Shown: positions 1 to 62,665 of the stretch, in pieces
Layout of the letters: the number at the start of each line of letters is the position of its first letter
Numbering within the stretch: the first letter of the stretch is position 1
Origin: Flavobacteriales bacterium
GTDB lineage: Bacteria > Bacteroidota > Bacteroidia > NS11-12g > UBA955
Reading direction: 5' to 3'
NCBI GenBank assembly: GCA_947463095.1
Contig: CANHRE010000006.1
Location: forward strand, 1 to 62,665
Length of the DNA: 62,665 nucleotides
Made by a program: the position numbers and the translations under genes
Notes under the pieces: generated by a model
Database searches by the model: none
Told to the model about the DNA's origin: nothing
Seen by the model: only the letters and a program-made list of their open reading frames with translations

Positions 1-364
1 ACCAACCACATCCAAACAACGCCGCAAAAAGACCGGCCTCAAATGATGGGAGGCGTTAAACGCCGCAATAAGCCGCTAAATGCCAAGGAAGTTGCTCCCC
101 CACCCCCACGGTGTCTTGCTGCGCAATCCAGTGGGGGCAAGCAGTTGCTTTGCAACTTGGTGGGGGCAGGCGGGAACCAGCACCTACCACTTACCACTTA
201 TCCCTTACCACTACTATCCAAGCAGCCTTGATTTTTTGCTTACTTTTTCATCAAGGAAAAAGTAAGAGAAAAGAATAGGGTAAGGTTCATTCAGTGGTAA
301 GCAGAATCCCTAAGCGCTCTAAAATAAAATTTAGCCAAATTTGCTATCACTTAATTATTCACGG
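1..364. other. Non-coding stretch, no gene recognised
   Basis: Short open frames exist here, but none has a recognisable domain or a convincing start. The stretch includes C- and G-rich runs near 99-160 and a low-complexity 'taccac/ttacc' segment around 183-215. It leads directly into the dispersed repeat at 365-431. I see no RNA gene. Confidence 0.5.
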
Positions 365-431
365 TTCCCCGCCGCTCGCTTCACTCCCCCGTAAGCGAAT
401 GCAATGAGCGACAGGGGGGGCAAGCTGATAC
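365..431 (+). repeat. 67-bp dispersed repeat, copy 1
   Basis: This 67-bp segment recurs on the opposite strand at 17571-17637, differing only in the three bases after the shared opening 'ttccccgccgctcgct'. The shared part ends in acagggggggcaagctgatac-type sequence. The G run preceded by GACA also relates it to the palindromic repeat at 5698-5761. The copy ends about 30 bp before the kdsC-like start codon. It has no coding potential and looks like a REP- or MITE-like genomic repeat. Confidence 0.8.
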
Positions 432-461
432 GGCTCCACTGGAAATACCTTTATTTGCGGT

Positions 462-983
462 ATGTCCGAACTTCTTGACCGCCTGGCCCAAATCCGTGCC
501 TTCATCTTCGACATTGACGGGGTGCTGACCAGCGGGCGCGTGCTGGTTACCGAGGAAGGTCACATGCTGCGCAGCGTGAACATTAAGGACGGTTTTGCGC
601 TGCAACATGCCGTAAAGGCGGGGTATCCGCTGGCCATCATTTCCGGTGGCAAGAGCGAGGGCATGCGCAAGCGCTTTGAGGGCCTTGGTTTAACGGATAT
701 TTTTCTGGGGCAGTCGCATAAATCGGCAGCTTTTACGCAATTGCTGGAGCAATGGAACCTGCCGGCTGAACAGGTATTGTATATGGGCGATGATATGCCC
801 GATCTTCCGGTGCTGCGCCTGGCCGGGGTGGCCGCCTGTCCGGCGGATGCCGCCAACGACATCCGCAGTGTGTGCCATTACATATCACCCCTGAACGGCG
901 GCGAGGGCTGCGCCCGCGAAATCCTGGAGCGCGTGATGAAGCTGCAGAATCGCTGGTGGGATGATCAGGTGCATCATTGGTGA
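462..983 (+). CDS. kdsC: KdsC-like HAD phosphatase (3-deoxy-D-manno-octulosonate 8-phosphate phosphatase family)
   Basis: A 173-residue HAD-superfamily protein of the tetrameric KdsC/YrbI type. Motif I is DIDGVLT, with Asp17 as expected nucleophile and Asp19 as acid/base. Motif II is the ISGG segment near residue 60, and motif IV is GDDMPD near residue 110. The length is typical of KdsC, which has no cap domain and is active as a tetramer. The family hydrolyses KDO-8-phosphate to KDO and phosphate in the cytoplasm, for lipopolysaccharide or related surface sugars. The substrate is inferred from family only, since close relatives act on other sugar phosphates, and no kdsA, kdsB or kdsD lies in the window. 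It is the first gene of a plus-strand run, and a dispersed repeat sits just upstream of its ATG. Confidence 0.88.
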   Translation: MSELLDRLAQIRAFIFDIDGVLTSGRVLVTEEGHMLRSVNIKDGFALQHAVKAGYPLAIISGGKSEGMRKRFEGLGLTDIFLGQSHKSAAFTQLLEQWNLPAEQVLYMGDDMPDLPVLRLAGVAACPADAANDIRSVCHYISPLNGGEGCAREILERVMKLQNRWWDDQVHHW

Positions 984-1022
984 GGGCGTTTCCCCGCCTT
1001 TGCCTATTTTTGACCTGACCTT

Positions 1023-1796
1023 ATGGCACTGAATGTTATCGAAGAAGGGGGCTTCCAGTATGTTGAAGCAGGAAGCGGGGAACCCATCGTACTGCTCCAC
1101 GGACTCTTTGGCGCACTGAGCAACTGGAACCATGTGCTGGATCATTTTAAAGACCGCTACCGCATCCTGATTCCGCTGATGCCCATCTACACCATGCCCA
1201 TCATCAATCTGGGGGTGCGCGGCCTGGCCGACTTCATCCATGATTTCCTGGTGTACAAGAAGCTGGACCGGGTAACCCTGCTGGGCAACTCGCTCGGCGG
1301 CCATGTGGCATTGGTGTATGTTACCCGCCACCCGGAGCGCGTGAAGGCCATGGTCCTCACCGGAAGTTCCGGTTTGTACGAAAAAGCCTTCGGCGATACC
1401 TACCCCAAGCGCGGCGACCGCGACTACATCCGCGAAAAGGTTTCCATGACGTTCTACGACCCCGCCGTGGCTACCGATGAGCTGGTGGATGAAGTGCTCA
1501 ACACCACCAACGACCGCGCCAAGGTGCTGCGCATCCTCACCATGGCCAAGAGCGCCATCCGCCACAATATGCGCAAGGACATCCCGAATATTCAGTGTCC
1601 GGTATGCCTGATCTGGGGAAAACAGGACGGCGTTACGCCGCCCAACGTGGCCGAGGAGTTCCACCAGTTGCTGCCCGACAGCGAACTGCACTGGATAGAC
1701 CAATGCGCCCATGCCGCGATGATGGAACACCCACAGGAGTTCAACCAGATATTGGACGCTTATTTGCAGCGGCTCAAACAGCGCAACATCCTCTGA
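1023..1796 (+). CDS. Alpha/beta-fold hydrolase
   Basis: A 257-residue alpha/beta hydrolase. The oxyanion-hole region is HGLFG (residues 26-30) and the nucleophile elbow is GNSLGG with Ser90. Asp202 (in WGKQDG) and His230 (in CAHAAMMEHP) complete the expected triad. There is no signal peptide, so it should act in the cytoplasm. The substrate cannot be read from the sequence. Families with this layout include small esterases and C-C bond hydrolases. It starts 39 bp after kdsC. Its stop overlaps the next start as TGATG, so it is almost certainly cotranscribed and possibly translationally coupled with the CBS-domain gene. Confidence 0.88.
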   Translation: MALNVIEEGGFQYVEAGSGEPIVLLHGLFGALSNWNHVLDHFKDRYRILIPLMPIYTMPIINLGVRGLADFIHDFLVYKKLDRVTLLGNSLGGHVALVYVTRHPERVKAMVLTGSSGLYEKAFGDTYPKRGDRDYIREKVSMTFYDPAVATDELVDEVLNTTNDRAKVLRILTMAKSAIRHNMRKDIPNIQCPVCLIWGKQDGVTPPNVAEEFHQLLPDSELHWIDQCAHAAMMEHPQEFNQILDAYLQRLKQRNIL

Positions 1797-2452
1797 TGCA
1801 GGCCGCACAGCTCATTTCTACCCATCTGATTCCGCTGCGCAAAGGCGACAGCGTGGCCGCCGCGCTGGAGCTGATGCATGCACAGGGCGTGAGCGTTCTG
1901 GCCGTAACCGACGGGAAGAAGCTGCTGGGCTATGCCTATGCCGCCAGTCTGGATGGGTTGCCCGGCAAGAAAACGCTGGAGCAGCTGCTGGAGTTCCCCC
2001 TTTACCCCGTGGCACTCCGCATCAAGCAGCACCTGTATGAGCTGGTGCCCGTGTTCGGCGCCGCCCGTGTGGGGGTGCTGGCCGTTTGTGATGATGAAGG
2101 GAACTATGCCGGCATGATTGACCTGCGCGACCTGAATGAAGTGATCAGCAATACCCTTACCTATAAAGGCGTTGGCTCCATCCTGGAGCTGCTGTTGGAA
2201 CCGCGCGACTTTGCTCCCTCAGAGCTGATGCGCATGGTGGAAGAGCACAATGCCCGCGTAGTGGGTATGGTGGTGAATGAAACCGAAGACGGAACCTTGC
2301 AGGTATCGCTGAAACTGAATACCACCGTGCTGCGGAACATCCTGGCCACCTTCGAGCGCTACGGCTACCGGGTGGTGCATACCTACCTGCGGGAAGACCA
2401 GGCGGACGGCGACGATGCCTACCGCTCCCTGCTTAAATTCCTCGACGTCTGA
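1796..2452 (+). CDS. CBS-domain protein with ACT-like C-terminus
   Basis: I start this 218-residue protein at the ATG overlapping the previous stop (TGATG). The frame stays open further upstream, but that part lies inside the hydrolase gene. Residues 1-120 look like a CBS pair: an STHLIPLRKGDSVAAALELM opening, then a second half ending near DLRDLNEVI. The C-terminal part (about 140-218) resembles an ACT-like regulatory fold. CBS pairs bind adenosyl nucleotides and regulate partner proteins. No enzymatic domain is present, so this looks like a stand-alone sensor or regulator. Its position between a hydrolase and the BamA-like/NAD-kinase pair recalls a gene order common in Bacteroidota, where a CBS protein precedes NAD kinase. 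The target is unknown. Confidence 0.8.
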   Translation: MQAAQLISTHLIPLRKGDSVAAALELMHAQGVSVLAVTDGKKLLGYAYAASLDGLPGKKTLEQLLEFPLYPVALRIKQHLYELVPVFGAARVGVLAVCDDEGNYAGMIDLRDLNEVISNTLTYKGVGSILELLLEPRDFAPSELMRMVEEHNARVVGMVVNETEDGTLQVSLKLNTTVLRNILATFERYGYRVVHTYLREDQADGDDAYRSLLKFLDV

Positions 2453-2478
2453 AGCGGAAGCCACATATCCAAAGCATC

Positions 2479-3837
2479 ATGGCCGCCGGCGCCCTGATGC
2501 TGCTTTCCGTTTCCCTCACAGCCCAGGATTCCCTCTATTACCAATATCTGAGCATCAGCGGCAACCGCATCACCAAAGCATCGGTCATCCGAAGGGAAGT
2601 AACGCTGCTGCCCGGGGTTCACTACGACAGCAGCCGCTTTGTCCGCGAACTGGCAGACATGCGCAACCGGCTCATCAACTTGAGCATCTTCAACGAAGTG
2701 AACTTGGACGCCGCCCGCGATACGCTGTTTGTGCGCATCCGCGACCGCAACCCGGTGTTCGGCTATCCGCGCTTTGCCCTGGCCGACCGCAACTTCAACC
2801 AGTGGTGGGAAACGCGCGACTTTTCGCGCAGCGTCTATGGCCTGTGGATGATATGGCGCAATGTGGGCGGCTGGAACCACCGTATGGTGCTGCAGTTGCT
2901 GCACGGATACACCGAAATGATAGACCTGAACTACCGAACGCCCTTTCTGCGCACCTATCGCGCTTGGTCTTTCGGGGGAAGGATGCAGGTTACTGCCAAC
3001 CACGAAGTATGGTACCGCACCGAGCAAAACAGGTTGCAGTTCCTGAAGCCTGAAGCGGGCTGGGGGCAGACCCAATGGTACGCATCAGCGTTGGCAGCCT
3101 ATCGCCCCAAGTTATATACCTGGGTGGAGCTCGAGCCCGGATGGCAACATTTCCGGGTGGCCGACACGGTGGTTCATCCTGCGGCCAATGCGCGTTACCT
3201 CAAGGACGGCGCCTCGGTGCAGGACGCCGGCTGGCTTACGCTGCGCCTGATCAGGGATCGTCGTGTGCGCCGCGATTATCCGGTGGACGGGAGCCTGCTG
3301 CGCGCGGAAATCAGGCCCATGCGCATCATGAGCCCGCAGGGCGGGCAGAACCACCTGTGGCTGTCGGCGCGCTATGCACGCTATATACCCCTGTCGCGGG
3401 CGGTGCTCGTGCTGGGGGCCTTCGGTCGATATGCCACCGGTACCCTGCCTTATACCTACGCCCGTGCCATGGGCTACGGTGCCGATTATGTGCGCGGCTA
3501 CGAGCCTTATGTGGCCGATGGAAACGGCTATGTGCTGTTCAAGACCGCGCTGCGCTATCCGTTGTGGTTCGACCACCACCTGCATCCCGAAAAGCTGCTT
3601 CCGAACCGCCTGCTCCGCGACATCCCTGCAAGTGTATGGCTGAATGTGTTTGCCGATGCGGGCCGGGTGCTCCAACCCATCATACTGCCCGGCAATGAGC
3701 TGGCGCAACGCTGGATGACAGGCATGGGCCTCGGGCTGGATGTACTTGCCTTTTATGACCGTATGGTTAGATTTGAAATCAGTTTGGGGCTGAACAACAA
3801 GCCGGCAGGCAACATCAGCTTCATCAACGCCTTCTAA
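2479..3837 (+). CDS. BamA/TamA-like outer-membrane protein with one POTRA-like domain
   Basis: About 452 residues. After an export signal ending near LTAQD come a single POTRA-like module (about residues 20-95; SISGNRITKASVIRRE is the typical opening) and a C-terminal region with alternating aromatic strands that should form a 16-strand Omp85-type barrel. It ends in Phe, as such barrels usually do. Relatives insert or export proteins at the outer membrane. With only one POTRA it is an accessory paralogue, not the main BamA. From the ATG at 2479 the signal peptide lacks its usual basic residues. In-frame codons just upstream encode LKRKPHIQSI, so translation may begin at a non-ATG codon (CTG 2449 or ATT 2437). 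It is followed 9 bp later by nadK. Confidence 0.78.
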   Translation: MAAGALMLLSVSLTAQDSLYYQYLSISGNRITKASVIRREVTLLPGVHYDSSRFVRELADMRNRLINLSIFNEVNLDAARDTLFVRIRDRNPVFGYPRFALADRNFNQWWETRDFSRSVYGLWMIWRNVGGWNHRMVLQLLHGYTEMIDLNYRTPFLRTYRAWSFGGRMQVTANHEVWYRTEQNRLQFLKPEAGWGQTQWYASALAAYRPKLYTWVELEPGWQHFRVADTVVHPAANARYLKDGASVQDAGWLTLRLIRDRRVRRDYPVDGSLLRAEIRPMRIMSPQGGQNHLWLSARYARYIPLSRAVLVLGAFGRYATGTLPYTYARAMGYGADYVRGYEPYVADGNGYVLFKTALRYPLWFDHHLHPEKLLPNRLLRDIPASVWLNVFADAGRVLQPIILPGNELAQRWMTGMGLGLDVLAFYDRMVRFEISLGLNNKPAGNISFINAF

Positions 3838-3846
3838 AACACCATC

Positions 3847-4725
3847 ATGAAACTGGCCCTGTACGCTAAATCACTGAATGAGCCCCATCATCTGGAGGCT
3901 TTTGTACAGGTGGCCTCTGCCGCGCGCGACCTGGGCCTGACCCTGTGTGCCCCGGCGGCGATGGAATCGAGCCTGGCCGCCCTGAACCGCTACGACCTGA
4001 AATTCGAGCTGTTCAGCCATGCCAGCCGCGACCACAAGCCCTTCGATATGCTGCTGGGCATTGGCGGTGATGGCACCATCCTGGATGCGGTGAATCTGGT
4101 GCGCGACTCTGAAATACCTGTGCTGGGCATCAATACAGGCCGGCTGGGATTTCTGGCGGCGCTGGGGCCGGATTCCATAAGCACAGGACTCAAAGAACTG
4201 TTGCAAGGACGTTATACGCTGGATGAGCGCGTGCTGCTGGAATGTGAATCGTCGGTGCCGCTGTTTGAATACAACGTGGCCCTGAACGACTTTGTGCTGC
4301 ACAAGCGCGAGAGCAGCAGCATGATTGTTATCCACGCCTACCTGAACGGGGAGTTTATAAATACCTACTGGGCCGACGGACTCATCGTGAGCACGCCCAC
4401 GGGATCTACAGGCTACAGCCTGGCCTGCGGCGGGCCGATTATCTTCCCGCGCAGCGGCGTTTTTGCCATTACGCCCATTGCACCGCATAACCTGAACGTG
4501 CGTCCGGTGGTGGTGCGCGATGAATATGTAATTTCCTTCGAGCTGGAAGGCCGGGCCAACAGCTATATGGCCAGCCTGGATTCCAGAAGCACCACCGTGC
4601 CGCCCTATGTGCAGATTGCCATCCGCAAAGCCGATTACCGCCTGAAGTTGGTACGCCCCGAAGGCCATAATTTCCTCGACACCCTGCGCAACAAACTCAA
4701 CTGGGGCCTGGACCGCAGGAATTAA
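3847..4725 (+). CDS. nadK: NAD kinase
   Basis: A 292-residue NAD kinase, which makes NADP from NAD and ATP (or polyphosphate) in the cytoplasm. The diagnostic GGDGTILDAV motif lies near residue 73 with its catalytic aspartate. NTGRLGFLA follows near residue 97, and the substrate-binding TGSTGYSLACGGPI near residue 185. Length and motif spacing are normal for the family. It closes the plus-strand run that begins at kdsC, 9 bp after the BamA-like gene. In many Bacteroidota further envelope genes (undecaprenyl synthase, BamA, OmpH-like) follow nadK. Here a toxin-antitoxin pair and repeats follow instead, so the ancestral cluster may be broken. Confidence 0.95.
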   Translation: MKLALYAKSLNEPHHLEAFVQVASAARDLGLTLCAPAAMESSLAALNRYDLKFELFSHASRDHKPFDMLLGIGGDGTILDAVNLVRDSEIPVLGINTGRLGFLAALGPDSISTGLKELLQGRYTLDERVLLECESSVPLFEYNVALNDFVLHKRESSSMIVIHAYLNGEFINTYWADGLIVSTPTGSTGYSLACGGPIIFPRSGVFAITPIAPHNLNVRPVVVRDEYVISFELEGRANSYMASLDSRSTTVPPYVQIAIRKADYRLKLVRPEGHNFLDTLRNKLNWGLDRRN

Positions 4726-4857
4726 AGAGGAGGGGATTCATAGCCCTTTGGGTTTGTTCACCTTGAGGAAAGGAATTTTTTGGGGGTATATCCGAATTCA
4801 GAAATTCACCACACAAAAAGTTGCACTATAGGGCAATTTTACTTAGCTTCGTACCGC

Positions 4858-5210
4858 GTGAGTGGGGTAAAATTCAGGACGATTGTTTTGTACGGAGATT
4901 ACTTCGCTGACTTTTTTAAGAAGCAGAGACAGAAGGTCAAAGACAAAATTATCTGGACCTTACGAATTATTGAAACCCAAGAGCGAATTCCAATTGAATA
5001 CCTGAAGCATCTGGAAGGAACTGACGGTTTGTATGAGATCAGGGTAAAACAAGGAAATGACATATTTTGGATATTCTGTTTTTTTGATGAAGGTAAAAGT
5101 TGGTGATACTGGCAAACGCCTTTCAAAAAAAGTCACAGAAAACTCCTAAATCGGAATTGGAAAGAGCATTAAGCATCAAGAAAACGTATGAACAGGAACA
5201 ACAACACTAA
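4858..5210 (+). pseudogene. HigB/RelE-type toxin, frameshifted
   Basis: The first frame gives a Gp49/HigB-like toxin (VKFRTIVLYGDYF..., then EGTDGLYEIRVKQGNDIFWIFCFFDEGK) that stops early at 5104-5106. The expected C-terminus (KLVILANAFQKKSQKTPKS..., to QEQQH) continues in another frame and ends at 5208-5210. One extra A in the AAAA run near 5095-5098 would restore a single frame of about 117 residues, normal for the family. I therefore call one toxin gene broken by a -1 indel. GTG 4858 is the likeliest start, because no ATG lies nearby. The restored end overlaps the antitoxin start by 23 bp, the usual toxin-first HigBA layout. HigB toxins cleave translated mRNA on the ribosome. As read, this one should be inactive unless frameshifting or a sequencing error is involved. 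Confidence 0.72.
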
Positions 5211-5490
5211 AACGCTGGACCGCTTTATTGACGAGCAATACGGCGCGTTGGGAACGGCGAAAAGGGACAAGCTGGAACAAGGCTTCGAGGCATTTAAAAT
5301 TGGCTATCTCATTCAGCAGGCCAGATTGGAAAAGGGCCTTACGCAGGAAGAGCTTGCGGAGAAATGTGGCACCAACAAAAGTTATATCTCCAAACTGGAG
5401 AATAATGTAAAGGAGGTACGTCTTTCAACCCTCCAAAAAATAGTAGAACTGGGCCTTGGAGGGCATCTGGAATTGACTATAAAGCTGTAA
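5188..5490 (+). CDS. HigA-type antitoxin, XRE-family helix-turn-helix protein
   Basis: A 100-residue protein with a lambda-repressor-like helix-turn-helix: QARLEKGLTQEELAEKCGTN followed by KSYISKLENN, at residues about 46-75. An N-terminal segment (FIDEQYGALGTAKRDKLEQ) is typical of antitoxins that partner HigB/Gp49 toxins. It should bind and neutralise the toxin and repress the operon promoter. It begins within the end of the restored toxin frame, so the two are translationally linked. The antitoxin itself looks intact although the toxin is frameshifted, an order of decay that would be tolerated. AT-rich codon use and the flanking repeats suggest an acquired module. Confidence 0.85.
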   Translation: MNRNNNTKTLDRFIDEQYGALGTAKRDKLEQGFEAFKIGYLIQQARLEKGLTQEELAEKCGTNKSYISKLENNVKEVRLSTLQKIVELGLGGHLELTIKL

Positions 5491-5697
5491 GCTGCTGTGG
5501 GGGCTTCCTTCGCTATTCCGCATTTCAGCAGGGCCATGAATGCACCAATAAGTATTCTTGCTTTGAGCTTGTTTGATTCTTAACCACATCTGTCCAAAAT
5601 AATTTTTAGCTAATTTCGGTATAGAGAACCGCCTTTGAAATACCGAATCATTCTAAATTCGCTGCAACGCTTAAGGAACTTGATATTCCGTCCGCCT

Positions 5698-5761
5698 GCT
5701 TGCCCCCCCTGTCATTCGCTGAGCTCATTTACGGGGCAAGCGGTAGCGAAGCGACAGGGGG
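5698..5761. repeat. Palindromic repeat with GACAGGGGG ends
   Basis: The left end reads gcttgccccccctgtc and the right end agcgaagcgacaggggg, forming an imperfect inverted repeat of about 60 bp. The left end equals the reverse complement of the end of the repeat at 365-431. The central part (gcttgcccc / cttcgctaccg, read on the minus strand) recurs at 17702-17749. It is therefore a member of a dispersed family. Confidence 0.65.
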
Positions 5762-5803
5762 AGCTTTGAATGCTTCTTTCATGTTTTTGCTATTAATATT
5801 CCG

Positions 5804-5824
5804 CCCCGCCTGGGCGGGCTTTTT
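5804..5824 (+). terminator. GC-rich hairpin with T-run
   Basis: CCCGC-CTGG-GCGGG forms a short strong stem followed by CTTTTT, the form of an intrinsic terminator. It lies 310 bp after higA, so it may end readthrough from that side, or it may simply be part of the repeat cluster. Confidence 0.5.
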
Positions 5825-5832
5825 AACATTCA

Positions 5833-5895
5833 GCTCCGAAGGAGCGACATGTTCATAGTAATTGATTAATAAACCGCGTTGAGCTCCGTAGGAGC
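5833..5895. repeat. Two GCTCCGNAGGAGC palindromes
   Basis: Near-identical units agctccgaaggagcgaca (from 5832) and agctccgtaggagcgaca (from 5882) lie 50 bp apart. Each contains the palindrome GCTCC-N3-GGAGC followed by GACA. They look like two units of a spaced palindromic repeat. Confidence 0.65.
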
Positions 5896-6106
5896 GACAC
5901 CACAATCTTGGGAGAGATATTCAACTCCATTCTGTACAAATAAAAAAAGAGGGAGGGGGTAAATATAAAAAACGTCAAAAACAGGCTGCTAAACCCTCGA
6001 TAATCAGCAAACTAACTGTTCCATAAAAAACGTTTTGGACAGGAGTGATAAAGCATCAAATTTCTTAGACCCCTGTAAATGGGCGTAGCGAATGACAAGT
6101 TGTTCG

Positions 6107-7300
6107 TCAATTGGCCTTAAACGCTTCCCGCCAGAATTCATACACCATCAACATCCAGCAAAGGCTTACGGGCAGCGCTTTCACGGCGTATGGCCAGATG
6201 ATTTCATGTCGCACAAAAGCCGGAAACAAATCCGTGGAGCTCAGGGAGCTGAACACCAGCACCAGCAGCAAGAGTATCTGGTAAGCGTAGGGCAGGGGTT
6301 CTGTTCGTCCAAAGGCCCAGATGCCAATGCCGCTGATGGCCAGGATGTAGGTGGCGCTTTCTGAAGCATTGCTGAAGATGACCACGCTCACCAGAACCAA
6401 GCCCAGCAAGGTATAACGCGTTTGAAGGCTCATGGGCCTGAGCAGGAAGCGCAGCATGGGAATACCCATCAGCAGGGCGGCGGGAGCCAGCATCCACAGG
6501 TCGCGGAAGTTGCTGAAGCCGAACATCCTGCGCATCAGCCCGGGCGCGCTGATGTCCTGACTCAGGTCGGTGTCGTGCAGGTTCAGGTTCTTGCTGTGCT
6601 TCAGCTTCAGCGATTCGTACCAGTCGTAATAGGTCTGCACCAGGAAGTCCGGTGTGGTAAACAACAGCGGCGCCAGCGCCCATACCAGCAGCCAGAATAG
6701 AAACCCAAGCAGGAAGCGTAATCTGTTTTTGGAGAAGAGCAGGAAGGCCAGCCCGACGATGCCGTACAGCTTCACCAGAAAGCCCAGGGCAATGAGCATG
6801 GTGGCCCGGAAATCGCGGCCTTCGTGCACCCATACCCACGACAGCATGAACCAGGCAGTCAACATGGGATTGAACTGCACATTGCTCAGGCTGGTGCTCA
6901 TTTCTACCAGGGAAAAGGCCAGTACAAGATTCTGCTGCGTTGTGCTGAGTGGCAGTCGGCGCACGGCATAAAGCAGGATGGCGGCGTTGGCCAGGCACCA
7001 CAGGAAGCAGCCCAGCAGCGGGTGCAGCATGGAGAATGGCGCAATCACTATGCTGAAGCTGGGTCCGTAATGGTTGGCGTCATCGTATTCCCACCAGAAA
7101 TCCCAGAAGATGTTCTGCTTGTTGGCCAGGTGCCTGATGATGCCCTCGAACAGCAGGTAGTTGTTCATGCCCCAGCGTCCGGCCGATATGCGGATGCAGG
7201 CCAGCACCAGCGCCACCGCCAGCCACAGCAGGCTCATGGTCGCAATGCGGCTGCGGCCTATGTGGATGTTTCCTTGTATGATGCGGTATAGTTGCTGCAC
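6107..7300 (-). CDS. GT87-like (DUF2029) membrane glycosyltransferase
   Basis: A polytopic protein of 397 residues with about ten hydrophobic segments. A conserved-looking extracytoplasmic loop after the first segment (WGMNNYLLF..., WEYDDANHYGPSFSI) carries acidic residues, as in GT-C enzymes. The overall pattern fits glycosyltransferase family 87 / DUF2029, which use polyprenyl-phosphate sugars on the outer face of the inner membrane. Donor and acceptor cannot be predicted. The start taken is GTG 7300; an ATG at 7237 begins at the first membrane segment and is an alternative. It lies 37 bp downstream of cysS on the same strand and is probably cotranscribed, although no functional link is apparent. 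Confidence 0.7.
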   Translation of the reverse strand: MQQLYRIIQGNIHIGRSRIATMSLLWLAVALVLACIRISAGRWGMNNYLLFEGIIRHLANKQNIFWDFWWEYDDANHYGPSFSIVIAPFSMLHPLLGCFLWCLANAAILLYAVRRLPLSTTQQNLVLAFSLVEMSTSLSNVQFNPMLTAWFMLSWVWVHEGRDFRATMLIALGFLVKLYGIVGLAFLLFSKNRLRFLLGFLFWLLVWALAPLLFTTPDFLVQTYYDWYESLKLKHSKNLNLHDTDLSQDISAPGLMRRMFGFSNFRDLWMLAPAALLMGIPMLRFLLRPMSLQTRYTLLGLVLVSVVIFSNASESATYILAISGIGIWAFGRTEPLPYAYQILLLLVLVFSSLSSTDLFPAFVRHEIIWPYAVKALPVSLCWMLMVYEFWREAFKAN

Positions 7301-7337
7301 GGTGGTTCAGGTACGGTGCGTAATGCCGGAAATAGGT

Positions 7338-8810
7338 TCAGGTCTTGCTCCAGGTGCTGCCTTCCTTGCCGTCCTTGATGCTGAAGCCGGCGGCGCTGAG
7401 GCGGTCGCGGATGGCATCGCTCAGGGCGAAGTTCTTTTCAGCCTTGGCCTGGGCGCGCAATTCCAGCAAAACCTGCATCACAGCGTCCAGGGCACCGCTG
7501 TCGGCAGCCTGCTCCTCTTTCACGCCAAGGATGTCTTCCATCCAGGTGTGGAACAATTGCTGCAAGGCTGCAATGTTCTCCTGATCCAAGGCCAGCTTGC
7601 CGTCGTTGGCGAGGTTGCACACCCGCGCGGCTTCAAAAAGCTGGGCTATCACCTGGGGTGTGTTCAGGTCGTCGTTCATGGCCGCATAGCAGGCTTCAGC
7701 GATGTCAGCCGCGGTATATTCATTGCGGTCGGAAGCTTTAAGTCCTTTGCTCAGTGCAGCGGCATTCCACAGCCTTTGCAGTCCTTTCTCTGCTGCCTGC
7801 AAGGCTTCATTGCTAAAGTCGAGCGTGCCGCGGTAATGCGCCTGCAGCATGAAGAAGCGCAGCGTCATGGGGCTGTAGGCCTGCGCCAGCAGCGGGTGAT
7901 CGCCGCTGAACAGTTGTACTACGGTGATGCCATTGCCCAGGCTCTTGGCCATCTTCTGTCCGTTGATGGTGATCATGTTGTGGTGCATCCAAAAGCGGGC
8001 GGGGTTTTTACCTGTGCAGGAGGTGCTCTGCGCAATTTCGCTCTCGTGGTGGGGAAACAGCAGGTCCATGCCGCCACCGTGGATGTCGAATTCGTCGCCC
8101 AGGTATTTCCTGCTCATGGCCGAGCACTCTATATGCCATCCCGGATAGCCTTTGCCCCAGGGGCTGCTCCACTGCATGATGTGCTCCGGTCCGGCCTTCT
8201 TCCACAGGGCAAAGTCGTTGGGATTGCGTTTCTCTTCTTGACCTTCCAGCTCGCGCGATTCGTTGCCCGCACCGGCGATCAGGTCTTCCAGCACGCGGCC
8301 GCTCAGCTTTCCGTAGTGGTGGTTTTTGGCGTAGGCCAGCACATCGAAATACACGCTGCCGTTCACTGCGTAGGCCAATTCCGCCTCCATGATGGCCTGT
8401 ATCATCTCGATCTGTTCGATGATGTGGCCGCTGGCCCGAGGTTCGATGCCGGGAGGAAGCACGTTCATCAGGCGCACCATGTCGTTGTAGGCCAAGGTGT
8501 ACTGCTGAGCTACTTCCATGGGTTCCACCTGTTCCAGGCGGGCCTGCTTCTGCAGCTTGTCTTCGCCTTCATCCACATCGCCCACCAGGTGGCCCACATC
8601 GGTGATGTTGCGCACATGGCGCACCTGATAACCCAGATGTTCGAGGTAGCGGCGCAGTATGTCGAACACCACCGGCCCGCGGGTATGGCCCAGATGCGGA
8701 GGACCGTACACCGTAGGTCCACACACATACAATCCCACCCTTCCGGGCAGCAGGCTTTCAAAAGGTTCTGTTTTACGGGAAATAGTGTTGTACAGATGCA
8801 GTGCCGACAT
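7338..8810 (-). CDS. cysS: Cysteinyl-tRNA synthetase
   Basis: A 490-residue class I aminoacyl-tRNA synthetase charging tRNA-Cys. The HIGH-type motif is HLGH (residues 39-42), following zinc ligand Cys30 in YVCGPTVYGP. WHIECSAMS supplies further zinc ligands, and KMAKSLGN is the KMSKS signature near residue 285. An anticodon-binding DALR-type C-terminus follows. I start at ATG 8810. An in-frame TTG six codons upstream would place the start inside the promoter. A -7 box (TAACTTTG, 8817-8824) ends six bases before this ATG, so the transcript is probably leaderless. The GT87 gene follows at 37 bp. Confidence 0.95.
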   Translation of the reverse strand: MSALHLYNTISRKTEPFESLLPGRVGLYVCGPTVYGPPHLGHTRGPVVFDILRRYLEHLGYQVRHVRNITDVGHLVGDVDEGEDKLQKQARLEQVEPMEVAQQYTLAYNDMVRLMNVLPPGIEPRASGHIIEQIEMIQAIMEAELAYAVNGSVYFDVLAYAKNHHYGKLSGRVLEDLIAGAGNESRELEGQEEKRNPNDFALWKKAGPEHIMQWSSPWGKGYPGWHIECSAMSRKYLGDEFDIHGGGMDLLFPHHESEIAQSTSCTGKNPARFWMHHNMITINGQKMAKSLGNGITVVQLFSGDHPLLAQAYSPMTLRFFMLQAHYRGTLDFSNEALQAAEKGLQRLWNAAALSKGLKASDRNEYTAADIAEACYAAMNDDLNTPQVIAQLFEAARVCNLANDGKLALDQENIAALQQLFHTWMEDILGVKEEQAADSGALDAVMQVLLELRAQAKAEKNFALSDAIRDRLSAAGFSIKDGKEGSTWSKT

Positions 8811-8816
8811 GGGCTG

Positions 8817-8824
8817 CAAAGTTA
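8817..8824 (-). promoter_or_regulatory. Bacteroidota -7 promoter box upstream of cysS
   Basis: TAACTTTG matches the TAnnTTTG consensus, followed by CAGCCC and then the ATG. A start site 5-7 bases downstream would fall on the start codon. The -33 TTTG partner is not clear. Confidence 0.6.
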
Positions 8825-8860
8825 GCAAAGAGCAAAGGAATCCCCTTGCTGTGCTCAGGC

Positions 8861-9322
8861 CTAAGGATGCATTCCGTATTTAAGGATGATGGCCAGCTGG
8901 CCGGCGTGGTAGGCAGTATGAGAGCAAACCCTGCCCAGGGCCTGTGCCTTGGTGCGGCTGCCGAACTCCTTGGTAACCACGGTGCTTGACCAATCTGCAT
9001 CGTGCTGGCTGTTCAGCGCATGATGCAGGGATTCAAAAGCAAAGTTTACATAATGCAATAATTCCGGCAGCGTGTTCCATTCGCCTGAATCGGCTTTCTC
9101 AATGACCGTTTTGGCCTGCACCTTCAGCTCCGACGCGCCAAAAACATTTTTTGCAAAAAGCAGTTCTACATCTCCTATATGTCTGATCAGGAATCCTGCA
9201 CTGTTCTGTGAGGGGCTGAGTCGCTTGTTCAGGTCTTCTGCTGTGATGGCTGGAAGTTGTGCCGAAAATCGTGTTCGGCTTTCCAACCAGAGTTCAATAA
9301 GGTAACCGGTGCAGTAATCCAT
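8861..9322 (-). CDS. DinB-superfamily protein
   Basis: A 153-residue four-helix-bundle protein of the DinB/YfiT type. Metal-ligand histidines are visible in FLIRHIGDVE (about residue 48) and in the C-terminal SHTAYHAGQL (about residues 134-138), the classic HxxxH of the family. Members bind a divalent metal. Some are thiol-dependent transferases, and many have no known reaction. No substrate can be assigned. It is a single gene ending 50 bp before the cysS start codon on the same strand, with cysS using its own promoter in the gap. Confidence 0.8.
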   Translation of the reverse strand: MDYCTGYLIELWLESRTRFSAQLPAITAEDLNKRLSPSQNSAGFLIRHIGDVELLFAKNVFGASELKVQAKTVIEKADSGEWNTLPELLHYVNFAFESLHHALNSQHDADWSSTVVTKEFGSRTKAQALGRVCSHTAYHAGQLAIILKYGMHP

Positions 9323-9470
9323 GTGCAGGCAAGATAGCCGAACACAGCAGGAACAGACCGCTTAATTCCCCGAACGTTGGAACGGATTTATCAAATCCCA
9401 TTGTTCAACACTGAATGCGCCTGGAAGCAATGCCGCTGGCAGTAACAGAAAACAAGGAAGGACACCGGGC

Positions 9471-10523
9471 TCAGCGTCCGCCATACATGGCCTCGTAGTA
9501 GTCGCGGTAGCTGCCGCTGGTCAGGTGTTCCAGCCAGGCTTCGTTGGCAAGGTACCAGTCAACGGTTTGCTCAAAGCCTTCGTCAAACTGCACCGACGGG
9601 GTCCAGCCCAGCTCGCGTTGCAGCTTGTCGGCGTTGATGGCGTAGCGGAAGTCGTGCCCGGAGCGGTCAGCCACAAACTGTATGAGGGCAGCGCTTTCGC
9701 CTGCCACGCGGTTCAGCTTGCGGTCCATGATTTCACAAAGCTTGTGCACCAGGTCAATGTTCTTCCATTCGTTGTTGCCGCCAATGTTGTAGGTTTCACC
9801 GGCTTGTCCGCGATGGAAGATGACATCGATGGCGCGCGCGTGGTCGTTCACCCAGAGCCAGTCGCGCACGTTCTCGCCCTTGCCGTACACAGGCAGGGGC
9901 TTGCTGTTGCGGATGTTGTGGATCATCAGGGGGATCAGCTTCTCCGGAAACTGATGGCTGCCGTAGTTATTGCTGCAGTTGCTGATGACGGCGGGCAGCT
10001 TGTAGGTATGGTGATAAGCGCGCACCAGGTGGTCGCTGCCGGCCTTGCTGGCACTGTACGGGCTGTTGGGATGGTAGGGTGTTTCCTCGGTGAAGGCCGG
10101 GTCGCTCATCCCCAGTTCTCCATACACCTCATCGGTAGATACATGGTAGAAGCGGCCGTGCCCCATGTCGCCGTATTTGCGGAAGGCATTCAGCAGGTTC
10201 GCCGTGCCGACCATATTGGTCATCACAAACTCCAGCGGGTTGGTGATGCTTCGGTCTACGTGGCTTTCTGCTGCCAAGTGGATGACTCCGTGAAAGCGGT
10301 GGCTGTCGAACAGTTCTTCCAGAAAAGCCTGGTCAACAATATCTCCCTTCACGAAATGGTAATTGGCGGCCTGTGCAACATCGCTCAGGTTTTCCAGGTT
10401 ACCGGCATAGGTGAGCTTATCCAGATTGTAGATTTCATACTCCGGATATTGGTGTACAAAAAGGCGCACCACATGGGAGCCAATGAAGCCCGCCCCGCCG
10501 GTAATCAGGATGTTCCTGGACAT
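9471..10523 (-). CDS. rfbB: dTDP-glucose 4,6-dehydratase
   Basis: A 350-residue extended short-chain dehydrogenase. The NAD-binding glycine motif is TGGAGFIGSHV (residues 7-17). The catalytic YxxxK is YSASK near residue 155, with the STDEVYGELG segment near residue 127 supplying the Thr/Asp/Glu typical of this dehydratase. It converts dTDP-glucose to dTDP-4-keto-6-deoxyglucose, the entry to dTDP-rhamnose and related surface sugars. rfbA, rfbC and rfbD are not in the window. It is the last gene of the nrnA - FKBP - FKBP - rfbB run, 8 bp behind the double-FKBP gene. This suggests cotranscription rather than a shared pathway. Confidence 0.95.
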   Translation of the reverse strand: MSRNILITGGAGFIGSHVVRLFVHQYPEYEIYNLDKLTYAGNLENLSDVAQAANYHFVKGDIVDQAFLEELFDSHRFHGVIHLAAESHVDRSITNPLEFVMTNMVGTANLLNAFRKYGDMGHGRFYHVSTDEVYGELGMSDPAFTEETPYHPNSPYSASKAGSDHLVRAYHHTYKLPAVISNCSNNYGSHQFPEKLIPLMIHNIRNSKPLPVYGKGENVRDWLWVNDHARAIDVIFHRGQAGETYNIGGNNEWKNIDLVHKLCEIMDRKLNRVAGESAALIQFVADRSGHDFRYAINADKLQRELGWTPSVQFDEGFEQTVDWYLANEAWLEHLTSGSYRDYYEAMYGGR

Positions 10524-10531
10524 AATGATGC

Positions 10532-11425
10532 TTAACCTTTCTTGTTTTTCTTTTTACTTTTTCCGCTTGTGGAATTATCTGCGGGAACATTCACGGGGCT
10601 TGGCGCCGGTTCTTCCAGCTGAGGCATATCGGGCACAAAGGAGCCTTCGCCTTTTACGCCGTTCACGGAAACCACTTCCATGTCGAACACCAGGGTGGCA
10701 TTGGGCGGTATCACACCGGGGTAACCGCGTTCGCCGTAGGCCAGGCCTGAGGGGATGATGGCGCGGTATTTACCGCCGTTTCCGGCCATGGTGAGCATTT
10801 CCAGCCATCCTTTGATCAGGCCGATGCGGCCCACCTCAAATTCCAGCGGCTGGCTTCGGTCGTAGGAGGCATCGAACTTGCTGCCATCGGTCAGGTATCC
10901 GGCATAGTGGATGGAAACCTGCTGTCCGTCTTTCAGTCGGGCGGTATCACCGGGTTTGCGGATGATGATGTAGCGCAGTCCGCTAGGGGTTTTCAGGGTA
11001 TCCAGGCCCCTGCCGTCGAAGGGCTGGTGGTCAATAGGTTTCATCACTTCCAACAGCACCACGTCGAAAATCAGGTCGGCATTGGGCGGGATGGAGCCAG
11101 CGCCCATGCTTCCGTAGCCCATTGTTGAAGGGATGAGCAGCGTAGCACTGTCGCCGGTATTCAGCGCTGCGATGCCTTCATCCCAGCCTTGGATTACCTG
11201 GCCTACACCAAGCTGAAAGGGAATGGTACCCGCGTCGAAGGGCGTTCCATCGGTGAGCCTGCCGGCGTATTTCACCTTGACCATGTTGCCTGGCATGGCG
11301 GCATCGCCATTGCCTTTTTTGTGAATGATGCAGCGCAGTCCTCCGGGGAGGTTCATGGTGTCCTGAGCCTTTGCGCTCGGAGCGCAAAGGATGGCGCTGA
11401 TGAGGAGGAAGTATAATTTTTTCAT
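10532..11425 (-). CDS. Exported protein with two FKBP-type peptidyl-prolyl isomerase domains
   Basis: 297 residues. A signal peptide ends near CAPSAKAQ and is followed by two tandem FKBP domains (about 25-130 and 145-260). Each has the expected VKVKYAGRLTDGTPFD / VSIHYAGYLTDGSKFD opening and an IPP-N-A-x-L-x-F-D ending. A proline-rich then lysine-rich tail (SGKSKKKNKKG) closes the protein. It should catalyse proline isomerisation during folding of envelope proteins in the periplasm. The Lys-rich tail is unusual and might bind an acidic partner or membrane phospholipids (inference). The start overlaps the upstream FKBP lipoprotein stop as ATGA, and rfbB follows at 8 bp. Confidence 0.9.
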   Translation of the reverse strand: MKKLYFLLISAILCAPSAKAQDTMNLPGGLRCIIHKKGNGDAAMPGNMVKVKYAGRLTDGTPFDAGTIPFQLGVGQVIQGWDEGIAALNTGDSATLLIPSTMGYGSMGAGSIPPNADLIFDVVLLEVMKPIDHQPFDGRGLDTLKTPSGLRYIIIRKPGDTARLKDGQQVSIHYAGYLTDGSKFDASYDRSQPLEFEVGRIGLIKGWLEMLTMAGNGGKYRAIIPSGLAYGERGYPGVIPPNATLVFDMEVVSVNGVKGEGSFVPDMPQLEEPAPSPVNVPADNSTSGKSKKKNKKG

Positions 11426-12267
11426 TGGATGCGAATGTCGTTAATTTCAAAAATTAGGTTGGCATAAGGTGGAATGCCGAAGCGCCCCTCTTTGCCGTAT
11501 CCCATGTCGAAGGGCACCAGGAAGATGCCTGATTCCCCGTCTTTCAGGAACTTGGGCATGTGGCGCATGGCTTCGGGCTGGTATTCCTTGCCCAGTTCCA
11601 GTTCCATCTTGCGGCCTTCCATGCGGGTGTTGAGGAAATCACCCTCCATGCCCAGCACCTTGCCGGAAACATGCATGCTCACCCTTTGCCCATCCTTGAT
11701 GGGTATGGAACCGCCGCCCTTGAAGATATGGTAGCGGATGCCTGTGGCTGAGTCGAGTGTGAAGCGCATGCCACTTTGCTTTTCGTAGGCTTCAAACTGC
11801 TGCTTCACCCGCCTGCGTTTGGCCATATAGTCTTCCCACTGGTATTTCTGAAACTCTTCCCTGGAAAGTGTTTTCTTCAGGGCGATGGTTACGGTGAGCA
11901 TGCTGCCTTTGGCCACGAAGGCGGGGCGTTCCCAGCCTGTGCGCTGTTCCAGACTGTCCGACGAAATCTGGAAGCGGGCGCTGTCGTTTTCTGCCATCAT
12001 CAGGATGGCCTGTATGAGTTCGTTTTGTTCCGGCAGGGCAGATGGCAACTCAAGCACGTGCGGGTCGGGGTCGCTGTAAGTGCTTACCAACACAGAATCG
12101 CCCGAGGCCATGGTGTATTCCATCAGCACTACATCGCCGCCGCGGGGTTTTCGGCCCTTGCCTGGTTCTTTCAGGAACTTGTAGCGCAGCCCGGATTCGG
12201 TTTTGTCATAGCCGCTGCAGGCTGCCAGAATGACCAAGGGTAACAACAGCAGGATGGAGCGTTTCAT
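11422..12267 (-). CDS. FKBP-type peptidyl-prolyl isomerase lipoprotein (GldI-like)
   Basis: 281 residues. A lipoprotein signal with lipobox LAAC (Cys17) is followed by a degenerate FKBP-like N-terminal half (about 25-130, with LRYKFLKEPGKG...DVVLMEY). A basic, helical linker (YMAKRRRVKQQFEAYEKQ) leads to a clearer FKBP domain (about 170-281, FGIPPYANLIFEI near the end). The architecture resembles GldI, an FKBP lipoprotein needed for gliding/T9SS in Flavobacterium, but orthology cannot be shown from sequence reading alone. ATGA overlaps on both sides (with nrnA upstream and the double FKBP downstream) show a tight operon. Confidence 0.82.
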   Translation of the reverse strand: MKRSILLLLPLVILAACSGYDKTESGLRYKFLKEPGKGRKPRGGDVVLMEYTMASGDSVLVSTYSDPDPHVLELPSALPEQNELIQAILMMAENDSARFQISSDSLEQRTGWERPAFVAKGSMLTVTIALKKTLSREEFQKYQWEDYMAKRRRVKQQFEAYEKQSGMRFTLDSATGIRYHIFKGGGSIPIKDGQRVSMHVSGKVLGMEGDFLNTRMEGRKMELELGKEYQPEAMRHMPKFLKDGESGIFLVPFDMGYGKEGRFGIPPYANLIFEINDIRIQ

Positions 12268-13277
12268 AGTTCGTTCAATTCGTCGCGATAATAACGGATC
12301 ACTTCCTTGAATCTTGCAACTGCGGCTTCAAAAGTTTCGGAACTCTGTCCTCCGGCGGCGTTGTAGTGGCCTCCACCCTGGAAGTGCTTGCGGGCAAAGT
12401 CGTTCACTGAAAATCCTCCTTTGCTGCGGAAGCTCATCTTCACGAGCTTGCTGCGGTCTATAATCAACACTGCCAGGCGGATGCCCTGTATGCTCAGGCC
12501 GTAGTTCACCAGGCCTTCCGTGTCGCCGGTCTGCACCTGGAAACGCTCCAGGTCCTCTTTGCTCAGGGTAATCAGGGCCGTGCGGCAATCTTCCAGGATT
12601 TCCATGCGCTCGGCCAGCGTATAGCCAATCAGGCGCAGGCGTTCCTCGCGGAAGTTGTCGTACAGTTGTTCGTGGATATGGGCGATGTTGGCACCCAGCT
12701 CTATCAGGTCGGCAACGGTGCGGTGTGTCTCTGCTCGGGTGTTGTTGTGCCTGAAGTTTCCGGTGTCGGTGAGGATGCCGGAATACAGGCAGGCTGCGCT
12801 TTCGATGGAAACAGATTCTTTGCCGAATTGCCTGCTGATAAAACCATACACCAACTCACAAGTAGAGCTGGTTGCAGTAGTCCAGATGGCAAGGTCTTCG
12901 AAGCCTTCCGGCTCCTGATGGTGGTCAATCAGCACCTTCACGGCCCTGGCCGCACGCACCACCTCGCCCAACTCATTGATGCGCGACAGGGTATTGAAGT
13001 CGAGGCAGAACACCACGTCGGAATCATGCACGATGTTGTTGCAGGCAGCTTCATTTCCCTCGTAAATCATCACATGGTCGTTTCCCGGCATCCAGTTGAG
13101 GAAATCGGGATAGTCGGTGGGGGTGATGACCTGTACCTCGGCAACATGTGCTTTCAGGAAATGATACAGGCCCAGGCTGGAACCCAGGGCGTCGGAATCA
13201 GGCTTGTGGTGTGTGGTAATCACTGCCTTCTTCCAAGAGCCTTTGCGGAGGTATTCCGCGATGAGTTCATCCTGCAT
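12264..13277 (-). CDS. nrnA: DHH-family phosphoesterase (NrnA/RecJ-like, oligoribonuclease or pAp phosphatase)
   Basis: 337 residues from ATG 13277 (MQDELIAEYL); the longer open frame upstream is antisense to metG. DHH motifs are visible in order: TTHHKPDSDALGS (about residue 22), CLDFNTLSRI (about 90), LIDHHQEPE (about 117, the DHH signature) and the C-terminal DHHA1 motif GGGHYNAAGG. NrnA proteins degrade short oligoribonucleotides and 3'-phosphoadenosine 5'-phosphate with Mn2+ in the cytoplasm. Which activity dominates here is unknown. It heads the operon with two FKBP genes and rfbB, and is divergent from metG across a 66-bp gap. Confidence 0.9.
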   Translation of the reverse strand: MQDELIAEYLRKGSWKKAVITTHHKPDSDALGSSLGLYHFLKAHVAEVQVITPTDYPDFLNWMPGNDHVMIYEGNEAACNNIVHDSDVVFCLDFNTLSRINELGEVVRAARAVKVLIDHHQEPEGFEDLAIWTTATSSTCELVYGFISRQFGKESVSIESAACLYSGILTDTGNFRHNNTRAETHRTVADLIELGANIAHIHEQLYDNFREERLRLIGYTLAERMEILEDCRTALITLSKEDLERFQVQTGDTEGLVNYGLSIQGIRLAVLIIDRSKLVKMSFRSKGGFSVNDFARKHFQGGGHYNAAGGQSSETFEAAVARFKEVIRYYRDELNEL

Positions 13278-13328
13278 AAAGCTGCGAAAATACCACATAG
13301 CAGGGCAATTCATGCCTGCCCTTCGTGC

Positions 13329-13336
13329 TATCTTTG
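13329..13336 (+). promoter_or_regulatory. -7 promoter box of metG
   Basis: TATCTTTG matches TAnnTTTG exactly and ends seven bases before the metG ATG, implying a leaderless or nearly leaderless transcript. No clear TTTG -33 box is visible. Confidence 0.6.
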
Positions 13337-13343
13337 CCGCCGC

Positions 13344-15428
13344 ATGTCGCACAGGAAAGTAACCATCACCGCGGCCTTGCCGTATGCCAACGGCCCTGTT
13401 CATCTGGGACACCTGGCAGGGGCCTATCTGCCCGCAGATTTTTATGTGCGCTACCGCAGGATGCTCGGCGACGATGTACTCTTTATATGCGGCAGCGACG
13501 AACATGGAGTACCCATCACCATAGGCGCTAAAAAGGAAGGCATCAGCCCCCAGGCGCTGGTGGACCGTAACCATGCCCTCATAAAAAAAACCTTCGCCGA
13601 CTTCGGCATCTCGTTCGATATCTACGGCCGCACTTCTGACCCCATCCACCATGAAACTTCGCAGGAAATGTTCCGCGACCTGTTGGAAAAAGGGGCCTTT
13701 GATGTGGAAGAAACCCAACAGTTTTACGATGAAGCGGCGGGGCAGTTTCTCGCAGACCGCTACATCAGCGGCACCTGTCCCAAGTGCGGCAATCCAAATG
13801 CCTACGGCGACCAATGCGAACAATGCGGCAGCACGCTGAGCCCGCAGGAGTTGCAAAACCCGCGTTCCACCCTCAGCGGTAACCCACCTGTGCTGCGCCC
13901 TACCACCAACTGGTACCTGCCGCTGGATAAGTTGCAACACAGTTTCCTGAACCAGTACATCAACAGCCGTGAAGACTGGAAGTCCAATGTGCTGGGCCAA
14001 TGCAAAAGCTGGCTGAACGAAGGACTCAAACCACGCGCCATGACCCGCGACCTCGACTGGGGTGTGCAGGTGCCGGTGGCCGGCGCCGACGGCAAGGTAC
14101 TGTATGTGTGGTTCGAAGCACCCATCGGCTACATCAGCAATACGCGCAAGCTGAGGCCCGACGACTGGCAGCAGTACTGGACGGGCGATGCGGAACTCAT
14201 CCACTTCATCGGAAAGGACAACATCGTGTTCCACTGCATCATCTTCCCGGCCATGCTGCATCTGTATGGTCATGGTTTTGTATTGCCCAAACAGGTTCCC
14301 GCCAACGAGTTCCTGAATCTGGAGGGCGCCAAGATTTCCACCTCGCGGAACTGGGCTGTTTGGGTGCATGAATATATGCATGATCTACCCGGAAGGGAGG
14401 ATGAACTGCGCTATGTGCTGGGCTCCATCATGCCCGAAACGAAGGATTCCGAGTTTACCTGGAAAGACTGGCAAACGCGCATCAACAGCGAGTTGGTGGG
14501 CATCTTCGGGAATTTTGTGAACCGCGCCATGGTGCTTTGCGGAAAGTTCCACGAAGGGAAGGTGCCCGGCGCTGTGCCAATACAGGAAGTGCCTGCCGCC
14601 GTAAGGGAAGCCTGGGATTTATGCGCTGTGGAACTGCAATCTTCTCTGGATGCCATGCGCGACAGCCTGAAGCATTTCCGTTTCCGCGATGCCCTGGCTG
14701 AGATGATGAACATGGCCCGCGCCGGAAACAAGTTTCTGGCCGTTACAGAACCCTGGAAGCTGAAAGATGATTACCGCACCCGCGCCTTCATCCTGAACCG
14801 CGCCCTGCACATTGCTGCCAACCTGATGCTGGCTTCGGAAGTATTCCTTCCCAGAACCGCTGAAAACCTGACGTCGCAACTGGCATTCAGCCCCGACACA
14901 GCACTGCGCCTGCGCTTCTGGAAAGGCGAACTGCAAACCGAACTGCTCAGCGAACACCACAGCCTTGGCACGCCCGCACTGCTGTTCAGACAGGTGGAGG
15001 ATGCAGTGGTGGAAGAACAAATACAGAAACTGAAGAATATGAATAAAGAATCTGCCGCTGATGCATCACCGGAAGGTCAGTTTGTAATGCAGCCCTTGAA
15101 AGATACCATCCAATACGACGATTTTGCGAAAATGGATATCAGGGTTGCCCGGGTGCTGGAGGCTGAACGCATTCCCAAGGCCGACAAGCTGCTGAAGCTG
15201 ACCCTAGACACCGGCCTTGATACGCGTACCGTGCTGAGCGGAATCGCGGAACATTTTAGTCCGGAAGAGGTGAAAGGCCGCAGCGTTTTGTTGCTGGCCA
15301 ACCTGGCTCCGCGCAACATGCGCGGCATCGACAGCGAAGGCATGATCCTGATGGCAGAAGGTGCTGATGGAAAACTCTATTTTGTGCAACCCGATGGCCC
15401 GGTGGATGCAGGCAGCAATGTTTCCTGA
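13344..15428 (+). CDS. metG: Methionyl-tRNA synthetase
   Basis: 694 residues from ATG 13344. The class I catalytic core has HLGH at residues 20-23. A zinc knuckle (CPKCG...CEQCG, about 146-161) and the KMSKS-type loop KISTS (about 330) follow. The C-terminal 100 residues form a Trbp111/EMAP-like tRNA-binding domain (DFAKMDIRVARVLEAERIP to the end), as in dimeric MetG enzymes. It charges initiator and elongator tRNA-Met. The frame is open far upstream, but that stretch is antisense to nrnA. The -7 box at 13329 fixes the start. It overlaps or abuts the following lipoprotein gene. Confidence 0.96.
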   Translation: MSHRKVTITAALPYANGPVHLGHLAGAYLPADFYVRYRRMLGDDVLFICGSDEHGVPITIGAKKEGISPQALVDRNHALIKKTFADFGISFDIYGRTSDPIHHETSQEMFRDLLEKGAFDVEETQQFYDEAAGQFLADRYISGTCPKCGNPNAYGDQCEQCGSTLSPQELQNPRSTLSGNPPVLRPTTNWYLPLDKLQHSFLNQYINSREDWKSNVLGQCKSWLNEGLKPRAMTRDLDWGVQVPVAGADGKVLYVWFEAPIGYISNTRKLRPDDWQQYWTGDAELIHFIGKDNIVFHCIIFPAMLHLYGHGFVLPKQVPANEFLNLEGAKISTSRNWAVWVHEYMHDLPGREDELRYVLGSIMPETKDSEFTWKDWQTRINSELVGIFGNFVNRAMVLCGKFHEGKVPGAVPIQEVPAAVREAWDLCAVELQSSLDAMRDSLKHFRFRDALAEMMNMARAGNKFLAVTEPWKLKDDYRTRAFILNRALHIAANLMLASEVFLPRTAENLTSQLAFSPDTALRLRFWKGELQTELLSEHHSLGTPALLFRQVEDAVVEEQIQKLKNMNKESAADASPEGQFVMQPLKDTIQYDDFAKMDIRVARVLEAERIPKADKLLKLTLDTGLDTRTVLSGIAEHFSPEEVKGRSVLLLANLAPRNMRGIDSEGMILMAEGADGKLYFVQPDGPVDAGSNVS

Positions 15429-15432
15429 TTTC

Positions 15433-16965
15433 ATGCGCAAAGCCGGCTTGGCTGCGCTTTGTGTTACCATGTTCAGCGCCTGCGGAGGGAAGAACAGCGG
15501 CGTGGAAGGACAGGATTCTGTTTCGGCAGATGAACAACTGGCCCGTCAGTATTGCGGCAGTTGCCACCTATATCCGGAGCCGGAAAAGCTCAACAAGAAC
15601 ACTTGGAAGTTCGGTGTGTTTCCGGCCATGGGCCCCAAGGTGGGCATCTACCGGCACGGGGGCATCGACTATCCGCCGAATGAAAAGGGCGATACCAACC
15701 TGAGTACCAACCTGTTCCCCGATAACCCCGTCATTGACCCGGCCATCTGGGGTAAAATCCTCGATTTCTACCTGAGCCGCGCCCCGGAAGAGGTGCTTCC
15801 GCAGGTGCGCTATACCGGGATTGGAAATCCTACGGGACTGTTCAGCCCCTTGTCGCCCGAGGCCGGCGTGAAAGGCCCTATGACTGTGTTTGTGCGTATT
15901 GACCCCAGGCGTAAGCTTTTGTTCTACGGCGAAGGCAACGGCAATACCCTGAGCACCTATGGATCAGACCTGAAACGCCGCAGCACGATAACGCTTAAAG
16001 GTGCGCCTGCCTGGATCCACGACGATGGCAACGCGCTGCAAGTGACCAACATCGGCTCCATCTTCCCCTCCAACAAAAAAGAAGGCACGCTGCAGCAGGT
16101 GAGCATCGACGCACAGGGAGGGCTGAAAGCAGGTGCGGTAGTCATGGACAAGCTGCCGCGGCCTGTGATGATTCAAAAGGCTGACCTGGACGGCAACGGC
16201 AAAGAAGACTGGATTGTGAATGGCTTCGGTCACCTGGAAGGCGCGTTTTACTGGCTGCCCGATGGAGATGCAAAGCGCCGGAAGATGCTCCGACAGGAGC
16301 CCGGTGCGATTAAAACCGTTATCACAGACTTTAACAAGGACGGCAAAAGCGACTTAATCACCCTGTTTTGTCAGGGGAAGGAGGGCATATTCCTCTTTGA
16401 AAACCAGGGCAACGGCGAGTTTAAAGAGCGCAGGCTGCTGGAATTCAGCTCCCTGAATGGTTCTTCCGGATTTGAGCTTGCCGACATGAACGGTGACGGC
16501 CACACCGATATGGTATATACCGCCGGCGACAATGCCGATTATTCCATGGTGATGAAGAATTTCCACGGGGTGTATATCTACCTCAACGACGGGAAGAACA
16601 ACTTTGCTCAGTCCTCCTGGTTTTTTCCGGTGAACGGCTGCTACAAGGCGTTGGTGCGCGATTTTGATATGGACGGCGACCTGGACATGCTCAGCCTGAG
16701 CTTTTTCGCAGACTATGTGAACCAGCCCAATGAAATACTGCTGTTGTTCACCAACCAGGGCAACATGCAGTTCCTGCCCACGGTGGTGGACGGCTTCCGC
16801 AATGGGCGCTGGCTCACGGCCGATGCCGGCGACCTGGATGGCGATGGCGACGAGGATGTGGTGCTGGGGAACTTCTCGCAGGGGCCCGGTCAGATTCCCA
16901 GAGAGGCTGCAGGACACTGGTTTACCCAGCCTGGGTTTATGTTGCTGAGAAACAATACGCGATGA
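15433..16965 (+). CDS. Lipoprotein with a CxxCH haem motif and FG-GAP/VCBS repeats
   Basis: 510 residues. The signal MRKAGLAALCVTMFSAC has its lipobox Cys at 17, so I start at ATG 15433 (ATG 15418 inside metG is possible). Just after it, CGSCH (41-45) is a c-type haem-binding motif. The rest contains FG-GAP-like calcium-loop repeats with D-x-D/N-x-D-G signatures: DLDGNGKED, DFNKDGKSD, DMNGDGHTD, DFDMDGDLD and DLDGDGDED. Such propellers bind ligands or partners at the cell surface. With one haem it may be an electron carrier or redox-anchored binding protein (inference). Its stop overlaps the next start as ATGA. Confidence 0.8.
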   Translation: MRKAGLAALCVTMFSACGGKNSGVEGQDSVSADEQLARQYCGSCHLYPEPEKLNKNTWKFGVFPAMGPKVGIYRHGGIDYPPNEKGDTNLSTNLFPDNPVIDPAIWGKILDFYLSRAPEEVLPQVRYTGIGNPTGLFSPLSPEAGVKGPMTVFVRIDPRRKLLFYGEGNGNTLSTYGSDLKRRSTITLKGAPAWIHDDGNALQVTNIGSIFPSNKKEGTLQQVSIDAQGGLKAGAVVMDKLPRPVMIQKADLDGNGKEDWIVNGFGHLEGAFYWLPDGDAKRRKMLRQEPGAIKTVITDFNKDGKSDLITLFCQGKEGIFLFENQGNGEFKERRLLEFSSLNGSSGFELADMNGDGHTDMVYTAGDNADYSMVMKNFHGVYIYLNDGKNNFAQSSWFFPVNGCYKALVRDFDMDGDLDMLSLSFFADYVNQPNEILLLFTNQGNMQFLPTVVDGFRNGRWLTADAGDLDGDGDEDVVLGNFSQGPGQIPREAAGHWFTQPGFMLLRNNTR

Positions 16966-17306
16966 ACCTGTTCAGATATTCCATCGCCCTGATGTTTGTA
17001 TTGTTTGGGGCGGTGCAGTTCAACGATCCAGACCCAGAGTACTGGGCATCCTGGTATTTTGCGCTGGCACTGTTGTGCGTATTGGATGCACGGGGGAAGC
17101 TGTCGCGCTATGTATGGCTGATGCCGGCACTGATTGGGCTCATTTGGCTCATCAGCATCTGGCCGGATGCCTGGGAAGGATTAGGCTTGGGTGATGGCAT
17201 GCAGATGAAGACCGACAATGTGGAGCGCGCCAGAGAAAGTGGAGGCTTGCTCTTATCGGCGTTGTTCGCGCTGTTTTTCTTCCGCTATCGCGGGGTGCGC
17301 AAATAA
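16962..17306 (+). CDS. TMEM220-family small membrane protein
   Basis: 114 residues with four hydrophobic segments. The conserved AVQFNDPDPEYW after the first segment is the hallmark of the TMEM220 family. Later conserved-looking elements include SIWPDAWEG and the arginine-rich end FFFRYRGVRK. The family has no established function. The start codon overlaps the stop of the haem-motif lipoprotein (ATGA), so the two are coupled. It may be a membrane partner of that protein, but nothing in the sequence proves it. Confidence 0.8.
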   Translation: MNLFRYSIALMFVLFGAVQFNDPDPEYWASWYFALALLCVLDARGKLSRYVWLMPALIGLIWLISIWPDAWEGLGLGDGMQMKTDNVERARESGGLLLSALFALFFFRYRGVRK

Positions 17307-17317
17307 GATTGCTTGCT

Positions 17318-17325
17318 TATCTTTG
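17318..17325 (+). promoter_or_regulatory. -7 promoter box of tRNA-Arg
   Basis: TATCTTTG (TAnnTTTG consensus) is followed by CAGCCC, the same context as at cysS and tRNA-Asn. It lies 17 bp before the mature tRNA 5' end. Confidence 0.6.
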
Positions 17326-17342
17326 CAGCCCTTTTGAATTCC

Positions 17343-17414
17343 GGCCTCGTAGTTCAATGGATAGAATAGATGTTTCCTAAACATTTGATACAGGTTCGAT
17401 TCCTGTCGAGGCTA
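17343..17414 (+). tRNA. tRNA-Arg (anticodon CCT)
   Basis: A full cloverleaf can be drawn. The acceptor pairs GGCCTCG (17343-17349) with CGAGGCT (17407-17413), including one terminal G-T pair, and the discriminator is A. The D stem is GTTC/GAAT. The anticodon loop is TTCCTAA with CCT at 17376-17378, and the T arm is ACAGG-TTCGATT-CCTGT. No 3' CCA is encoded. It reads AGG arginine codons. Confidence 0.93.
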
Positions 17415-17570
17415 CTAAGATTTTGTTCAACAGGTCAAGAAATTTTACTTCTTGATAGCGAGCAAGGCCTCGCTACCGCGAGGCTTCGCTTTGCAAATAG
17501 CGCACATCGACGCAGAGGCTACCAGAAATTTAATAGACCGGTCACTGAGAAACCGCAACGAAGTGGCGGT

Positions 17571-17637
17571 GTATCAGCTTGCCCCCCCTGTCGCTCATTG
17601 CATTCGCTTACGGGGGAGTATAGCGAGCGGCGGGGAA
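17571..17637 (-). repeat. 67-bp dispersed repeat, copy 2 (inverted)
   Basis: This is the reverse complement of 365-431 apart from bases in one triplet. Such identity over a 17-kb separation implies recent spread or ongoing homogenisation. Confidence 0.8.
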
Positions 17638-17701
17638 GAGCACCGGGTGGTTGCCAAGCGAATTACAGAGTATATCAATATTCTGCCAATGTCACTTCCC
17701 C

Positions 17702-17749
17702 AACGCTTCGCTACCGCTTGCCCTGTTAGAGCGTGTAGCAAACGACAGG
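17702..17749 (-). repeat. Diverged member of the GACAGGG palindromic family
   Basis: The segment cgcttcgctaccgcttgccc (from 17704) matches the reverse complement of part of the 5698-5761 repeat, and both are followed by a GACAGGG end. The interior is diverged. Confidence 0.5.
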
Positions 17750-17837
17750 GAAAGTCGAGGGACACCATGACATAAAATCCATCGCTCCCGAAACTCCCAT
17801 GGTGCTCACAGCCTGCATACAAGCAACACCATTTCCT

Positions 17838-17845
17838 TATTTTTG
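17838..17845 (+). promoter_or_regulatory. -7 promoter box of the 243-residue secreted protein gene
   Basis: TATTTTTG (TAnnTTTG) lies 18 bases before the ATG at 17864. Confidence 0.5.
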
Positions 17846-17863
17846 TCCATCCAACCCTAATCC

Positions 17864-18595
17864 ATGAAACGCCTGCTCAATGCCTCCTTAGCCCTGATGG
17901 CCCTTTGTTCGCTCAACAGCAACGTCAGCGCCCAATCCAAAACCATTGAGGAAAATCCCGACTTTGATGTGCGTATTACTTTGTCTAAGCTGGAAAGTGA
18001 TTCTAAAAAAGACAAATACCTGATGGAAGTTTCATTGGTAAACAAACGTGATTACGACCTTTTTTACGCGGTAGCCAAAGGCGACGGGGATCAGAATACC
18101 CGTTCAGCCCTGGGTTCCCTGAAAGTACACAATGCTACAGGCCTGATTAAATCTACGGCCGTATCCGGGACACCTACCCGCTGGGAAACTACCAACAACG
18201 AAATACTGGTGCAACTGGGCAAGAATGCTACCCTGAAAACGCAGTTTAAATTTTCCGTACCCAAGGGAAATCAGCCTGTAGTTACTTATACAGGTGTCAA
18301 TGCCCCTAAAAAGTTGGAAGACTTCAGTCTGCGCCTCAACGCCGCGCTGGTGAACGGCACTTGGAACAGCAGCTGCCTCACTGCTCCCATCACGCTCTCT
18401 TACGTGGACACGGGTGCCGTGCACTACATCCTGCAATCCATCAACGGTCGGAATATCAAATGGATAAAACAAACAGAAAACACCTTTGCCCGCGCTGAAT
18501 CATTTGGCACCACCCTGAGTTTTAATCGCTCCAATGGACAGTTCTTCTATACCAATACGGATGGGATTTTCTGTGTGTGGAGGAAGGAAGAGTAA
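17864..18595 (+). CDS. Secreted protein of unknown function
   Basis: 243 residues. A clear signal peptide ends at about residue 23 (NSNVSAQ). The mature part is rich in beta-strand-like, Ser/Thr/Asn-rich sequence, and I do not recognise the family. Two cysteines (in SSCLTAP and GIFCVW) are far apart and could form a disulfide. The C-terminus ends CVWRKEE, unlike a T9SS sorting domain, so I expect a periplasmic or surface protein secreted by Sec alone. The protein has its own -7 box and stands alone between the repeat region and the DUF5686 gene. Confidence 0.7.
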   Translation: MKRLLNASLALMALCSLNSNVSAQSKTIEENPDFDVRITLSKLESDSKKDKYLMEVSLVNKRDYDLFYAVAKGDGDQNTRSALGSLKVHNATGLIKSTAVSGTPTRWETTNNEILVQLGKNATLKTQFKFSVPKGNQPVVTYTGVNAPKKLEDFSLRLNAALVNGTWNSSCLTAPITLSYVDTGAVHYILQSINGRNIKWIKQTENTFARAESFGTTLSFNRSNGQFFYTNTDGIFCVWRKEE

Positions 18596-18715
18596 ATATA
18601 AAGGCTGTATTCCTGTCCGGTATTTCCGCATCTATAGACGCCTTTGTCGGCAGAATTCAGATTTATGTAACTTAATCGGGCTTCAGCTGTTTTAAAACCA
18701 GTATTCTTGTAACAA

Positions 18716-21199
18716 GTGAAGCATTTACTGTCTGCATTATTGCTGTTCATCACTTCTGTTTTTCATGTCGCGGCTCAGGATGTGTCTGTGGTGGGAACCG
18801 TACGCGACACCGCCATGATTCCGTTGAATGATGTGGCTGTGTTCATTAAAGACGGTCGCCTGCTGGGCCGCACCAATGGCAGCGGAATGTTCAGCACCAA
18901 GCTTCCCGCGGGTACCTACGATCTGGTATTCAGTCACCCGCAATACGAAAGCGTCATCGTACCGGTAACGCTGCACTCGGATGCCCTGGCAGAGGCGGAT
19001 ACCTTCATGATTATGCTGACACCGAAGGTGCTTACCTTCAACGAGGTGCTCATCACCGCACGCCGCAAAGACCCTGCCCCGGAAGTGATGCGCAAGGCCA
19101 TCCGTAACCGGGATCGCTGGGCCATGCAATACCAAAGCTTGCAAAGCGAATTGTACATCCGTGCAGTAGAACAGATAGAAGCCCCGCCTAAAAAGAAGCG
19201 CAGCGGCTTTGCGGAAAAGGAAGAAGAACAGGCAGACAGCCTGCCCTCTGATGAAGCCAACGACAGCAACCGCGTGTCGTATAACATGGCAGAGGTGGTG
19301 CTCACCCGTCATTACCGGCAGCCCGGGAAAATAAAAGAAGTGCGCAGCGGCGTTTCCAAGCGCGGCGACCCCTCGGGCTTATTTTATCTTTCTACCACCG
19401 AAGCGGACTTCAACCTGAACCGCAACCTGATGTATATACCGGCGTTGAGCGACCAACCGCTGATGTCGCCGCTGAGTAATACGGCCATGCTGGGCTATAA
19501 GTTCAAGCTGCTGAAGATTCTGTACGACAGCAACGGCACCAAGGTTTATCGCATCAGCGTGAAACCCAGGCAAACCACCAATGCCCTGTTCAGCGGGGTG
19601 CTGGAAGTGGTGGACAGCCTCTATTATGTTCGGTCCGTGCAACTCGATTTTCCCTCTAATGTGCTGAATGAATATGACAAATTCCGCTTCAGCCATAGCT
19701 ATGGATTTCAGGATTCGTTTCTGTTGCCCAGGCGCTTAGACCTGGACTATGAAGCGAAAGCCGGGAAATCCCGTTACTCCGGCACAACGATGGTTCGCTA
19801 TCGCAGCCATCAGGTGAACAGGGCTTACCCACCTCGCTTCTTCGACAATGAACTGAGCAGCGCCACCAAGGAGGCCTACGAGCGCGACAGCAGCTACTGG
19901 GCAGGCAAGCGCATGGAACCGCTCAATGAGAAGGAACTCCGCTTCGTGAATCGCGACGACTCCATCCGCCGCGTCAAAGAAAGCAAGGCTTATAAGGACA
20001 GCGTTACGCGGGTAATCAATAAGGTAACCTTGGCAAAGCTCTTCCTGACCGGGCAGCAATACGTGAACCCAGACAAGGGCTGGGATCTGGCTTTTATCCC
20101 CCTGTTGTTTACCTACAACCCCGCGATGATAGGCGGAGGAAGGGTCAACTTCCAGGCCGCCGCCTCCAAGGAGCTAAAAAACAAACAGCGCTACTACCTG
20201 AGTCCCAACCTGAACTATGGCATCAACAACCGCGACTTGAAAGGGGATGTTTCGGCAAGCTGGCTCTACAACCCCTTTTCCAGAGGTACCATCAGTGTGT
20301 CGCTCGGCCGTAACTTCGGGTTCATCAACCCCTTCGACGCCTACATCAACCTGTTTCGCCGGTCCAATTTCTACGAGCACCAATACCTGAACATCACCCA
20401 CCGCGGGGAACTTGCCAACGGACTATACCTCGGAGTGGCCGCCGAATTCAGCGATCGCCGCGACATCAGCGGATACCGCTTTGACGCCACCGGTGATTCA
20501 CTTTTTGAAAACAACAATCCGCTAAAGTTCGAACCCTACACCGCCGCCTATACGCGCATCACCCTGTGGTACACACCTTTTCAGAAGTACATACGCGAGC
20601 CGTATCAGAAAGTGGTGCTGGGTTCAAAATGGCCAACCTTTGTGGCGCAATACCGCAAGGGCTGGAAGGGCGTGGCCGGCTCTCAGGCTGATTTTGATTA
20701 CATGGAGTTTCGTATGGAGCACGATTTCCCGCTGGGCCTTGCAGGCAGAAGCGAGTTCCGGCTCACAACGGGAAGATTTTACAATACCCGCAACGTTCAG
20801 CTGATAGACTACAAGTATCAACGCCGCGGGGATCCATTCCTGCTCACCTCGCCGCTGTACACTTTTCAGATGCTTGACAGCACATATCCAACCTTCCGCC
20901 GCTACTTTGAAGGGCATTATACCCACCATTTCAACGGAAGTATTGTCAACAAATTACCCTTCCTTAAGCCCCTCGAATTAAGGGAAGTGGCCGGTGGATC
21001 TTTCTTGTTTTCTTCAGAAAGAAACATGAGCCACTTCGAAGCTTTTGCCGGTGTTGAACGGGTATTTCGTTTGTGGCGTGAACGGGTGAAGTTCGGATTC
21101 TACTACGCCGTCGCTGCTTCCAACCAGTGGAATGGGTTGCGCAGCACCTGGAAGTTTGGTTTCAGCACCTACAACAGGTTTAGCAACCAGTGGAACTGA
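18716..21199 (+). CDS. DUF5686 outer-membrane protein with carboxypeptidase-regulatory-like N-terminus
   Basis: 827 residues from GTG 18716 (MKHLLSALLLFITSVFHVAA signal). A carboxypeptidase-regulatory-like beta-sandwich (about 22-105, SVVGTVRDTAMIPLNDVAVFI onward) is followed by the DUF5686 region (about 120-827). Its C-terminal half alternates aromatic strands like a large outer-membrane barrel and ends in NRFSNQWN. This arrangement is common in Bacteroidota, where the N-terminal domain resembles that of TonB-dependent receptors but no TonB plug is present. The function of the family is not established; it is an outer-membrane channel or assembly factor by inference. It is a single gene, convergent with the glutathione peroxidase gene 9 bp away. 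Confidence 0.85.
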   Translation: MKHLLSALLLFITSVFHVAAQDVSVVGTVRDTAMIPLNDVAVFIKDGRLLGRTNGSGMFSTKLPAGTYDLVFSHPQYESVIVPVTLHSDALAEADTFMIMLTPKVLTFNEVLITARRKDPAPEVMRKAIRNRDRWAMQYQSLQSELYIRAVEQIEAPPKKKRSGFAEKEEEQADSLPSDEANDSNRVSYNMAEVVLTRHYRQPGKIKEVRSGVSKRGDPSGLFYLSTTEADFNLNRNLMYIPALSDQPLMSPLSNTAMLGYKFKLLKILYDSNGTKVYRISVKPRQTTNALFSGVLEVVDSLYYVRSVQLDFPSNVLNEYDKFRFSHSYGFQDSFLLPRRLDLDYEAKAGKSRYSGTTMVRYRSHQVNRAYPPRFFDNELSSATKEAYERDSSYWAGKRMEPLNEKELRFVNRDDSIRRVKESKAYKDSVTRVINKVTLAKLFLTGQQYVNPDKGWDLAFIPLLFTYNPAMIGGGRVNFQAAASKELKNKQRYYLSPNLNYGINNRDLKGDVSASWLYNPFSRGTISVSLGRNFGFINPFDAYINLFRRSNFYEHQYLNITHRGELANGLYLGVAAEFSDRRDISGYRFDATGDSLFENNNPLKFEPYTAAYTRITLWYTPFQKYIREPYQKVVLGSKWPTFVAQYRKGWKGVAGSQADFDYMEFRMEHDFPLGLAGRSEFRLTTGRFYNTRNVQLIDYKYQRRGDPFLLTSPLYTFQMLDSTYPTFRRYFEGHYTHHFNGSIVNKLPFLKPLELREVAGGSFLFSSERNMSHFEAFAGVERVFRLWRERVKFGFYYAVAASNQWNGLRSTWKFGFSTYNRFSNQWN

Positions 21200-21208
21200 G
21201 GAAGGGGC

Positions 21209-21799
21209 TTACTTGCGAATGGCAGCAAGAAGTTCTTCGCTCAATGGCTCAACTTTAGAGGGGAAATAAGCCTGCAAACGGCCCTGCCCGTCCACCAGGA
21301 ACTTGTTGAAGTTCCATGAAACATTCGCATCCAAAGCGCCGTTGAGTTTCTTCTGGGTAAGCCACTGATATACCGGATGCTGGCCATCACCGCGCACCTT
21401 GATTTTTTCACTCATCAGGAAGCTCACACCGTAATTCTTCTTGCAAAAGGTGCTGATTTCTTCAGCACTGCCCGATTCCTGCATGCCAAACTGATTGCAG
21501 GGGCAACCTATAATCACTAAGCTGTCCTTCATCATGCGATGCAGTTTTTCCAGGTCTTCGTATTGCCGTGTGTAACCACAAGCGCTGGCTGTATTGACAA
21601 TCAGCACCTTCTTCCCCTTGAAGGAAGAGAAATCAATGCTGTCCTTGCCATCCAGCGTGATGATTTTCAGGTCATAGAAACTGGCAGATGGCTCTGCACC
21701 CTCAGCAACTACACTCTTGCTCTGTCCGCTCATGCAACCCTTTATCAGCAGGAGCACAGCGCCGGAAGCAAGGAAATACCATATTCTTTTCATGTACAT
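21209..21799 (-). CDS. Glutathione-peroxidase-family lipoprotein
   Basis: 196 residues with lipoprotein signal ending LLLIKGC. The fold is thioredoxin-like: peroxidatic Cys in NTASACGYT, then GCPCNQFGMQES and WNFNKFLVD, which supply the Gln and Trp/Asn of the catalytic tetrad. It is a Cys enzyme, not a selenoenzyme. It probably uses thioredoxin-like partners to reduce hydroperoxides at the periplasmic or outer-membrane face. ATG 21793 two codons in is an alternative start. It is convergent with the DUF5686 gene and divergent from the Omp28-like gene. Confidence 0.92.
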   Translation of the reverse strand: MYMKRIWYFLASGAVLLLIKGCMSGQSKSVVAEGAEPSASFYDLKIITLDGKDSIDFSSFKGKKVLIVNTASACGYTRQYEDLEKLHRMMKDSLVIIGCPCNQFGMQESGSAEEISTFCKKNYGVSFLMSEKIKVRGDGQHPVYQWLTQKKLNGALDANVSWNFNKFLVDGQGRLQAYFPSKVEPLSEELLAAIRK

Positions 21800-21865
21800 T
21801 AAACCGCATGAAGGGGGATTTTGTTCATCGCAAGTCCTAGTAAATATGTATTTTCGGACTTTGGT

Positions 21866-22741
21866 ATGAACTTCAGTTCCTGGAAGCTCCCCGTGCTGGC
21901 CGCTTTGGTTTTAAGCGCCTGTATCGATGAAGAACCGCCCTTCGTCATCAGAAAAATTGAAAAACCTCTGAGCGATACCACCTATGTGGTTGCTGCCACT
22001 CCGGCAGCTCAAGACAAGCACGTGATGCTGTTTGACATTACCGGCGTGCGCTGCAACAACTGCCCTGAAGCTGCGGTGAAGGCGAAGCAGATTTATGATT
22101 CCAGGGCTGGGAAGGTCCAGTTGTTGTCGGTGTATTACACCATACCAGGCGGATTGATTTCTATGCCGTGGAAAGGAGAGGATACGTTAAATAATACCGC
22201 GGCAAATGAAATGGTGGAGGCCACCGGAGTATCAGTGAACTCCATGCCCAACGGCATGATTGACCAGGCGCTGTTCAACACATCCAGGCTGCTGGGCATC
22301 AACGAATGGGATGCCAGGATGAATGAACGTCTGGCCCTGACTACGCCGGTGAATGTGGAGCTCAGCAGTGTATATAATCCGACACTGCACGAAGCGCTGA
22401 TCAGCATAAAGGTGATTTATACCCAGGACAAGAGCGGTGAAACCCATCGTTTGACCATAGGGTTTTCTGAAGATGATATCCTGGGGAAGCAAAGCGACAA
22501 GGATACCACTGGAGGCATCCGCTACGGATATACCCACAACCATGTACTCCGCGCTGCAGTCACTGCAGCCTCCGGCGATTTGTTCAAGTCGCCCTTGCAG
22601 GCGGGAAGGGTTTTTGAAAAGCAATACCGCGTGAAGCTGCGCAGCCATTGGGATGCACAGAAGATGCATGTATTTGCCTTTGTGCAGGATGATGCCAGTA
22701 AAACCATCCTGAACTGCCGCGATGCCGAACTTGCTCCCTGA
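21866..22741 (+). CDS. Omp28-like lipoprotein with thioredoxin-like CxxCP motif
   Basis: 291 residues from ATG 21866, which gives a compact lipoprotein signal (VLSAC, Cys19); an upstream in-frame start would spoil it. The mature part begins with an Omp28-type region where GVRCNNCPEAAVKA gives a CxxCP thioredoxin-like motif. Relatives are outer-membrane lipoproteins of Bacteroidota of unclear role; a thiol redox role is possible but unproven. It is followed only 2 bp later by the recombinase gene, so the two are likely cotranscribed. Confidence 0.78.
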   Translation: MNFSSWKLPVLAALVLSACIDEEPPFVIRKIEKPLSDTTYVVAATPAAQDKHVMLFDITGVRCNNCPEAAVKAKQIYDSRAGKVQLLSVYYTIPGGLISMPWKGEDTLNNTAANEMVEATGVSVNSMPNGMIDQALFNTSRLLGINEWDARMNERLALTTPVNVELSSVYNPTLHEALISIKVIYTQDKSGETHRLTIGFSEDDILGKQSDKDTTGGIRYGYTHNHVLRAAVTAASGDLFKSPLQAGRVFEKQYRVKLRSHWDAQKMHVFAFVQDDASKTILNCRDAELAP

Positions 22742-22743
22742 GC

Positions 22744-23652
22744 ATGAACCAAAGCTGGGACCAACTGCTCGCCGGATTTCAGGCCTACCTGAAGCTGGAG
22801 CGCTCCCTTGCTGAACATACAAGAATATCCTACAGCGCAGACGTTGCCAAGCTGAAACAGTGGATGCCCGAACAGGATCCACGCAGGTTCAGTCCTGCGC
22901 AGTTGTCTGCATTTATCGTTTGGATAGCGGAACTGGGTTTTACACCCGTGTCGCAGGCCCGGATATTATCGGGGGTGAAGGCTTTTTACCGCTATCTGTT
23001 GCTCGACCGGCAGATAGAACTCAACCCCGCTTCCCATATAAAAACGCCGAAGACCGGGCGAAAACTGCCGGTATTTCTCAGCCCGGAGGAAGTGGATCTG
23101 ATGATTTGCTCGGTAGACCGCAGCAAACCCTTTGGGGAACGCGATGCGGCCATCCTGGAAGTGCTCTATTCCTGCGGGCTGCGCGTTTCTGAACTCACCG
23201 GCCTGAAGCTGCAGGATGTTTATGCTGATGAATCGCTGCTGCGGGTTACGGGGAAGGGCAACAAACAACGCCTGGTACCCATTGGCGACATGGCCCTGAA
23301 GCAGTTGGGCGCATACTTCCTGGCGGTGCGCAACCATCAGGATATCCCCGCCGCACATAAGGATTATGTGTTTTTGAACCGCTTCGGAAAACGCCTGTCC
23401 CGGGTTTCGGTGTTTACCATGATTCAGAATCTGGCAGTGCTAAGCGGTATCCAGAAGCACATCAGCCCGCATACCTTCAGACATTCCTTTGCCACCGCTT
23501 TGGTGGAAGCCGGTGCCGACCTGCGCGCGGTGCAGGAGATGCTTGGTCATGAGAGCATCACCACCACAGAAATCTACACCCATTTGGAAACGGATTACCT
23601 GAAAAGCACCATCATGCAATTTCACCCTGCTTCGAAGCGAAAGCAGCGCTGA
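22744..23652 (+). CDS. xerD: Tyrosine recombinase XerC/XerD
   Basis: 302 residues. An N-terminal SAM-like core-binding domain (about 1-90; LERSLAEHTRISYSADVAKL) is followed by the catalytic domain. Active-site residues are visible: Arg in CGLRVSELTGL, His/Arg in SPHTFRHSFAT, His in LGHESITTTEIY, and the nucleophile Tyr in EIYTHL. Length and motifs fit XerD-type chromosome dimer resolvases, which act at dif with FtsK (an ftsK gene is at 31781). Its end overlaps the convergent THI5-like gene by 41 bp. No dif site was identified. Confidence 0.92.
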   Translation: MNQSWDQLLAGFQAYLKLERSLAEHTRISYSADVAKLKQWMPEQDPRRFSPAQLSAFIVWIAELGFTPVSQARILSGVKAFYRYLLLDRQIELNPASHIKTPKTGRKLPVFLSPEEVDLMICSVDRSKPFGERDAAILEVLYSCGLRVSELTGLKLQDVYADESLLRVTGKGNKQRLVPIGDMALKQLGAYFLAVRNHQDIPAAHKDYVFLNRFGKRLSRVSVFTMIQNLAVLSGIQKHISPHTFRHSFATALVEAGADLRAVQEMLGHESITTTEIYTHLETDYLKSTIMQFHPASKRKQR

Positions 23653-24589
23653 AAGAGGGTAGGTACTCGTTGCTGTACCATTCGTGGATGCGGTGTGCCA
23701 CGGGAATGGGTTCATCTGTTTCCAGGCACAAGACCACAGATTCCTGATCCAGCCAATTCCCGAACTGATGCCAATAACCCGGATTCATGCTGCCCCAGTT
23801 GCCGTGCTCATCAGGCAAGGTAGGGCAAAGCAATTCCAATCCGCGCTGAAGCAGTTCCGTGGAGTCAAACGCCTTGTTCAGTCGGCTGCGGCTGATGGTT
23901 TCAGCACATTGCTCCGGATGGGTGGCCAATTCCCGGTAACCGCGGGCTGTTACCTCCAGAAATAATTTGAAATCAGGCTCGTATTCATCTAAGAGGCAGC
24001 GGTGGGCCACAAACAGGTGCATATAACCGGCCTGTACGCCGTAATCTTCCGGTTTGAACAGGTTTAGTTTGATGCCAGCTTGCTCTGCCAGGGGAATCCT
24101 TTTGGGAATACTTACCCAGGTGGCGTCTATATGGCTGTGCAGCAATTGGTTCCACAGTTCTTCCCTGGGAGGAGTGAGCATGCGAAACATGCCGCATCCG
24201 CCGCTGTTGCGCACCATTTTGCGCAGTATTGCGGCCTCAAATCTCGCCTGATGTGCGCCATAGCGCTTCCCGTCAAGCTGTGCCGGTGAAGTGATGCCGG
24301 ACTGCTTCAAGGTGGCCAGGGCTGTATGGTGTTCCTGCTCTATGGTGGCAATGGCTACCACATCCATTTCCTGGCGCAGGGTTCTGTAACTCACTATCGC
24401 TTCTGCCGGCGCAATGGCCAGATGCACCTGGCCGCTCACCAGCAGCTTCATGGGAGAAGCAAATGATTCAGGATCTATCAGTTGAAGTTCCAGGCCCGCC
24501 TCCCGATACCAACCGCGGGCTAATGCCAAATACATGCCCGCATGCAGCACACTCGGCATTCCTTCAAGCGCAACCCGGATGGATTTCAT
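23612..24589 (-). CDS. THI5/NMT1-like substrate-binding-fold protein without signal peptide
   Basis: 325 residues from ATG 24589 (MKSIRVALEG). The order of elements matches the NMT1/THI5 and periplasmic binding protein fold: GMYLALARGWYREAGLELQL, then SGQVHLAIAPAEAIVSY, then SGITSPAQLDGKRYG, then GNWGSMNPGYWHQFGNWL. Bacterial relatives are usually exported solute-binding proteins for HMP or sulfonates. Yeast THI5 instead makes the HMP phosphate precursor of thiamine in the cytoplasm. No export signal and no ABC transporter genes are seen here, and the CCCFC motif of yeast THI5 is absent. Whether it is an enzyme or a binding protein is open. It is the last gene of a minus-strand run with the M1 peptidase and PfkB genes. 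Confidence 0.7.
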   Translation of the reverse strand: MKSIRVALEGMPSVLHAGMYLALARGWYREAGLELQLIDPESFASPMKLLVSGQVHLAIAPAEAIVSYRTLRQEMDVVAIATIEQEHHTALATLKQSGITSPAQLDGKRYGAHQARFEAAILRKMVRNSGGCGMFRMLTPPREELWNQLLHSHIDATWVSIPKRIPLAEQAGIKLNLFKPEDYGVQAGYMHLFVAHRCLLDEYEPDFKLFLEVTARGYRELATHPEQCAETISRSRLNKAFDSTELLQRGLELLCPTLPDEHGNWGSMNPGYWHQFGNWLDQESVVLCLETDEPIPVAHRIHEWYSNEYLPSFSAAFASKQGEIA

Positions 24590-24622
24590 TCCCTTAAGGA
24601 ACAAGCCACCTGCATTTTGGTT

Positions 24623-27232
24623 TTACAACAGCTTCGCTTTCAATTGCTGCAAATGCTGTATGGTAGCTGTTTTATCGTCGCCTGACATGTCGGCTGCATC
24701 CTCCAGATAATCAATAACATCCTGGATGGTATTCGCTGCCATCGGGTGCCAGGCTTTTTGTTCGGGCTCTGTAAGCCAGTTTTCAAGGTACTGGCTCAGC
24801 TCCAACGAAGATTTCGCGTTGAGGGATTTAAGGAACTCTGCCGTTTCGCCGATGCGTGTGGACCTTGGAATCCGCTCGTTGCGCAGCAATTCCTTCAGGG
24901 AAGAAGCTTCACTGCCTTCAGGCAATAATTCAAACAGGCGTTTGGCCCAGTGGATGGCCAGCTCTGGTTCTGGAGTCAGCAACCCGGCGCGGGCATATTG
25001 CACGGCCATGGCACTGTCGCTGATGGCGTAGATGGCTGCACGCGACATGGCGATGCTTGAGTCTTGGGTGAGTGCTACAAACAGGGTGTTCAGCGACGCA
25101 TCGGGTACATCTTCTGAGGTACTGCTCAACCAGCGCAGGGCCGCCAGACGCACGCTTCGTGAAGGATCGTTAAACACCATTTCCTTCACGGTAGGGCGCA
25201 ACAGCCGGATGCACTCCTCACGGGCATCTGTAAGGTACATATTCGCCAGCAATGCTGTTTCCCGCACCCAGGCGCTGCGGTCTTTAGTGGCATCCAGGAA
25301 AAATCCGGGCAGCAGGGGAACATCGGCGGGTTCATAGCCGTCACGGAGCACGTTCACAATGGCGGCCTCGCGCATCCAGGCTTCCGGAGCCTGCTTCATA
25401 CGCGCCTGCAGGGTTTTCAGGCCACGCGGGGTCAGGCTATCACCCAGGGGGTTGCCCGACTGCGTCAAGGGTACCGGAAAAGTTCCGGACCCATCCAGCA
25501 GCCACCAGTCGGGTGCCGTTGGTAAAGGAATGCTCAGGCTGTATTCGTTTTCTTCGGAGCTTTCTGTTGTTGCATCGAGCATAACAGCATGCCTGCTGAT
25601 GTTGTTTCCGGCGCTCACCAGCATGGTGAAGGGGAAACGCACCTGTTCCGGCCTACTGTTTTCCCATGCTACGGATACAATCAATTCAAGGGTTTTAGAT
25701 TCAGCACGGTACTGACCTTCAGCGCTGATGTCAGGGCTTTCCGGTGTTTGGTACCACTGGGTAAAGAACCAATTGAGGTCTTCGCCGCTCACGGCTTCAT
25801 AGGCCATCCTCAGGTCGGCCAGTTCGGCGGTGCCGAAGGCGTGTTGCTTCAGGTAGTGGCGCATGCCGGCGAAAAAGAGTTCATCACCCAGATAGCCGCG
25901 CAGGTGATGCAAGATGAGGCCACCTTTCTGATAGCTCAGGGAATTGAACATATCATCCGGATCATCGTGGTAGTGGTTGATGACCTGCTGCCGTGGAGCG
26001 CTGCTGCGCACAATAGCCCAACGCCAGCCGTCCAGCAGTTCGTCGGCCCTGTCTTTTCCGTACTTGTATTCGCGCCACAGGTATTCACCATAGGTGGCAA
26101 AACCCTCATTCAGCACCAGATTGGCCCAGCTTTCACAGGTGACCAGATCGCCAAACCAGTGGTGGAAGAGTTCGTGAGAAATGTAGTCTTCCTCGGTATC
26201 ATCAAGGTGCTGCCGCTCGTTGTGCTGCAGGTTTGAATTGTGCACCACGGCCGTGGTGTTTTCCATGGCCCCGCTCACAAAATCGCGCACCACCACCTGA
26301 TCGAATTTATCCCATGGATATTCTACGCCGGTGATCTTTCCGAAGAAATCAATCATCTCCGGGGTGTTGCCAAACACCATGTTTGCGTAACGGGCATATT
26401 CAGGTTCCGTGTAATAATGCACCGGAACATCATCGCTGCGCTTGTCGGTGGTGATGGTCCAGTTGCCGATGGCCACCATGGCCAGATACGGCGCATGCGG
26501 TTTTTCTTGCTGCCATACGTCGGTACGGGTGCCATCTCCATTCTTGGTGCTGTACAGCATGGTGCCGTTGGACAGGCTCACCAGTGTATCGGGGAAGCGC
26601 AGGCTGATCCACTGGGTGGTTTTCTGGTTCGGCGCATCGAGCGTAGGGAACCAGTGGCTGTTGCTTTCTGTTTCGCCTTGGGTCCATACCTGGGTGGGCA
26701 CATCCGGGTCAATATTCCGCGGGTCAATAAAGTAGATGCCCTGGTCGGCGGTGATGGCTTCCCCGGGTTGCTCCACCACCTGTTTTGGCAGGGTATGGTA
26801 GCGCAGTTCAATTTCTATGGTGTCATCTGCGGCAATGGCCTGCTGGAAGAACACCGTGCAGGTGGTGGTATCGGCATTTTGTCGATACACCAGAGGCCGA
26901 GAGATTTTTTCCTTCAGGTAAACCCCTTCGATGACCATTTTTTTCGCATCCAGCACCAGCGAGTCGCGACTTTTTGCAAAGGTGCTCAGCCGCAGTCTTG
27001 CCAGTCCGTTCACCCGCTCGGCAGGAATGTCAAAATCCAATTCCAGCCGGGTATGCACCAAGTTCCAGAAGCGCGTGGCGGAGGGTTTATAGATGGCGGG
27101 TTCTTCCGGTGCTTCTTCCAGATATTCCTCATTGAATTCCGGATAAACATATTCCTGTTCTTTCTTTTTCAAGAGGCCACAGGATGCCAAAAGCAGCAGG
27201 GGCAGAACGGCGGGCAGGATGCGATGGTTCAT
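24623..27232 (-). CDS. M1-family aminopeptidase lipoprotein
   Basis: 869 residues. The lipobox LASC (Cys18) anchors it to a membrane. The catalytic domain has the exopeptidase signature SGAMENTTAV and the zinc motif HELFHHWFGD, with the distal Glu in NEGFATYGEYLW. A long C-terminal helical, HEAT-like region (about 560-869) follows. It should cleave N-terminal residues from peptides in the periplasm or at the surface as part of peptide feeding. The start overlaps the PfkB stop (ATGA), and the THI5-like gene begins 33 bp after its stop. A second, window-truncated protein at 62145 resembles its C-terminal part. Confidence 0.93.
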   Translation of the reverse strand: MNHRILPAVLPLLLLASCGLLKKKEQEYVYPEFNEEYLEEAPEEPAIYKPSATRFWNLVHTRLELDFDIPAERVNGLARLRLSTFAKSRDSLVLDAKKMVIEGVYLKEKISRPLVYRQNADTTTCTVFFQQAIAADDTIEIELRYHTLPKQVVEQPGEAITADQGIYFIDPRNIDPDVPTQVWTQGETESNSHWFPTLDAPNQKTTQWISLRFPDTLVSLSNGTMLYSTKNGDGTRTDVWQQEKPHAPYLAMVAIGNWTITTDKRSDDVPVHYYTEPEYARYANMVFGNTPEMIDFFGKITGVEYPWDKFDQVVVRDFVSGAMENTTAVVHNSNLQHNERQHLDDTEEDYISHELFHHWFGDLVTCESWANLVLNEGFATYGEYLWREYKYGKDRADELLDGWRWAIVRSSAPRQQVINHYHDDPDDMFNSLSYQKGGLILHHLRGYLGDELFFAGMRHYLKQHAFGTAELADLRMAYEAVSGEDLNWFFTQWYQTPESPDISAEGQYRAESKTLELIVSVAWENSRPEQVRFPFTMLVSAGNNISRHAVMLDATTESSEENEYSLSIPLPTAPDWWLLDGSGTFPVPLTQSGNPLGDSLTPRGLKTLQARMKQAPEAWMREAAIVNVLRDGYEPADVPLLPGFFLDATKDRSAWVRETALLANMYLTDAREECIRLLRPTVKEMVFNDPSRSVRLAALRWLSSTSEDVPDASLNTLFVALTQDSSIAMSRAAIYAISDSAMAVQYARAGLLTPEPELAIHWAKRLFELLPEGSEASSLKELLRNERIPRSTRIGETAEFLKSLNAKSSLELSQYLENWLTEPEQKAWHPMAANTIQDVIDYLEDAADMSGDDKTATIQHLQQLKAKLL

Positions 27233-28140
27233 CAGAATCGGGACAGTTGTTCGAAGCGGCCTACGCGATCGGCGAGGTCCTGTTCGTTGATTTCCAACAG
27301 ACGTTCCGGACCGAATTTTTCCACGCAGAAGCTGGCCAGGGCACTGCCGTGCACGATGGCTTTTCGCATGGTGTCGAAATCGGTTTTGCCGTGACGGGCG
27401 ATGTACCCGATAAATCCGCCTGCGAAGGTGTCACCGGCGCCTGTGGGGTCGAACACTTCTTCAAGCGGCAGGGCAGGGCAAAAGAAGATGTCATCGCCAT
27501 GGAACAGCAGAGCACCGTGTTCGCCCTTTTTGATGACCAGGATGCGTGGGCCCATGTTGCGGATGATCTTGGCGGCCTTTACCAGTGAATATTCACCGGA
27601 AAGCTGACGGGCTTCTTCGTCGTTGATGGTCAGCACATCGGTCAGGGTAAGCGTATGGCGCAGGTCGTCCATGGCGCTTTCCATCCAGAAGTTCATGGTA
27701 TCCATCACCACCAGTTCCGGTTTTTGGTCCAGGCGTTCGATGACCGTGCTCTGCACTTTTGGGCTCAGGTTGCCCAGCATGATGTAGCGGCTGTTGCGGT
27801 AGTTCTCGGGCAACACCGGGTCGAAGCTGCCCAGCACGTTGAGCTCGGTAGCCAGCGTATCGCGGGTGTTCATGTCCAGGTGGTAGCGGCCTTTCCAATA
27901 AAAGGATTTCTCCCCTTGTTTCACCTGCAAGCCTTGGGTGTTTACGCCGCGATGGCGCAGGGTATCCACAAAATCCTGAGGGAAATCTTCACCCACCACG
28001 GCCACCAGATTTACGTGTTCGTGGAGCAGGGAAGAAGCCAGACTGATGTAAGATGCAGCACCGCCAACAATGCGGTCGGTACTGCCAAAGGGAGTTTCAA
28101 TGCCGTCAAAGGCCATGCTCCCAACTACGAGAATTGACAT
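27232..28140 (-). CDS. PfkB-family sugar/nucleoside kinase
   Basis: 302 residues from ATG 28140 (MSILVVGSMAFDG). The ribokinase/PfkB fold shows the N-terminal GGAASYISLASSLL glycine patch and the C-terminal signature DPTGAGDTFAGGF (about residue 230), with the catalytic Asp. The substrate is not identifiable: relatives include adenosine, ribose and fructose kinases, and the N-terminal FDGIETPFGS pattern is seen in a widespread uncharacterised group. It heads the operon with the M1 aminopeptidase and the THI5-like gene (ATGA overlap). Confidence 0.9.
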   Translation of the reverse strand: MSILVVGSMAFDGIETPFGSTDRIVGGAASYISLASSLLHEHVNLVAVVGEDFPQDFVDTLRHRGVNTQGLQVKQGEKSFYWKGRYHLDMNTRDTLATELNVLGSFDPVLPENYRNSRYIMLGNLSPKVQSTVIERLDQKPELVVMDTMNFWMESAMDDLRHTLTLTDVLTINDEEARQLSGEYSLVKAAKIIRNMGPRILVIKKGEHGALLFHGDDIFFCPALPLEEVFDPTGAGDTFAGGFIGYIARHGKTDFDTMRKAIVHGSALASFCVEKFGPERLLEINEQDLADRVGRFEQLSRF

Positions 28141-28237
28141 AGGGTGCAAAATTCCGGTATTTCCGCCAATACCGTTCAGCCGCGGGTGAAAAGGAGAAAG
28201 GTTTTTGAAAAAAATTTCTTTTTGAACGAGATTTTTT

Positions 28238-28245
28238 TATTTTTG
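28238..28245 (+). promoter_or_regulatory. -7 promoter box of tRNA-Asn
   Basis: TATTTTTG followed by CAGCCCC lies 22 bp before the mature tRNA 5' end. It is the same TTTGCAGCCC context as at tRNA-Arg and cysS. Confidence 0.6.
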
Positions 28246-28267
28246 CAGCCCCTTCTGAAGGGGAAAC

Positions 28268-28341
28268 TCCTCGATAGCTCAGCCGGTTAGAGCGAGCGGC
28301 TGTTAACCGCTAGGTCGTTGGTTCGAGTCCAACTCGGGGAG
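28268..28341 (+). tRNA. tRNA-Asn (anticodon GTT)
   Basis: The acceptor TCCTCGA (28268-28274) pairs with TCGGGGA (28334-28340), with discriminator G at 28341. The D arm is GCTCAGCCGGTTAGAGC. The anticodon stem AGCGG/CCGCT holds loop CTGTTAA with GTT at 28302-28304. The T arm contains GTTCGAGTC. No 3' CCA is encoded. AT-richer, accessory-looking DNA begins just after it. Confidence 0.95.
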
Positions 28342-28352
28342 CACTAAAAAAA

Positions 28353-28391
28353 TAAAAAAGGTTACACTACGCTTAGTGTAACCTTTTTTTT
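28353..28391 (+). terminator. Intrinsic terminator after tRNA-Asn
   Basis: GGTTACACTA-CGCT-TAGTGTAACC (28360-28383) is a perfect 10-bp stem flanked by an A-run and a T-run. It can therefore stop transcription on both strands, here chiefly after the tRNA. Confidence 0.88.
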
Positions 28392-28398
28392 ATTTTTG
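28391..28398 (+). promoter_or_regulatory. -7 promoter box of the 80-residue membrane protein gene
   Basis: TATTTTTG (TAnnTTTG) lies directly behind the terminator T-run and 15 bases before the ATG at 28414. Confidence 0.5.
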
Positions 28399-28413
28399 TT
28401 GAAATTATAATTT

Positions 28414-28656
28414 ATGAAAACGCCATTCAATAAATTTATATATGTAGGATTTCTGGCCTTGGGCTTGTATCAGGCTTTGCTGAATAAGGATTACATTCAA
28501 GCCGCCTCCTCAATGGGTATTGGATTAGCATTTGACCCTTTTGATTCAGAACAAAAGTGGAATGACAGACCTACGTGGCAAAAGGCAGTTTTGATTATTC
28601 ACCTGGCCTTGGTCGCAGCATTGTTTGGGTTTGGCATTGGTTTGAATGACAAATAG
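28414..28656 (+). CDS. Small membrane protein of unknown function
   Basis: 80 residues with two hydrophobic segments (about 7-25, FIYVGFLALGLYQALL; and about 58-76, AVLIIHLALVAALFGFGIGL). A conserved-looking polar centre (FDPFDSEQKWNDRPTWQ) separates them. I cannot assign a function. It has its own promoter between the tRNA-Asn terminator and an intergenic region with unusual palindromes. Base composition is visibly more AT-rich than the surrounding housekeeping genes, suggesting acquisition at the tRNA. Confidence 0.75.
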   Translation: MKTPFNKFIYVGFLALGLYQALLNKDYIQAASSMGIGLAFDPFDSEQKWNDRPTWQKAVLIIHLALVAALFGFGIGLNDK

Positions 28657-28748
28657 ACCTCCTGCAAACTTGCATTAGGTTCAACCCTTCAATTTCCTGA
28701 TTGCCAAATACGCTATCAAACAATTACAGCTGCATCTTTCGTCTTTAA

Positions 28749-28794
28749 GGGGAGCAAACGAAAGCCGCTGTATGGTGGCTTTTTTGTTTGCCCC
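28749..28794. other. Interrupted hairpin GGGG-GCAAAC / GTTTGCCCC
   Basis: A long stem pairs GGGG(A)GCAAAC with GTTTGCCCC. The inner pair AGCC/GGCT is followed by T5. It may terminate readthrough from the small membrane protein gene, or it may form the edge of the structured element that begins three bases later. Confidence 0.55.
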
Positions 28795-28796
28795 GA

Positions 28797-28939
28797 GTTG
28801 GGCGAGAACTTAGCGAAGCGGTCTCACAATCAAGGGAGAAATTTTATCCCGTATTAGTGATTGTGCGAAGGATAGGCGCCGCGCAGCGAGCTGTGCGAGG
28901 CACGAGCCTGCGGATGCCCGGTAAGCAGGGAAGCCCAAC
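28797..28939. repeat. Branched palindromic element, candidate structured RNA or mobile repeat
   Basis: Outer arms GTTGGGC (28797-28803) and GCCCAAC (28933-28939) pair perfectly and enclose several nested stems. They are GAGAAC/GGTCTC (28804/28820), CACAATCA/TGATTGTG (28825/28858) with an inner GGGA/TCCC, CGCGCAGC/GCTGTGCG (28880/28890) and AGGC/GCCT (28898/28906). No open frame spans it. The number of independent stems is far above chance for 143 bp. It may be a structured RNA, a REP-like element, or integron-related DNA. Confidence 0.55.
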
Positions 28940-29073
28940 CAGATACATGCAGCTTTTTTTAGAAGTTTCAGGTGTTTTTTTTCGCCCTCATACCTGAAAG
29001 GAATTTCTGTAGGCATCCACAACAAGAAGAAATCGTTTGACAATCTTTTGAACCTGCATCCGTTATGTTGGGG
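28933..29073. other. Possible integron attC-like site
   Basis: R''-like GCCCAAC (28933-28939) and R'-like GTTGGGG (29067-29073) are separated by 7-nt unpaired spacers from a second complementary pair, ATGCAG (28947-28952) and CTGCAT (29054-29059). An inner stem TTTCAGG/CCTGAAA follows. This R-spacer-L...L-spacer-R layout is that of attC sites, and a reading frame starts 8 bp after R'. The last base departs from GTTRRRY, and no integrase is present, so this remains tentative. Confidence 0.35.
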
Positions 29074-29081
29074 CAACAGCA

Positions 29082-29807
29082 ATGAAACAGGCAGCATTTT
29101 TACTCACGTTGACTACCTTTAGTTTATATGGACAGGACAAGGCAAACGTTAATTCAATGTTGCAACGTCATAAGCTTCAAATCGGACTCAATGTTTCGCC
29201 TGACCTTTGTTATCGGACGCCCAGAAACAATGATGGCGATCCAACAACAGACTTATTTATTGAACTAATCAACAAAAATGAGCTGTTCAAAGCAGGTTAT
29301 ACCGCCGGGCTGAATGTATGCTATAACAAGAACAACTCCTTTGGGTTTGAAACCGGAATTCAATACGCCAACAAAGGAATCAAAACAAAAATAAGGAATC
29401 TTTATCCCCTTCAGCCTGATCCTTTTTCACCCGAGAAGGTAAGGAATGTTTATAGCTACCATTGCATTGATGTCCCATTAAAGGTGAATTATACTACAGG
29501 TAAAAAGAAGTTTCAGTTAATAACGAGCTTGGGGCTGACAACAAATATTTATATCAGACAAACGAATACTTCCTATTATTTCTACCCGGGACGAACGGAA
29601 AAAGTAATACAGGCTATCAGCAGTGATATCAACAGGGTAAATGTATCGGCGGCCATAAGTGTTGGCCTTAATTATCGCATGAATGATAAGAACAGCTTGA
29701 GAATAGAACCGTCTTTCAGGCATGTTTTCATCAAGAGAAACTATACTCCGATTGGTTATTATTTATTCAGTTCCGGCTTAAATATTGGTTATTATGCGCA
29801 TCTCTGA
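29082..29807 (+). CDS. PorT-like outer-membrane beta-barrel protein
   Basis: 241 residues. The short signal peptide ends near SLYGQ. The rest is a small barrel of the OMP_b-brl/PorT type, with alternating hydrophobic strands (LQIGLNVSPDLCYR, GFETGIQYANKGI, VSAAISVGLNYRM, LRIEPSFRHVF, LFSSGLNIGYYAHL). It is likely an outer-membrane protein of unknown role. It is visibly AT-rich compared with its neighbours and begins just after the attC-like/palindromic segment, so it may be a cargo gene acquired with that DNA. A 113-bp gap separates it from the convergent VOC gene. Confidence 0.78.
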   Translation: MKQAAFLLTLTTFSLYGQDKANVNSMLQRHKLQIGLNVSPDLCYRTPRNNDGDPTTDLFIELINKNELFKAGYTAGLNVCYNKNNSFGFETGIQYANKGIKTKIRNLYPLQPDPFSPEKVRNVYSYHCIDVPLKVNYTTGKKKFQLITSLGLTTNIYIRQTNTSYYFYPGRTEKVIQAISSDINRVNVSAAISVGLNYRMNDKNSLRIEPSFRHVFIKRNYTPIGYYLFSSGLNIGYYAHL

Positions 29808-29920
29808 TTATGAGTAGTATCTTTTAACGTAGATTCAAGGTTCAGCAGGGGTAAAGGTGGTCCAAATGCCATTTACACTCCACTTTCCGGGTAAATCCGC
29901 AACTGAATTTGTAGTATCTT

Positions 29921-30349
29921 TTATATAACAGCCGCTTCCAATTTTGCGATGTCGAACTTTGACATTTGCATGAAGGCATATGCGGCTTTGGGAGCAGTTT
30001 CAGGATTCGTCATGAGTTTACCGAGAATACTGGGTACTATCTGCCAAGAAACACCATATTTGTCTTCGAGCCAGCCGCATTGCCCTGCTTTCCCCTCTTT
30101 GGTGAAATAATCCCAATAGTAGTCTATTTCTTCCTGACGATCTACGCTCAGAACCAAGGATATTTTTTCATTGAAATTCAGGTTGGGCATGCCATTATTT
30201 AAAATCATAAATCGCTGCCCTGTCATTTCGAAAACTACGGCCATCGGATTTTCGGAAATAAATTTAAAGTCGCTAAAAATGTGCTGATAGTATTGCGCCA
30301 TTGTTTTAGCATCGTCATGCCATAAACAGATGGAAAATTGCGTAGCCAC
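29921..30349 (-). CDS. VOC-family (PhnB-like) protein
   Basis: 142 residues, start GTG 30349. It is a single vicinal-oxygen-chelate fold of the PhnB/3-demethylubiquinone-like subgroup: FSICLWHDDAKTMAQYYQ..., then GQRFMILNNG, then YYWDYFTKEGKAGQCGWLEDKYGVSWQIVP. Relatives include bleomycin-resistance-like and isomerase-like proteins, and most have no known substrate. It is on the same strand as and 21 bp behind the T9SS plug gene but carries AT-rich codons, so it may belong with the accessory patch upstream. Confidence 0.85.
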   Translation of the reverse strand: MATQFSICLWHDDAKTMAQYYQHIFSDFKFISENPMAVVFEMTGQRFMILNNGMPNLNFNEKISLVLSVDRQEEIDYYWDYFTKEGKAGQCGWLEDKYGVSWQIVPSILGKLMTNPETAPKAAYAFMQMSKFDIAKLEAAVI

Positions 30350-30370
30350 AGATGGTTAGGGTTTAAGGAA

Positions 30371-31651
30371 TTACCTATTGAGGCTGCTCTGGTTCTCAAA
30401 TCCAATCAGTTCATCATACCCCATACTCTGGTTGCGGTGATACACCATCACCTGGTACACATTTTCGGTGGCGGCATGGGTACCTTCAAATACAACCGGA
30501 TCGGGGATGCCGTCGCCGTTATCTACGGCGAACATATAATTGTAGTAGGCCTGTTTAAGCAGGGTAGTGCATTCATAGGCGCCCAGTGCGGCGTTCCAGG
30601 TCATGCGCAGCCGCTCTTTCATTTGCCAATCGCTTAATTCTCCCCATACGTACACCTGTTGTCCGCTGGGAAGCGGTTCGCGGGTGGTCAGGGTAAAATG
30701 CGTCCATACGTAATCGCTTTCGGTTTGTGAGGGTCCGCTGCCGTCGGCATTGCGGATAACCATGCGCCCGTTGTAGTCGGCATACATCACATAATTGCTG
30801 TAGGCGCGGTTGGGTTCGAAGTTCACCACCGCATGCTTTTGTCCCTCTTCATCGTATTTACGTCGCACGTTAAAGCTCAGCTGGCGCAGGCTGCGGATGT
30901 CAAAGAAGCGGAACTCGTTCAGGCCGGGGAAGGTATTGCCCTGCTGGTAGTCGAAGTTGTAGGTGTTGCCCATAATGAACAGCGGTTTCAGGGAAATGGT
31001 CTTCTCCCAGTTATTGTTCTGCATCACTACGGTTTTCAAGTCCTGATAAGGATTGGGAATAGCATAGGCCGGGGCGGCGGTAAACACATAATCCACCTCT
31101 TGTTGCTTGAATCGGTTTTGTACTTGGGTGGCCGGCATCACCTGGGTTTCCAGTCTGCCTTTTACGTCCAGTACCATCATGCGTCGGCTCAGCACAATGT
31201 CGTTCTCGTTAAAGTTGCGGTATACCAGCAGCAGGTAGTTTCCGCTGATTTTAGGCCTTGTTTGCGGACCGGGAACTTGCACGCGGTAATGGGTGTATTG
31301 GATGGTGGTGCTGTTGCTGAAGAAATATTCTTCCAGGTTTTCAAAGCCCATGCCTTCCAGGGTTTGGAACTTATTCAGTGAAGTGGGGTTCCAGTTGGCA
31401 TCGCAATGCATCAGGGTGTACTGATAGAAGTCGTTGGTCGGCTTCATCTCGTCAAATTCCAGGTTCATGGTTTCCCCACTGCCCAGATTGATCATGGGAG
31501 CGTTGCCGTTGCCGACGGTTTGATAAAACAACACGGTGCGCACCGGATCCTCGTACACGCGGTTGGCGTATTCCAGCGGCACAAAAGCGGCCTGCAGTGA
31601 CGCGGTTCCGGCAGCAAGAAACAGGCTGCACCATAAATACGCTTTAAACAT
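30371..31651 (-). CDS. T9SS plug protein (DUF5103)
   Basis: 426 residues from ATG 31651. The signal peptide ends near SLQAAF. The full length fits DUF5103: an N-terminal beta region (YANRVYEDPVRTVLFYQ..., LMHCDANWNPTSLN) and a C-terminal part with GQQVYVWGELSDWQ and NYMFAVDNGDG, as expected for the family. Members associate with the Sov translocon channel of the type IX secretion system and plug its periplasmic side. The 1,374-residue protein at 39735 carries a T9SS-type C-terminus and is a plausible client. Divergent from ftsK across 129 bp. Confidence 0.85.
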   Translation of the reverse strand: MFKAYLWCSLFLAAGTASLQAAFVPLEYANRVYEDPVRTVLFYQTVGNGNAPMINLGSGETMNLEFDEMKPTNDFYQYTLMHCDANWNPTSLNKFQTLEGMGFENLEEYFFSNSTTIQYTHYRVQVPGPQTRPKISGNYLLLVYRNFNENDIVLSRRMMVLDVKGRLETQVMPATQVQNRFKQQEVDYVFTAAPAYAIPNPYQDLKTVVMQNNNWEKTISLKPLFIMGNTYNFDYQQGNTFPGLNEFRFFDIRSLRQLSFNVRRKYDEEGQKHAVVNFEPNRAYSNYVMYADYNGRMVIRNADGSGPSQTESDYVWTHFTLTTREPLPSGQQVYVWGELSDWQMKERLRMTWNAALGAYECTTLLKQAYYNYMFAVDNGDGIPDPVVFEGTHAATENVYQVMVYHRNQSMGYDELIGFENQSSLNR

Positions 31652-31780
31652 CGTTACAGAATTATGCAAAAATGGACAAAAACCATTCCATGAGGGCTTT
31701 TTTTCCGCTTTAACAGGGCTCCAGGTGTAAAACTTTAAAAAGGTGGATATGGGGTCTGACGCTATTTTGCAAGAACAGCC

Positions 31781-34225
31781 ATGAGCAATAAACCGCGCAA
31801 GGAGAACAAACCAATAGAGTCATTTGCAGGCGGCTCACCCAAGACCGATGAGCCCGCACCCATCAGCCGCGCTGAGTGGAAAGGTATTGCACTTTTGCAG
31901 AACGAGCGCGCCCGGCGCGTGGCCGGATTTTTCCTGCTGGTAAGTTCTTTGTTCCTGTTTATTTCCTTCATCTCGTTCTTTTTTACCTGGAAGAGCGATC
32001 AGGATATGATGCAGTCCGGCAACTGGAAATTATTTAGTATCAGCAATCCGGAGGCGGCTGCCAATGCCATGGGTTTCATGGGTGCCTGGCTTAGCTATGT
32101 GTTCGTTCATAAGGGTTTTGGTGCTGCAGCATTTTTGCTTCTGCCTTTTCTGGCCTTGTGCGGATTAAACCTGCTAAGCGGATATAAACCCTTTTCCTTG
32201 CTGGCCGTGTTCGTCCACAGCCTCCTGGCTGCCAGCTGGCTCAGCCTGCTGTTTGGTTACCTGCTGCAACTGCCTTTCCCTCTAATGGGTGGCGCCTTTG
32301 GTTATTACGGTGTGCAATGGCTCCAAGGCTTTGGCGGCGTGATAGGCGCCTTCCTGGCTATTGGCGGCATCGCCCTGGTTTACCTCATGGTATTTTTCAA
32401 TTTCCGCCCTTTTCCGCAGCGTGCTGCAACGCCTGATCCTGCTGCAACTCCGCCGGTGGCAGCGCCCAGGGCAAAACCGGCACCGGTAACGCCTGAACCT
32501 GAAGCAACACCAGTTTTTGAGCCGCAGGCCAACATTGTTGAAGACATTCCTTTTGAACACATCCCCCTGATTGTGGAAGATATTCCACCTTTTGCGCCGC
32601 CGCCACCTGCCGCTGAAGTTCCATTTACCATAGAGGAGCGCATGTCCGTTCAGGAACCGCCGCAGGAAACGTCTGAATTGGAACCCGCACCCATCCACAA
32701 TGGGCTGGATACTTTATACGACCCTACCCTGGAACTCAGTCGTTACAAGCTGCCCACCCCCGACCTGCTCACCGACTACCAAACCGAAAAGCGCGAGGTG
32801 GACACGGTAGAGCTGGAAAACAGCAAGCGGCTCATCCTTGAAACGCTGAAGAACTACAACATAGGCATCTCCCAAATCAAAGCCTCCATAGGTCCTACCG
32901 TTACCCTATACGAAATCATCCCGGCGCCGGGCGTGAAGATATCGCGTATCAAAAGCCTGGAAGATGATATTGCTCTGAGCCTGGCTGCCCTTGGCATCCG
33001 CATCATCGCGCCCATCCCTGGAAAGGGAACCATCGGGATAGAAGTGCCCAACAAACACCCGGAAATGGTGAACATGAAAAGCATGATTACCAGTAAGAAA
33101 TTCATGGACAGCGATTTTCAGCTTCCCGTGGTGCTTGGCAAAACCATTTCCAACGAAATCTATGTAGCTGACTTGGCCCGCATGCCCCACCTGCTGATGG
33201 CAGGCGCCACAGGGCAGGGTAAATCGGTAGGCCTCAATGCCATCCTGGTTTCGCTGCTGTATAAAAAACATCCCTCTTATGTGAAGCTGGTGCTGGTGGA
33301 TCCCAAGAAGGTGGAACTCACCCTGTACAATAAGATTGAACGCCACTTCCTGGCCAAGCTGCCCGGCGATGGCGAGGCCATCATCACAGACAATCAGAAA
33401 GTAATCAACACCCTCAATTCCTTGTGTATTGAGATGAATGACCGCTACAAGCTGCTTCAGGATGCCTTTGTGCGGAACATTGTTGAGTACAACGACAAGT
33501 TCCGTAGCCGCAAGCTCAACCCCAACAACGGGCACCGTTTTCTGCCCTATATCGTGGTGGTGATTGACGAGGTGGCCGACCTCATCATGACGGCAGGTAA
33601 GGAGATCGAAACGCCGATAGCCCGGATAGCCCAGCTGGCACGTGCCGTAGGCATACACCTCATCCTGGCCACACAGCGTCCCAGCGTGAATGTGATTACC
33701 GGCATCATCAAGGCCAACTTCCCGGCCAGGATTGCCTTTAGGGTAACCAGTAAAATTGACAGCCGAACAATTCTGGACAGCAATGGCGCTGATCAGCTTA
33801 TTGGTAAGGGAGATATGTTGTTTAGCGGCGGGCAGGAAATCATCCGCCTGCAATGCCCCTTCGTAGATACCCCCGAAGTGGAGCGCATTACCGAATACAT
33901 AGGCAATCAAACCGGATTTGCCGGTCCCTACCTGTTGCCTGAGGTGAAAGAAGAGGGCGGTTCAGGTGGCACTTCCGAAGAGTTTAATCCTAATGAACGC
34001 GATGCCTTGTTTGAAGATGCAGCTCGTGTGGTGGTGCAGAACCAGGTGGGCAGCACCTCGCTCATCCAGCGCCGCCTGAAATTGGGTTATAACCGCGCAG
34101 GCAGGCTCATGGATCAACTGGAACACGCTGGAGTGGTAGGGCCGTTTGAAGGCAGCAAAGCCCGACAGGTGCTCATACCTGATGAATATGCATTGGAACA
34201 GTTTTTGAAATCGTTAGATAAATAG
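31781..34225 (+). CDS. ftsK: DNA translocase FtsK/SpoIIIE
   Basis: 814 residues. The N-terminal membrane domain (about 45-205) has four or five hydrophobic segments. A Pro/Glu-rich linker (about 210-310) follows. The motor domain holds the Walker A GATGQGKS near residue 474 and the Walker B-like VIDEVADLIM. The C-terminal gamma winged helix (SLIQRRLKLGYNRAGRLMDQLE) recognises DNA polarity sequences. It pumps DNA at the division septum and activates XerD-type recombination at dif. A xerD-like gene lies at 22744. lolA-like follows at 25 bp. Confidence 0.95.
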   Translation: MSNKPRKENKPIESFAGGSPKTDEPAPISRAEWKGIALLQNERARRVAGFFLLVSSLFLFISFISFFFTWKSDQDMMQSGNWKLFSISNPEAAANAMGFMGAWLSYVFVHKGFGAAAFLLLPFLALCGLNLLSGYKPFSLLAVFVHSLLAASWLSLLFGYLLQLPFPLMGGAFGYYGVQWLQGFGGVIGAFLAIGGIALVYLMVFFNFRPFPQRAATPDPAATPPVAAPRAKPAPVTPEPEATPVFEPQANIVEDIPFEHIPLIVEDIPPFAPPPPAAEVPFTIEERMSVQEPPQETSELEPAPIHNGLDTLYDPTLELSRYKLPTPDLLTDYQTEKREVDTVELENSKRLILETLKNYNIGISQIKASIGPTVTLYEIIPAPGVKISRIKSLEDDIALSLAALGIRIIAPIPGKGTIGIEVPNKHPEMVNMKSMITSKKFMDSDFQLPVVLGKTISNEIYVADLARMPHLLMAGATGQGKSVGLNAILVSLLYKKHPSYVKLVLVDPKKVELTLYNKIERHFLAKLPGDGEAIITDNQKVINTLNSLCIEMNDRYKLLQDAFVRNIVEYNDKFRSRKLNPNNGHRFLPYIVVVIDEVADLIMTAGKEIETPIARIAQLARAVGIHLILATQRPSVNVITGIIKANFPARIAFRVTSKIDSRTILDSNGADQLIGKGDMLFSGGQEIIRLQCPFVDTPEVERITEYIGNQTGFAGPYLLPEVKEEGGSGGTSEEFNPNERDALFEDAARVVVQNQVGSTSLIQRRLKLGYNRAGRLMDQLEHAGVVGPFEGSKARQVLIPDEYALEQFLKSLDK

Positions 34226-34250
34226 GATTTTACGAACTTTGCACCAATTC

Positions 34251-34904
34251 ATGAAAACCCTTTTAAAACCCTCACTCGTCATTCTGGGTATGATCGCAGC
34301 TACCATCGGTCTTGCGCAAACAGATGCCAAAGCCAATGAGTTGCTCAACAAGGTGAGCAAAAAGTATCAGGCATACACGTCCATCAAGGCGGTTTTTACT
34401 GTTACCACTGAAAATCAGGCCGACAAGAAGAAAACCTCAGAAGATGGAACCGTATTCCTGAAAGGCTCAAAATTCCGCCTGGACTTTGGCGGCCAGGAAG
34501 TTTACTGCGACGGTAAAACCCTGTGGACCTATGTGAAGGATGCCAACGAGGTAACCATCGAAAACTACAAGCCCAACGATAATTCCATTACCCCGAATGA
34601 AATTTTCTCCATTCACAAAAAGGGGTTCAACGGCGCTTATGAAGGGCCCATCATGCGCAACAACAAAACCTATGAGGTGGTGAAGCTATCGCCCAAGGTC
34701 CCCAAGAAGAACCAGCTTTCTTATGTGAAGGTGGAAATAGATAAGACCACCAACCAAATTGACCGCATGTTGATGTATTACAAGAACAGCATGCTGGTTA
34801 CCTATGCGGTGAAGTCGTTCACACCCAATCAGGTAATGACCGATGCCAGTTTCACCTTTGATGCAAAGACCAAGCCAGGGGTAACGGTGGTGGACCTCCG
34901 TTGA
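34251..34904 (+). CDS. lolA: LolA-like outer-membrane lipoprotein carrier
   Basis: 217 residues from ATG 34251. The signal peptide ends near TIGLAQ. The mature part has the LolA beta-sheet pattern: KKYQAYTSIKAVFTVTTENQ, then GTVFLKGSKFRLDFGGQEV, then CDGKTLWTYVKDANEV, then IDRMLMYYKNS. The periplasmic carrier moves lipoproteins from the inner to the outer membrane. The many lipoproteins in this window (M1 peptidase, FKBP, Omp28-like, peroxidase, FG-GAP) would be clients. It follows ftsK by 25 bp; ftsK-lolA adjacency is common in Bacteroidota. Confidence 0.87.
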   Translation: MKTLLKPSLVILGMIAATIGLAQTDAKANELLNKVSKKYQAYTSIKAVFTVTTENQADKKKTSEDGTVFLKGSKFRLDFGGQEVYCDGKTLWTYVKDANEVTIENYKPNDNSITPNEIFSIHKKGFNGAYEGPIMRNNKTYEVVKLSPKVPKKNQLSYVKVEIDKTTNQIDRMLMYYKNSMLVTYAVKSFTPNQVMTDASFTFDAKTKPGVTVVDLR

Positions 34905-34957
34905 GCATGGCGTTTCTTGACTAACTCATTTCGCGCTGAAATTTATCGGGTCTTTCA

Positions 34958-36457
34958 TCAGCGCCCTATTCTTTGCAATCCAGCTCGGGCTTTTTGCTCA
35001 ATGCCGTTGCGATATTCTTTATTTTCCGGGAACCCGCTGATGGCCAAGTTGAAGTACTGAGCGGCCTCAACAACACGTTTCTGTGTTTCATAAATCAATC
35101 CGAGCTGCAAGGCGGCATTTGCCGCGAAGTAGCGCTCCAGGTTGCGGCCCTGATTGATGGCCTGTAGGTAGGCGATTTCTGCTTCGGGCCAGCGCTTTAA
35201 TTCGTGCAGGATGCGCCCCCGTCGGTAGTGGTACTCGGTTTGTTCCGGCACCTGTGTGTAGGAATTACTTCCCAGTACCAACAGTGCCTGGGCGTAATAG
35301 CCACCGTCGCACAGCAGCCGCGCCTTCAACAACCGCACATCGGGCGGGTACTTCTGCCAGGCATCGCGCAAGGCCTGCCGGTCCTCGTCAGTATGCTCCT
35401 GTCCCATGGTGCGGACCAGCGAAAGATATTTATTATACCATTCCTTGTCGCCCTTCAGCAGGGCCATCCAGGCCAAATCACGGGCTGCGCGCTTCAGGTA
35501 GTTTTGACCTTTGAAGCGCACCAGGTAGCGCCGCAGGTAGAATTCAGCCGTGGTATCCAGCTTATGCATCAGGGCCTGGCCCAGCATGAAGTCAAGGTAC
35601 CAGAAAGCCTGTTTATTGGAGCCGACTGTTCTGGATTGCAGGGTTTGTATGGCCTCATCATTGCGCCCGCTGTTCATGGCCACGTTGGCGCGGATAAAAC
35701 AGGCAAAAGGATATTGTTGGTACTGGCTGCATGCAGATAGTACCATAGACCAGGCACCTTGCGGGTCTTGCAACAGGTGAAGCCTGAGCCAGCAGGCCAA
35801 CAGCGAAGCCTCGTGGTGGAAGAGGTGCAGCGCCGGTTCAGTGGGCTTGCTGCGGCATACGCGTTCTACACGTGCCAACCCGCCAACAATGGATCCGCTG
35901 AAGCCCAGCATCGAGGCAAAACCTTTGTATGACTGCGGTATAGAACCCACGGCGGCCTCCAGTAACCCCAGCGATTTTTGACTCAGGATGAATTGCGGAT
36001 GCCTGCGCACATTTTCCTGGAAGTCAGACCAGGCGCTGCGAAACAGTGAAAAGGCCGTCCAGTATGAGCCGAATTTCAAGGCGGCCAATCCCCAGTGGAG
36101 CCTTATTTCTCCACGGCCATACAAGCGCCATGGCGATGCTTCCGACAAAGCTTCAAACTGACGGATTCGTGCCGCAGTCAGGGCATACAAGCGCTGATAT
36201 TCTTCATTATTCTCATTCAGAAACACCTGAATGAAATCCATATAGTCATCCAGCAACAGAGGCGCCGTGTTTTCGGCTTTGCGCTCCGCTGCAATGACTG
36301 TTCTCGCCTCGGCAAAGCGCAGCTGATGGATGTAAGATAAACCTGCAGCACAGGCGGGAGTGAAGGAGAACTGTGCAGCTCCCAGCCCGGTAAAGGGCAA
36401 CAACAGCGTAAAAAAGAAAAGGGAAACATAGCGCTTCCCTTTCTTGTGCAGATTCAT
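34958..36457 (-). CDS. Exported TPR-repeat protein
   Basis: 499 residues. The signal peptide MNLHKKGKRYVSLFFFTLLL is basic then hydrophobic. The rest is alpha-helical with degenerate TPR units; clear ones lie near the C-terminus (TEYHYRRGRILHELKRWPEAEIAYLQAI and AALQLGLIYETQKRVVEAAQYFNLAI). TPR proteins act as scaffolds. The family is not one I can name, and the partner is unknown. It is the last gene of the minus-strand Nif3 - zinc-ribbon - TPR operon (10 bp behind the zinc-ribbon gene). Confidence 0.75.
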   Translation of the reverse strand: MNLHKKGKRYVSLFFFTLLLPFTGLGAAQFSFTPACAAGLSYIHQLRFAEARTVIAAERKAENTAPLLLDDYMDFIQVFLNENNEEYQRLYALTAARIRQFEALSEASPWRLYGRGEIRLHWGLAALKFGSYWTAFSLFRSAWSDFQENVRRHPQFILSQKSLGLLEAAVGSIPQSYKGFASMLGFSGSIVGGLARVERVCRSKPTEPALHLFHHEASLLACWLRLHLLQDPQGAWSMVLSACSQYQQYPFACFIRANVAMNSGRNDEAIQTLQSRTVGSNKQAFWYLDFMLGQALMHKLDTTAEFYLRRYLVRFKGQNYLKRAARDLAWMALLKGDKEWYNKYLSLVRTMGQEHTDEDRQALRDAWQKYPPDVRLLKARLLCDGGYYAQALLVLGSNSYTQVPEQTEYHYRRGRILHELKRWPEAEIAYLQAINQGRNLERYFAANAALQLGLIYETQKRVVEAAQYFNLAISGFPENKEYRNGIEQKARAGLQRIGR

Positions 36458-36467
36458 GGTTGTGGGC

Positions 36468-37271
36468 TTATTCCGCTTTGGCTCCGATTTTGAGTTTGCG
36501 GCGTGTGGTGGTCTTTTCCGGCTTGGGTTCGTAAATGGTTTCCTGTCCGGAAATGGTTACGTCCACAAGGATGCGACCGCAATGCTCGCAATCAATGATT
36601 TTGAAGTGGGCGCGGATGTCGCTCTGGCGCTGGGGAGGTATGCGCGCAAAGCAACCACCGCAGGAACCGCGCAGGATGCTGGCCACGGCGATGCCGTTGA
36701 GCACATTGTGACGAATGCGGTTGTACGCCTTCAGTAAACGCTCTTCCACCTGCTTTTCAGCCTTGGAGCGGTCTTCGCTCAGTCGGCCCATCTCTTCTTC
36801 GTTTTCTTTTTCGATGGTTTTCAGCTCGCCCTTCTTAAATTCCAAATCCTTTTTGCGGCTTTCAAGATGCTGTTCAGTGGTCTCCAACAGCAGCTTATGG
36901 GTTTCCTGCTTCTCCTGTTGGAGCTTGATGGACTTTTCTGTTTGCAAAATTTCCAGTCCGAGGATTTCAATCTCCTTGTTCAGGGCATCATACTCACGAT
37001 TGTTTTTAACCTGATTGAGCTGATCCTTGTACCTGTCAATTTGCTGATTACATTCTTTTATACGGTTTTTGTAGGCACCAATACCGTCATGAATGTCTTT
37101 GATATCGCTTTGGATATTGCCAATACGGGTTTCCAGACCGACAATGCCGTCTTCCAGATCGGCCACTTCTATGGGCAGTTCGCCCATCATGGCTTTCAGG
37201 TTATCCAGCGCGGTGTCAATGGCCTGCAGCTTGTAAAGGTTTTTGAGTTTTTTTTCTACGGTCAGATCCAT
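36468..37271 (-). CDS. Coiled-coil zinc-ribbon protein (DUF164 / CdsZ-like)
   Basis: 267 residues. A long coiled coil (about 1-190, with many Glu/Lys/Gln heptads) is followed by a zinc ribbon whose cysteines are visible as GSCGGCFARIPP and DCEHCGRI near residues 205-240. A basic tail (TTRRKLKIGAKAE) ends the protein. The family is widespread and includes chlamydial CdsZ; it is suggested to bind nucleic acid or act as a chaperone, but the role here is not known. Its start overlaps the Nif3 stop by 10 bp, and the Nif3-zinc ribbon pairing is conserved in many Bacteroidota. Confidence 0.85.
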   Translation of the reverse strand: MDLTVEKKLKNLYKLQAIDTALDNLKAMMGELPIEVADLEDGIVGLETRIGNIQSDIKDIHDGIGAYKNRIKECNQQIDRYKDQLNQVKNNREYDALNKEIEILGLEILQTEKSIKLQQEKQETHKLLLETTEQHLESRKKDLEFKKGELKTIEKENEEEMGRLSEDRSKAEKQVEERLLKAYNRIRHNVLNGIAVASILRGSCGGCFARIPPQRQSDIRAHFKIIDCEHCGRILVDVTISGQETIYEPKPEKTTTRRKLKIGAKAE

Positions 37272-38374
37272 GGGTTCGGATAATATTTCACCGGATTGGT
37301 GTTCGTTTCCGGTAAAAGAACCGCGAATTTAGGGAATTTTTCGCTTATCACCTCAACAATCAGGTTGATGGTGAAGCGTTCACTTTCAAAATGTCCGATG
37401 TCCAGCAACCACATCTGATCTTCTGCATCGAAAAACTCGTGGTATTTCACATCGGCAGTGATGTAGGCATCTGCGCCGGCATGCAGCGCTTTGCGTGTAA
37501 GGAAGCTGCCGGCACCGCCGCACAAGGCCACCTTTTGAATTTGTTGTCTGCTGCCTGTTGCCACCCTTATTCCAGGCAGTTCCATGACCGTTTGCACATG
37601 CTTCAGGAATGCTTCTGGGGCCATGGCTTCGCGGAGCTGCCCGATAAGCCCGGAACCGCTTTCCTGCCATTCGTTCATCAGGGGAACCATTTGGTAGGCC
37701 ACTTCTTCGTAAGGATGGGCTGCTTTTAGGGCGCGCAGCACCGAATCCTGACGGTGCTTCGGCGCAATCATCTGGATATAGGTTTCCATCTCCTGATGGA
37801 TGTGACCTTTGCTGCCTGCAAAGGGATTGCTGTCCGCTCCGGGGCGGAAGGTGCCCAGGCCATTCAGGTTAAAACTGCATGCATCGTAGTGGCCGATGTT
37901 GCCCGCTCCGGCAGCAAACATCGCATTGCGCACCGCTTCGGCTTGTGCATGGGGCACAAAGGTTTCAATTTTGAACAATTGCTCGCGCTTGGGCGAAAGG
38001 ATGTTCATGTGCTGTAAGCCCAGCCGCTCACCAATACGCTGGTTTACACCCCGGTGTAAAACGTTGTCCAGGTTGGTATGTATGGCATAAATGGCAATAC
38101 CTTCCCTGATGGCGGCCTCTACAGCCCGTTCAGCATAGGTGTTTCCGGTAATGCGCTTCAAACCGCCGAAGATGATGGGATGATGCGCCACCACCATGTT
38201 GCAGCCACGCGCGGCAGCCTCTTTGATGACCGCTTCGGTGCTGTCCAGGCATACCAGGATGCCCCGAACTACCTGTTCTCTGTGTCCGGTAAGCAATCCG
38301 GCATTGTCGTAAGATTCCTGCAGGGCAGGCGGAGCGATGGTTTCCAGCACCTGGATGACGTCGGCAACGAGCAT
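37262..38374 (-). CDS. Nif3-like dinuclear metal centre protein
   Basis: 370 residues. Metal-site motifs of the Nif3/YbgI family are visible: VAHHPIIFGGLKRITG (about residue 65), YAIHTNLDN (about 98), and C-terminal DVKYHEFFDAEDQMWLLDIGHFESE. A central PII-like insertion (about 125-240), typical of the longer bacterial form, accounts for the 370-residue length. It is sometimes annotated as a GTP cyclohydrolase I type 2, but the physiological reaction is not settled. First gene of the three-gene operon; divergent from rlmI across 99 bp. Confidence 0.92.
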   Translation of the reverse strand: MLVADVIQVLETIAPPALQESYDNAGLLTGHREQVVRGILVCLDSTEAVIKEAAARGCNMVVAHHPIIFGGLKRITGNTYAERAVEAAIREGIAIYAIHTNLDNVLHRGVNQRIGERLGLQHMNILSPKREQLFKIETFVPHAQAEAVRNAMFAAGAGNIGHYDACSFNLNGLGTFRPGADSNPFAGSKGHIHQEMETYIQMIAPKHRQDSVLRALKAAHPYEEVAYQMVPLMNEWQESGSGLIGQLREAMAPEAFLKHVQTVMELPGIRVATGSRQQIQKVALCGGAGSFLTRKALHAGADAYITADVKYHEFFDAEDQMWLLDIGHFESERFTINLIVEVISEKFPKFAVLLPETNTNPVKYYPNPWI

Positions 38375-38473
38375 GTTTCAAAAATAAGCCTACAGCACCA
38401 TTTCGCGGCTGTTCGGGCGAGCAGGCAGCGGCGCTTGCAGGTATCAAGGCCTTTGGCGCAACTTTGCCGGGCC

Positions 38474-39640
38474 ATGACAGAAGCCAGCGTTATCCTGAAG
38501 CCAGGAAAGGATCAGGCCGTGCGGAGAGGACATCCCTGGGTGTTTTCCGGCGCAGTAAAACAAGCCACTCCCGGCATTGCCGAAGGCGATACGGTGTTGC
38601 TGTATGCCCATGATGGCGCATTTCTGGGCAGCGGCTTCTGGGGCAATGCCTCCATCGCCGTGCGTATTGTGCGCCGCAGCATGGGTGCCCTGGACCAGGA
38701 GTTCTGGAATGCCGCCATCCTGAATGCCTGGAACTGGCGCAGGCGCATTGGTTTGGCGGGAAGCCGGAATACCAATTGCTTTCGATTGGTTCACGGCGAA
38801 GGAGATGGACTTCCGGGCCTCATCATCGACGTTTATGGCGCTCATGCGGTGGTGCAGCCTCACCATGAGGGGGTTTTCAGGGCCACTGCTGCCATTGCAC
38901 AAGCCTTAAGGAACATTGCCGGGGCCTCGTTTGAAACCATCTACCTGAAGGCCTCCGGAACCATGCCCGGCAAGGAAGATGCCTGGTTGCAAGGCACTGC
39001 CTCAGGCGCGGATGTGCTGGAATCCGGCATCCGATACCATATCAACTGGGTAGAAGGACAGAAAACCGGTTTTTTCCTGGACCAAAGGCCCAACAGGGAT
39101 CTGCTGGCTAACTATGCCCGAGGATGTTCGGTGCTCAATGCCTTTTCCTATACCGGCGGCTTCAGCATGGCGGCCCTTGGGCAGGAAGCTACGCGGGTGC
39201 TGAGTGTGGATGTTTCTCAAAAAGCGCTGAATCTTGCCGTGCACAATGCAAGCCTCAATGGCTGGCAGGAACGACATGAAGCAATCTGCGCCGATGTGCA
39301 GCAGTTCCTGAAGAACATTTCGGAAACCTTCGATATCGTGGTGCTGGATCCTCCGGCCTTCGCCAAAAGCATACAGAAAAGGCATAATGCCGTGATGGCT
39401 TATAAACGTCTGAATACATCCGGTCTGCAGGCCGTAAAATCAGGAGGGCTGCTGTTTACCTTCAGCTGCAGCCAGGTAGTAGATCGCGAATTGTTTCGAC
39501 ATACCATTACTGCCGCAGGCATGGAAAGCGGAAGAAGCATCCGCATCCTGCACGAGCTGAGTCAAGGCCCTGATCACCCTGTAAACCTGTTCCACCCTGA
39601 AGGTGCTTACCTCAAGGGGCTTGTGTTGGCAGTGGACTGA
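38474..39640 (+). CDS. rlmI: RlmI-like 23S rRNA (cytosine-C5) methyltransferase
   Basis: 388 residues from ATG 38474 (MTEASVILKPG); the longer open frame upstream is antisense to the Nif3-like gene. An N-terminal PUA domain (about 1-80) is followed by an EEHEE-like middle part and a Rossmann methyltransferase: VLNAFSYTGGFSMAAL binds SAM, DPPAFAKS is motif IV, and FTFSCSQ holds the catalytic Cys. RlmI methylates C1962 of 23S rRNA in E. coli; the same site is inferred here. Single gene, with a weak -7-like element (CAACTTTG) just before the ATG. Confidence 0.9.
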   Translation: MTEASVILKPGKDQAVRRGHPWVFSGAVKQATPGIAEGDTVLLYAHDGAFLGSGFWGNASIAVRIVRRSMGALDQEFWNAAILNAWNWRRRIGLAGSRNTNCFRLVHGEGDGLPGLIIDVYGAHAVVQPHHEGVFRATAAIAQALRNIAGASFETIYLKASGTMPGKEDAWLQGTASGADVLESGIRYHINWVEGQKTGFFLDQRPNRDLLANYARGCSVLNAFSYTGGFSMAALGQEATRVLSVDVSQKALNLAVHNASLNGWQERHEAICADVQQFLKNISETFDIVVLDPPAFAKSIQKRHNAVMAYKRLNTSGLQAVKSGGLLFTFSCSQVVDRELFRHTITAAGMESGRSIRILHELSQGPDHPVNLFHPEGAYLKGLVLAVD

Positions 39641-39734
39641 TTGCCAGCGAAACAATCAAATCAAAAAAGCGTTGTTTTGTAATAATCTGGTCATCAGGCA
39701 ACGAAAAGCCACTTAAATTAGTCATTCTCCTACT

Positions 39735-42700
39735 GTGCAGTTTGTTCAACGCATCATACCCTTTTTGTCGCTTTTTACCGGAACGCTCTTCGGATTCAAC
39801 CTGCCACAGGCGCAGTATTTTTTTCGGGAAAACCGCGGGCAATGGGAGCAGGAAATCCGCTATCGCTGTACCAATGGAGACCGTGATATTGCTTTTTACG
39901 CAGATAAAATCATTTTTGGCACCCGCAGGGTAGTGGACCCCGCCTTGCCTTACGAAGGCATGTTGCCGCACCAAATGCGCGCAGCAACTTATGAGTACCT
40001 GAGTTTCCAGATGCGCTTTGTAGGAGCTTCCAATCAGGTGCAGATTTCCGGCTCCGGAGCGTCCGATGCCCGTACCCACTACTTCCGGAATCAAGATGGC
40101 GCTAAGCCCATCATCGACGTTCCTGATTACGAGGTGCTGGAATACCGGAATTTATATCCGGGCATTCACCTGCGATTTTACATTGCTGATTCCCTGTTGA
40201 AATATGACGTGCTTGCCGACCGCAGCGCCGACCTGAATCAGGTGCGCATTGTGTGGTCAGGATTACAGGATTTAAAGGCAGAGCAGTCGCGTTTAATTCT
40301 TGAAACAGCCTGGTTCACCCTACGAGAAGAAATTCCCGCATCCTGGCAAACCCCGGTTCACGGCGGTGAGCCCGCCCCGCTGCGCGTGGAATACACCTTG
40401 CTGAACGACAGTACCACGGCCTTCTTGCTTCCTGATGGTGCCCAGTCCGATGCCTCATTGCGTGTAGATCCGATGTACCTCGACTGGAGTACTTATTTCT
40501 ACGGAAGCGTTACCAACAACAGCACCTGGATTTACGATACCGACGTTGATAAAAACGATTATGTGTACGTTACAGGCTATACCACGGATAAATTCCCTGG
40601 CAAGGCCGGCATTTTTGATACCACTTTTAACGGCGGGAGTGCGGATGCCTTCCTCTGTCGTATGCCGCTCTCAGGCAATACCATTGACTATTTTACTTAT
40701 CTGGGTGGGAAAGGCCTTGATTATGCTTACGGTTTGGCGGGCACTGACGATGGACGGATGTTTATTACCGGAATCACCCAGTCGTCTGATTTCCCCACCA
40801 CCAGTGGCGTGTTAGAACCATCCTATTCAGGAGGCTTCAGCTATACGGGTTTTCTGATAGGTATAAACCCTGACGGTAAATCGCTTATTTATTCCACTTA
40901 TGTGGGAACCAGCGGTTTGGGTACATGGTCCTTTGCCGTGGATGTGAATGAACGGGGCGAAGTATTCATCGCCCCATATTCTTTTGGAACCATCACGGTA
41001 ACGAACCCGCTGCTTCCGCCCTCTTTTGTTACAGCCGTGCCGGATTGCTACGTCATAAAATACAACAATAAGGGGAGTAAGATCCTGCAAAGTACCCGTT
41101 TTGGCGGCGATGGATTTGAATACACCACCTCGGTATTTGTGGACAAGCGCGACAACATTTACCTCACCGGATATACCACTTCACAGAACTTGCCGGCTAC
41201 CGGCGGTTTTCGCGGCTGGGGCGGGAATTTCCAGGGCGGCTACGATGGTTATCTGTTTAAAATTGACTCTGCTTTTACCAAGTGGATGGTGAGCAAATAT
41301 CTTGGTACCTCCGGGTTCGATTATACTACAGCTGTAACGGTAAATGACGCCGATGAGATTTTTGTAACCGGTATTACCAACGGCAGTGGCTTGCCCAATG
41401 CCATTAACAGCCCCTTTGCAGGCGGATATAATGCCTTCGCCATCAAGATGAAGGCCGATGGAACCTATCCATTCTGGTCAAGTTATGTTGGGCAATCGTT
41501 TTGGAGCTGGAGGCAACGCATTGCCGTAACCGTCAAAGACGAGCTTATTATGACCGGCAATACCATGGATAAAACCTTCCCGGTTACCGCCGATGCTTAT
41601 CAGAAAGTGCTGAAAGGTACCTACGATGGCTTCATTGCCAAGCTGGATCCATTGGGCTACCGGGAATATGCCACGTATTTCGGAGGAAATAATACGGATT
41701 ACCTCTATGCCGCTGCTGCCCGTCGTATTGGTTGCGTAACACATCTGGTGATGAGCGGTTATTCTGCGTCCACCGATTTTCCCACGCTTAAGGCCTGGAA
41801 AGGTTCAAAAAGCAGCACAACGGCATTTTACAGTGGGGTAGTGGCCAAATGGCGCGATACGCTGAAAGTTTCGCAAATAGACCTGGGAAAGGATAAATAC
41901 GAGTGCGATGCCGTGTTCGAAATCCTTGATGCAGGCAACAAGGGCGCTTCTTATCGCTGGAATACCAAAGATACCGTGCGCAGGCTGGTGGTGCGTAAGC
42001 CCGGTACTTATTCGGTTCAGGCTACTTATGGCTGCGGACTGAAGGGCGATACCGTGCAGATCTTTCTTCACTATTCACCGAAAGCACGGCTGCGAGGCGA
42101 TACTACCCTGTGCAATAACGACAGCCTGCTGCTGGATGCGCGCAACGATACCATACCTACGGTACGTTACCTATGGAGTACGGCCGACACCACCAGAACC
42201 ATTAAGAAATCGGCTCCGGGGAAATTCCTGGTAACAGTGTCCACCAAATACTGTGGCTCGGTGAGCGACAGTATTACCCTCGCGCGCCTCCTCACGCCAA
42301 AACTGGACCTTGGAAAGGACAGCACCGCCTGCCTGCCTGCTCAGGTAACACTGGATGCGGGGAACTCCAACAATGCCTGTGTCTATGCCTGGAATACCGG
42401 TGATACCACCCGTGAAATCGTGGCCAACCAGGGCTGGCAATACCTCTATCGAGTGCGGGTGAAGAATATGTGTGGCAGCGTTAACGACAGCATCACGGTG
42501 CGCTATGATTCCTTCCCGGAATCCAAACTGCCCAAAGATTCAGTGTTCTGCAACCGTATTGATGAATTTGTGGGTACGGGTGGACAGAACCTGTTCGGGA
42601 AGATCCGCTGGAACACCGGCGACAGCAGCATCATCGTCCGCGTGAAAAGCCCCGGAACATACTGGGTGCGTCAATGGAACTCTTGCGGACAAAGCGCCGA

Positions 42701-43859
42701 CACCATGTATTTCGGGCTGATCCGCTCGCCTAAGGCAGACTTGGGCCGCGACACCCTGCTGTGCAAGGTGGCATCCTGGTCCTTAGCTACGGCTGCCCAG
42801 GATTCGGCAAGCTATGTCTGGAACGTAGATCCGGTGAATGCGCCTTCCATTACAGTCAATAAATCAGACCTGGTGCATGTGAAGGTGCAGAACAAGTGCG
42901 GAGTGGCCAGGGACACAGTGCAGGTGCGTTTCGGCACGGCGCCTGTGGTTTCCCTGCCGAAGGATACCCTTTTGTGCAATGTGACTGCGTTTGCGGTAAC
43001 GGCAAACACCGGAAGTAACAACGACACCTTTTACTGGAATACCGGCAGCCGTGCCAACCCACTAAGTGTGACAGCAGACGGCCTATACTGGGTTCAGGTA
43101 GTCAATCAATGCGGGGCGGCCCGCGACAGCATACTGGTGGCTTTTAATGAAATGCCGCAACTCAGTTTACCTGGCGATGAGGATTTCTGCGACGCGATGA
43201 ATAGCAGGACTTTAGATGCTACCTCCGGCAAAGGCAGGGGGAACTCCTATTTCTGGAATACTGGAGCAGGAACACCACTCATCACTGCAAGCACAGCGGG
43301 AACTTATGTTGTGAAGGCGGCTAATAACTGCGGCGAAGCAGCAGATTCCGTGCGTTATCGCGTGTTTAATTCCCCTCGGCCGCAACTGCCTGCCGATACT
43401 TCATTCTGCGGGCCCTTCAACTTGCCGCTCAGCATTGCCATGCAGCCCGGCTGGACGCTCACCTGGTCCGATGGCAGCAGTGCACCCTTGTTCAGGGCTA
43501 CCCAGGCGGGAAATGTGCGCGTAACCGCGCGCAGCGCCGAAGGCTGTACAGGCAGTGATGACCTGGACATCTTCAACAGTTGCAATACCCGCGTATTTGT
43601 ACCAACGGCCTTCACACCTTCGGTTTCTGCTGGCACGAATGATGTATTCAGGCCTTATGTGGATGAACTGGAACGTTACGAATTCCGCATCTTCGACCGC
43701 TGGGGACAACTGGTGTTTGAAACAAGGAACCCTGATATAGGCTGGGATGGCACCTACCGCGGCAGGCCATTGCCAGAAGGGGTTTATGCCTGGTCGCTCT
43801 ATTATTATGGCGGTTATTACCGGGGCAGCATGAAAGGCACGGTGCACCTACTGCGTTGA
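39735..43859 (+). CDS. Giant T9SS-type secreted protein with SBBP propeller, eight ~70-residue repeats and a gliding-type C-terminal sorting domain
   Basis: 1,374 residues, start GTG 39735. After the signal peptide comes an N-terminal domain (about 25-240; ENRGQWEQEIRYRC..., SLLKYDVLADRSADLNQVRI). A propeller of SBBP-type repeats (about 250-700; YVTGYTTDKFP, FITGITQSSDFPTTS, YLTGYTTSQNLPATG) follows. Eight cysteine-bearing repeats (about 712-1280; xxDLGKDxxxC...YxWNTGD...GTYxVxVxNxCGxxxDSI) come next. The last 95 residues (VFVPTAFTPS... to HLLR) form the CHU_C/type B sorting domain. It should be secreted by the T9SS and attached at the surface. The ligand is unknown; adhesion is an inference from repeat architecture. 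It is convergent with the TSUP gene. Confidence 0.88.
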   Translation: MQFVQRIIPFLSLFTGTLFGFNLPQAQYFFRENRGQWEQEIRYRCTNGDRDIAFYADKIIFGTRRVVDPALPYEGMLPHQMRAATYEYLSFQMRFVGASNQVQISGSGASDARTHYFRNQDGAKPIIDVPDYEVLEYRNLYPGIHLRFYIADSLLKYDVLADRSADLNQVRIVWSGLQDLKAEQSRLILETAWFTLREEIPASWQTPVHGGEPAPLRVEYTLLNDSTTAFLLPDGAQSDASLRVDPMYLDWSTYFYGSVTNNSTWIYDTDVDKNDYVYVTGYTTDKFPGKAGIFDTTFNGGSADAFLCRMPLSGNTIDYFTYLGGKGLDYAYGLAGTDDGRMFITGITQSSDFPTTSGVLEPSYSGGFSYTGFLIGINPDGKSLIYSTYVGTSGLGTWSFAVDVNERGEVFIAPYSFGTITVTNPLLPPSFVTAVPDCYVIKYNNKGSKILQSTRFGGDGFEYTTSVFVDKRDNIYLTGYTTSQNLPATGGFRGWGGNFQGGYDGYLFKIDSAFTKWMVSKYLGTSGFDYTTAVTVNDADEIFVTGITNGSGLPNAINSPFAGGYNAFAIKMKADGTYPFWSSYVGQSFWSWRQRIAVTVKDELIMTGNTMDKTFPVTADAYQKVLKGTYDGFIAKLDPLGYREYATYFGGNNTDYLYAAAARRIGCVTHLVMSGYSASTDFPTLKAWKGSKSSTTAFYSGVVAKWRDTLKVSQIDLGKDKYECDAVFEILDAGNKGASYRWNTKDTVRRLVVRKPGTYSVQATYGCGLKGDTVQIFLHYSPKARLRGDTTLCNNDSLLLDARNDTIPTVRYLWSTADTTRTIKKSAPGKFLVTVSTKYCGSVSDSITLARLLTPKLDLGKDSTACLPAQVTLDAGNSNNACVYAWNTGDTTREIVANQGWQYLYRVRVKNMCGSVNDSITVRYDSFPESKLPKDSVFCNRIDEFVGTGGQNLFGKIRWNTGDSSIIVRVKSPGTYWVRQWNSCGQSADTMYFGLIRSPKADLGRDTLLCKVASWSLATAAQDSASYVWNVDPVNAPSITVNKSDLVHVKVQNKCGVARDTVQVRFGTAPVVSLPKDTLLCNVTAFAVTANTGSNNDTFYWNTGSRANPLSVTADGLYWVQVVNQCGAARDSILVAFNEMPQLSLPGDEDFCDAMNSRTLDATSGKGRGNSYFWNTGAGTPLITASTAGTYVVKAANNCGEAADSVRYRVFNSPRPQLPADTSFCGPFNLPLSIAMQPGWTLTWSDGSSAPLFRATQAGNVRVTARSAEGCTGSDDLDIFNSCNTRVFVPTAFTPSVSAGTNDVFRPYVDELERYEFRIFDRWGQLVFETRNPDIGWDGTYRGRPLPEGVYAWSLYYYGGYYRGSMKGTVHLLR
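41873..43582 (+). repeat. Eight tandem ~210-bp coding repeats
   Basis: In-frame repeats in the giant secreted protein, each about 70 codons. They begin near LGKDKYECD, GDTTLCNND, LGKDSTACLP, PKDSVFCNR, GRDTLLCKV, PKDTLLCNV, PGDEDFCDA and PADTSFCGP. Each has an early Cys, a WNTGD/WSTAD-like centre and a late CG before D-S/T. Protein similarity is clear but DNA identity is low, so the array is old. Confidence 0.8.
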
Positions 43860-43864
43860 AGCGC

Positions 43865-44602
43865 TCAGCGCTTTCCGAAGAAGAAAGAAAACAGGCTCCA
43901 CAGGCCGGCGCCCATTACCAGCACAAGGATGAGGTTTCTAAACTGTTCCTGTGAAACCTTTTTCAGCAGGGCCCTTCCGGCCAGTGTTCCACCAAAACTG
44001 GTCAGCATCATCCAGGGCATTTGAGCCCAGAATCCCACGGGCAGGTCGCTTTCCAACCAGTAAACCACCAAGCGGCTGCTGTCCACCCCAAGGTCAATGG
44101 CTGCGGAAGTGGCCACAAAACTGGCCTTTTCCAGGCCGAAGGCCGTGAGCCCCAGACCGCGAATGGCCCCGCCCGTACCAAGTAAACCTGCAGTAAATCC
44201 CGCGGCACCTCCGGTAACTACTGCACTGTTCTTGGACGCTTTGATTTTCCATTTGGGAACGAGCATCATGATGACCGAGAAAATGCTCAGGAACAGGCCC
44301 AGAAGCAGTGACGCCAGTCGGTCGTTGACCAACTCAGACAGCACTGCGCCGATTACCACGCCGATAATGGATGGTAAACCCATATAGAGCAAAAGGAATC
44401 TGCTGAGGCCGTGGCGGAACAGGGCAATTTTAGACAGGTTGCTGACCACATGCAGCAAGGCTGTTATGAGCAGTACCTGATGAAATGGATAAAACAAACC
44501 GGCCAGCGGAATCATGAACAGGCTGGAGCCGAAGCCACCCAGCGTTCCCAGGATTTCAGCCAGGAACAGCAACAGCAGAAACAGCAGTAGGGCGCTGTCC
44601 AT
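43865..44602 (-). CDS. TSUP (TauE/SafE/UPF0721) membrane permease
   Basis: 245 residues with about eight hydrophobic segments and glycine-rich repeats characteristic of the family (GTLGGFGSSLFMIPLAGLF near the start, GFTAGLLGTGGAIRGLGL in the middle). TSUP proteins export or import sulfite, sulfoacetate and other organic anions; the substrate here is not predictable. It lies 13 bp behind the pyruvate dehydrogenase subunit on the same strand, so the two are probably cotranscribed without obvious common purpose. Convergent with the giant protein gene, 5 bp away. Confidence 0.88.
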   Translation of the reverse strand: MDSALLLFLLLLFLAEILGTLGGFGSSLFMIPLAGLFYPFHQVLLITALLHVVSNLSKIALFRHGLSRFLLLYMGLPSIIGVVIGAVLSELVNDRLASLLLGLFLSIFSVIMMLVPKWKIKASKNSAVVTGGAAGFTAGLLGTGGAIRGLGLTAFGLEKASFVATSAAIDLGVDSSRLVVYWLESDLPVGFWAQMPWMMLTSFGGTLAGRALLKKVSQEQFRNLILVLVMGAGLWSLFSFFFGKR

Positions 44603-44615
44603 GGAGTATCGCTGC

Positions 44616-45596
44616 TCAGAGGCGGTAGGAAACAGCCTTCACGGCTTCTACCACCTTTGCAACAGAAGGAAGGTACGCTTCTACCAATGTAGATGCGTAG
44701 GGAAGGGGAACATCCTGGCTGGTGATGCGGTGGATGGGTGCATCCAGGTAATCAAAGGCACGCTTCTGAACCATAAAGCTCAACTCGCTGCTGATGGATG
44801 CCAGCGGCCATGCTTCTTCCAAAATAACCAGGCGGTTGGTTTTGCGCACACTGTTGATGACGGTGTCGTAGTCTATGGGGCGCACTGTGCGTAGGTCTAT
44901 CAGTTCAACGCTGATGCCTTCCTTTTCAAGTTCTTCCACGGCAGCGTGGGCGCGCAGCATCATCTTGCCGAAAGACACAAGGGTTACATCGCTGCCGCTT
45001 TTCACCACATCGGCAAGGCCGATGGGAATCAGGTATTCTTCTTCCGGCACCGGACCTTTGCTGCCGTACATCTGTTCGCTTTCCATGAAAATCACGGGAT
45101 TTTCGTCGCGGATGGCGGTTTTCAGCAGGCCTTTTGCATCGGCAGGGTTGGAAGGAACTACTACCTTCAGGCCAGGGGTGTTCGCATACCAGTTTTCGAA
45201 ATTCTGGCTGTGCTGCGCACCCAGTTGTCCGGCGCTGCCCGTCGGGCCGCGAAACACCATGGGACAGGTAAACTGCCCGGCGCTCATGCTGTTCATCTTA
45301 GCCGCTGCATTGATGACCTGATCAATGGCCACCAGAGAAAAGTTAAAAGTCATGAATTCGCAGATGGGCCTAAGGCCGTTCATGGCGGCACCAACGGCAA
45401 TACCGGCAAAGCCGAGTTCTGCAATAGGTGTGTCAATGACGCGCCTGGCGCCAAATTCAGCCAACATACCCTGGCTCACCTTATAGGCTCCATTATATTC
45501 AGCCACTTCTTCGCCAAGTAGAAAAACGCGCTCATCGCGACGCATTTCTTCGTTCATCGCTTCACGCAGGGCCTCACGGAATTGTATTTCTCTCAT
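44616..45596 (-). CDS. pdhB: Pyruvate dehydrogenase E1 component beta subunit
   Basis: 326 residues. The transketolase-like pyrimidine-binding half (about 1-180: REAMNEEMRRDERVFLLGEEV, ELGFAGIAVGAAMNGLRPICEF, GPTGSAGQLGAQHSQNFENW) is followed by the C-terminal transketolase domain (VELIDLRTVRPIDYDTVI). The E1 beta binds thiamin diphosphate with an E1 alpha partner and passes acetyl groups to E2. The alpha and E2/E3 genes are not in the window; in Bacteroidota E1 beta often stands alone. The sequence could also serve a branched-chain dehydrogenase, but the motifs fit PdhB best. Confidence 0.92.
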   Translation of the reverse strand: MREIQFREALREAMNEEMRRDERVFLLGEEVAEYNGAYKVSQGMLAEFGARRVIDTPIAELGFAGIAVGAAMNGLRPICEFMTFNFSLVAIDQVINAAAKMNSMSAGQFTCPMVFRGPTGSAGQLGAQHSQNFENWYANTPGLKVVVPSNPADAKGLLKTAIRDENPVIFMESEQMYGSKGPVPEEEYLIPIGLADVVKSGSDVTLVSFGKMMLRAHAAVEELEKEGISVELIDLRTVRPIDYDTVINSVRKTNRLVILEEAWPLASISSELSFMVQKRAFDYLDAPIHRITSQDVPLPYASTLVEAYLPSVAKVVEAVKAVSYRL

Positions 45597-45668
45597 TACT
45601 GCGGATTTTCAGCGGCAAACATACAACAAATGGCAGTTTTAAAGGGTTAATATTGTAGTGGAGGGGGT

Positions 45669-46835
45669 ATGAAGAAGGTCGTTTTTTTATTGTTGGCCGC
45701 ATTGTTGCCGGGCAGCGCCGCAGCGGCTGAACTGGGTTTTACCTTTTACGGGGCACCGATAAGCCTGGAACTTCAGGGTTCCTTGCTGCAGGCGCCGTCG
45801 CTATCCGGAGCGCTGAGCCGAGAACAGCTGGAAACACGGATGCGCAGTTGGGACTCCGAGGCCATGCAACAGCTGTCGGCTTCGTTGAAACAGGCGGCAA
45901 ATACCATGCTGCTGGATGACGTGGCCACCGCACGCCTGGTCCATTTCTGCGCCGAACATCTGTATGGTGAAACGCCCGATGCCGCACTTTTTGAATGGTT
46001 GCTGCTGCGTTACTGTAACTATGACGTGTTGCTCGGCCTTGGTGGTGGCTTTAAAGTGTACCTGCAGTTCGCCTTCATGACGGAAGGAACACAGTTTATC
46101 ACCTTCATGGGAAAGAAATACACCCTTCCCCAGGGTGAACCCGATCCATTCTCAGGAAAAGTGCAGGTGTTTATTTCTTTCCTTGAACCAAATGGTCCCA
46201 GGAATGCCGTCTTCTTCAACATGCACCAGCTGCCGCTGCTGGGCAAGTCGCGCCGCATCCGCAAATGCAATTTCAGCTATGGCGGCAAAGACTATAAATT
46301 ATTTGTGCCCTGGATGGATGATGTGGTAGATTACCTGAACGACCTGCCAGTTATCAGCTTGGGACCCCTATTCTATCAAAGTCCGGTGAACATCAGGGCC
46401 CAGCGCATCCTTCACGACAGTCTGAGCCAATGGACCAGAGGCTTAAGCCCGCAGCAAAGCCTGGACTTTTTACTGGCCTTCATGCAGCAATCCTTTCCAT
46501 ACCGCCGAGACCGCGACTACCTCAGGTTTGACCGCCACAATTTCGCAGAACAGACCCTTGCCGCGGCCTTTTCAGATTGTGAGGATAAAGCTGTTTTGTT
46601 TGCATTGCTTGTGCGCGATGTACTCGGCTTGCCATCGGCGTTCATTTACAACAAAGGTATGGAGCATATTTCAGTAGCTGTAGCCTGGAACCTGCCTGCA
46701 TCGGAGCCTACCACAGCCTACCACAACCAACGTTATTTGATTTGTGAGCCTGCCAATTACGGTTATCGCGCCGGAGACACCAGGTTGCCCAGGAATAATC
46801 CCGGGGAGTTTATCCTGTTGGATGCAGGAATATGA
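45669..46835 (+). CDS. Exported transglutaminase-like cysteine protein
   Basis: 388 residues. The signal peptide ends near SAAAA. A C-terminal transglutaminase-like domain shows Cys in FSDCEDKAVLF (about residue 304), His in MEHISVAVAW (about 335) and an acidic residue in LICEPANYGYR (about 358). That gives a papain-like triad, with Glu in place of the more usual Asp. The N-terminal 250 residues have no family I recognise. Such proteins are predicted peptidases or transglutaminases in the periplasm, and the substrate is unknown. It is divergent from pdhB (72 bp) and followed by glnA with its own promoter. Confidence 0.75.
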   Translation: MKKVVFLLLAALLPGSAAAAELGFTFYGAPISLELQGSLLQAPSLSGALSREQLETRMRSWDSEAMQQLSASLKQAANTMLLDDVATARLVHFCAEHLYGETPDAALFEWLLLRYCNYDVLLGLGGGFKVYLQFAFMTEGTQFITFMGKKYTLPQGEPDPFSGKVQVFISFLEPNGPRNAVFFNMHQLPLLGKSRRIRKCNFSYGGKDYKLFVPWMDDVVDYLNDLPVISLGPLFYQSPVNIRAQRILHDSLSQWTRGLSPQQSLDFLLAFMQQSFPYRRDRDYLRFDRHNFAEQTLAAAFSDCEDKAVLFALLVRDVLGLPSAFIYNKGMEHISVAVAWNLPASEPTTAYHNQRYLICEPANYGYRAGDTRLPRNNPGEFILLDAGI

Positions 46836-46876
46836 GGTACTGTGGGTGCTTTGTGAACAAGCTGCATTTTGATTGA

Positions 46877-46906
46877 TTTGAATTGCATCATTTGGCGGTA
46901 TTTTTG
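46877..46906 (+). promoter_or_regulatory. Promoter of glutamine synthetase gene
   Basis: A complete Bacteroidota promoter: TTTG at 46877-46880, an 18-bp spacer, and TATTTTTG at 46899-46906, ending nine bases before the ATG. It is the best-formed promoter in the window and predicts a very short leader. Confidence 0.75.
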
Positions 46907-46915
46907 TATCCCGTT

Positions 46916-49093
46916 ATGGCAGGTCATTTCAACAAAACCATTCCTTCACGCAAGAAAGACAACCACCTTCCCGAAGAAAACCGCATTTCTGAGTACTTCA
47001 GCGAAAATGTTTTCGGTCCTGAAGCCATGCGGCAGTACTTGAGCAAGGAAGCGCTTAAGGCCATCGAAGAGGCCGCAAAACTCAACCGACCAATTGACAG
47101 GGCTATGGCCGATCAGATTGCGGAGGGCATGCAATCCTGGGCACTCAGCAAAGGTGCAAAGCACTATACCCACTGGTTCCAGCCTTTGCGGGGTACTACC
47201 GCTGAAAAGCACGATTCTTTCTTTGAACCGAACGGCCAGGATACCGGCATGGAGCGCTTCAGCGGTAAAGCATTGGTGCAACAGGAGCCCGATGCCAGCA
47301 GTTTTCCCAGCGGCGGCATTCGCAACACCTTCGAAGCCCGAGGTTATACCGCCTGGGATCCTAATTCCCCGGCCTTCATCATGGAAAAAGCCGGATGCAA
47401 AACCTTGTGCATCCCCACCATCTTTGTGAGCTATACCGGCGAAGCGCTGGACTATAAGGCGCCCTTGCTTAAAGCCGTTTCTTTTGTGCGTAAGGCAGCT
47501 ACCGAAGTGTGCCAACTGTTTGATGCCAAGGTGACGGATTGTACCGTATCGCTGGGTATTGAACAGGAATATTTCCTGGTTGACCGTGAACTGTTCCACC
47601 AGCGTCCCGACCTAATGCTGGCCGGACGAACCCTGCTAGGTCATACCCCCGCAAAAGGGCAGCAGCTGGAAGATCATTACTTCGGCAGCATTCCAAACAG
47701 GGTGCTTGCCTTTATGAACGACTTTGAAGAAGAAGCCCATAAACTCGGCATCCCGCTGAAAACCAGGCATAATGAAGTGGCTCCTGCCCAATTTGAGTGT
47801 GCACCCCAGTTTGAAGAGGTGAACCTGGCCGTGGACCACAATTCCCTGTTGATGGATGTGATGGAATCTGCCGCCGATCGCCATGGGCTGAAGGTGTTGC
47901 TGCACGAAAAGCCGTATAAAGGCATCAACGGTTCAGGCAAGCACAACAACTGGAGCATCATCACCAATACAGGTGTAAATGTGTTCTCTCCAGGCGCAGA
48001 ACCCGAACACAACCTTCAATTCCTTACCTACTTCATCGTAACCATGAAGGCGGTTTATGACCATGCCGACCTGCTCCGCGCCAGCATTGCCAGCGCAGGC
48101 AACGACCATCGTTTGGGTGCCAACGAGGCCCCACCGGCCATCATGAGCATCTTCGCAGGTGATACGCTGGATCATGTACTGGATCATTTTGAAAAAGAAG
48201 GAAAAGGTGTTCAATCGAAAGAGAGCAAGAAAAGCATCAACATTGCTCATATTCCTGAAATTCTGTTGGATAATACCGACAGAAACCGCACCTCTCCCTT
48301 TGCCTTCACCGGAAACAAATTCGAGTTTCGTGCCGTGGGCAGCAGCGACAACTGCGCTGCAAATATGATTGTGCTCAACACCATTGTGGGTAACCAATTG
48401 GTAGCGTTTAAGAAGGAAGTGGACGCCAGGCTGAAAAAGAAAGGCACATCCAAACAGGACGTGATTGGCGACATCCTTCGCGAATACCTCAGGCACAGCC
48501 GCAACATCCTTTTCGGAGGCAACGGCTACAGCGACGAATGGGTTAAGGAAGCCAAACGCCGCGGCCTGAGCAACATCAAAACCACACCCCATGCGCTGGA
48601 CGCATTCCTGTCGGCCTCGTCCGTGAAGGTGTTTACCGAAAACGGAATCTTCACCAAGAAAGAGCTTGAAGCCCGCGCTGAAATCCGCCTGGAAACCTAT
48701 ACCCTGCGTTTGCAGATTGAAGGCCGCGTGCTGAATGAAATGGTTCAGAACTTTGTGATTCCCGCTGCCATCAATTACCAAAAGAAGTTGGCTGATAACG
48801 TGCAAACCCTGCTGAGCATCGGACAACCGAAAACTTCAGTAAAGGCCCAGTTGGATATCATTGCGGAGTTGAGCAAGGGAATCAACGAAATCTATGTGCT
48901 CAACAACAAGATGACCGATGAGCGTTCCAAAGCAAACAAACATACTGATGCCCACAAAAAGGCCATTGCCTATTGCGACAAGGTGAAACCACTGTTTGAC
49001 CAGATCCGCGAGGTGGCCGATAACCTGGAGCGCGTTGTGGACGATGTAGAGTGGGGACTGCCCAAATACAGAGAATTGCTTTTTGTGCGCTAA
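46916..49093 (+). CDS. glnN: Type III glutamine synthetase
   Basis: 725 residues from ATG 46916 (MAGHFNKTIP); a TTG farther upstream would start inside the promoter. The length and motifs are those of GSIII rather than GSI: GIEQEYFLVDRELF, RHNEVAPAQFECAPQFEEVN, GINGSGKHNNWS (ATP/Glu region) and NRTSPFAFTGNKFEFRAVGSS. A helical C-terminal tail (about 600-725) follows. It makes glutamine from glutamate, ammonia and ATP in the cytoplasm. A strong terminator follows. No nitrogen-regulator gene is nearby. Confidence 0.95.
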   Translation: MAGHFNKTIPSRKKDNHLPEENRISEYFSENVFGPEAMRQYLSKEALKAIEEAAKLNRPIDRAMADQIAEGMQSWALSKGAKHYTHWFQPLRGTTAEKHDSFFEPNGQDTGMERFSGKALVQQEPDASSFPSGGIRNTFEARGYTAWDPNSPAFIMEKAGCKTLCIPTIFVSYTGEALDYKAPLLKAVSFVRKAATEVCQLFDAKVTDCTVSLGIEQEYFLVDRELFHQRPDLMLAGRTLLGHTPAKGQQLEDHYFGSIPNRVLAFMNDFEEEAHKLGIPLKTRHNEVAPAQFECAPQFEEVNLAVDHNSLLMDVMESAADRHGLKVLLHEKPYKGINGSGKHNNWSIITNTGVNVFSPGAEPEHNLQFLTYFIVTMKAVYDHADLLRASIASAGNDHRLGANEAPPAIMSIFAGDTLDHVLDHFEKEGKGVQSKESKKSINIAHIPEILLDNTDRNRTSPFAFTGNKFEFRAVGSSDNCAANMIVLNTIVGNQLVAFKKEVDARLKKKGTSKQDVIGDILREYLRHSRNILFGGNGYSDEWVKEAKRRGLSNIKTTPHALDAFLSASSVKVFTENGIFTKKELEARAEIRLETYTLRLQIEGRVLNEMVQNFVIPAAINYQKKLADNVQTLLSIGQPKTSVKAQLDIIAELSKGINEIYVLNNKMTDERSKANKHTDAHKKAIAYCDKVKPLFDQIREVADNLERVVDDVEWGLPKYRELLFVR

Positions 49094-49111
49094 GCGCAAG
49101 GCAACAACAAA

Positions 49112-49146
49112 AATAAAAGGGCCGGTAATTTACCGGCCTTTTTTTA
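49112..49146 (+). terminator. Bidirectional terminator after glnN
   Basis: GGCCGGTA-ATT-TACCGGCC (49120-49138) lies between an A-rich run and a T7 run. It also serves the minus-strand GT2 gene, whose stop codon lies within it. Confidence 0.88.
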
Positions 49147-51081
49147 TGGTCTCGTAGCCTTATGGTGACGCAGCACATCCCACAGCGCCTGAATATCGCG
49201 GGAGGCCTCGTATTCCATAGCATAGCGTTCAAACAACAACTGCTGCCAATCCGGATGAGCTTCCAGCTCAAGGTAGGCATCGGCCAAGTTGAAAACCGGC
49301 GGGGCAATGGGAGGGAGCCCGCTCTGGTTCGGCGGATAGCCGGTCCAGGTGCGTTTTCCAGCCAGCACGGCACCCGCTTGATGCAGCATCTTCCTGCCGG
49401 CAGTTCTGAGCAGTAAAAGAGGGGAACAGGGCAGGCAGGCCAGCGCCAGCAGGATGTCCAGGGTGCGTTTTTTTCTTCGGAAGTAAGGCTGCGCCAGACG
49501 ATATCCCTGCTGAGCCGCATACCAGGTACCGGGCTGGTCTTTGGATACACTGCCAATAATGAAATCCGATTGTGCAGGCACAGTTTTGAACCGCAACCCG
49601 CTGCCTGTAAGTGCATACATCATGGCCAGCAATCTTTTCACACTCACATCCTGCAGGGCGAATACCAGGGTGCTGGCTTCGGTAATTTTGGCCAGGGTGC
49701 GCAACTGGTCCGCATCGTTTTGTCCTTTGATGGCATAGCTGCCCACTGGCTCATGACCCGCATGGGCCTGAACCATCAGCTGCCGGATGCGGGCACATTC
49801 TGCGGCGCTGCCCACCAGGAGCCAGCGCTCTGCAGATCGCTCGCTGGGATTGAATTTACTTGCAGTAAAGGTTTGCGCAGCCACCCGCCACAACACAACC
49901 GCCGCGTGGGCCCACAAGCAACCCAATCCCAGAATAGCCCTGCTGAATTGCATGTCTTTGGGTAGAAACGCATATAGAGAAAACACCACCAGTGAACCGG
50001 CAAGTGTGCCGCGCAACAGGCGTTTCCAGTTGGCCGGTTTGTCGTAACCGCCGCTAAGCCAGACGAAGCTAAGGATGATCAGAATGTAGGCGGGGAGGTG
50101 AGCGAAGAAATATTCCGGCGGATAGTAGGCCCGCACAAATTTGTTGTTCAACTCCCAATAGCGGGTGATGCCCCAGAAGCCGCCGTATATCATCAGAAAG
50201 TCGGCAATAGGCTGCCATATGCGGCTGAAGGTTCGGTAGGCCAAAGCGGTTAGTGCCCGCACATATACTGCAAGAATGATGAACAGGCTGAACAAGCCTG
50301 CGCTGCCGCCGCTGTAGTGTTTGCGGGCGAATAAAATCATGGCGTTGTAGAACACCTTCACATAGTTGGCGCTGCGTTTCTTGGTGCTCTCGCCTTTGTA
50401 ATGCAGAATCTCGGTTCCTGCGAAGTACACATTGATATAGCCGGCCTTCTGAATTCGATAGCTCAGGTCAATATCTTCGCCGTACATAAAGAACTGTTCA
50501 TCCAGCAGCCCTGCTTTGTTGAGCGCCTCTTTCCGCAGCATCATAAAGGCACCCGACAGGACATCCACCTCATGGGTCTGGTGTTCGTTCAGGTAGCGCA
50601 GGTGATAGCGGCCAAAGGTTCTGCTGTTGGGGAACAGCAGGGCCAGCCCCGTCATTTTGTATAGGGCTACGGCCGGGGTGGGGAGACCGCGCTTGCTTTC
50701 GGGCAGGAAATGTCCTGAGCCATCGAGCATGCGCACACCAAGGGCCCCGCATTCAGGATGGGTATCCATGAAGGCCAGTGTGGTTTTAAAGCTGTCTTCA
50801 GCAACCAGTGTATCAGGGTTGAGCAACAGGATGTATTCCCCTGCCGCCATGTGGATTCCCTGGTTATTGGCTTTTGAAAACCCCGTATTTTCAGCATTGG
50901 CAATCAGCTTCACTTCCGGGAAGCTCCTGCCCAGCATCTCGAGGCTGTCATCGGCGCTGGCATTATCCACCACAATGACCTCCACATCTAGGCCCTGTGC
51001 CGCATGCCGCACGGAATGCAGGCACTGTTCCAGGAAATAGCGCACGTTGTAGTTTACAATAATGATGGAAAGCCGGGCCAT
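49144..51081 (-). CDS. GT2 glycosyltransferase fused to a sugar-phosphate-transferase-like membrane module lacking its catalytic part
   Basis: 645 residues. Residues about 1-250 form a GT2/rhamnosyltransferase-like domain: SIIIVNYNVRYFLEQCLHSV, VVDNASADDS, LLLNPDTL (DxD-like) and GEDIDLSYRIQ. Next come about five membrane segments (265-420) and a nucleotide-binding-like domain resembling CoA_binding_3 (SAERWLLVGSAAECARIRQL...). A re-entrant-helix motif (RRKKRTLDILLALACLPCSP) then follows, as in polyprenyl glycosylphosphotransferases. The catalytic region that normally follows is replaced by about 85 unrelated-looking residues. The GT2 part probably adds a sugar to a lipid-linked glycan; the rest may localise it. 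Start lies 1 bp after recR's stop. Confidence 0.82.
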   Translation of the reverse strand: MARLSIIIVNYNVRYFLEQCLHSVRHAAQGLDVEVIVVDNASADDSLEMLGRSFPEVKLIANAENTGFSKANNQGIHMAAGEYILLLNPDTLVAEDSFKTTLAFMDTHPECGALGVRMLDGSGHFLPESKRGLPTPAVALYKMTGLALLFPNSRTFGRYHLRYLNEHQTHEVDVLSGAFMMLRKEALNKAGLLDEQFFMYGEDIDLSYRIQKAGYINVYFAGTEILHYKGESTKKRSANYVKVFYNAMILFARKHYSGGSAGLFSLFIILAVYVRALTALAYRTFSRIWQPIADFLMIYGGFWGITRYWELNNKFVRAYYPPEYFFAHLPAYILIILSFVWLSGGYDKPANWKRLLRGTLAGSLVVFSLYAFLPKDMQFSRAILGLGCLWAHAAVVLWRVAAQTFTASKFNPSERSAERWLLVGSAAECARIRQLMVQAHAGHEPVGSYAIKGQNDADQLRTLAKITEASTLVFALQDVSVKRLLAMMYALTGSGLRFKTVPAQSDFIIGSVSKDQPGTWYAAQQGYRLAQPYFRRKKRTLDILLALACLPCSPLLLLRTAGRKMLHQAGAVLAGKRTWTGYPPNQSGLPPIAPPVFNLADAYLELEAHPDWQQLLFERYAMEYEASRDIQALWDVLRHHKATRP

Positions 51082-51082
51082 G

Positions 51083-51688
51083 TTAGAATGAGTATTCTGT
51101 GCGGTTTAGGATGCTGCGTCCCAGGGTGGCTTCGTCGGCATATTCCAGTTCGGCACCCACGCTGATACCTCTTGATATATTGGTAATACGGGCACCGGTA
51201 TCACGCAGTTTACGCGCCAGATAGAACATGGTGGTGTCGCCTTCAGCAGTCGCGTTAAAAGCCAGAATCACTTCTTCAAAATGTTCCTTCTGAACCCTGT
51301 GGAGCAAAGAGGCTATGTTCAGTTCATCGGGTCCGATGCCGTCAACCGGGGCAATCAGACCTCCAAGGATGTGGTAAATGCCTCTGAATTGGCTGGTAGC
51401 CTCAATGGCCATCTGGTCGCTGAAGTCTGCCACCACACACAGCTCCTTGCGGTTTCGGGAAGGGTTCATGCATATTGGACACAGCTCCTGATCGCTTACG
51501 TTCCCACATTCGCGGCACAGGCAAAGATCTTTTTTAAGGCGTTCCAGTGCCTGGGCCATCTGCAGCACTTCCGGTTCCGGACGGCGCAATAAATGTACCA
51601 CCATGCGCAAGGCCGTTCTGCGCCCAACCCCGGGAAATGAGGCCAGGGCTTGAATAGCATCATCAACAATGCGCGAACTGGATTCCAT
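51083..51688 (-). CDS. recR: Recombination mediator RecR
   Basis: 201 residues. An N-terminal helix-hairpin-helix (FPGVGRRTALRMVVHLL, about 19-35), a zinc finger (CRECGNVSDQELCPIC, about 56-71), a Toprim domain (CVVADFSDQMAIEATSQ..., about 80-175) and the C-terminal Walker-like tail are all present. It loads RecA at gaps with RecO/RecF. Upstream of the GT2 fusion gene, with only 1 bp between them; divergent from the slipin gene. Confidence 0.96.
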   Translation of the reverse strand: MESSSRIVDDAIQALASFPGVGRRTALRMVVHLLRRPEPEVLQMAQALERLKKDLCLCRECGNVSDQELCPICMNPSRNRKELCVVADFSDQMAIEATSQFRGIYHILGGLIAPVDGIGPDELNIASLLHRVQKEHFEEVILAFNATAEGDTTMFYLARKLRDTGARITNISRGISVGAELEYADEATLGRSILNRTEYSF

Positions 51689-51795
51689 TGGTGCGAAGTT
51701 AACTGCTGCAGCCTAAAGCATGCCCCGTTTTTTGCCCGTGGTTTTCAATCTCAAGTCAATTTCTGTATCATTGTATGCATCAATACTGCCCGATT

Positions 51796-52725
51796 ATGAA
51801 TCTTTTTATATACGTACTAGTTGCCTTAGTGATGCTCGTAATCCTGCGCTGCATCAAGGTTGTTCCCCAGCAAAATGCCTATGTGGTGGAACGTCTGGGT
51901 AAATTCCACGAAGTGCTGCAACCTGGCATCAACTTCATCATCCCGTTTTTTGACCGGGTTGCTTATCAGCATTCCCTGAAAGAAGTGGCGCTTGACATCC
52001 CCGAACAGGTATGCATTACCAAGGATAATGTGCAGGTGGCCGTGGACGGCGTGGTGTTTATCCAGGTAGTGGATGGCATGAAGGCCTCTTACGGCATTTC
52101 CAACTACAAGTTTGCAGTGATCCAGCTGGCGCAAACCACCATGCGCTCAGAGATTGGCAAGATTGACCTGGACAAAACTTTTGAAGAGCGTATGAATGTC
52201 AACAGGCTCGTGGTGGCTTCCATTGATGAAGCATCCATCGGCTGGGGTGTGAAAATCCTGCGTTACGAAATTAAGAACATCACCCCACCCAAAACCGTGC
52301 TCAATGCCATGGAAAAGCAAATGCAGGCGGAACGTGAAAAACGCGCTGTAATCCTGCAGTCGGAAGGGGAGAAGCAAAGTGCCATCAACCAGGCTGAAGG
52401 ACAAAAACAAAAGGTGGTGCTGGAATCTGAAGCCCTGCAGCAACGGCAAATCAACGAAGCCACCGGCCAGGCAGAAGCCATTCGCGCCGTTGCAGAAGCA
52501 ACCGCCGACGGAATTCGTTCTGTGGCTCAGGCCATACAATCGGAAGGCGGAATGGAAGCAGTCCAGTTGCGTGTTGCTGAAAACCTGGTGGAGCAGTTCG
52601 GCAAGCTGGCCAAGGCCAATAATACCCTGATTCTGCCGGCTAACTTCGCCGATATGGGCAGCATGATAGCTGCGGCTATGACGGTGGTGAAGAACCAGCA
52701 ACATACCCCAACCGGAAAAGCCTGA
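51796..52725 (+). CDS. SPFH/band-7 protein, paraslipin type
   Basis: 309 residues from ATG 51796 (MNLFIYVLVALVMLVILRC membrane anchor); ATG 51775 adds seven residues. The SPFH domain (VVPQQNAYVVERLGKFHEVLQPGINFIIPFFDRV...) is followed by a coiled coil rich in Glu/Ala/Gln (EKQMQAEREKRAVILQSEGEK...). Slipins organise membrane microdomains and stabilise or scaffold partner membrane proteins. It is translationally coupled (TGATG) to an NfeD-like gene, the classic slipin-NfeD pair. Confidence 0.93.
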   Translation: MNLFIYVLVALVMLVILRCIKVVPQQNAYVVERLGKFHEVLQPGINFIIPFFDRVAYQHSLKEVALDIPEQVCITKDNVQVAVDGVVFIQVVDGMKASYGISNYKFAVIQLAQTTMRSEIGKIDLDKTFEERMNVNRLVVASIDEASIGWGVKILRYEIKNITPPKTVLNAMEKQMQAEREKRAVILQSEGEKQSAINQAEGQKQKVVLESEALQQRQINEATGQAEAIRAVAEATADGIRSVAQAIQSEGGMEAVQLRVAENLVEQFGKLAKANNTLILPANFADMGSMIAAAMTVVKNQQHTPTGKA

Positions 52726-53156
52726 TGGATGCCGCAGTATTCTGGGGCTCTGCCGGGCTCCTTCTGGTCATTGTAGATGTAGCCTTCGGTTCCTTCTTCA
52801 TGTTGTTCTTGGGTGCAGGTGCTTTGATCACCGGAGCATTGGCCTGGGGTGGAATCCTTGCAGCACCGGTGCATCAGTGGCTATGTTTTGCCGCAACCTC
52901 ATCAGCAGGTGTCCTATTTCTTCGTAAAGCGCTGATCCGCCGATTTGGCGCGCAAAGCACACCGCGATATGACGAGCATACCGGACAACGTGTACTGGTT
53001 TGCGAAGCCATTCCTGCCGGTGGAAGCGGCCGGGTGATTTACCGGGGCGCCGAATGGCCTGCAAGAACATACGACGGTTCCGCCATGCCGAAAGATACCC
53101 ATGCCCTCATTCAATCGATGGACGGCATCGTACTGGTTGTAAAGGCAGAAGCTTAA
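52725..53156 (+). CDS. NfeD-like membrane protein
   Basis: 143 residues. Two or three hydrophobic segments (about 5-90: FWGSAGLLLVIVDVAFGSFFMLF..., WGGILAAPVHQWLCFAAT) precede a C-terminal OB-fold (TGQRVLVCEAIPAGGSGRVIYRGAEWPART). It is the short (YbbK/NfeD1b-like) form, lacking the protease domain of long NfeD proteins. Partners of slipins in membrane quality control. Start overlaps the slipin stop as TGATG. Confidence 0.9.
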   Translation: MDAAVFWGSAGLLLVIVDVAFGSFFMLFLGAGALITGALAWGGILAAPVHQWLCFAATSSAGVLFLRKALIRRFGAQSTPRYDEHTGQRVLVCEAIPAGGSGRVIYRGAEWPARTYDGSAMPKDTHALIQSMDGIVLVVKAEA

Positions 53157-53162
53157 CCGGGT

Positions 53163-54296
53163 CTAAAACCAAACGCTCATATTCCCGCAAAGCCAAGTAT
53201 CCGACCAGCGCAGCGGTTCCTTGTACCTTCCGGTAACCCCGAAAAATCGACGTCCCTCGATGCGAAACAGCGCATGGTCGTCAGCCTTGATGTTCATGCA
53301 TAAACCCGCGCTGCCGGCAGTAAACCCTTCGCGACCAGCAACAGGCCTAATCATGGTTGAGAAAACATCCCAGAAATATTCTATACGCCCTGCCATGGAA
53401 AGTTTCTTCGTCAGCTCCCTTGAAGCAATTATATTGGCCTGCCACCAGGTAGGTTCACCGTACGTGCGGGGTGCGAATTTCTGTACCTGTAATCCTGCAA
53501 ACAGGCAGGCTGATGCCTTCCAAGGCCCGGTTTCAGGATTCCATACCCAATACACATCGCTGAACAGGCGCTTACGGTTTTCTGGAACCTGAGCATTTCG
53601 TTCATCGCCGAAATAGGTATTCCAGGTGAATGTATGGTCCGGATTGGGACGGTATTCCAGTTGGGTACCTATAGATTTCCCATCGTTGCGGTCCTGGATT
53701 TCTTGCCAGCCGTTTACCAGGTACAAAGACAGGCTAACCTTCGGGGACAACGGCGCGCTCAATTTGACGCCGCTGAGGTAATACGGTGAATATTCGGGAG
53801 CCAGGGAGCGCGTGTACATCAACTGTTGGGCACTGATAGCATTCTCATTGGTATAGGGAGAACTCAGGATGCCCGCATCGAGCCAGATATTCCTGTGGCG
53901 AAACAGGCGAAAGCCCGCGGAGGCTTCCAGCAAGTTGCGCATGCCTGCGGGCTCTGCCGCGTAATTAGCCGCCATATAGGTGCCGAAGGCAGGAACGATG
54001 CGCGCCCTCAGCCGTTCAGACTTATAGTTCATATCCACATAGGCCAAATTGATGTTCAATTCCTGGAGTCTGGCGCTGGAAACAAAGTAGGGGGCCTGCC
54101 TGGTAGCAGGTTTACTGAACAAATAACCGGCGTAAATGTCGGCATAAGCAGATATACTGAAGTTCCCTTTTTTATTCAGCGCAGCGGAATCGATTTCCCG
54201 ACCTGAAACAACCTGCGCCCATGAAGGAGTTTTTGTACTGAAGCAACACAGAATACATGCTGCGCGGCAGATGAACATGAACTTTTTCAGTTCCAT
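53163..54296 (-). CDS. Outer-membrane beta-barrel porin-like protein
   Basis: 377 residues. The signal peptide is unusual in having several cysteines (RAACILCCFSTKTPSWAQ). The mature part alternates aromatic strands throughout (SAYADIYAGYLFS, LNINLAYVDMNYKSERLRARIVPAFGTYM, YLSGVKLSAPLSPKVSLSLYLVNGWQ) and ends in WF, as outer-membrane barrels commonly do. It resembles the 'BBP2-like/outer membrane porin' group of Bacteroidota. The cargo is unknown. It is convergent with the nfeD gene 6 bp away. Confidence 0.8.
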   Translation of the reverse strand: MELKKFMFICRAACILCCFSTKTPSWAQVVSGREIDSAALNKKGNFSISAYADIYAGYLFSKPATRQAPYFVSSARLQELNINLAYVDMNYKSERLRARIVPAFGTYMAANYAAEPAGMRNLLEASAGFRLFRHRNIWLDAGILSSPYTNENAISAQQLMYTRSLAPEYSPYYLSGVKLSAPLSPKVSLSLYLVNGWQEIQDRNDGKSIGTQLEYRPNPDHTFTWNTYFGDERNAQVPENRKRLFSDVYWVWNPETGPWKASACLFAGLQVQKFAPRTYGEPTWWQANIIASRELTKKLSMAGRIEYFWDVFSTMIRPVAGREGFTAGSAGLCMNIKADDHALFRIEGRRFFGVTGRYKEPLRWSDTWLCGNMSVWF

Positions 54297-54377
54297 CGGG
54301 TAAAGTTACAGCCCTGAAATGAGGATGTCAAAAATGCAAACTGAACCAGATGAGCGGCGCAAAGCCTACCCCGGAAA

Positions 54378-55091
54378 TTAGTTGTAGGCGGGCTGATTCT
54401 TCAGGAATTTGCTGGCTTGCCGGTAGCGTTCGCTGGGATGATAGATAAAAAAGGCGCTACCGTCGCGGATGGTGTTGATTACTGGCGCGGTTAATGCTTC
54501 GGGCAGGGCAGGACAGCCCCAGCTTCGGCCTACATAACCCTGTTCACTCACCACTTTCTCACTAACATAGTCAGCCCCATGCACTACAATACCACGGCGT
54601 TCTGCCTGGTCGTTGAAACCGCGCTCCTGCCCGATCAGGCGCAGCGAAAGCCCGTGCTGACCCATATAGGTTGACCCGGTGATGAAGAATCCCAGACTGC
54701 TCATCAGGCTGTTTTCTGTATTGCTGAATTGGGTAGCAAAGCGTGCTCCGCTATTGCGGCCATGGCTCACCAGGGTGTGGTAAACCACGCAGGTGTCCTG
54801 AAGGTCCACAACAAAGAACCTCCTGGCTCCGCCATCTTTGCTGAAGTCGGCGATGCTCAGATAGCGTGCATTCTGCAACAAGCCTTCTGCTTTCAGTTTC
54901 AGGTAGCCGCTGAACGCTGTTACCCAGGCATGCATGCTCAGGCCCATTTTATTCAGGCCGCTGCGTTCAAACACGCGCATGGCTAACCTCGCTTCTTCGC
55001 TGTTGCGAAGCCCCATAGCTGCATCTTTGCCCGCCGGCGTGAACGCCAGCCAGGAAACAAGCAGCATCAAGATCATGAACCCTTTCCGCAT
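54378..55091 (-). CDS. YkuD-like murein L,D-transpeptidase catalytic domain protein
   Basis: 237 residues from ATG 55091 (MRKGFMILMLLVSWLAFTP signal). The C-terminal YkuD_2-type domain shows the His of GIVVHGADYVS (about 166) and the catalytic Cys in GRSWGCPALP (about 186), the H...S-x-G-C pattern of L,D-transpeptidases. It probably acts on peptidoglycan stem peptides or attaches proteins to them in the periplasm, but the family is divergent and activity is unproven. It is divergent from mnmH across a 72-bp gap. Confidence 0.82.
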   Translation of the reverse strand: MRKGFMILMLLVSWLAFTPAGKDAAMGLRNSEEARLAMRVFERSGLNKMGLSMHAWVTAFSGYLKLKAEGLLQNARYLSIADFSKDGGARRFFVVDLQDTCVVYHTLVSHGRNSGARFATQFSNTENSLMSSLGFFITGSTYMGQHGLSLRLIGQERGFNDQAERRGIVVHGADYVSEKVVSEQGYVGRSWGCPALPEALTAPVINTIRDGSAFFIYHPSERYRQASKFLKNQPAYN

Positions 55092-55163
55092 AGCCCAAAC
55101 TTTACAAAAACCATTCCGTTTCAGCGTGCAGAACCGATAACACGAGTTATTTTCGCAATATAC

Positions 55164-56150
55164 ATGCCCCAGCAACGCATTTTATTGGACGAGTTCATGC
55201 ACTTGCGCACGCAGGGTGTACCTATTGCCGATGTACGCAGCGAACAGGAGTTTGCCGAGGGACATATTCCCGCCGCGTTGAACATGCCGCTGCTGGTGAA
55301 CGAACACCGCGTAATCGTTGGAACAGCCTACAAACAACAGGGGCGTGAAGCGGCCATCCGCAAAGGCTGGGATCTGGCCGGGCCTCGCTTCGGGCAAATT
55401 TATCGCCATGCCGGCAGGATTGCCGGCGACAGCGGTCGCCTGTTGTTGCACTGCTGGCGGGGGGGCATGCGCAGCGAAATAGCCTCCTGGATCAGCGGCT
55501 TCGGCGGTCTGGAGGTTCTGGTGCTGGAAGGAGGATACAAAGCCTATCGGAATCAGGTGCTGGCGCGGTTGCATCAGGTGCCTGAAAACCTGTGTGTTGT
55601 GGGTGGTGCCACAGGAAGCGGGAAGACCGCCTACCTGCACCTCTTGCACAACAATGGCGTTCAGGTGGTAGACCTTGAAGGCTTAGCCAGCCACAAGGGA
55701 AGCAGTTTTGGTGCCCTGGGAATGAAGGAACAACCTTCGCAGGAGCAATTTGAAAATGCACTGGCAGACCGTTTGGCACAGCTGAACCCCGAACAGCCTG
55801 TTTGGTTAGAATATGAAAGCCGCACCATTGGCAGGCTGGTATTGCCTGAAGCCCTGTTCAATGCCATGCAGCAGGCGCCAATGCTGGAGCTGGTGCTCGA
55901 CAAACAGGAACGAGTGCAGCGCCTGTTATTGGAATATGGACATTTTTCCGTTGATGCGCTGGAAACAGCTACGCTGCGCATCGGGAAAAGACTTGGGGGG
56001 CTTAAAACGGCGCAAGCTTTAAATGCCTTGCACGAAGGGCGACTGGAAGATTGGATATCCTGCTGTCTGGATTACTACGATAAAACCTATCGCTACGGAC
56101 TGGCCAACCATAAGGGTCATATAGAACAAAAAATCTGGAGTTGGATTTGA
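55164..56150 (+). CDS. mnmH: tRNA 2-selenouridine synthase MnmH/SelU
   Basis: 328 residues. An N-terminal rhodanese domain holds the catalytic Cys97 (LLHCWRGGMRS). The C-terminal P-loop domain starts with GGATGSGKT (147-155). MnmH converts 2-thiouridine at the wobble position of some tRNAs to 2-selenouridine through a geranylated intermediate. It needs selenophosphate from SelD, which is not in this window. Whether the strain makes selenium-modified tRNA cannot be told here. Divergent from the YkuD-like gene; a terminator separates it from the rhodopsin gene. Confidence 0.93.
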   Translation: MPQQRILLDEFMHLRTQGVPIADVRSEQEFAEGHIPAALNMPLLVNEHRVIVGTAYKQQGREAAIRKGWDLAGPRFGQIYRHAGRIAGDSGRLLLHCWRGGMRSEIASWISGFGGLEVLVLEGGYKAYRNQVLARLHQVPENLCVVGGATGSGKTAYLHLLHNNGVQVVDLEGLASHKGSSFGALGMKEQPSQEQFENALADRLAQLNPEQPVWLEYESRTIGRLVLPEALFNAMQQAPMLELVLDKQERVQRLLLEYGHFSVDALETATLRIGKRLGGLKTAQALNALHEGRLEDWISCCLDYYDKTYRYGLANHKGHIEQKIWSWI

Positions 56151-56160
56151 GGGTGCAGCA

Positions 56161-56194
56161 AAAAAAAACACAGGCCTTTCGACCTGTGTTTTTT
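56161..56194. terminator. Bidirectional terminator between mnmH and rhodopsin genes
   Basis: ACACAGG / CCTGTGT (56167-56173 and 56182-56188) with flanking A and T runs. It serves both convergent genes. Confidence 0.85.
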
Positions 56195-56212
56195 ATATGA
56201 AGCAAGAATGCC

Positions 56213-56938
56213 TTAGTCTTCAGAAGAGCGGCTCAGTGAATAAATCACCAGACCGAATCCGATTTTGTTAACGGCGTCTGCAATGTTGTAAACGATGTCC
56301 ATAGAATGGCTGGCAGCTGCTGGGTCGGAAACAAGTTGCATTCCGAACAGTCCGCCGGGAGTACCCAGGATGTAGCCGAGGGGATAGATTGCCCAACCAA
56401 CCAGTACAAACCATGCGAGGATATTCACAGCTTTAGCAACCTGAGGTCCTGCGGTTTTAGCAAGCTTAGCAACATCACCGAACCATACCAGGTACACGAT
56501 GTAGAAGTAAGCAAGACCAGAAATAACACCCCACATAACGCTGTTTCCGCGGTCAATGGTTTCACCGAAGTAACCGGTTACCAGCATCACCAGAGAAGCG
56601 GTGATCAGGGTCCACATAAGACCAATCTTTGCACCAGCTTTGCGTGTGATGAGGTAGAACTCAACGCACATCAGCGGCACAGTAAGAATCCAGTCTACAT
56701 AACGGAAGAAAGTAGGGGAATCTCCAGTTTCCAGGTTGTAACCACGCATGTAGTAGTAGTGTACTGCCGCGATGAAGGTAATCAAGCCAGATACAAGGAT
56801 GGAAGTTCTCCACTTCGGGCTGGTGTTACCCATTTCGAAGAAGAAGAAAACGGACGCGGCCATCATGGCCATGGTGCCGATAAAGAACGTAAAGGCTACG
56901 TAATTGTCGGCGGCGATTTTGAGTGATTCTAGTACCAT
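56213..56938 (-). CDS. Proteorhodopsin-type light-driven proton pump
   Basis: 241 residues with seven membrane helices. Helix C carries the counterion Asp82, Thr86 and Glu93 (RYVDWILTVPLMCVEF). This DTE set is that of outward proton pumps, not of sodium (NDQ) or chloride pumps. His60 partners the counterion, and the retinal Lys is in ADAVNKIGFG (Lys225). Met90 sits at the spectral tuning site (105 in GPR), usual for green-absorbing Bacteroidota proteins. Gly137 aligns without gaps to the fenestration site (Phe152 in GPR, Gly156 in xanthorhodopsin), allowing a carotenoid antenna. No retinal-synthesis gene is in the window. Own promoter; terminator downstream. Confidence 0.95.
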   Translation of the reverse strand: MVLESLKIAADNYVAFTFFIGTMAMMAASVFFFFEMGNTSPKWRTSILVSGLITFIAAVHYYYMRGYNLETGDSPTFFRYVDWILTVPLMCVEFYLITRKAGAKIGLMWTLITASLVMLVTGYFGETIDRGNSVMWGVISGLAYFYIVYLVWFGDVAKLAKTAGPQVAKAVNILAWFVLVGWAIYPLGYILGTPGGLFGMQLVSDPAAASHSMDIVYNIADAVNKIGFGLVIYSLSRSSED

Positions 56939-57023
56939 ATTTGTTTTTTGATGGGTTTCGTTAAAGGAACAAGAAGTTTCGACAAATGTTTTTTATTGTT
57001 TTAAAAAAGTTGGTTATTTTAAG

Positions 57024-57031
57024 CAAAGATA
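57024..57031 (-). promoter_or_regulatory. -7 promoter box of the rhodopsin gene
   Basis: On the minus strand, TATCTTTG (TAnnTTTG) lies 85 bases upstream of the rhodopsin ATG, predicting a roughly 80-nt leader. No convincing -33 box was seen. Confidence 0.45.
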
Positions 57032-57362
57032 TGCAAAACCAAGACTCTGGGCATCTCAAGTGCTTGATAATCATTGGCTTGAGGGGCGGTTTTGTTTTTT
57101 TTATTACCAGCTGCGGTTAATTCAGCGCCGGTCAAGTTGAACGGATTGTTCATATCAGAGCGTTTCTTTTAAGAAGGTTTATGCTGTCTGAAATGTTGTG
57201 TATGTTTCACTCAGACAGGTTCCAACATTATGAAAATCTCGGGCAAAAAACCTCAGCATGTTGATAACTTATTCATTTTTTGGGCGAGTTTGTGGATTAC
57301 TGACTTGAGTGCCAGTCCAAGGAGTCTTGTTTACCCTCCTATTGCTCAGCAGTGCTCCTGAT
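57032..57362. other. Divergent intergenic region between rhodopsin and ileS
   Basis: No gene is recognised. The stretch is AT-rich and separates the two divergently transcribed genes, each with its own -7 box. No clear operator or riboswitch-like fold was seen; in particular I did not find a T-box arrangement for ileS. Confidence 0.5.
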
Positions 57363-57370
57363 TATCTTTG
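57363..57370 (+). promoter_or_regulatory. -7 promoter box of ileS
   Basis: TATCTTTG is followed by CGCCC and lies 19 bases before the ATG at 57390. The context resembles the metG, cysS and tRNA promoters. Confidence 0.6.
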
Positions 57371-57389
57371 CGCCCTTAGAGCAACGATC

Positions 57390-60300
57390 ATGATGTACCG
57401 CACCTTGAAGCATGTAAACTGGCCCGACTTGGAACTTGGCGTGTTGGATGCCTGGAAGCGTGCGGAAACCTTCCGGAAAAGTATTGAAAACCGAAAGAAT
57501 GCGCCGGCATTCACTTTTTACGAAGGTCCGCCAAGCGCCAACGGTATGCCCGGTATCCATCATGTGATGTCTCGTGCGCTCAAGGATATCTTTTGCCGCT
57601 ATAAAACACTTCAGGGCTACCGCGTAGACCGCCGCGCCGGATGGGATACCCACGGACTGCCCGTTGAACTGCAGGTTGAGAAACGCCTCGGCATCACCAA
57701 AGAAGACATTGGTAAATCCATCAGCATCGCTGAGTATAACCGCGAATGCCGGAAGGACGTGATGCAGTTCAAGGACACCTGGGATAACCTTACAGAGCGC
57801 ATCGGCTTCTGGCTCGACCTGGAACAGCCCTATATCACTTACGAAAACAACTATATAGAGTCGCTGTGGAACCTGCTTCAACAACTGTATCAAAAAGGCT
57901 TCCTATATAAAGGTTATACCATTCAGCCCTATTCACCAGCGGCAGGAACCGGCCTGAGCAGCCATGAACTCAATCAGCCCGGAACCTATAAACAGGTGAG
58001 AGATACCACCGTGGTGGCCCAGTTTAAGATGCAGGGCAGCAGCGACGAATACTTGCTGGCCTGGACTACCACGCCCTGGACTTTGCCCGGTAACACCGGT
58101 CTGGCCGTAAGTGCCGACATAGAATATGTGCAGGTACAAACATTCAATCCTTACACAGGCATTCCGGTTAAACTGTACCTGGCCCACAACCTGCTGGGGC
58201 GCTGGTTTGATCCTGCCGGGGCAAATGCTCCTGCCTCCGACTGGAAGCCGGGCGACAAAATCCTGCCCTGGAAGGTACTGAAACACCTTAAGGGGCGTGA
58301 CCTGGAAGGACTGCGCTACGAGCAGCTGCTGCCTTATGTTCAACCCGAGAGCGGCGATAACTTCCGCGTTGTTTGCGCTGATTTCGTAACCACCGAGGAT
58401 GGCACCGGCATTGTTCACCTGGCACCCAGCTTCGGCGCTGACGACTTCCGCACCGCCCAGCTCAACAACCTGGGTAGCCTGACCACGGTTGACCGCCAAG
58501 GCCGCTTTGTTCCGGAAGTGTCGGATTTTGCAGGAGAATACGTGAAAGAAGCCTTCCTGAGCGAAGACCAGAAAGAGGCTGCACGCCTGCATCAGGGGCG
58601 CGACAAATACCTCAGTGTTGACGAGCGCATCGCCATCAAACTGAAACAGGAAAACAAGGCCTTCCGCGTTGAAAAATACGAACACAGCTACCCCCATTGC
58701 TGGCGTACCGATAAACCCATCCTTTATTATCCGCTGGAAAGCTGGTTCATCCGCACCACCGCGGTGAAAGACCGGATGGTGGAACTCAACAAAACCATCA
58801 ATTGGAAACCCAGGGCTACAGGAGAAGGTCGTTTTGGTAACTGGCTGGAAAATCTGGTGGACTGGAACCTGAGCCGCAGTCGCTACTGGGGCACACCTTT
58901 ACCCATCTGGCGCAGCGAAGACGGCACGGAAGAACGCTGTATCGGCTCGTTGCAAGAACTGAAAGAAGCCTGCCGGGAAGCAGTTCAGGCCGGCCTGATG
59001 AAGGGAAATCCCGTTGATCAACCCGACTTCGAATTGCACCGCCCCTGGGTGGATGATATTGTGCTGCTCAGCCCGCAGGGTAAGCCTATGCGCCGCGAAA
59101 CAGACCTGATTGATGTTTGGTTCGACAGCGGCGCCATGCCCTATGCCCAGTGGCATATGCCCTTCGAAAACAAGGAACAGTTTGCACAAAGCTTCCCCGC
59201 CGATTTCATTGCCGAAGGGGTTGACCAGACCCGTGGCTGGTTCTTTACGCTTCACGCCATAGCTGTAATGCTGCACGACAGCGTAGCCTATAAAAATGTG
59301 GTGGCCAACGGACTGGTGCTGGATAAAAACGGCAACAAGATGAGCAAGCGCCTCGGCAATGCCGTAGACCCATTCACCACCGTTGCGCAATATGGAGCCG
59401 ATGCACTCCGCTGGTATATGATCAGCAATGCGCCACCCTGGGACAACCTGAAATTTGACCTGGAAGGTATTGCTGAGGTGCAGCGCAAGTTTTTCGGTAC
59501 CCTCTACAATACGTACAGCTTCTTTGCGCTTTATGCGGGTTTGGATGGCTTTGTGTTCCATCCCGACAGCCAAATACCCTATGAGCAACGCACCGAGCTG
59601 GACCGCTGGATTCTGAGTAAGCTGCATTCCCTGATGGTACAGGTGGAGGCGGCCATGGATGATTACGACCCTACCCGCGCTGCCCGTGCCATAGAGGATT
59701 TCGTGGCCGAGCAGCTCAGCAACTGGTATGTGCGCCTCAGCCGCCGCCGCTTCTGGAAAGGAAGCATGAATGAAGATAAACAGGCGGCTTACGAAACGCT
59801 GTTCGAATGCCTGCTGCGGGTGAGTGAACTCATCAGTCCGATATCGCCCTTTTTCAGTGAATGGCTGTATCAAAGCCTAAGTGACCCCATGCGCAAATCC
59901 GATTCCAATCAAATCCACGAATCTGTGCATCTGAGCAATTTCCCCAAACACAGGGAAAACCTCATCGATCAAGAACTGGAAGCAACCATGCAGGTAGCGC
60001 AGAGCCTGTGCAGCATGGTGTTGAGCATACGGAAAAAAGAAAAACTGCGTGTACGGCAGCCGTTGGGCCGCATCATGGTTCCGATTTCCGGAGCAGATTT
60101 CCGGCGCAGGCTCGAACATGTGGAAGCCCTGATCCTCAGCGAGGTGAATGTGAAGGAATTGCAATACCTGGCCGAGGACAATGAAGTGCTGGTGAAGAAA
60201 ATACGACTGAATTTCAAGGCCCTGGGGCCCAGGGTTGGCTCAGGAATGAAGGACCTTCAGGAGCAGGCGAAACACTTCAGCCAGGAACAAATCAGGGAAC

Positions 60301-60722
60301 TCGAAAAGAATGGTAGCATCGTGTTGAACCTGTCTTCCGGTCCGTTCGAATTGTTCCTGCAAGAAGTGGAAATAAGTTCAGAAGACATTCCGGGCTGGCA
60401 GGTGGCTACCGATGGCAACCTCACCGTGGCCCTGGACATCACGCTCAACGATGAATTGATTGCAGAAGGCTGGGCCCGCGATGTGGTGAACCGCATCCAG
60501 AATATGCGCAAGGAAAGCGGCTTGCAGGTTACCGATCGCATCGTGGTATCTTATGCAGCCGATGATCAACTGGCCGATGCCTGCACCCGTTTTAGCGCTT
60601 ATATTTGCGGCGAAGTTCTTGCTGATGCCATGAACCGCGTGGAAGGTGAAGTAGGGGAAGCGGTTGAATTAGAAGGCAAAAGCATTAGTATTCATATCAT
60701 ACCATCCTTAAATATCCCCTGA
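57390..60722 (+). CDS. ileS: Isoleucyl-tRNA synthetase
   Basis: 1,110 residues from ATG 57390 (MMYRTLKHVNW). The class I signature region is GPPSANGMPGIHHVM (about 46-60), where the HIGH motif takes the Bacteroidota form GIHH. KMSKRLGN lies at about 650. The editing CP1 domain spans about 190-400 and the anticodon-binding domain starts near 720. The long C-terminus exceeds that of E. coli IleS (938 residues) and matches the longer eukaryote-like group with an extra C-terminal domain. It charges tRNA-Ile. The dksA-like gene follows at 7 bp, and lspA after that: ileS-dksA-lspA is a common Bacteroidota order. Confidence 0.96.
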   Translation: MMYRTLKHVNWPDLELGVLDAWKRAETFRKSIENRKNAPAFTFYEGPPSANGMPGIHHVMSRALKDIFCRYKTLQGYRVDRRAGWDTHGLPVELQVEKRLGITKEDIGKSISIAEYNRECRKDVMQFKDTWDNLTERIGFWLDLEQPYITYENNYIESLWNLLQQLYQKGFLYKGYTIQPYSPAAGTGLSSHELNQPGTYKQVRDTTVVAQFKMQGSSDEYLLAWTTTPWTLPGNTGLAVSADIEYVQVQTFNPYTGIPVKLYLAHNLLGRWFDPAGANAPASDWKPGDKILPWKVLKHLKGRDLEGLRYEQLLPYVQPESGDNFRVVCADFVTTEDGTGIVHLAPSFGADDFRTAQLNNLGSLTTVDRQGRFVPEVSDFAGEYVKEAFLSEDQKEAARLHQGRDKYLSVDERIAIKLKQENKAFRVEKYEHSYPHCWRTDKPILYYPLESWFIRTTAVKDRMVELNKTINWKPRATGEGRFGNWLENLVDWNLSRSRYWGTPLPIWRSEDGTEERCIGSLQELKEACREAVQAGLMKGNPVDQPDFELHRPWVDDIVLLSPQGKPMRRETDLIDVWFDSGAMPYAQWHMPFENKEQFAQSFPADFIAEGVDQTRGWFFTLHAIAVMLHDSVAYKNVVANGLVLDKNGNKMSKRLGNAVDPFTTVAQYGADALRWYMISNAPPWDNLKFDLEGIAEVQRKFFGTLYNTYSFFALYAGLDGFVFHPDSQIPYEQRTELDRWILSKLHSLMVQVEAAMDDYDPTRAARAIEDFVAEQLSNWYVRLSRRRFWKGSMNEDKQAAYETLFECLLRVSELISPISPFFSEWLYQSLSDPMRKSDSNQIHESVHLSNFPKHRENLIDQELEATMQVAQSLCSMVLSIRKKEKLRVRQPLGRIMVPISGADFRRRLEHVEALILSEVNVKELQYLAEDNEVLVKKIRLNFKALGPRVGSGMKDLQEQAKHFSQEQIRELEKNGSIVLNLSSGPFELFLQEVEISSEDIPGWQVATDGNLTVALDITLNDELIAEGWARDVVNRIQNMRKESGLQVTDRIVVSYAADDQLADACTRFSAYICGEVLADAMNRVEGEVGEAVELEGKSISIHIIPSLNIP

Positions 60723-60729
60723 TTACGCC

Positions 60730-61104
60730 ATGGAAAAAAATCGCTACTCCGAAGAAGAACTCAAGGAATTTCGAGATTTAATCAACAAAAAGCTTGATGT
60801 AGCACGAGAGGAATTCAACACCTTGCAGCGCCAGTTGCGCGATGGAAATGAAAACGGTACTGACAATACCAACAATAACTACCTGACCCTCGACGATGGT
60901 GCCGATACCTTTGAAAAAGAGAATCTTACCCAGCTTGCAGGCCGGTTGAAGAAATTCATCAACAACCTGGAAGCCGCACTGGTGCGTGTGGAAAATGGAA
61001 CCTACGGCGTATGTAAAGTAACAGGGAAGTTGATTCCCAAAGAACGCCTGCGCGCTGTTCCGCATACCACCATGAGCATTGAGGCCAAGCTGAGCCAAAA
61101 GTAA
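60730..61104 (+). CDS. TraR/DksA-family protein with a single cysteine
   Basis: 124 residues. Two helices (about 1-80) form the coiled-coil arm of DksA-like proteins, followed by ENGTYGVCKVTGKLIPKERLRAVPHTT, where the zinc-ribbon position keeps only one cysteine. A canonical Cys4 zinc finger is therefore absent. DksA proteins bind the RNA polymerase secondary channel. This subgroup is common in Bacteroidota and its role is not well known. It lies between ileS (7 bp) and lspA (30 bp) and is likely cotranscribed with both. Confidence 0.88.
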   Translation: MEKNRYSEEELKEFRDLINKKLDVAREEFNTLQRQLRDGNENGTDNTNNNYLTLDDGADTFEKENLTQLAGRLKKFINNLEAALVRVENGTYGVCKVTGKLIPKERLRAVPHTTMSIEAKLSQK

Positions 61105-61134
61105 CCTGTGACGCAAAACCCGCATCACCTACCC

Positions 61135-61785
61135 ATGCAGGAACCCGCAGCTTCCCTCTGGAAACGCTTGTGGTTGCCTGTTGCCCTGATTGCTTTCATC
61201 CTGATTGCCGACCAGGTACTGAAAGTATGGGTGAAAACCCATATGGCCTGGCGCGAACAGTTTAGCATTTTCGGTGATTGGTTCGTGATGCACTATACCG
61301 AGAACAACGGCATGGCCTTTGGCATCGAACTGGGCGGCCGGCTCGGGAAATACCTGCTCACCACCTTCCGCATCGGAGCAGTGATGTTCGGCTGCTGGTA
61401 CCTGTACAAACAGGCAACCATGAAAGCCAGAAGGGGCTTCCTGATCTGCATCGCACTGATCATCGCCGGAGCCCTGGGTAACATCATTGATTCAGTGTTC
61501 TATGGTGTCATCTTTAAAGACCGGAACTTCTATCCCGGCGGTTGGTTTGAAGGCCGCGTGGTGGACATGTTCTACGCGCCCATCTGGGAAGGCTATCTGC
61601 CCTCCTGGATTCCGTTTTGGGGGGGTGAACACTTTACCTTCTTCGGCGCCATCTGGAACATCGCCGATGCTGCCATCAGCATAGGTGTAATCAGCATCCT
61701 GCTGTTTCAGAAATACCTCTTTGCCACAACCACGCTCGAACCCAATCCTTCAACAGCGAAGGAGCAAAATGCTTCGGAAGAGTAA
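61135..61785 (+). CDS. lspA: Lipoprotein signal peptidase
   Basis: 216 residues from ATG 61135; GTG 61108, 3 bp after the previous stop, is an alternative adding nine residues. Four hydrophobic segments are present. The catalytic aspartates lie in GALGNIIDSVFYG and in FGAIWNIADAAISIG. YTENNGMAFG is the typical N-terminal conserved motif. It cleaves prolipoproteins at the lipobox Cys in the inner membrane; many predicted substrates lie in this window. The loop before the second catalytic Asp is longer than in E. coli LspA. Confidence 0.93.
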   Translation: MQEPAASLWKRLWLPVALIAFILIADQVLKVWVKTHMAWREQFSIFGDWFVMHYTENNGMAFGIELGGRLGKYLLTTFRIGAVMFGCWYLYKQATMKARRGFLICIALIIAGALGNIIDSVFYGVIFKDRNFYPGGWFEGRVVDMFYAPIWEGYLPSWIPFWGGEHFTFFGAIWNIADAAISIGVISILLFQKYLFATTTLEPNPSTAKEQNASEE

Positions 61786-61825
61786 GCATTGGTTAAACCG
61801 CTGAAGAGTTAACTTCGAATAATAG

Positions 61826-61986
61826 GTCCTTCGACGGGCTCAGGATGACATGGGATTTTGTCAACCTGAACCCTTTGTCAATCTGAACCCTTTGTCAATC
61901 TGAACCCTTTGTCAATCTGAACCCTTTGTCAATCTAAATCCTTTGTCATCCTGAGCCTTTTGTCATCCTGAGCAACGTCGAAGGAC
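61826..61986. repeat. Palindromic TGTCATCCTGAGC...GTCGAAGGAC repeat arms
   Basis: The left arm gtccttcgacgggctcagg... (61826-61850) is the near-exact reverse complement of the right arm tgtcatcctgagc...gtcgaaggac (61961-61986). This sequence type is a widespread intergenic repeat in bacteria (known to me from many genomes). Confidence 0.75.
61859..61977 (+). repeat. Seven-unit 17-bp tandem repeat
   Basis: Units at 61859, 61876, 61893, 61910, 61927, 61944 and 61961. Units 2-4 are identical (tgtcaatctgaaccctt), unit 1 has one change, unit 5 has two, and units 6-7 grade into tgtcatcctgagc, the right arm of the palindrome. Confidence 0.88.
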
Positions 61987-62088
61987 GGCAAACTTTACCG
62001 GGTTTTCGAAGTTCATGGTTCTTGTGTCCCCGCCGATCTTGGGGCCATGATACTGCAGTATAACTCAGGATGAACATGCGCTATGTTC

Positions 62089-62129
62089 CATAAAAAAAGA
62101 GCAACCTGTGGGTTGCTCTTTTTTTATGG
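62089..62129. terminator. Bidirectional terminator
   Basis: A perfect inverted repeat. The GC-bearing core AGAGCAACC (62098-62106) pairs with GGTTGCTCT (62111-62119), and symmetric A and T runs extend the stem to CCAT/ATGG. It serves the minus-strand gene at 62145 and any readthrough from lspA. Confidence 0.9.
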
Positions 62130-62144
62130 GCTGCTGATGTTGAC

Positions 62145-62665
62145 TTAGCCGCCGATGATTTCTTTAATCAATTTCTGCTGTTCTGCAGTCCATTCAGGCG
62201 CAGCCGCTACCTGCTTCATCAGCGCCAGCGAAGCGCTTTGCTGTTTGAAGTAATTCAGGGTTTCTTTAGCAGGATTACTTAGGCGGCTGTTGAAACTCAT
62301 GCTTGCCTCAAACAGGTTGCGGCATACTAATTCGCTGAACAGGTTCAGGCGTTTCAGCGCATCGAAGGCATTAACCCGGGTGCGGAACTCATACATGGGT
62401 CCGGAATAATCCATTATCATGCCCTTCATCGGTCCGCTCATTTCCATTCCAAATTGCGGTATGGCCAGCTCCAGCCAGCGGATATGCAGGCCATGCTGGT
62501 TGCCGTAAAGGCCCTTGGTCAGCTCCAGATAGCCGGTGCGTTTGGAGGCGTCCTTTTGCCAGGCCATCAGCTTTACCAGTGCATTTTCTATAATTCCGTA
62601 GCTGGAATCTTTCAGCGCCTGCACCAGTATAGGTTCGTTGGCTTCTGAAGCGCTGAGGCTCTCCA
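62145..62665 (-). CDS. C-terminal part of a probable M1-type aminopeptidase (truncated at window edge)
   Basis: At least 173 residues. The frame stays open to the right edge, so the N-terminus is missing. The visible part is alpha-helical (ALKDSSYGIIENALVKLM, then MYEFRTRVNAFDALKRLNLF, then SNPAKETLNYFKQQSASLAL) and resembles the C-terminal helical HEAT-like domain of M1 peptidases. It resembles in particular the corresponding part of the M1 lipoprotein at 24623-27232. The catalytic domain is not in view, so the family call is tentative; another helical-repeat protein is possible. A strong terminator follows the stop. Confidence 0.5.
   Translation of the reverse strand, partial: ESLSASEANEPILVQALKDSSYGIIENALVKLMAWQKDASKRTGYLELTKGLYGNQHGLHIRWLELAIPQFGMEMSGPMKGMIMDYSGPMYEFRTRVNAFDALKRLNLFSELVCRNLFEASMSFNSRLSNPAKETLNYFKQQSASLALMKQVAAAPEWTAEQQKLIKEIIGG

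Follow-up and report, generated by a model that had tools for sequence, protein, structure and literature searches.

A proteorhodopsin with a predicted pocket for a hydroxylated carotenoid, and a CrtY-Blh fusion protein, in a Flavobacteriales genome

The rhodopsin gene and its locus

The window analysed here, a stretch of 62,665 nucleotides from a Flavobacteriales genome, carries on its minus strand the only rhodopsin gene of this 2.6-Mb genome (95.66% complete). The open reading frame starts with an ATG at 56938 and runs down to a TAA at 56213 (56213-56938), encoding a 241-aa protein that matches the Pfam family PF01036 (Bac_rhodopsin) with 143.9 bits against a cut-off of 24.6. Residues D82, T86, M90, E93, G137 and K225, which an earlier note on this DNA had singled out, are all found in the translation at the positions it gave.

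Two plus-strand neighbours, both named by eye, flank this gene: a selU/mnmH-like gene at 55164-56150, which converges on it, and a divergent ileS-like gene at 57309-60722, whose true start probably lies downstream of 57309, near 57391. Just 3′ of the rhodopsin stop codon, the minus strand can form a hairpin with a GAAA loop followed by a T run (56168-56189). Its predicted fold has a free energy of -21 kcal/mol and a z-score of -5.55, and none of 200 shuffled sequences was equally stable. A and T runs flank this hairpin, which lies between the converging rhodopsin and selU-like genes and is likely to be a two-way terminator common to both; it was absent from the output of a simple terminator scan. 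Because the terminator hairpin directly follows the stop codon, the rhodopsin gene appears to be monocistronic. No match to a Bacteroidota-type promoter pattern was found near the gene. Another species of the genus repeats the order SelU, rhodopsin, IleS, with a rhodopsin 95% identical to this one; the locus is therefore real, and a binning error is ruled out.

An AlphaFold2 model of the protein (mean pLDDT 84.9, pTM 0.82) is weakest around residues 191-200, with a block pLDDT of 57. Its first structural match is 9jou (VIA-align Z 30.1, rmsd 2.1 over 228 residues, 63% identity; Foldseek E-value 6.6e-18), which is titled 'zeaxanthin-bound light-driven proton pumping rhodopsin, NM-R1'. We take the source organism of NM-R1 to be Nonlabens marinus. 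The fold, which matches both NM-R1 and green proteorhodopsin (GPR), the D82/T86/E93 triad and the retinal lysine K225 together place the protein among the DTE proteorhodopsins. Because all listed structural matches are rhodopsins of similar fold, we give weight to sequence identity and pocket residues rather than to the fold.

A fenestration glycine shared across the lineage

The earlier note had proposed that Gly137 (helix E; codon at 56528-56530, minus strand, computed from the ORF start) occupies the site at which a small residue opens a fenestration for a carotenoid antenna. Alignment with antenna-binding rhodopsins confirms this placement: Gly137 falls opposite Gly156 of xanthorhodopsin (XR), Gly153 of Kin4B8 and the corresponding glycines of Gloeobacter rhodopsin (GR) and NM-R1, with the preceding tryptophan as an anchor, such that W136-G137 pairs with W-G in all four. 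The XR sequence used matches 3ddl at all 273 residues. The glycine at the XR Gly156 position that marks carotenoid-binding rhodopsins is thus present here. The closed-fenestration GPR has a bulky residue instead. An ungapped alignment of Gly137 to GPR, also claimed in the earlier note, holds for the net spacing from the counterion to this site, which is 55 residues in both proteins, but not for every alignment: one MAFFT run set Gly137 opposite a GPR proline with a gap close by, and a local-pair alignment set it opposite a phenylalanine. The fenestration assignment is independent of the GPR alignment.

We examined how widely this site is conserved. G137, Y189 and T193 are invariant in all 80 of the nearest relatives (82-90% identity), nearly all of which are labelled Bacteroidota and many of which come from lakes or ponds, judging by their record titles. 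Beyond these, 29/29 other rhodopsins from this family and order carry the glycine too, even at identities as low as 57%, so its occurrence is not due to chance. A published survey found a 'diagnostic glycine' in every Bacteroidota proteorhodopsin of its subtree I (PMC13043013), and for this reason the rhodopsin itself comes as no surprise. The glycine is a known, fixed, lineage-wide family trait that is not special to this gene.

Two groups of relatives stand out. Six divergent rhodopsins among these 29 (L129, L134, L138, L139, L142 and L143; 57-60% identity) keep the glycine and have a methionine in place of the threonine, as in xanthorhodopsin; these could differ in carotenoid preference. 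Five others, 82-88% identical, come from records labelled Methylotenera (L013), Bdellovibrio (L062), Proteobacteria (L066), Polynucleobacter (L087) and Myxococcales (L088), and may reflect mislabelled metagenome-assembled genomes or gene transfers.

A helix-F pocket resembling that of NM-R1

On helix F, beside the expected position of the carotenoid ring, codons 189-193 (56360-56374, minus strand; Tyr189 to Thr193) correspond to Kin4B8 Y204-S208, with Pro194 next. The four pocket residues are Tyr189, Ile190, Thr193 and Pro194, for which NM-R1 has Y, M, T and P. The published equivalents are Y204, A205, S208 and Y209 in Kin4B8, as listed by Das et al. 2025; Y, M, M, A in XR and Y, L, M, L in GR; and Y, M, T, D in KR1 and Y, I, T, E in EinA29G6 (all PMC12308411). 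For XR and GR these residues are taken from the published table, as their MAFFT columns shift in the helix-F loop.

At Kin4B8 positions 204 and 208, rhodopsins that bind 3-hydroxy carotenoids have a tyrosine and a polar residue, respectively (PMC12308411), and Y189 and T193 provide both. Zeaxanthin binding by Kin4B8 fell to 2% with the S208A substitution (PMC12308411), and Thr193 accordingly suggests a hydroxylated ligand. At position 209, binders may also carry a polar Tyr, Asp or Glu, whereas P194 is found here; since zeaxanthin-binding NM-R1 also has a proline, a polar residue at this position is not strictly required.

The same proline bears on what a bound carotenoid would do. In Kin4B8, Y209F lowers energy transfer from about 40% to 18% (PMC12308411), and with Pro194 in place of this tyrosine, and of the Asp or Glu of KR1 and EinA29G6, transfer could be weak even with a carotenoid bound. 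A carotenoid in the pocket might thus serve to make the pump faster or more stable while passing little energy on to retinal, a reading that we regard as a serious possibility, though not the favoured one. It would fit the loss of the Tyr209 hydroxyl, which matters for transfer in Kin4B8, the Thr-Pro pair common to NM-R1 and this protein, and the title of Fujiwara et al. 2025 on carotenoid-binding rhodopsins of marine Bacteroidota, which, as cited in PMC13043013 and PMC13093654, speaks of 'photocycle-accelerating pigments'. Against it, flavobacterial KR1, which is without that tyrosine, still transfers energy with a hydroxylated carotenoid (PMC12308411). In addition to an antenna role, or in place of it, the carotenoid may influence the photocycle.

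Carotenoid synthesis genes elsewhere in the genome

The earlier note had found no blh or carotenoid genes in the window and concluded that the pigment must come from elsewhere. The window indeed holds none, but the supply need not lie beyond the cell: a search of the genome for blh, crtZ and crtI recovered all three, crtZ and crtI on contig C34 and blh on contig C103. On C34, crtD, cruF, crtZ, crtI and crtB form one cluster in one direction. The CrtZ protein (151 aa; L009:14120-14575, minus strand) shares 46.8% identity, across 93% of its length, with the product of the gene beside crtB in a Pantoea carotenoid cluster, and scores below threshold in Pfam FA_hydroxylase and in all NCBIfam models. 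An apparent absence of crtZ, first suggested by the Pfam FA_hydroxylase search, was overturned by this gene, and automated crtZ surveys would miss CrtZ in this lineage.

The same crt gene set, together with crtA-OH, leads to myxol in Nonlabens spongiae (PMC11855829). Based on gene content, the native ligand is likely a 3-hydroxylated carotenoid and probably a monocyclic one, of the myxol or saproxanthin type, perhaps with zeaxanthin alongside. This prediction draws on crtB, crtI, crtZ, cruF, crtD and the CrtY-Blh gene described below.

We also considered a keto-carotenoid as the native ligand, as in xanthorhodopsin. In XR and GR this glycine does allow a keto-carotenoid to bind (PMC12308411), but Thr193 is polar where those proteins have methionine, and crtZ is present in the genome. 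Furthermore, no carotenoid ketolase was recognised by eye among the genome's two PF00487 matches, which resemble a fatty-acid desaturase and an AlkB-type hydroxylase. As neither resembles CrtW, we rejected a keto-carotenoid supply and consider such a ligand highly improbable.

A CrtY-Blh fusion as the predicted source of retinal

The least expected result, though off target, is the form of the blh gene. Contig C103, separate from the rhodopsin contig, encodes a 639-aa protein (L001:283-2202) that joins a lycopene cyclase domain (residues 7-358) to a Blh (beta-carotene 15,15'-dioxygenase) domain (407-633), the latter scoring 120 bits in TIGR03753 against a cut-off of 95. Conservation of four histidines in the Blh half (414, 467, 564 and 627) is complete or nearly so across 89 Blh sequences. 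We did not find a second lycopene cyclase of the CrtY-half family in the genome. On sequence grounds, this fusion protein is the predicted source of retinal.

Fused chains of 639-715 aa occur across loci (also L011, L014, L015 and many others). The fusion is present at the rhodopsin locus in 50 of the 80 near relatives, and in 44 of the 80 it lies directly downstream of the rhodopsin gene, on the same strand and within 250 bp. We compared 57 genomes from the genus, family and order, which are related and not independent. Of these, 37 have a rhodopsin, comprising 22 with a fused-length CrtY-Blh, 12 with a single Blh and 3 in which no Blh was found; of the 20 lacking rhodopsin, 19 are without Blh and one has a fused frame. 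Its occurrence in 22 other relative genomes and at 50/80 loci rules out an assembly artefact. A tree of 49 Blh rows places the fused forms together with two single ones on one branch (100/100), which fits one fusion followed by two later splits; one of these two single forms may be a frameshift.

A union of lycopene cyclase and Blh is known from the protist Thecamonas trahens, as part of CrtI-CrtB-CrtYcd-Blh (PMC10016063), in which the cyclase type differs from that of the bacterial protein. No description of a bacterial CrtY-Blh appeared in the literature searched, which is weak evidence of novelty, most subscription papers being outside its scope. As a tentative and rather doubtful proposal, the fusion, with no other cyclase of its family detected in the genome, would both close the ring for the 3-hydroxy carotenoid and cleave beta-carotene to retinal, its internal channelling setting the ratio of retinal to antenna. 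If true, the pump, retinal enzyme and antenna pigment of this lineage would share one branch point. CrtY-Blh is in any case well suited to studying how beta-ring carotenoids are divided between retinal and antenna within a cell.

CrtZ relatives are found in 51 of the 57 genomes, against 37 with a rhodopsin, and most rhodopsin-less relatives therefore carry CrtZ as well; the rhodopsin is thus not the only reason for keeping the pigment. This pattern, along with a monocistronic rhodopsin gene far from the crt cluster, would be compatible with an open pocket that is ancestral baggage in a retinal-only pump, the carotenoid serving to protect the membrane from oxidation. The invariance of G137, Y189 and T193 among the near relatives and the zeaxanthin bound by NM-R1 in a nearly identical pocket both speak against this, and we judge it improbable.

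Proposed function

We consider it probable that the protein, one of the Bacteroidota proteorhodopsins, is a light-driven outward proton pump whose pocket takes a 3-hydroxy carotenoid made by the cell itself, as an antenna, an aid to the photocycle or both. The gene, its residues, the pocket match and the pathway genes are observed; from these we infer pumping, binding, the identity of the pigment and its effect as parts of the best explanation. In such a mechanism, retinal would sit on Lys225, Asp82 would accept the Schiff-base proton and Glu93 would return one from the cytoplasm. Gly137 would leave an opening beside the retinal ring, into which the 3-hydroxy ring of the carotenoid would fit, against Tyr189 and Thr193. 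The pigment would be made through CrtB, CrtI, the cyclase half of CrtY-Blh and CrtZ, while CruF and CrtD would modify its opposite end. Once bound, it would pass blue-green excitation to retinal, speed the photocycle or do both.

The earlier note had suggested that this pump could use a hydroxylated carotenoid to harvest blue light, and the two parts of this suggestion are separable. An outward pump that binds such a carotenoid is the most likely reading, and binding is well supported by homology, given the fenestration glycine, zeaxanthin-bound NM-R1 as the closest solved relative and a polar Thr193 as in KR1 and EinA29G6 (PMC12308411). Light harvesting by the bound carotenoid is plausible.

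Comparison with known systems

Rhodopsins of this design are known already and are widespread among Bacteroidota, which makes this one a good but ordinary addition. Record titles trace the relatives of its lineage mainly to lakes and ponds; from this lineage the protein contributes a well-supported antenna-type candidate among proteorhodopsins, and its predicted native pigment is now named and testable.

Of the known rhodopsins, NM-R1 is the most similar, sharing 63-64% identity, the DTE triad with a Met tuning site, the fenestration glycine and the helix-F Tyr and Thr-Pro. The present protein differs in having Ile190 where NM-R1 has Met and in its longer F-G loop; its gene stands alone, and its host belongs to another Bacteroidota lineage. 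KR1 (Dokdonia eikasta) and EinA29G6, compared by their published pocket residues, are proteorhodopsins that bind zeaxanthin and lutein and share the Tyr and Thr at Kin4B8 positions 204 and 208 (PMC12308411), but have Asp or Glu where Pro194 stands here. GPR (7b03) shares the DTE triad, the fold and 47% identity; besides its bulky fenestration residue, it differs in a Leu tuning site and a Tyr at the Thr193 position. Kin4B8, XR and GR have the fenestration glycine, DTE and the conserved Tyr in common with this protein, yet are only 31-34% identical to it, against 64% for NM-R1, and XR and GR carry Met rather than Thr in the pocket, with 4-keto carotenoids as their ligands (PMC12308411). By these identities the protein is not classed as a member of the xanthorhodopsin family, though it may work like one.
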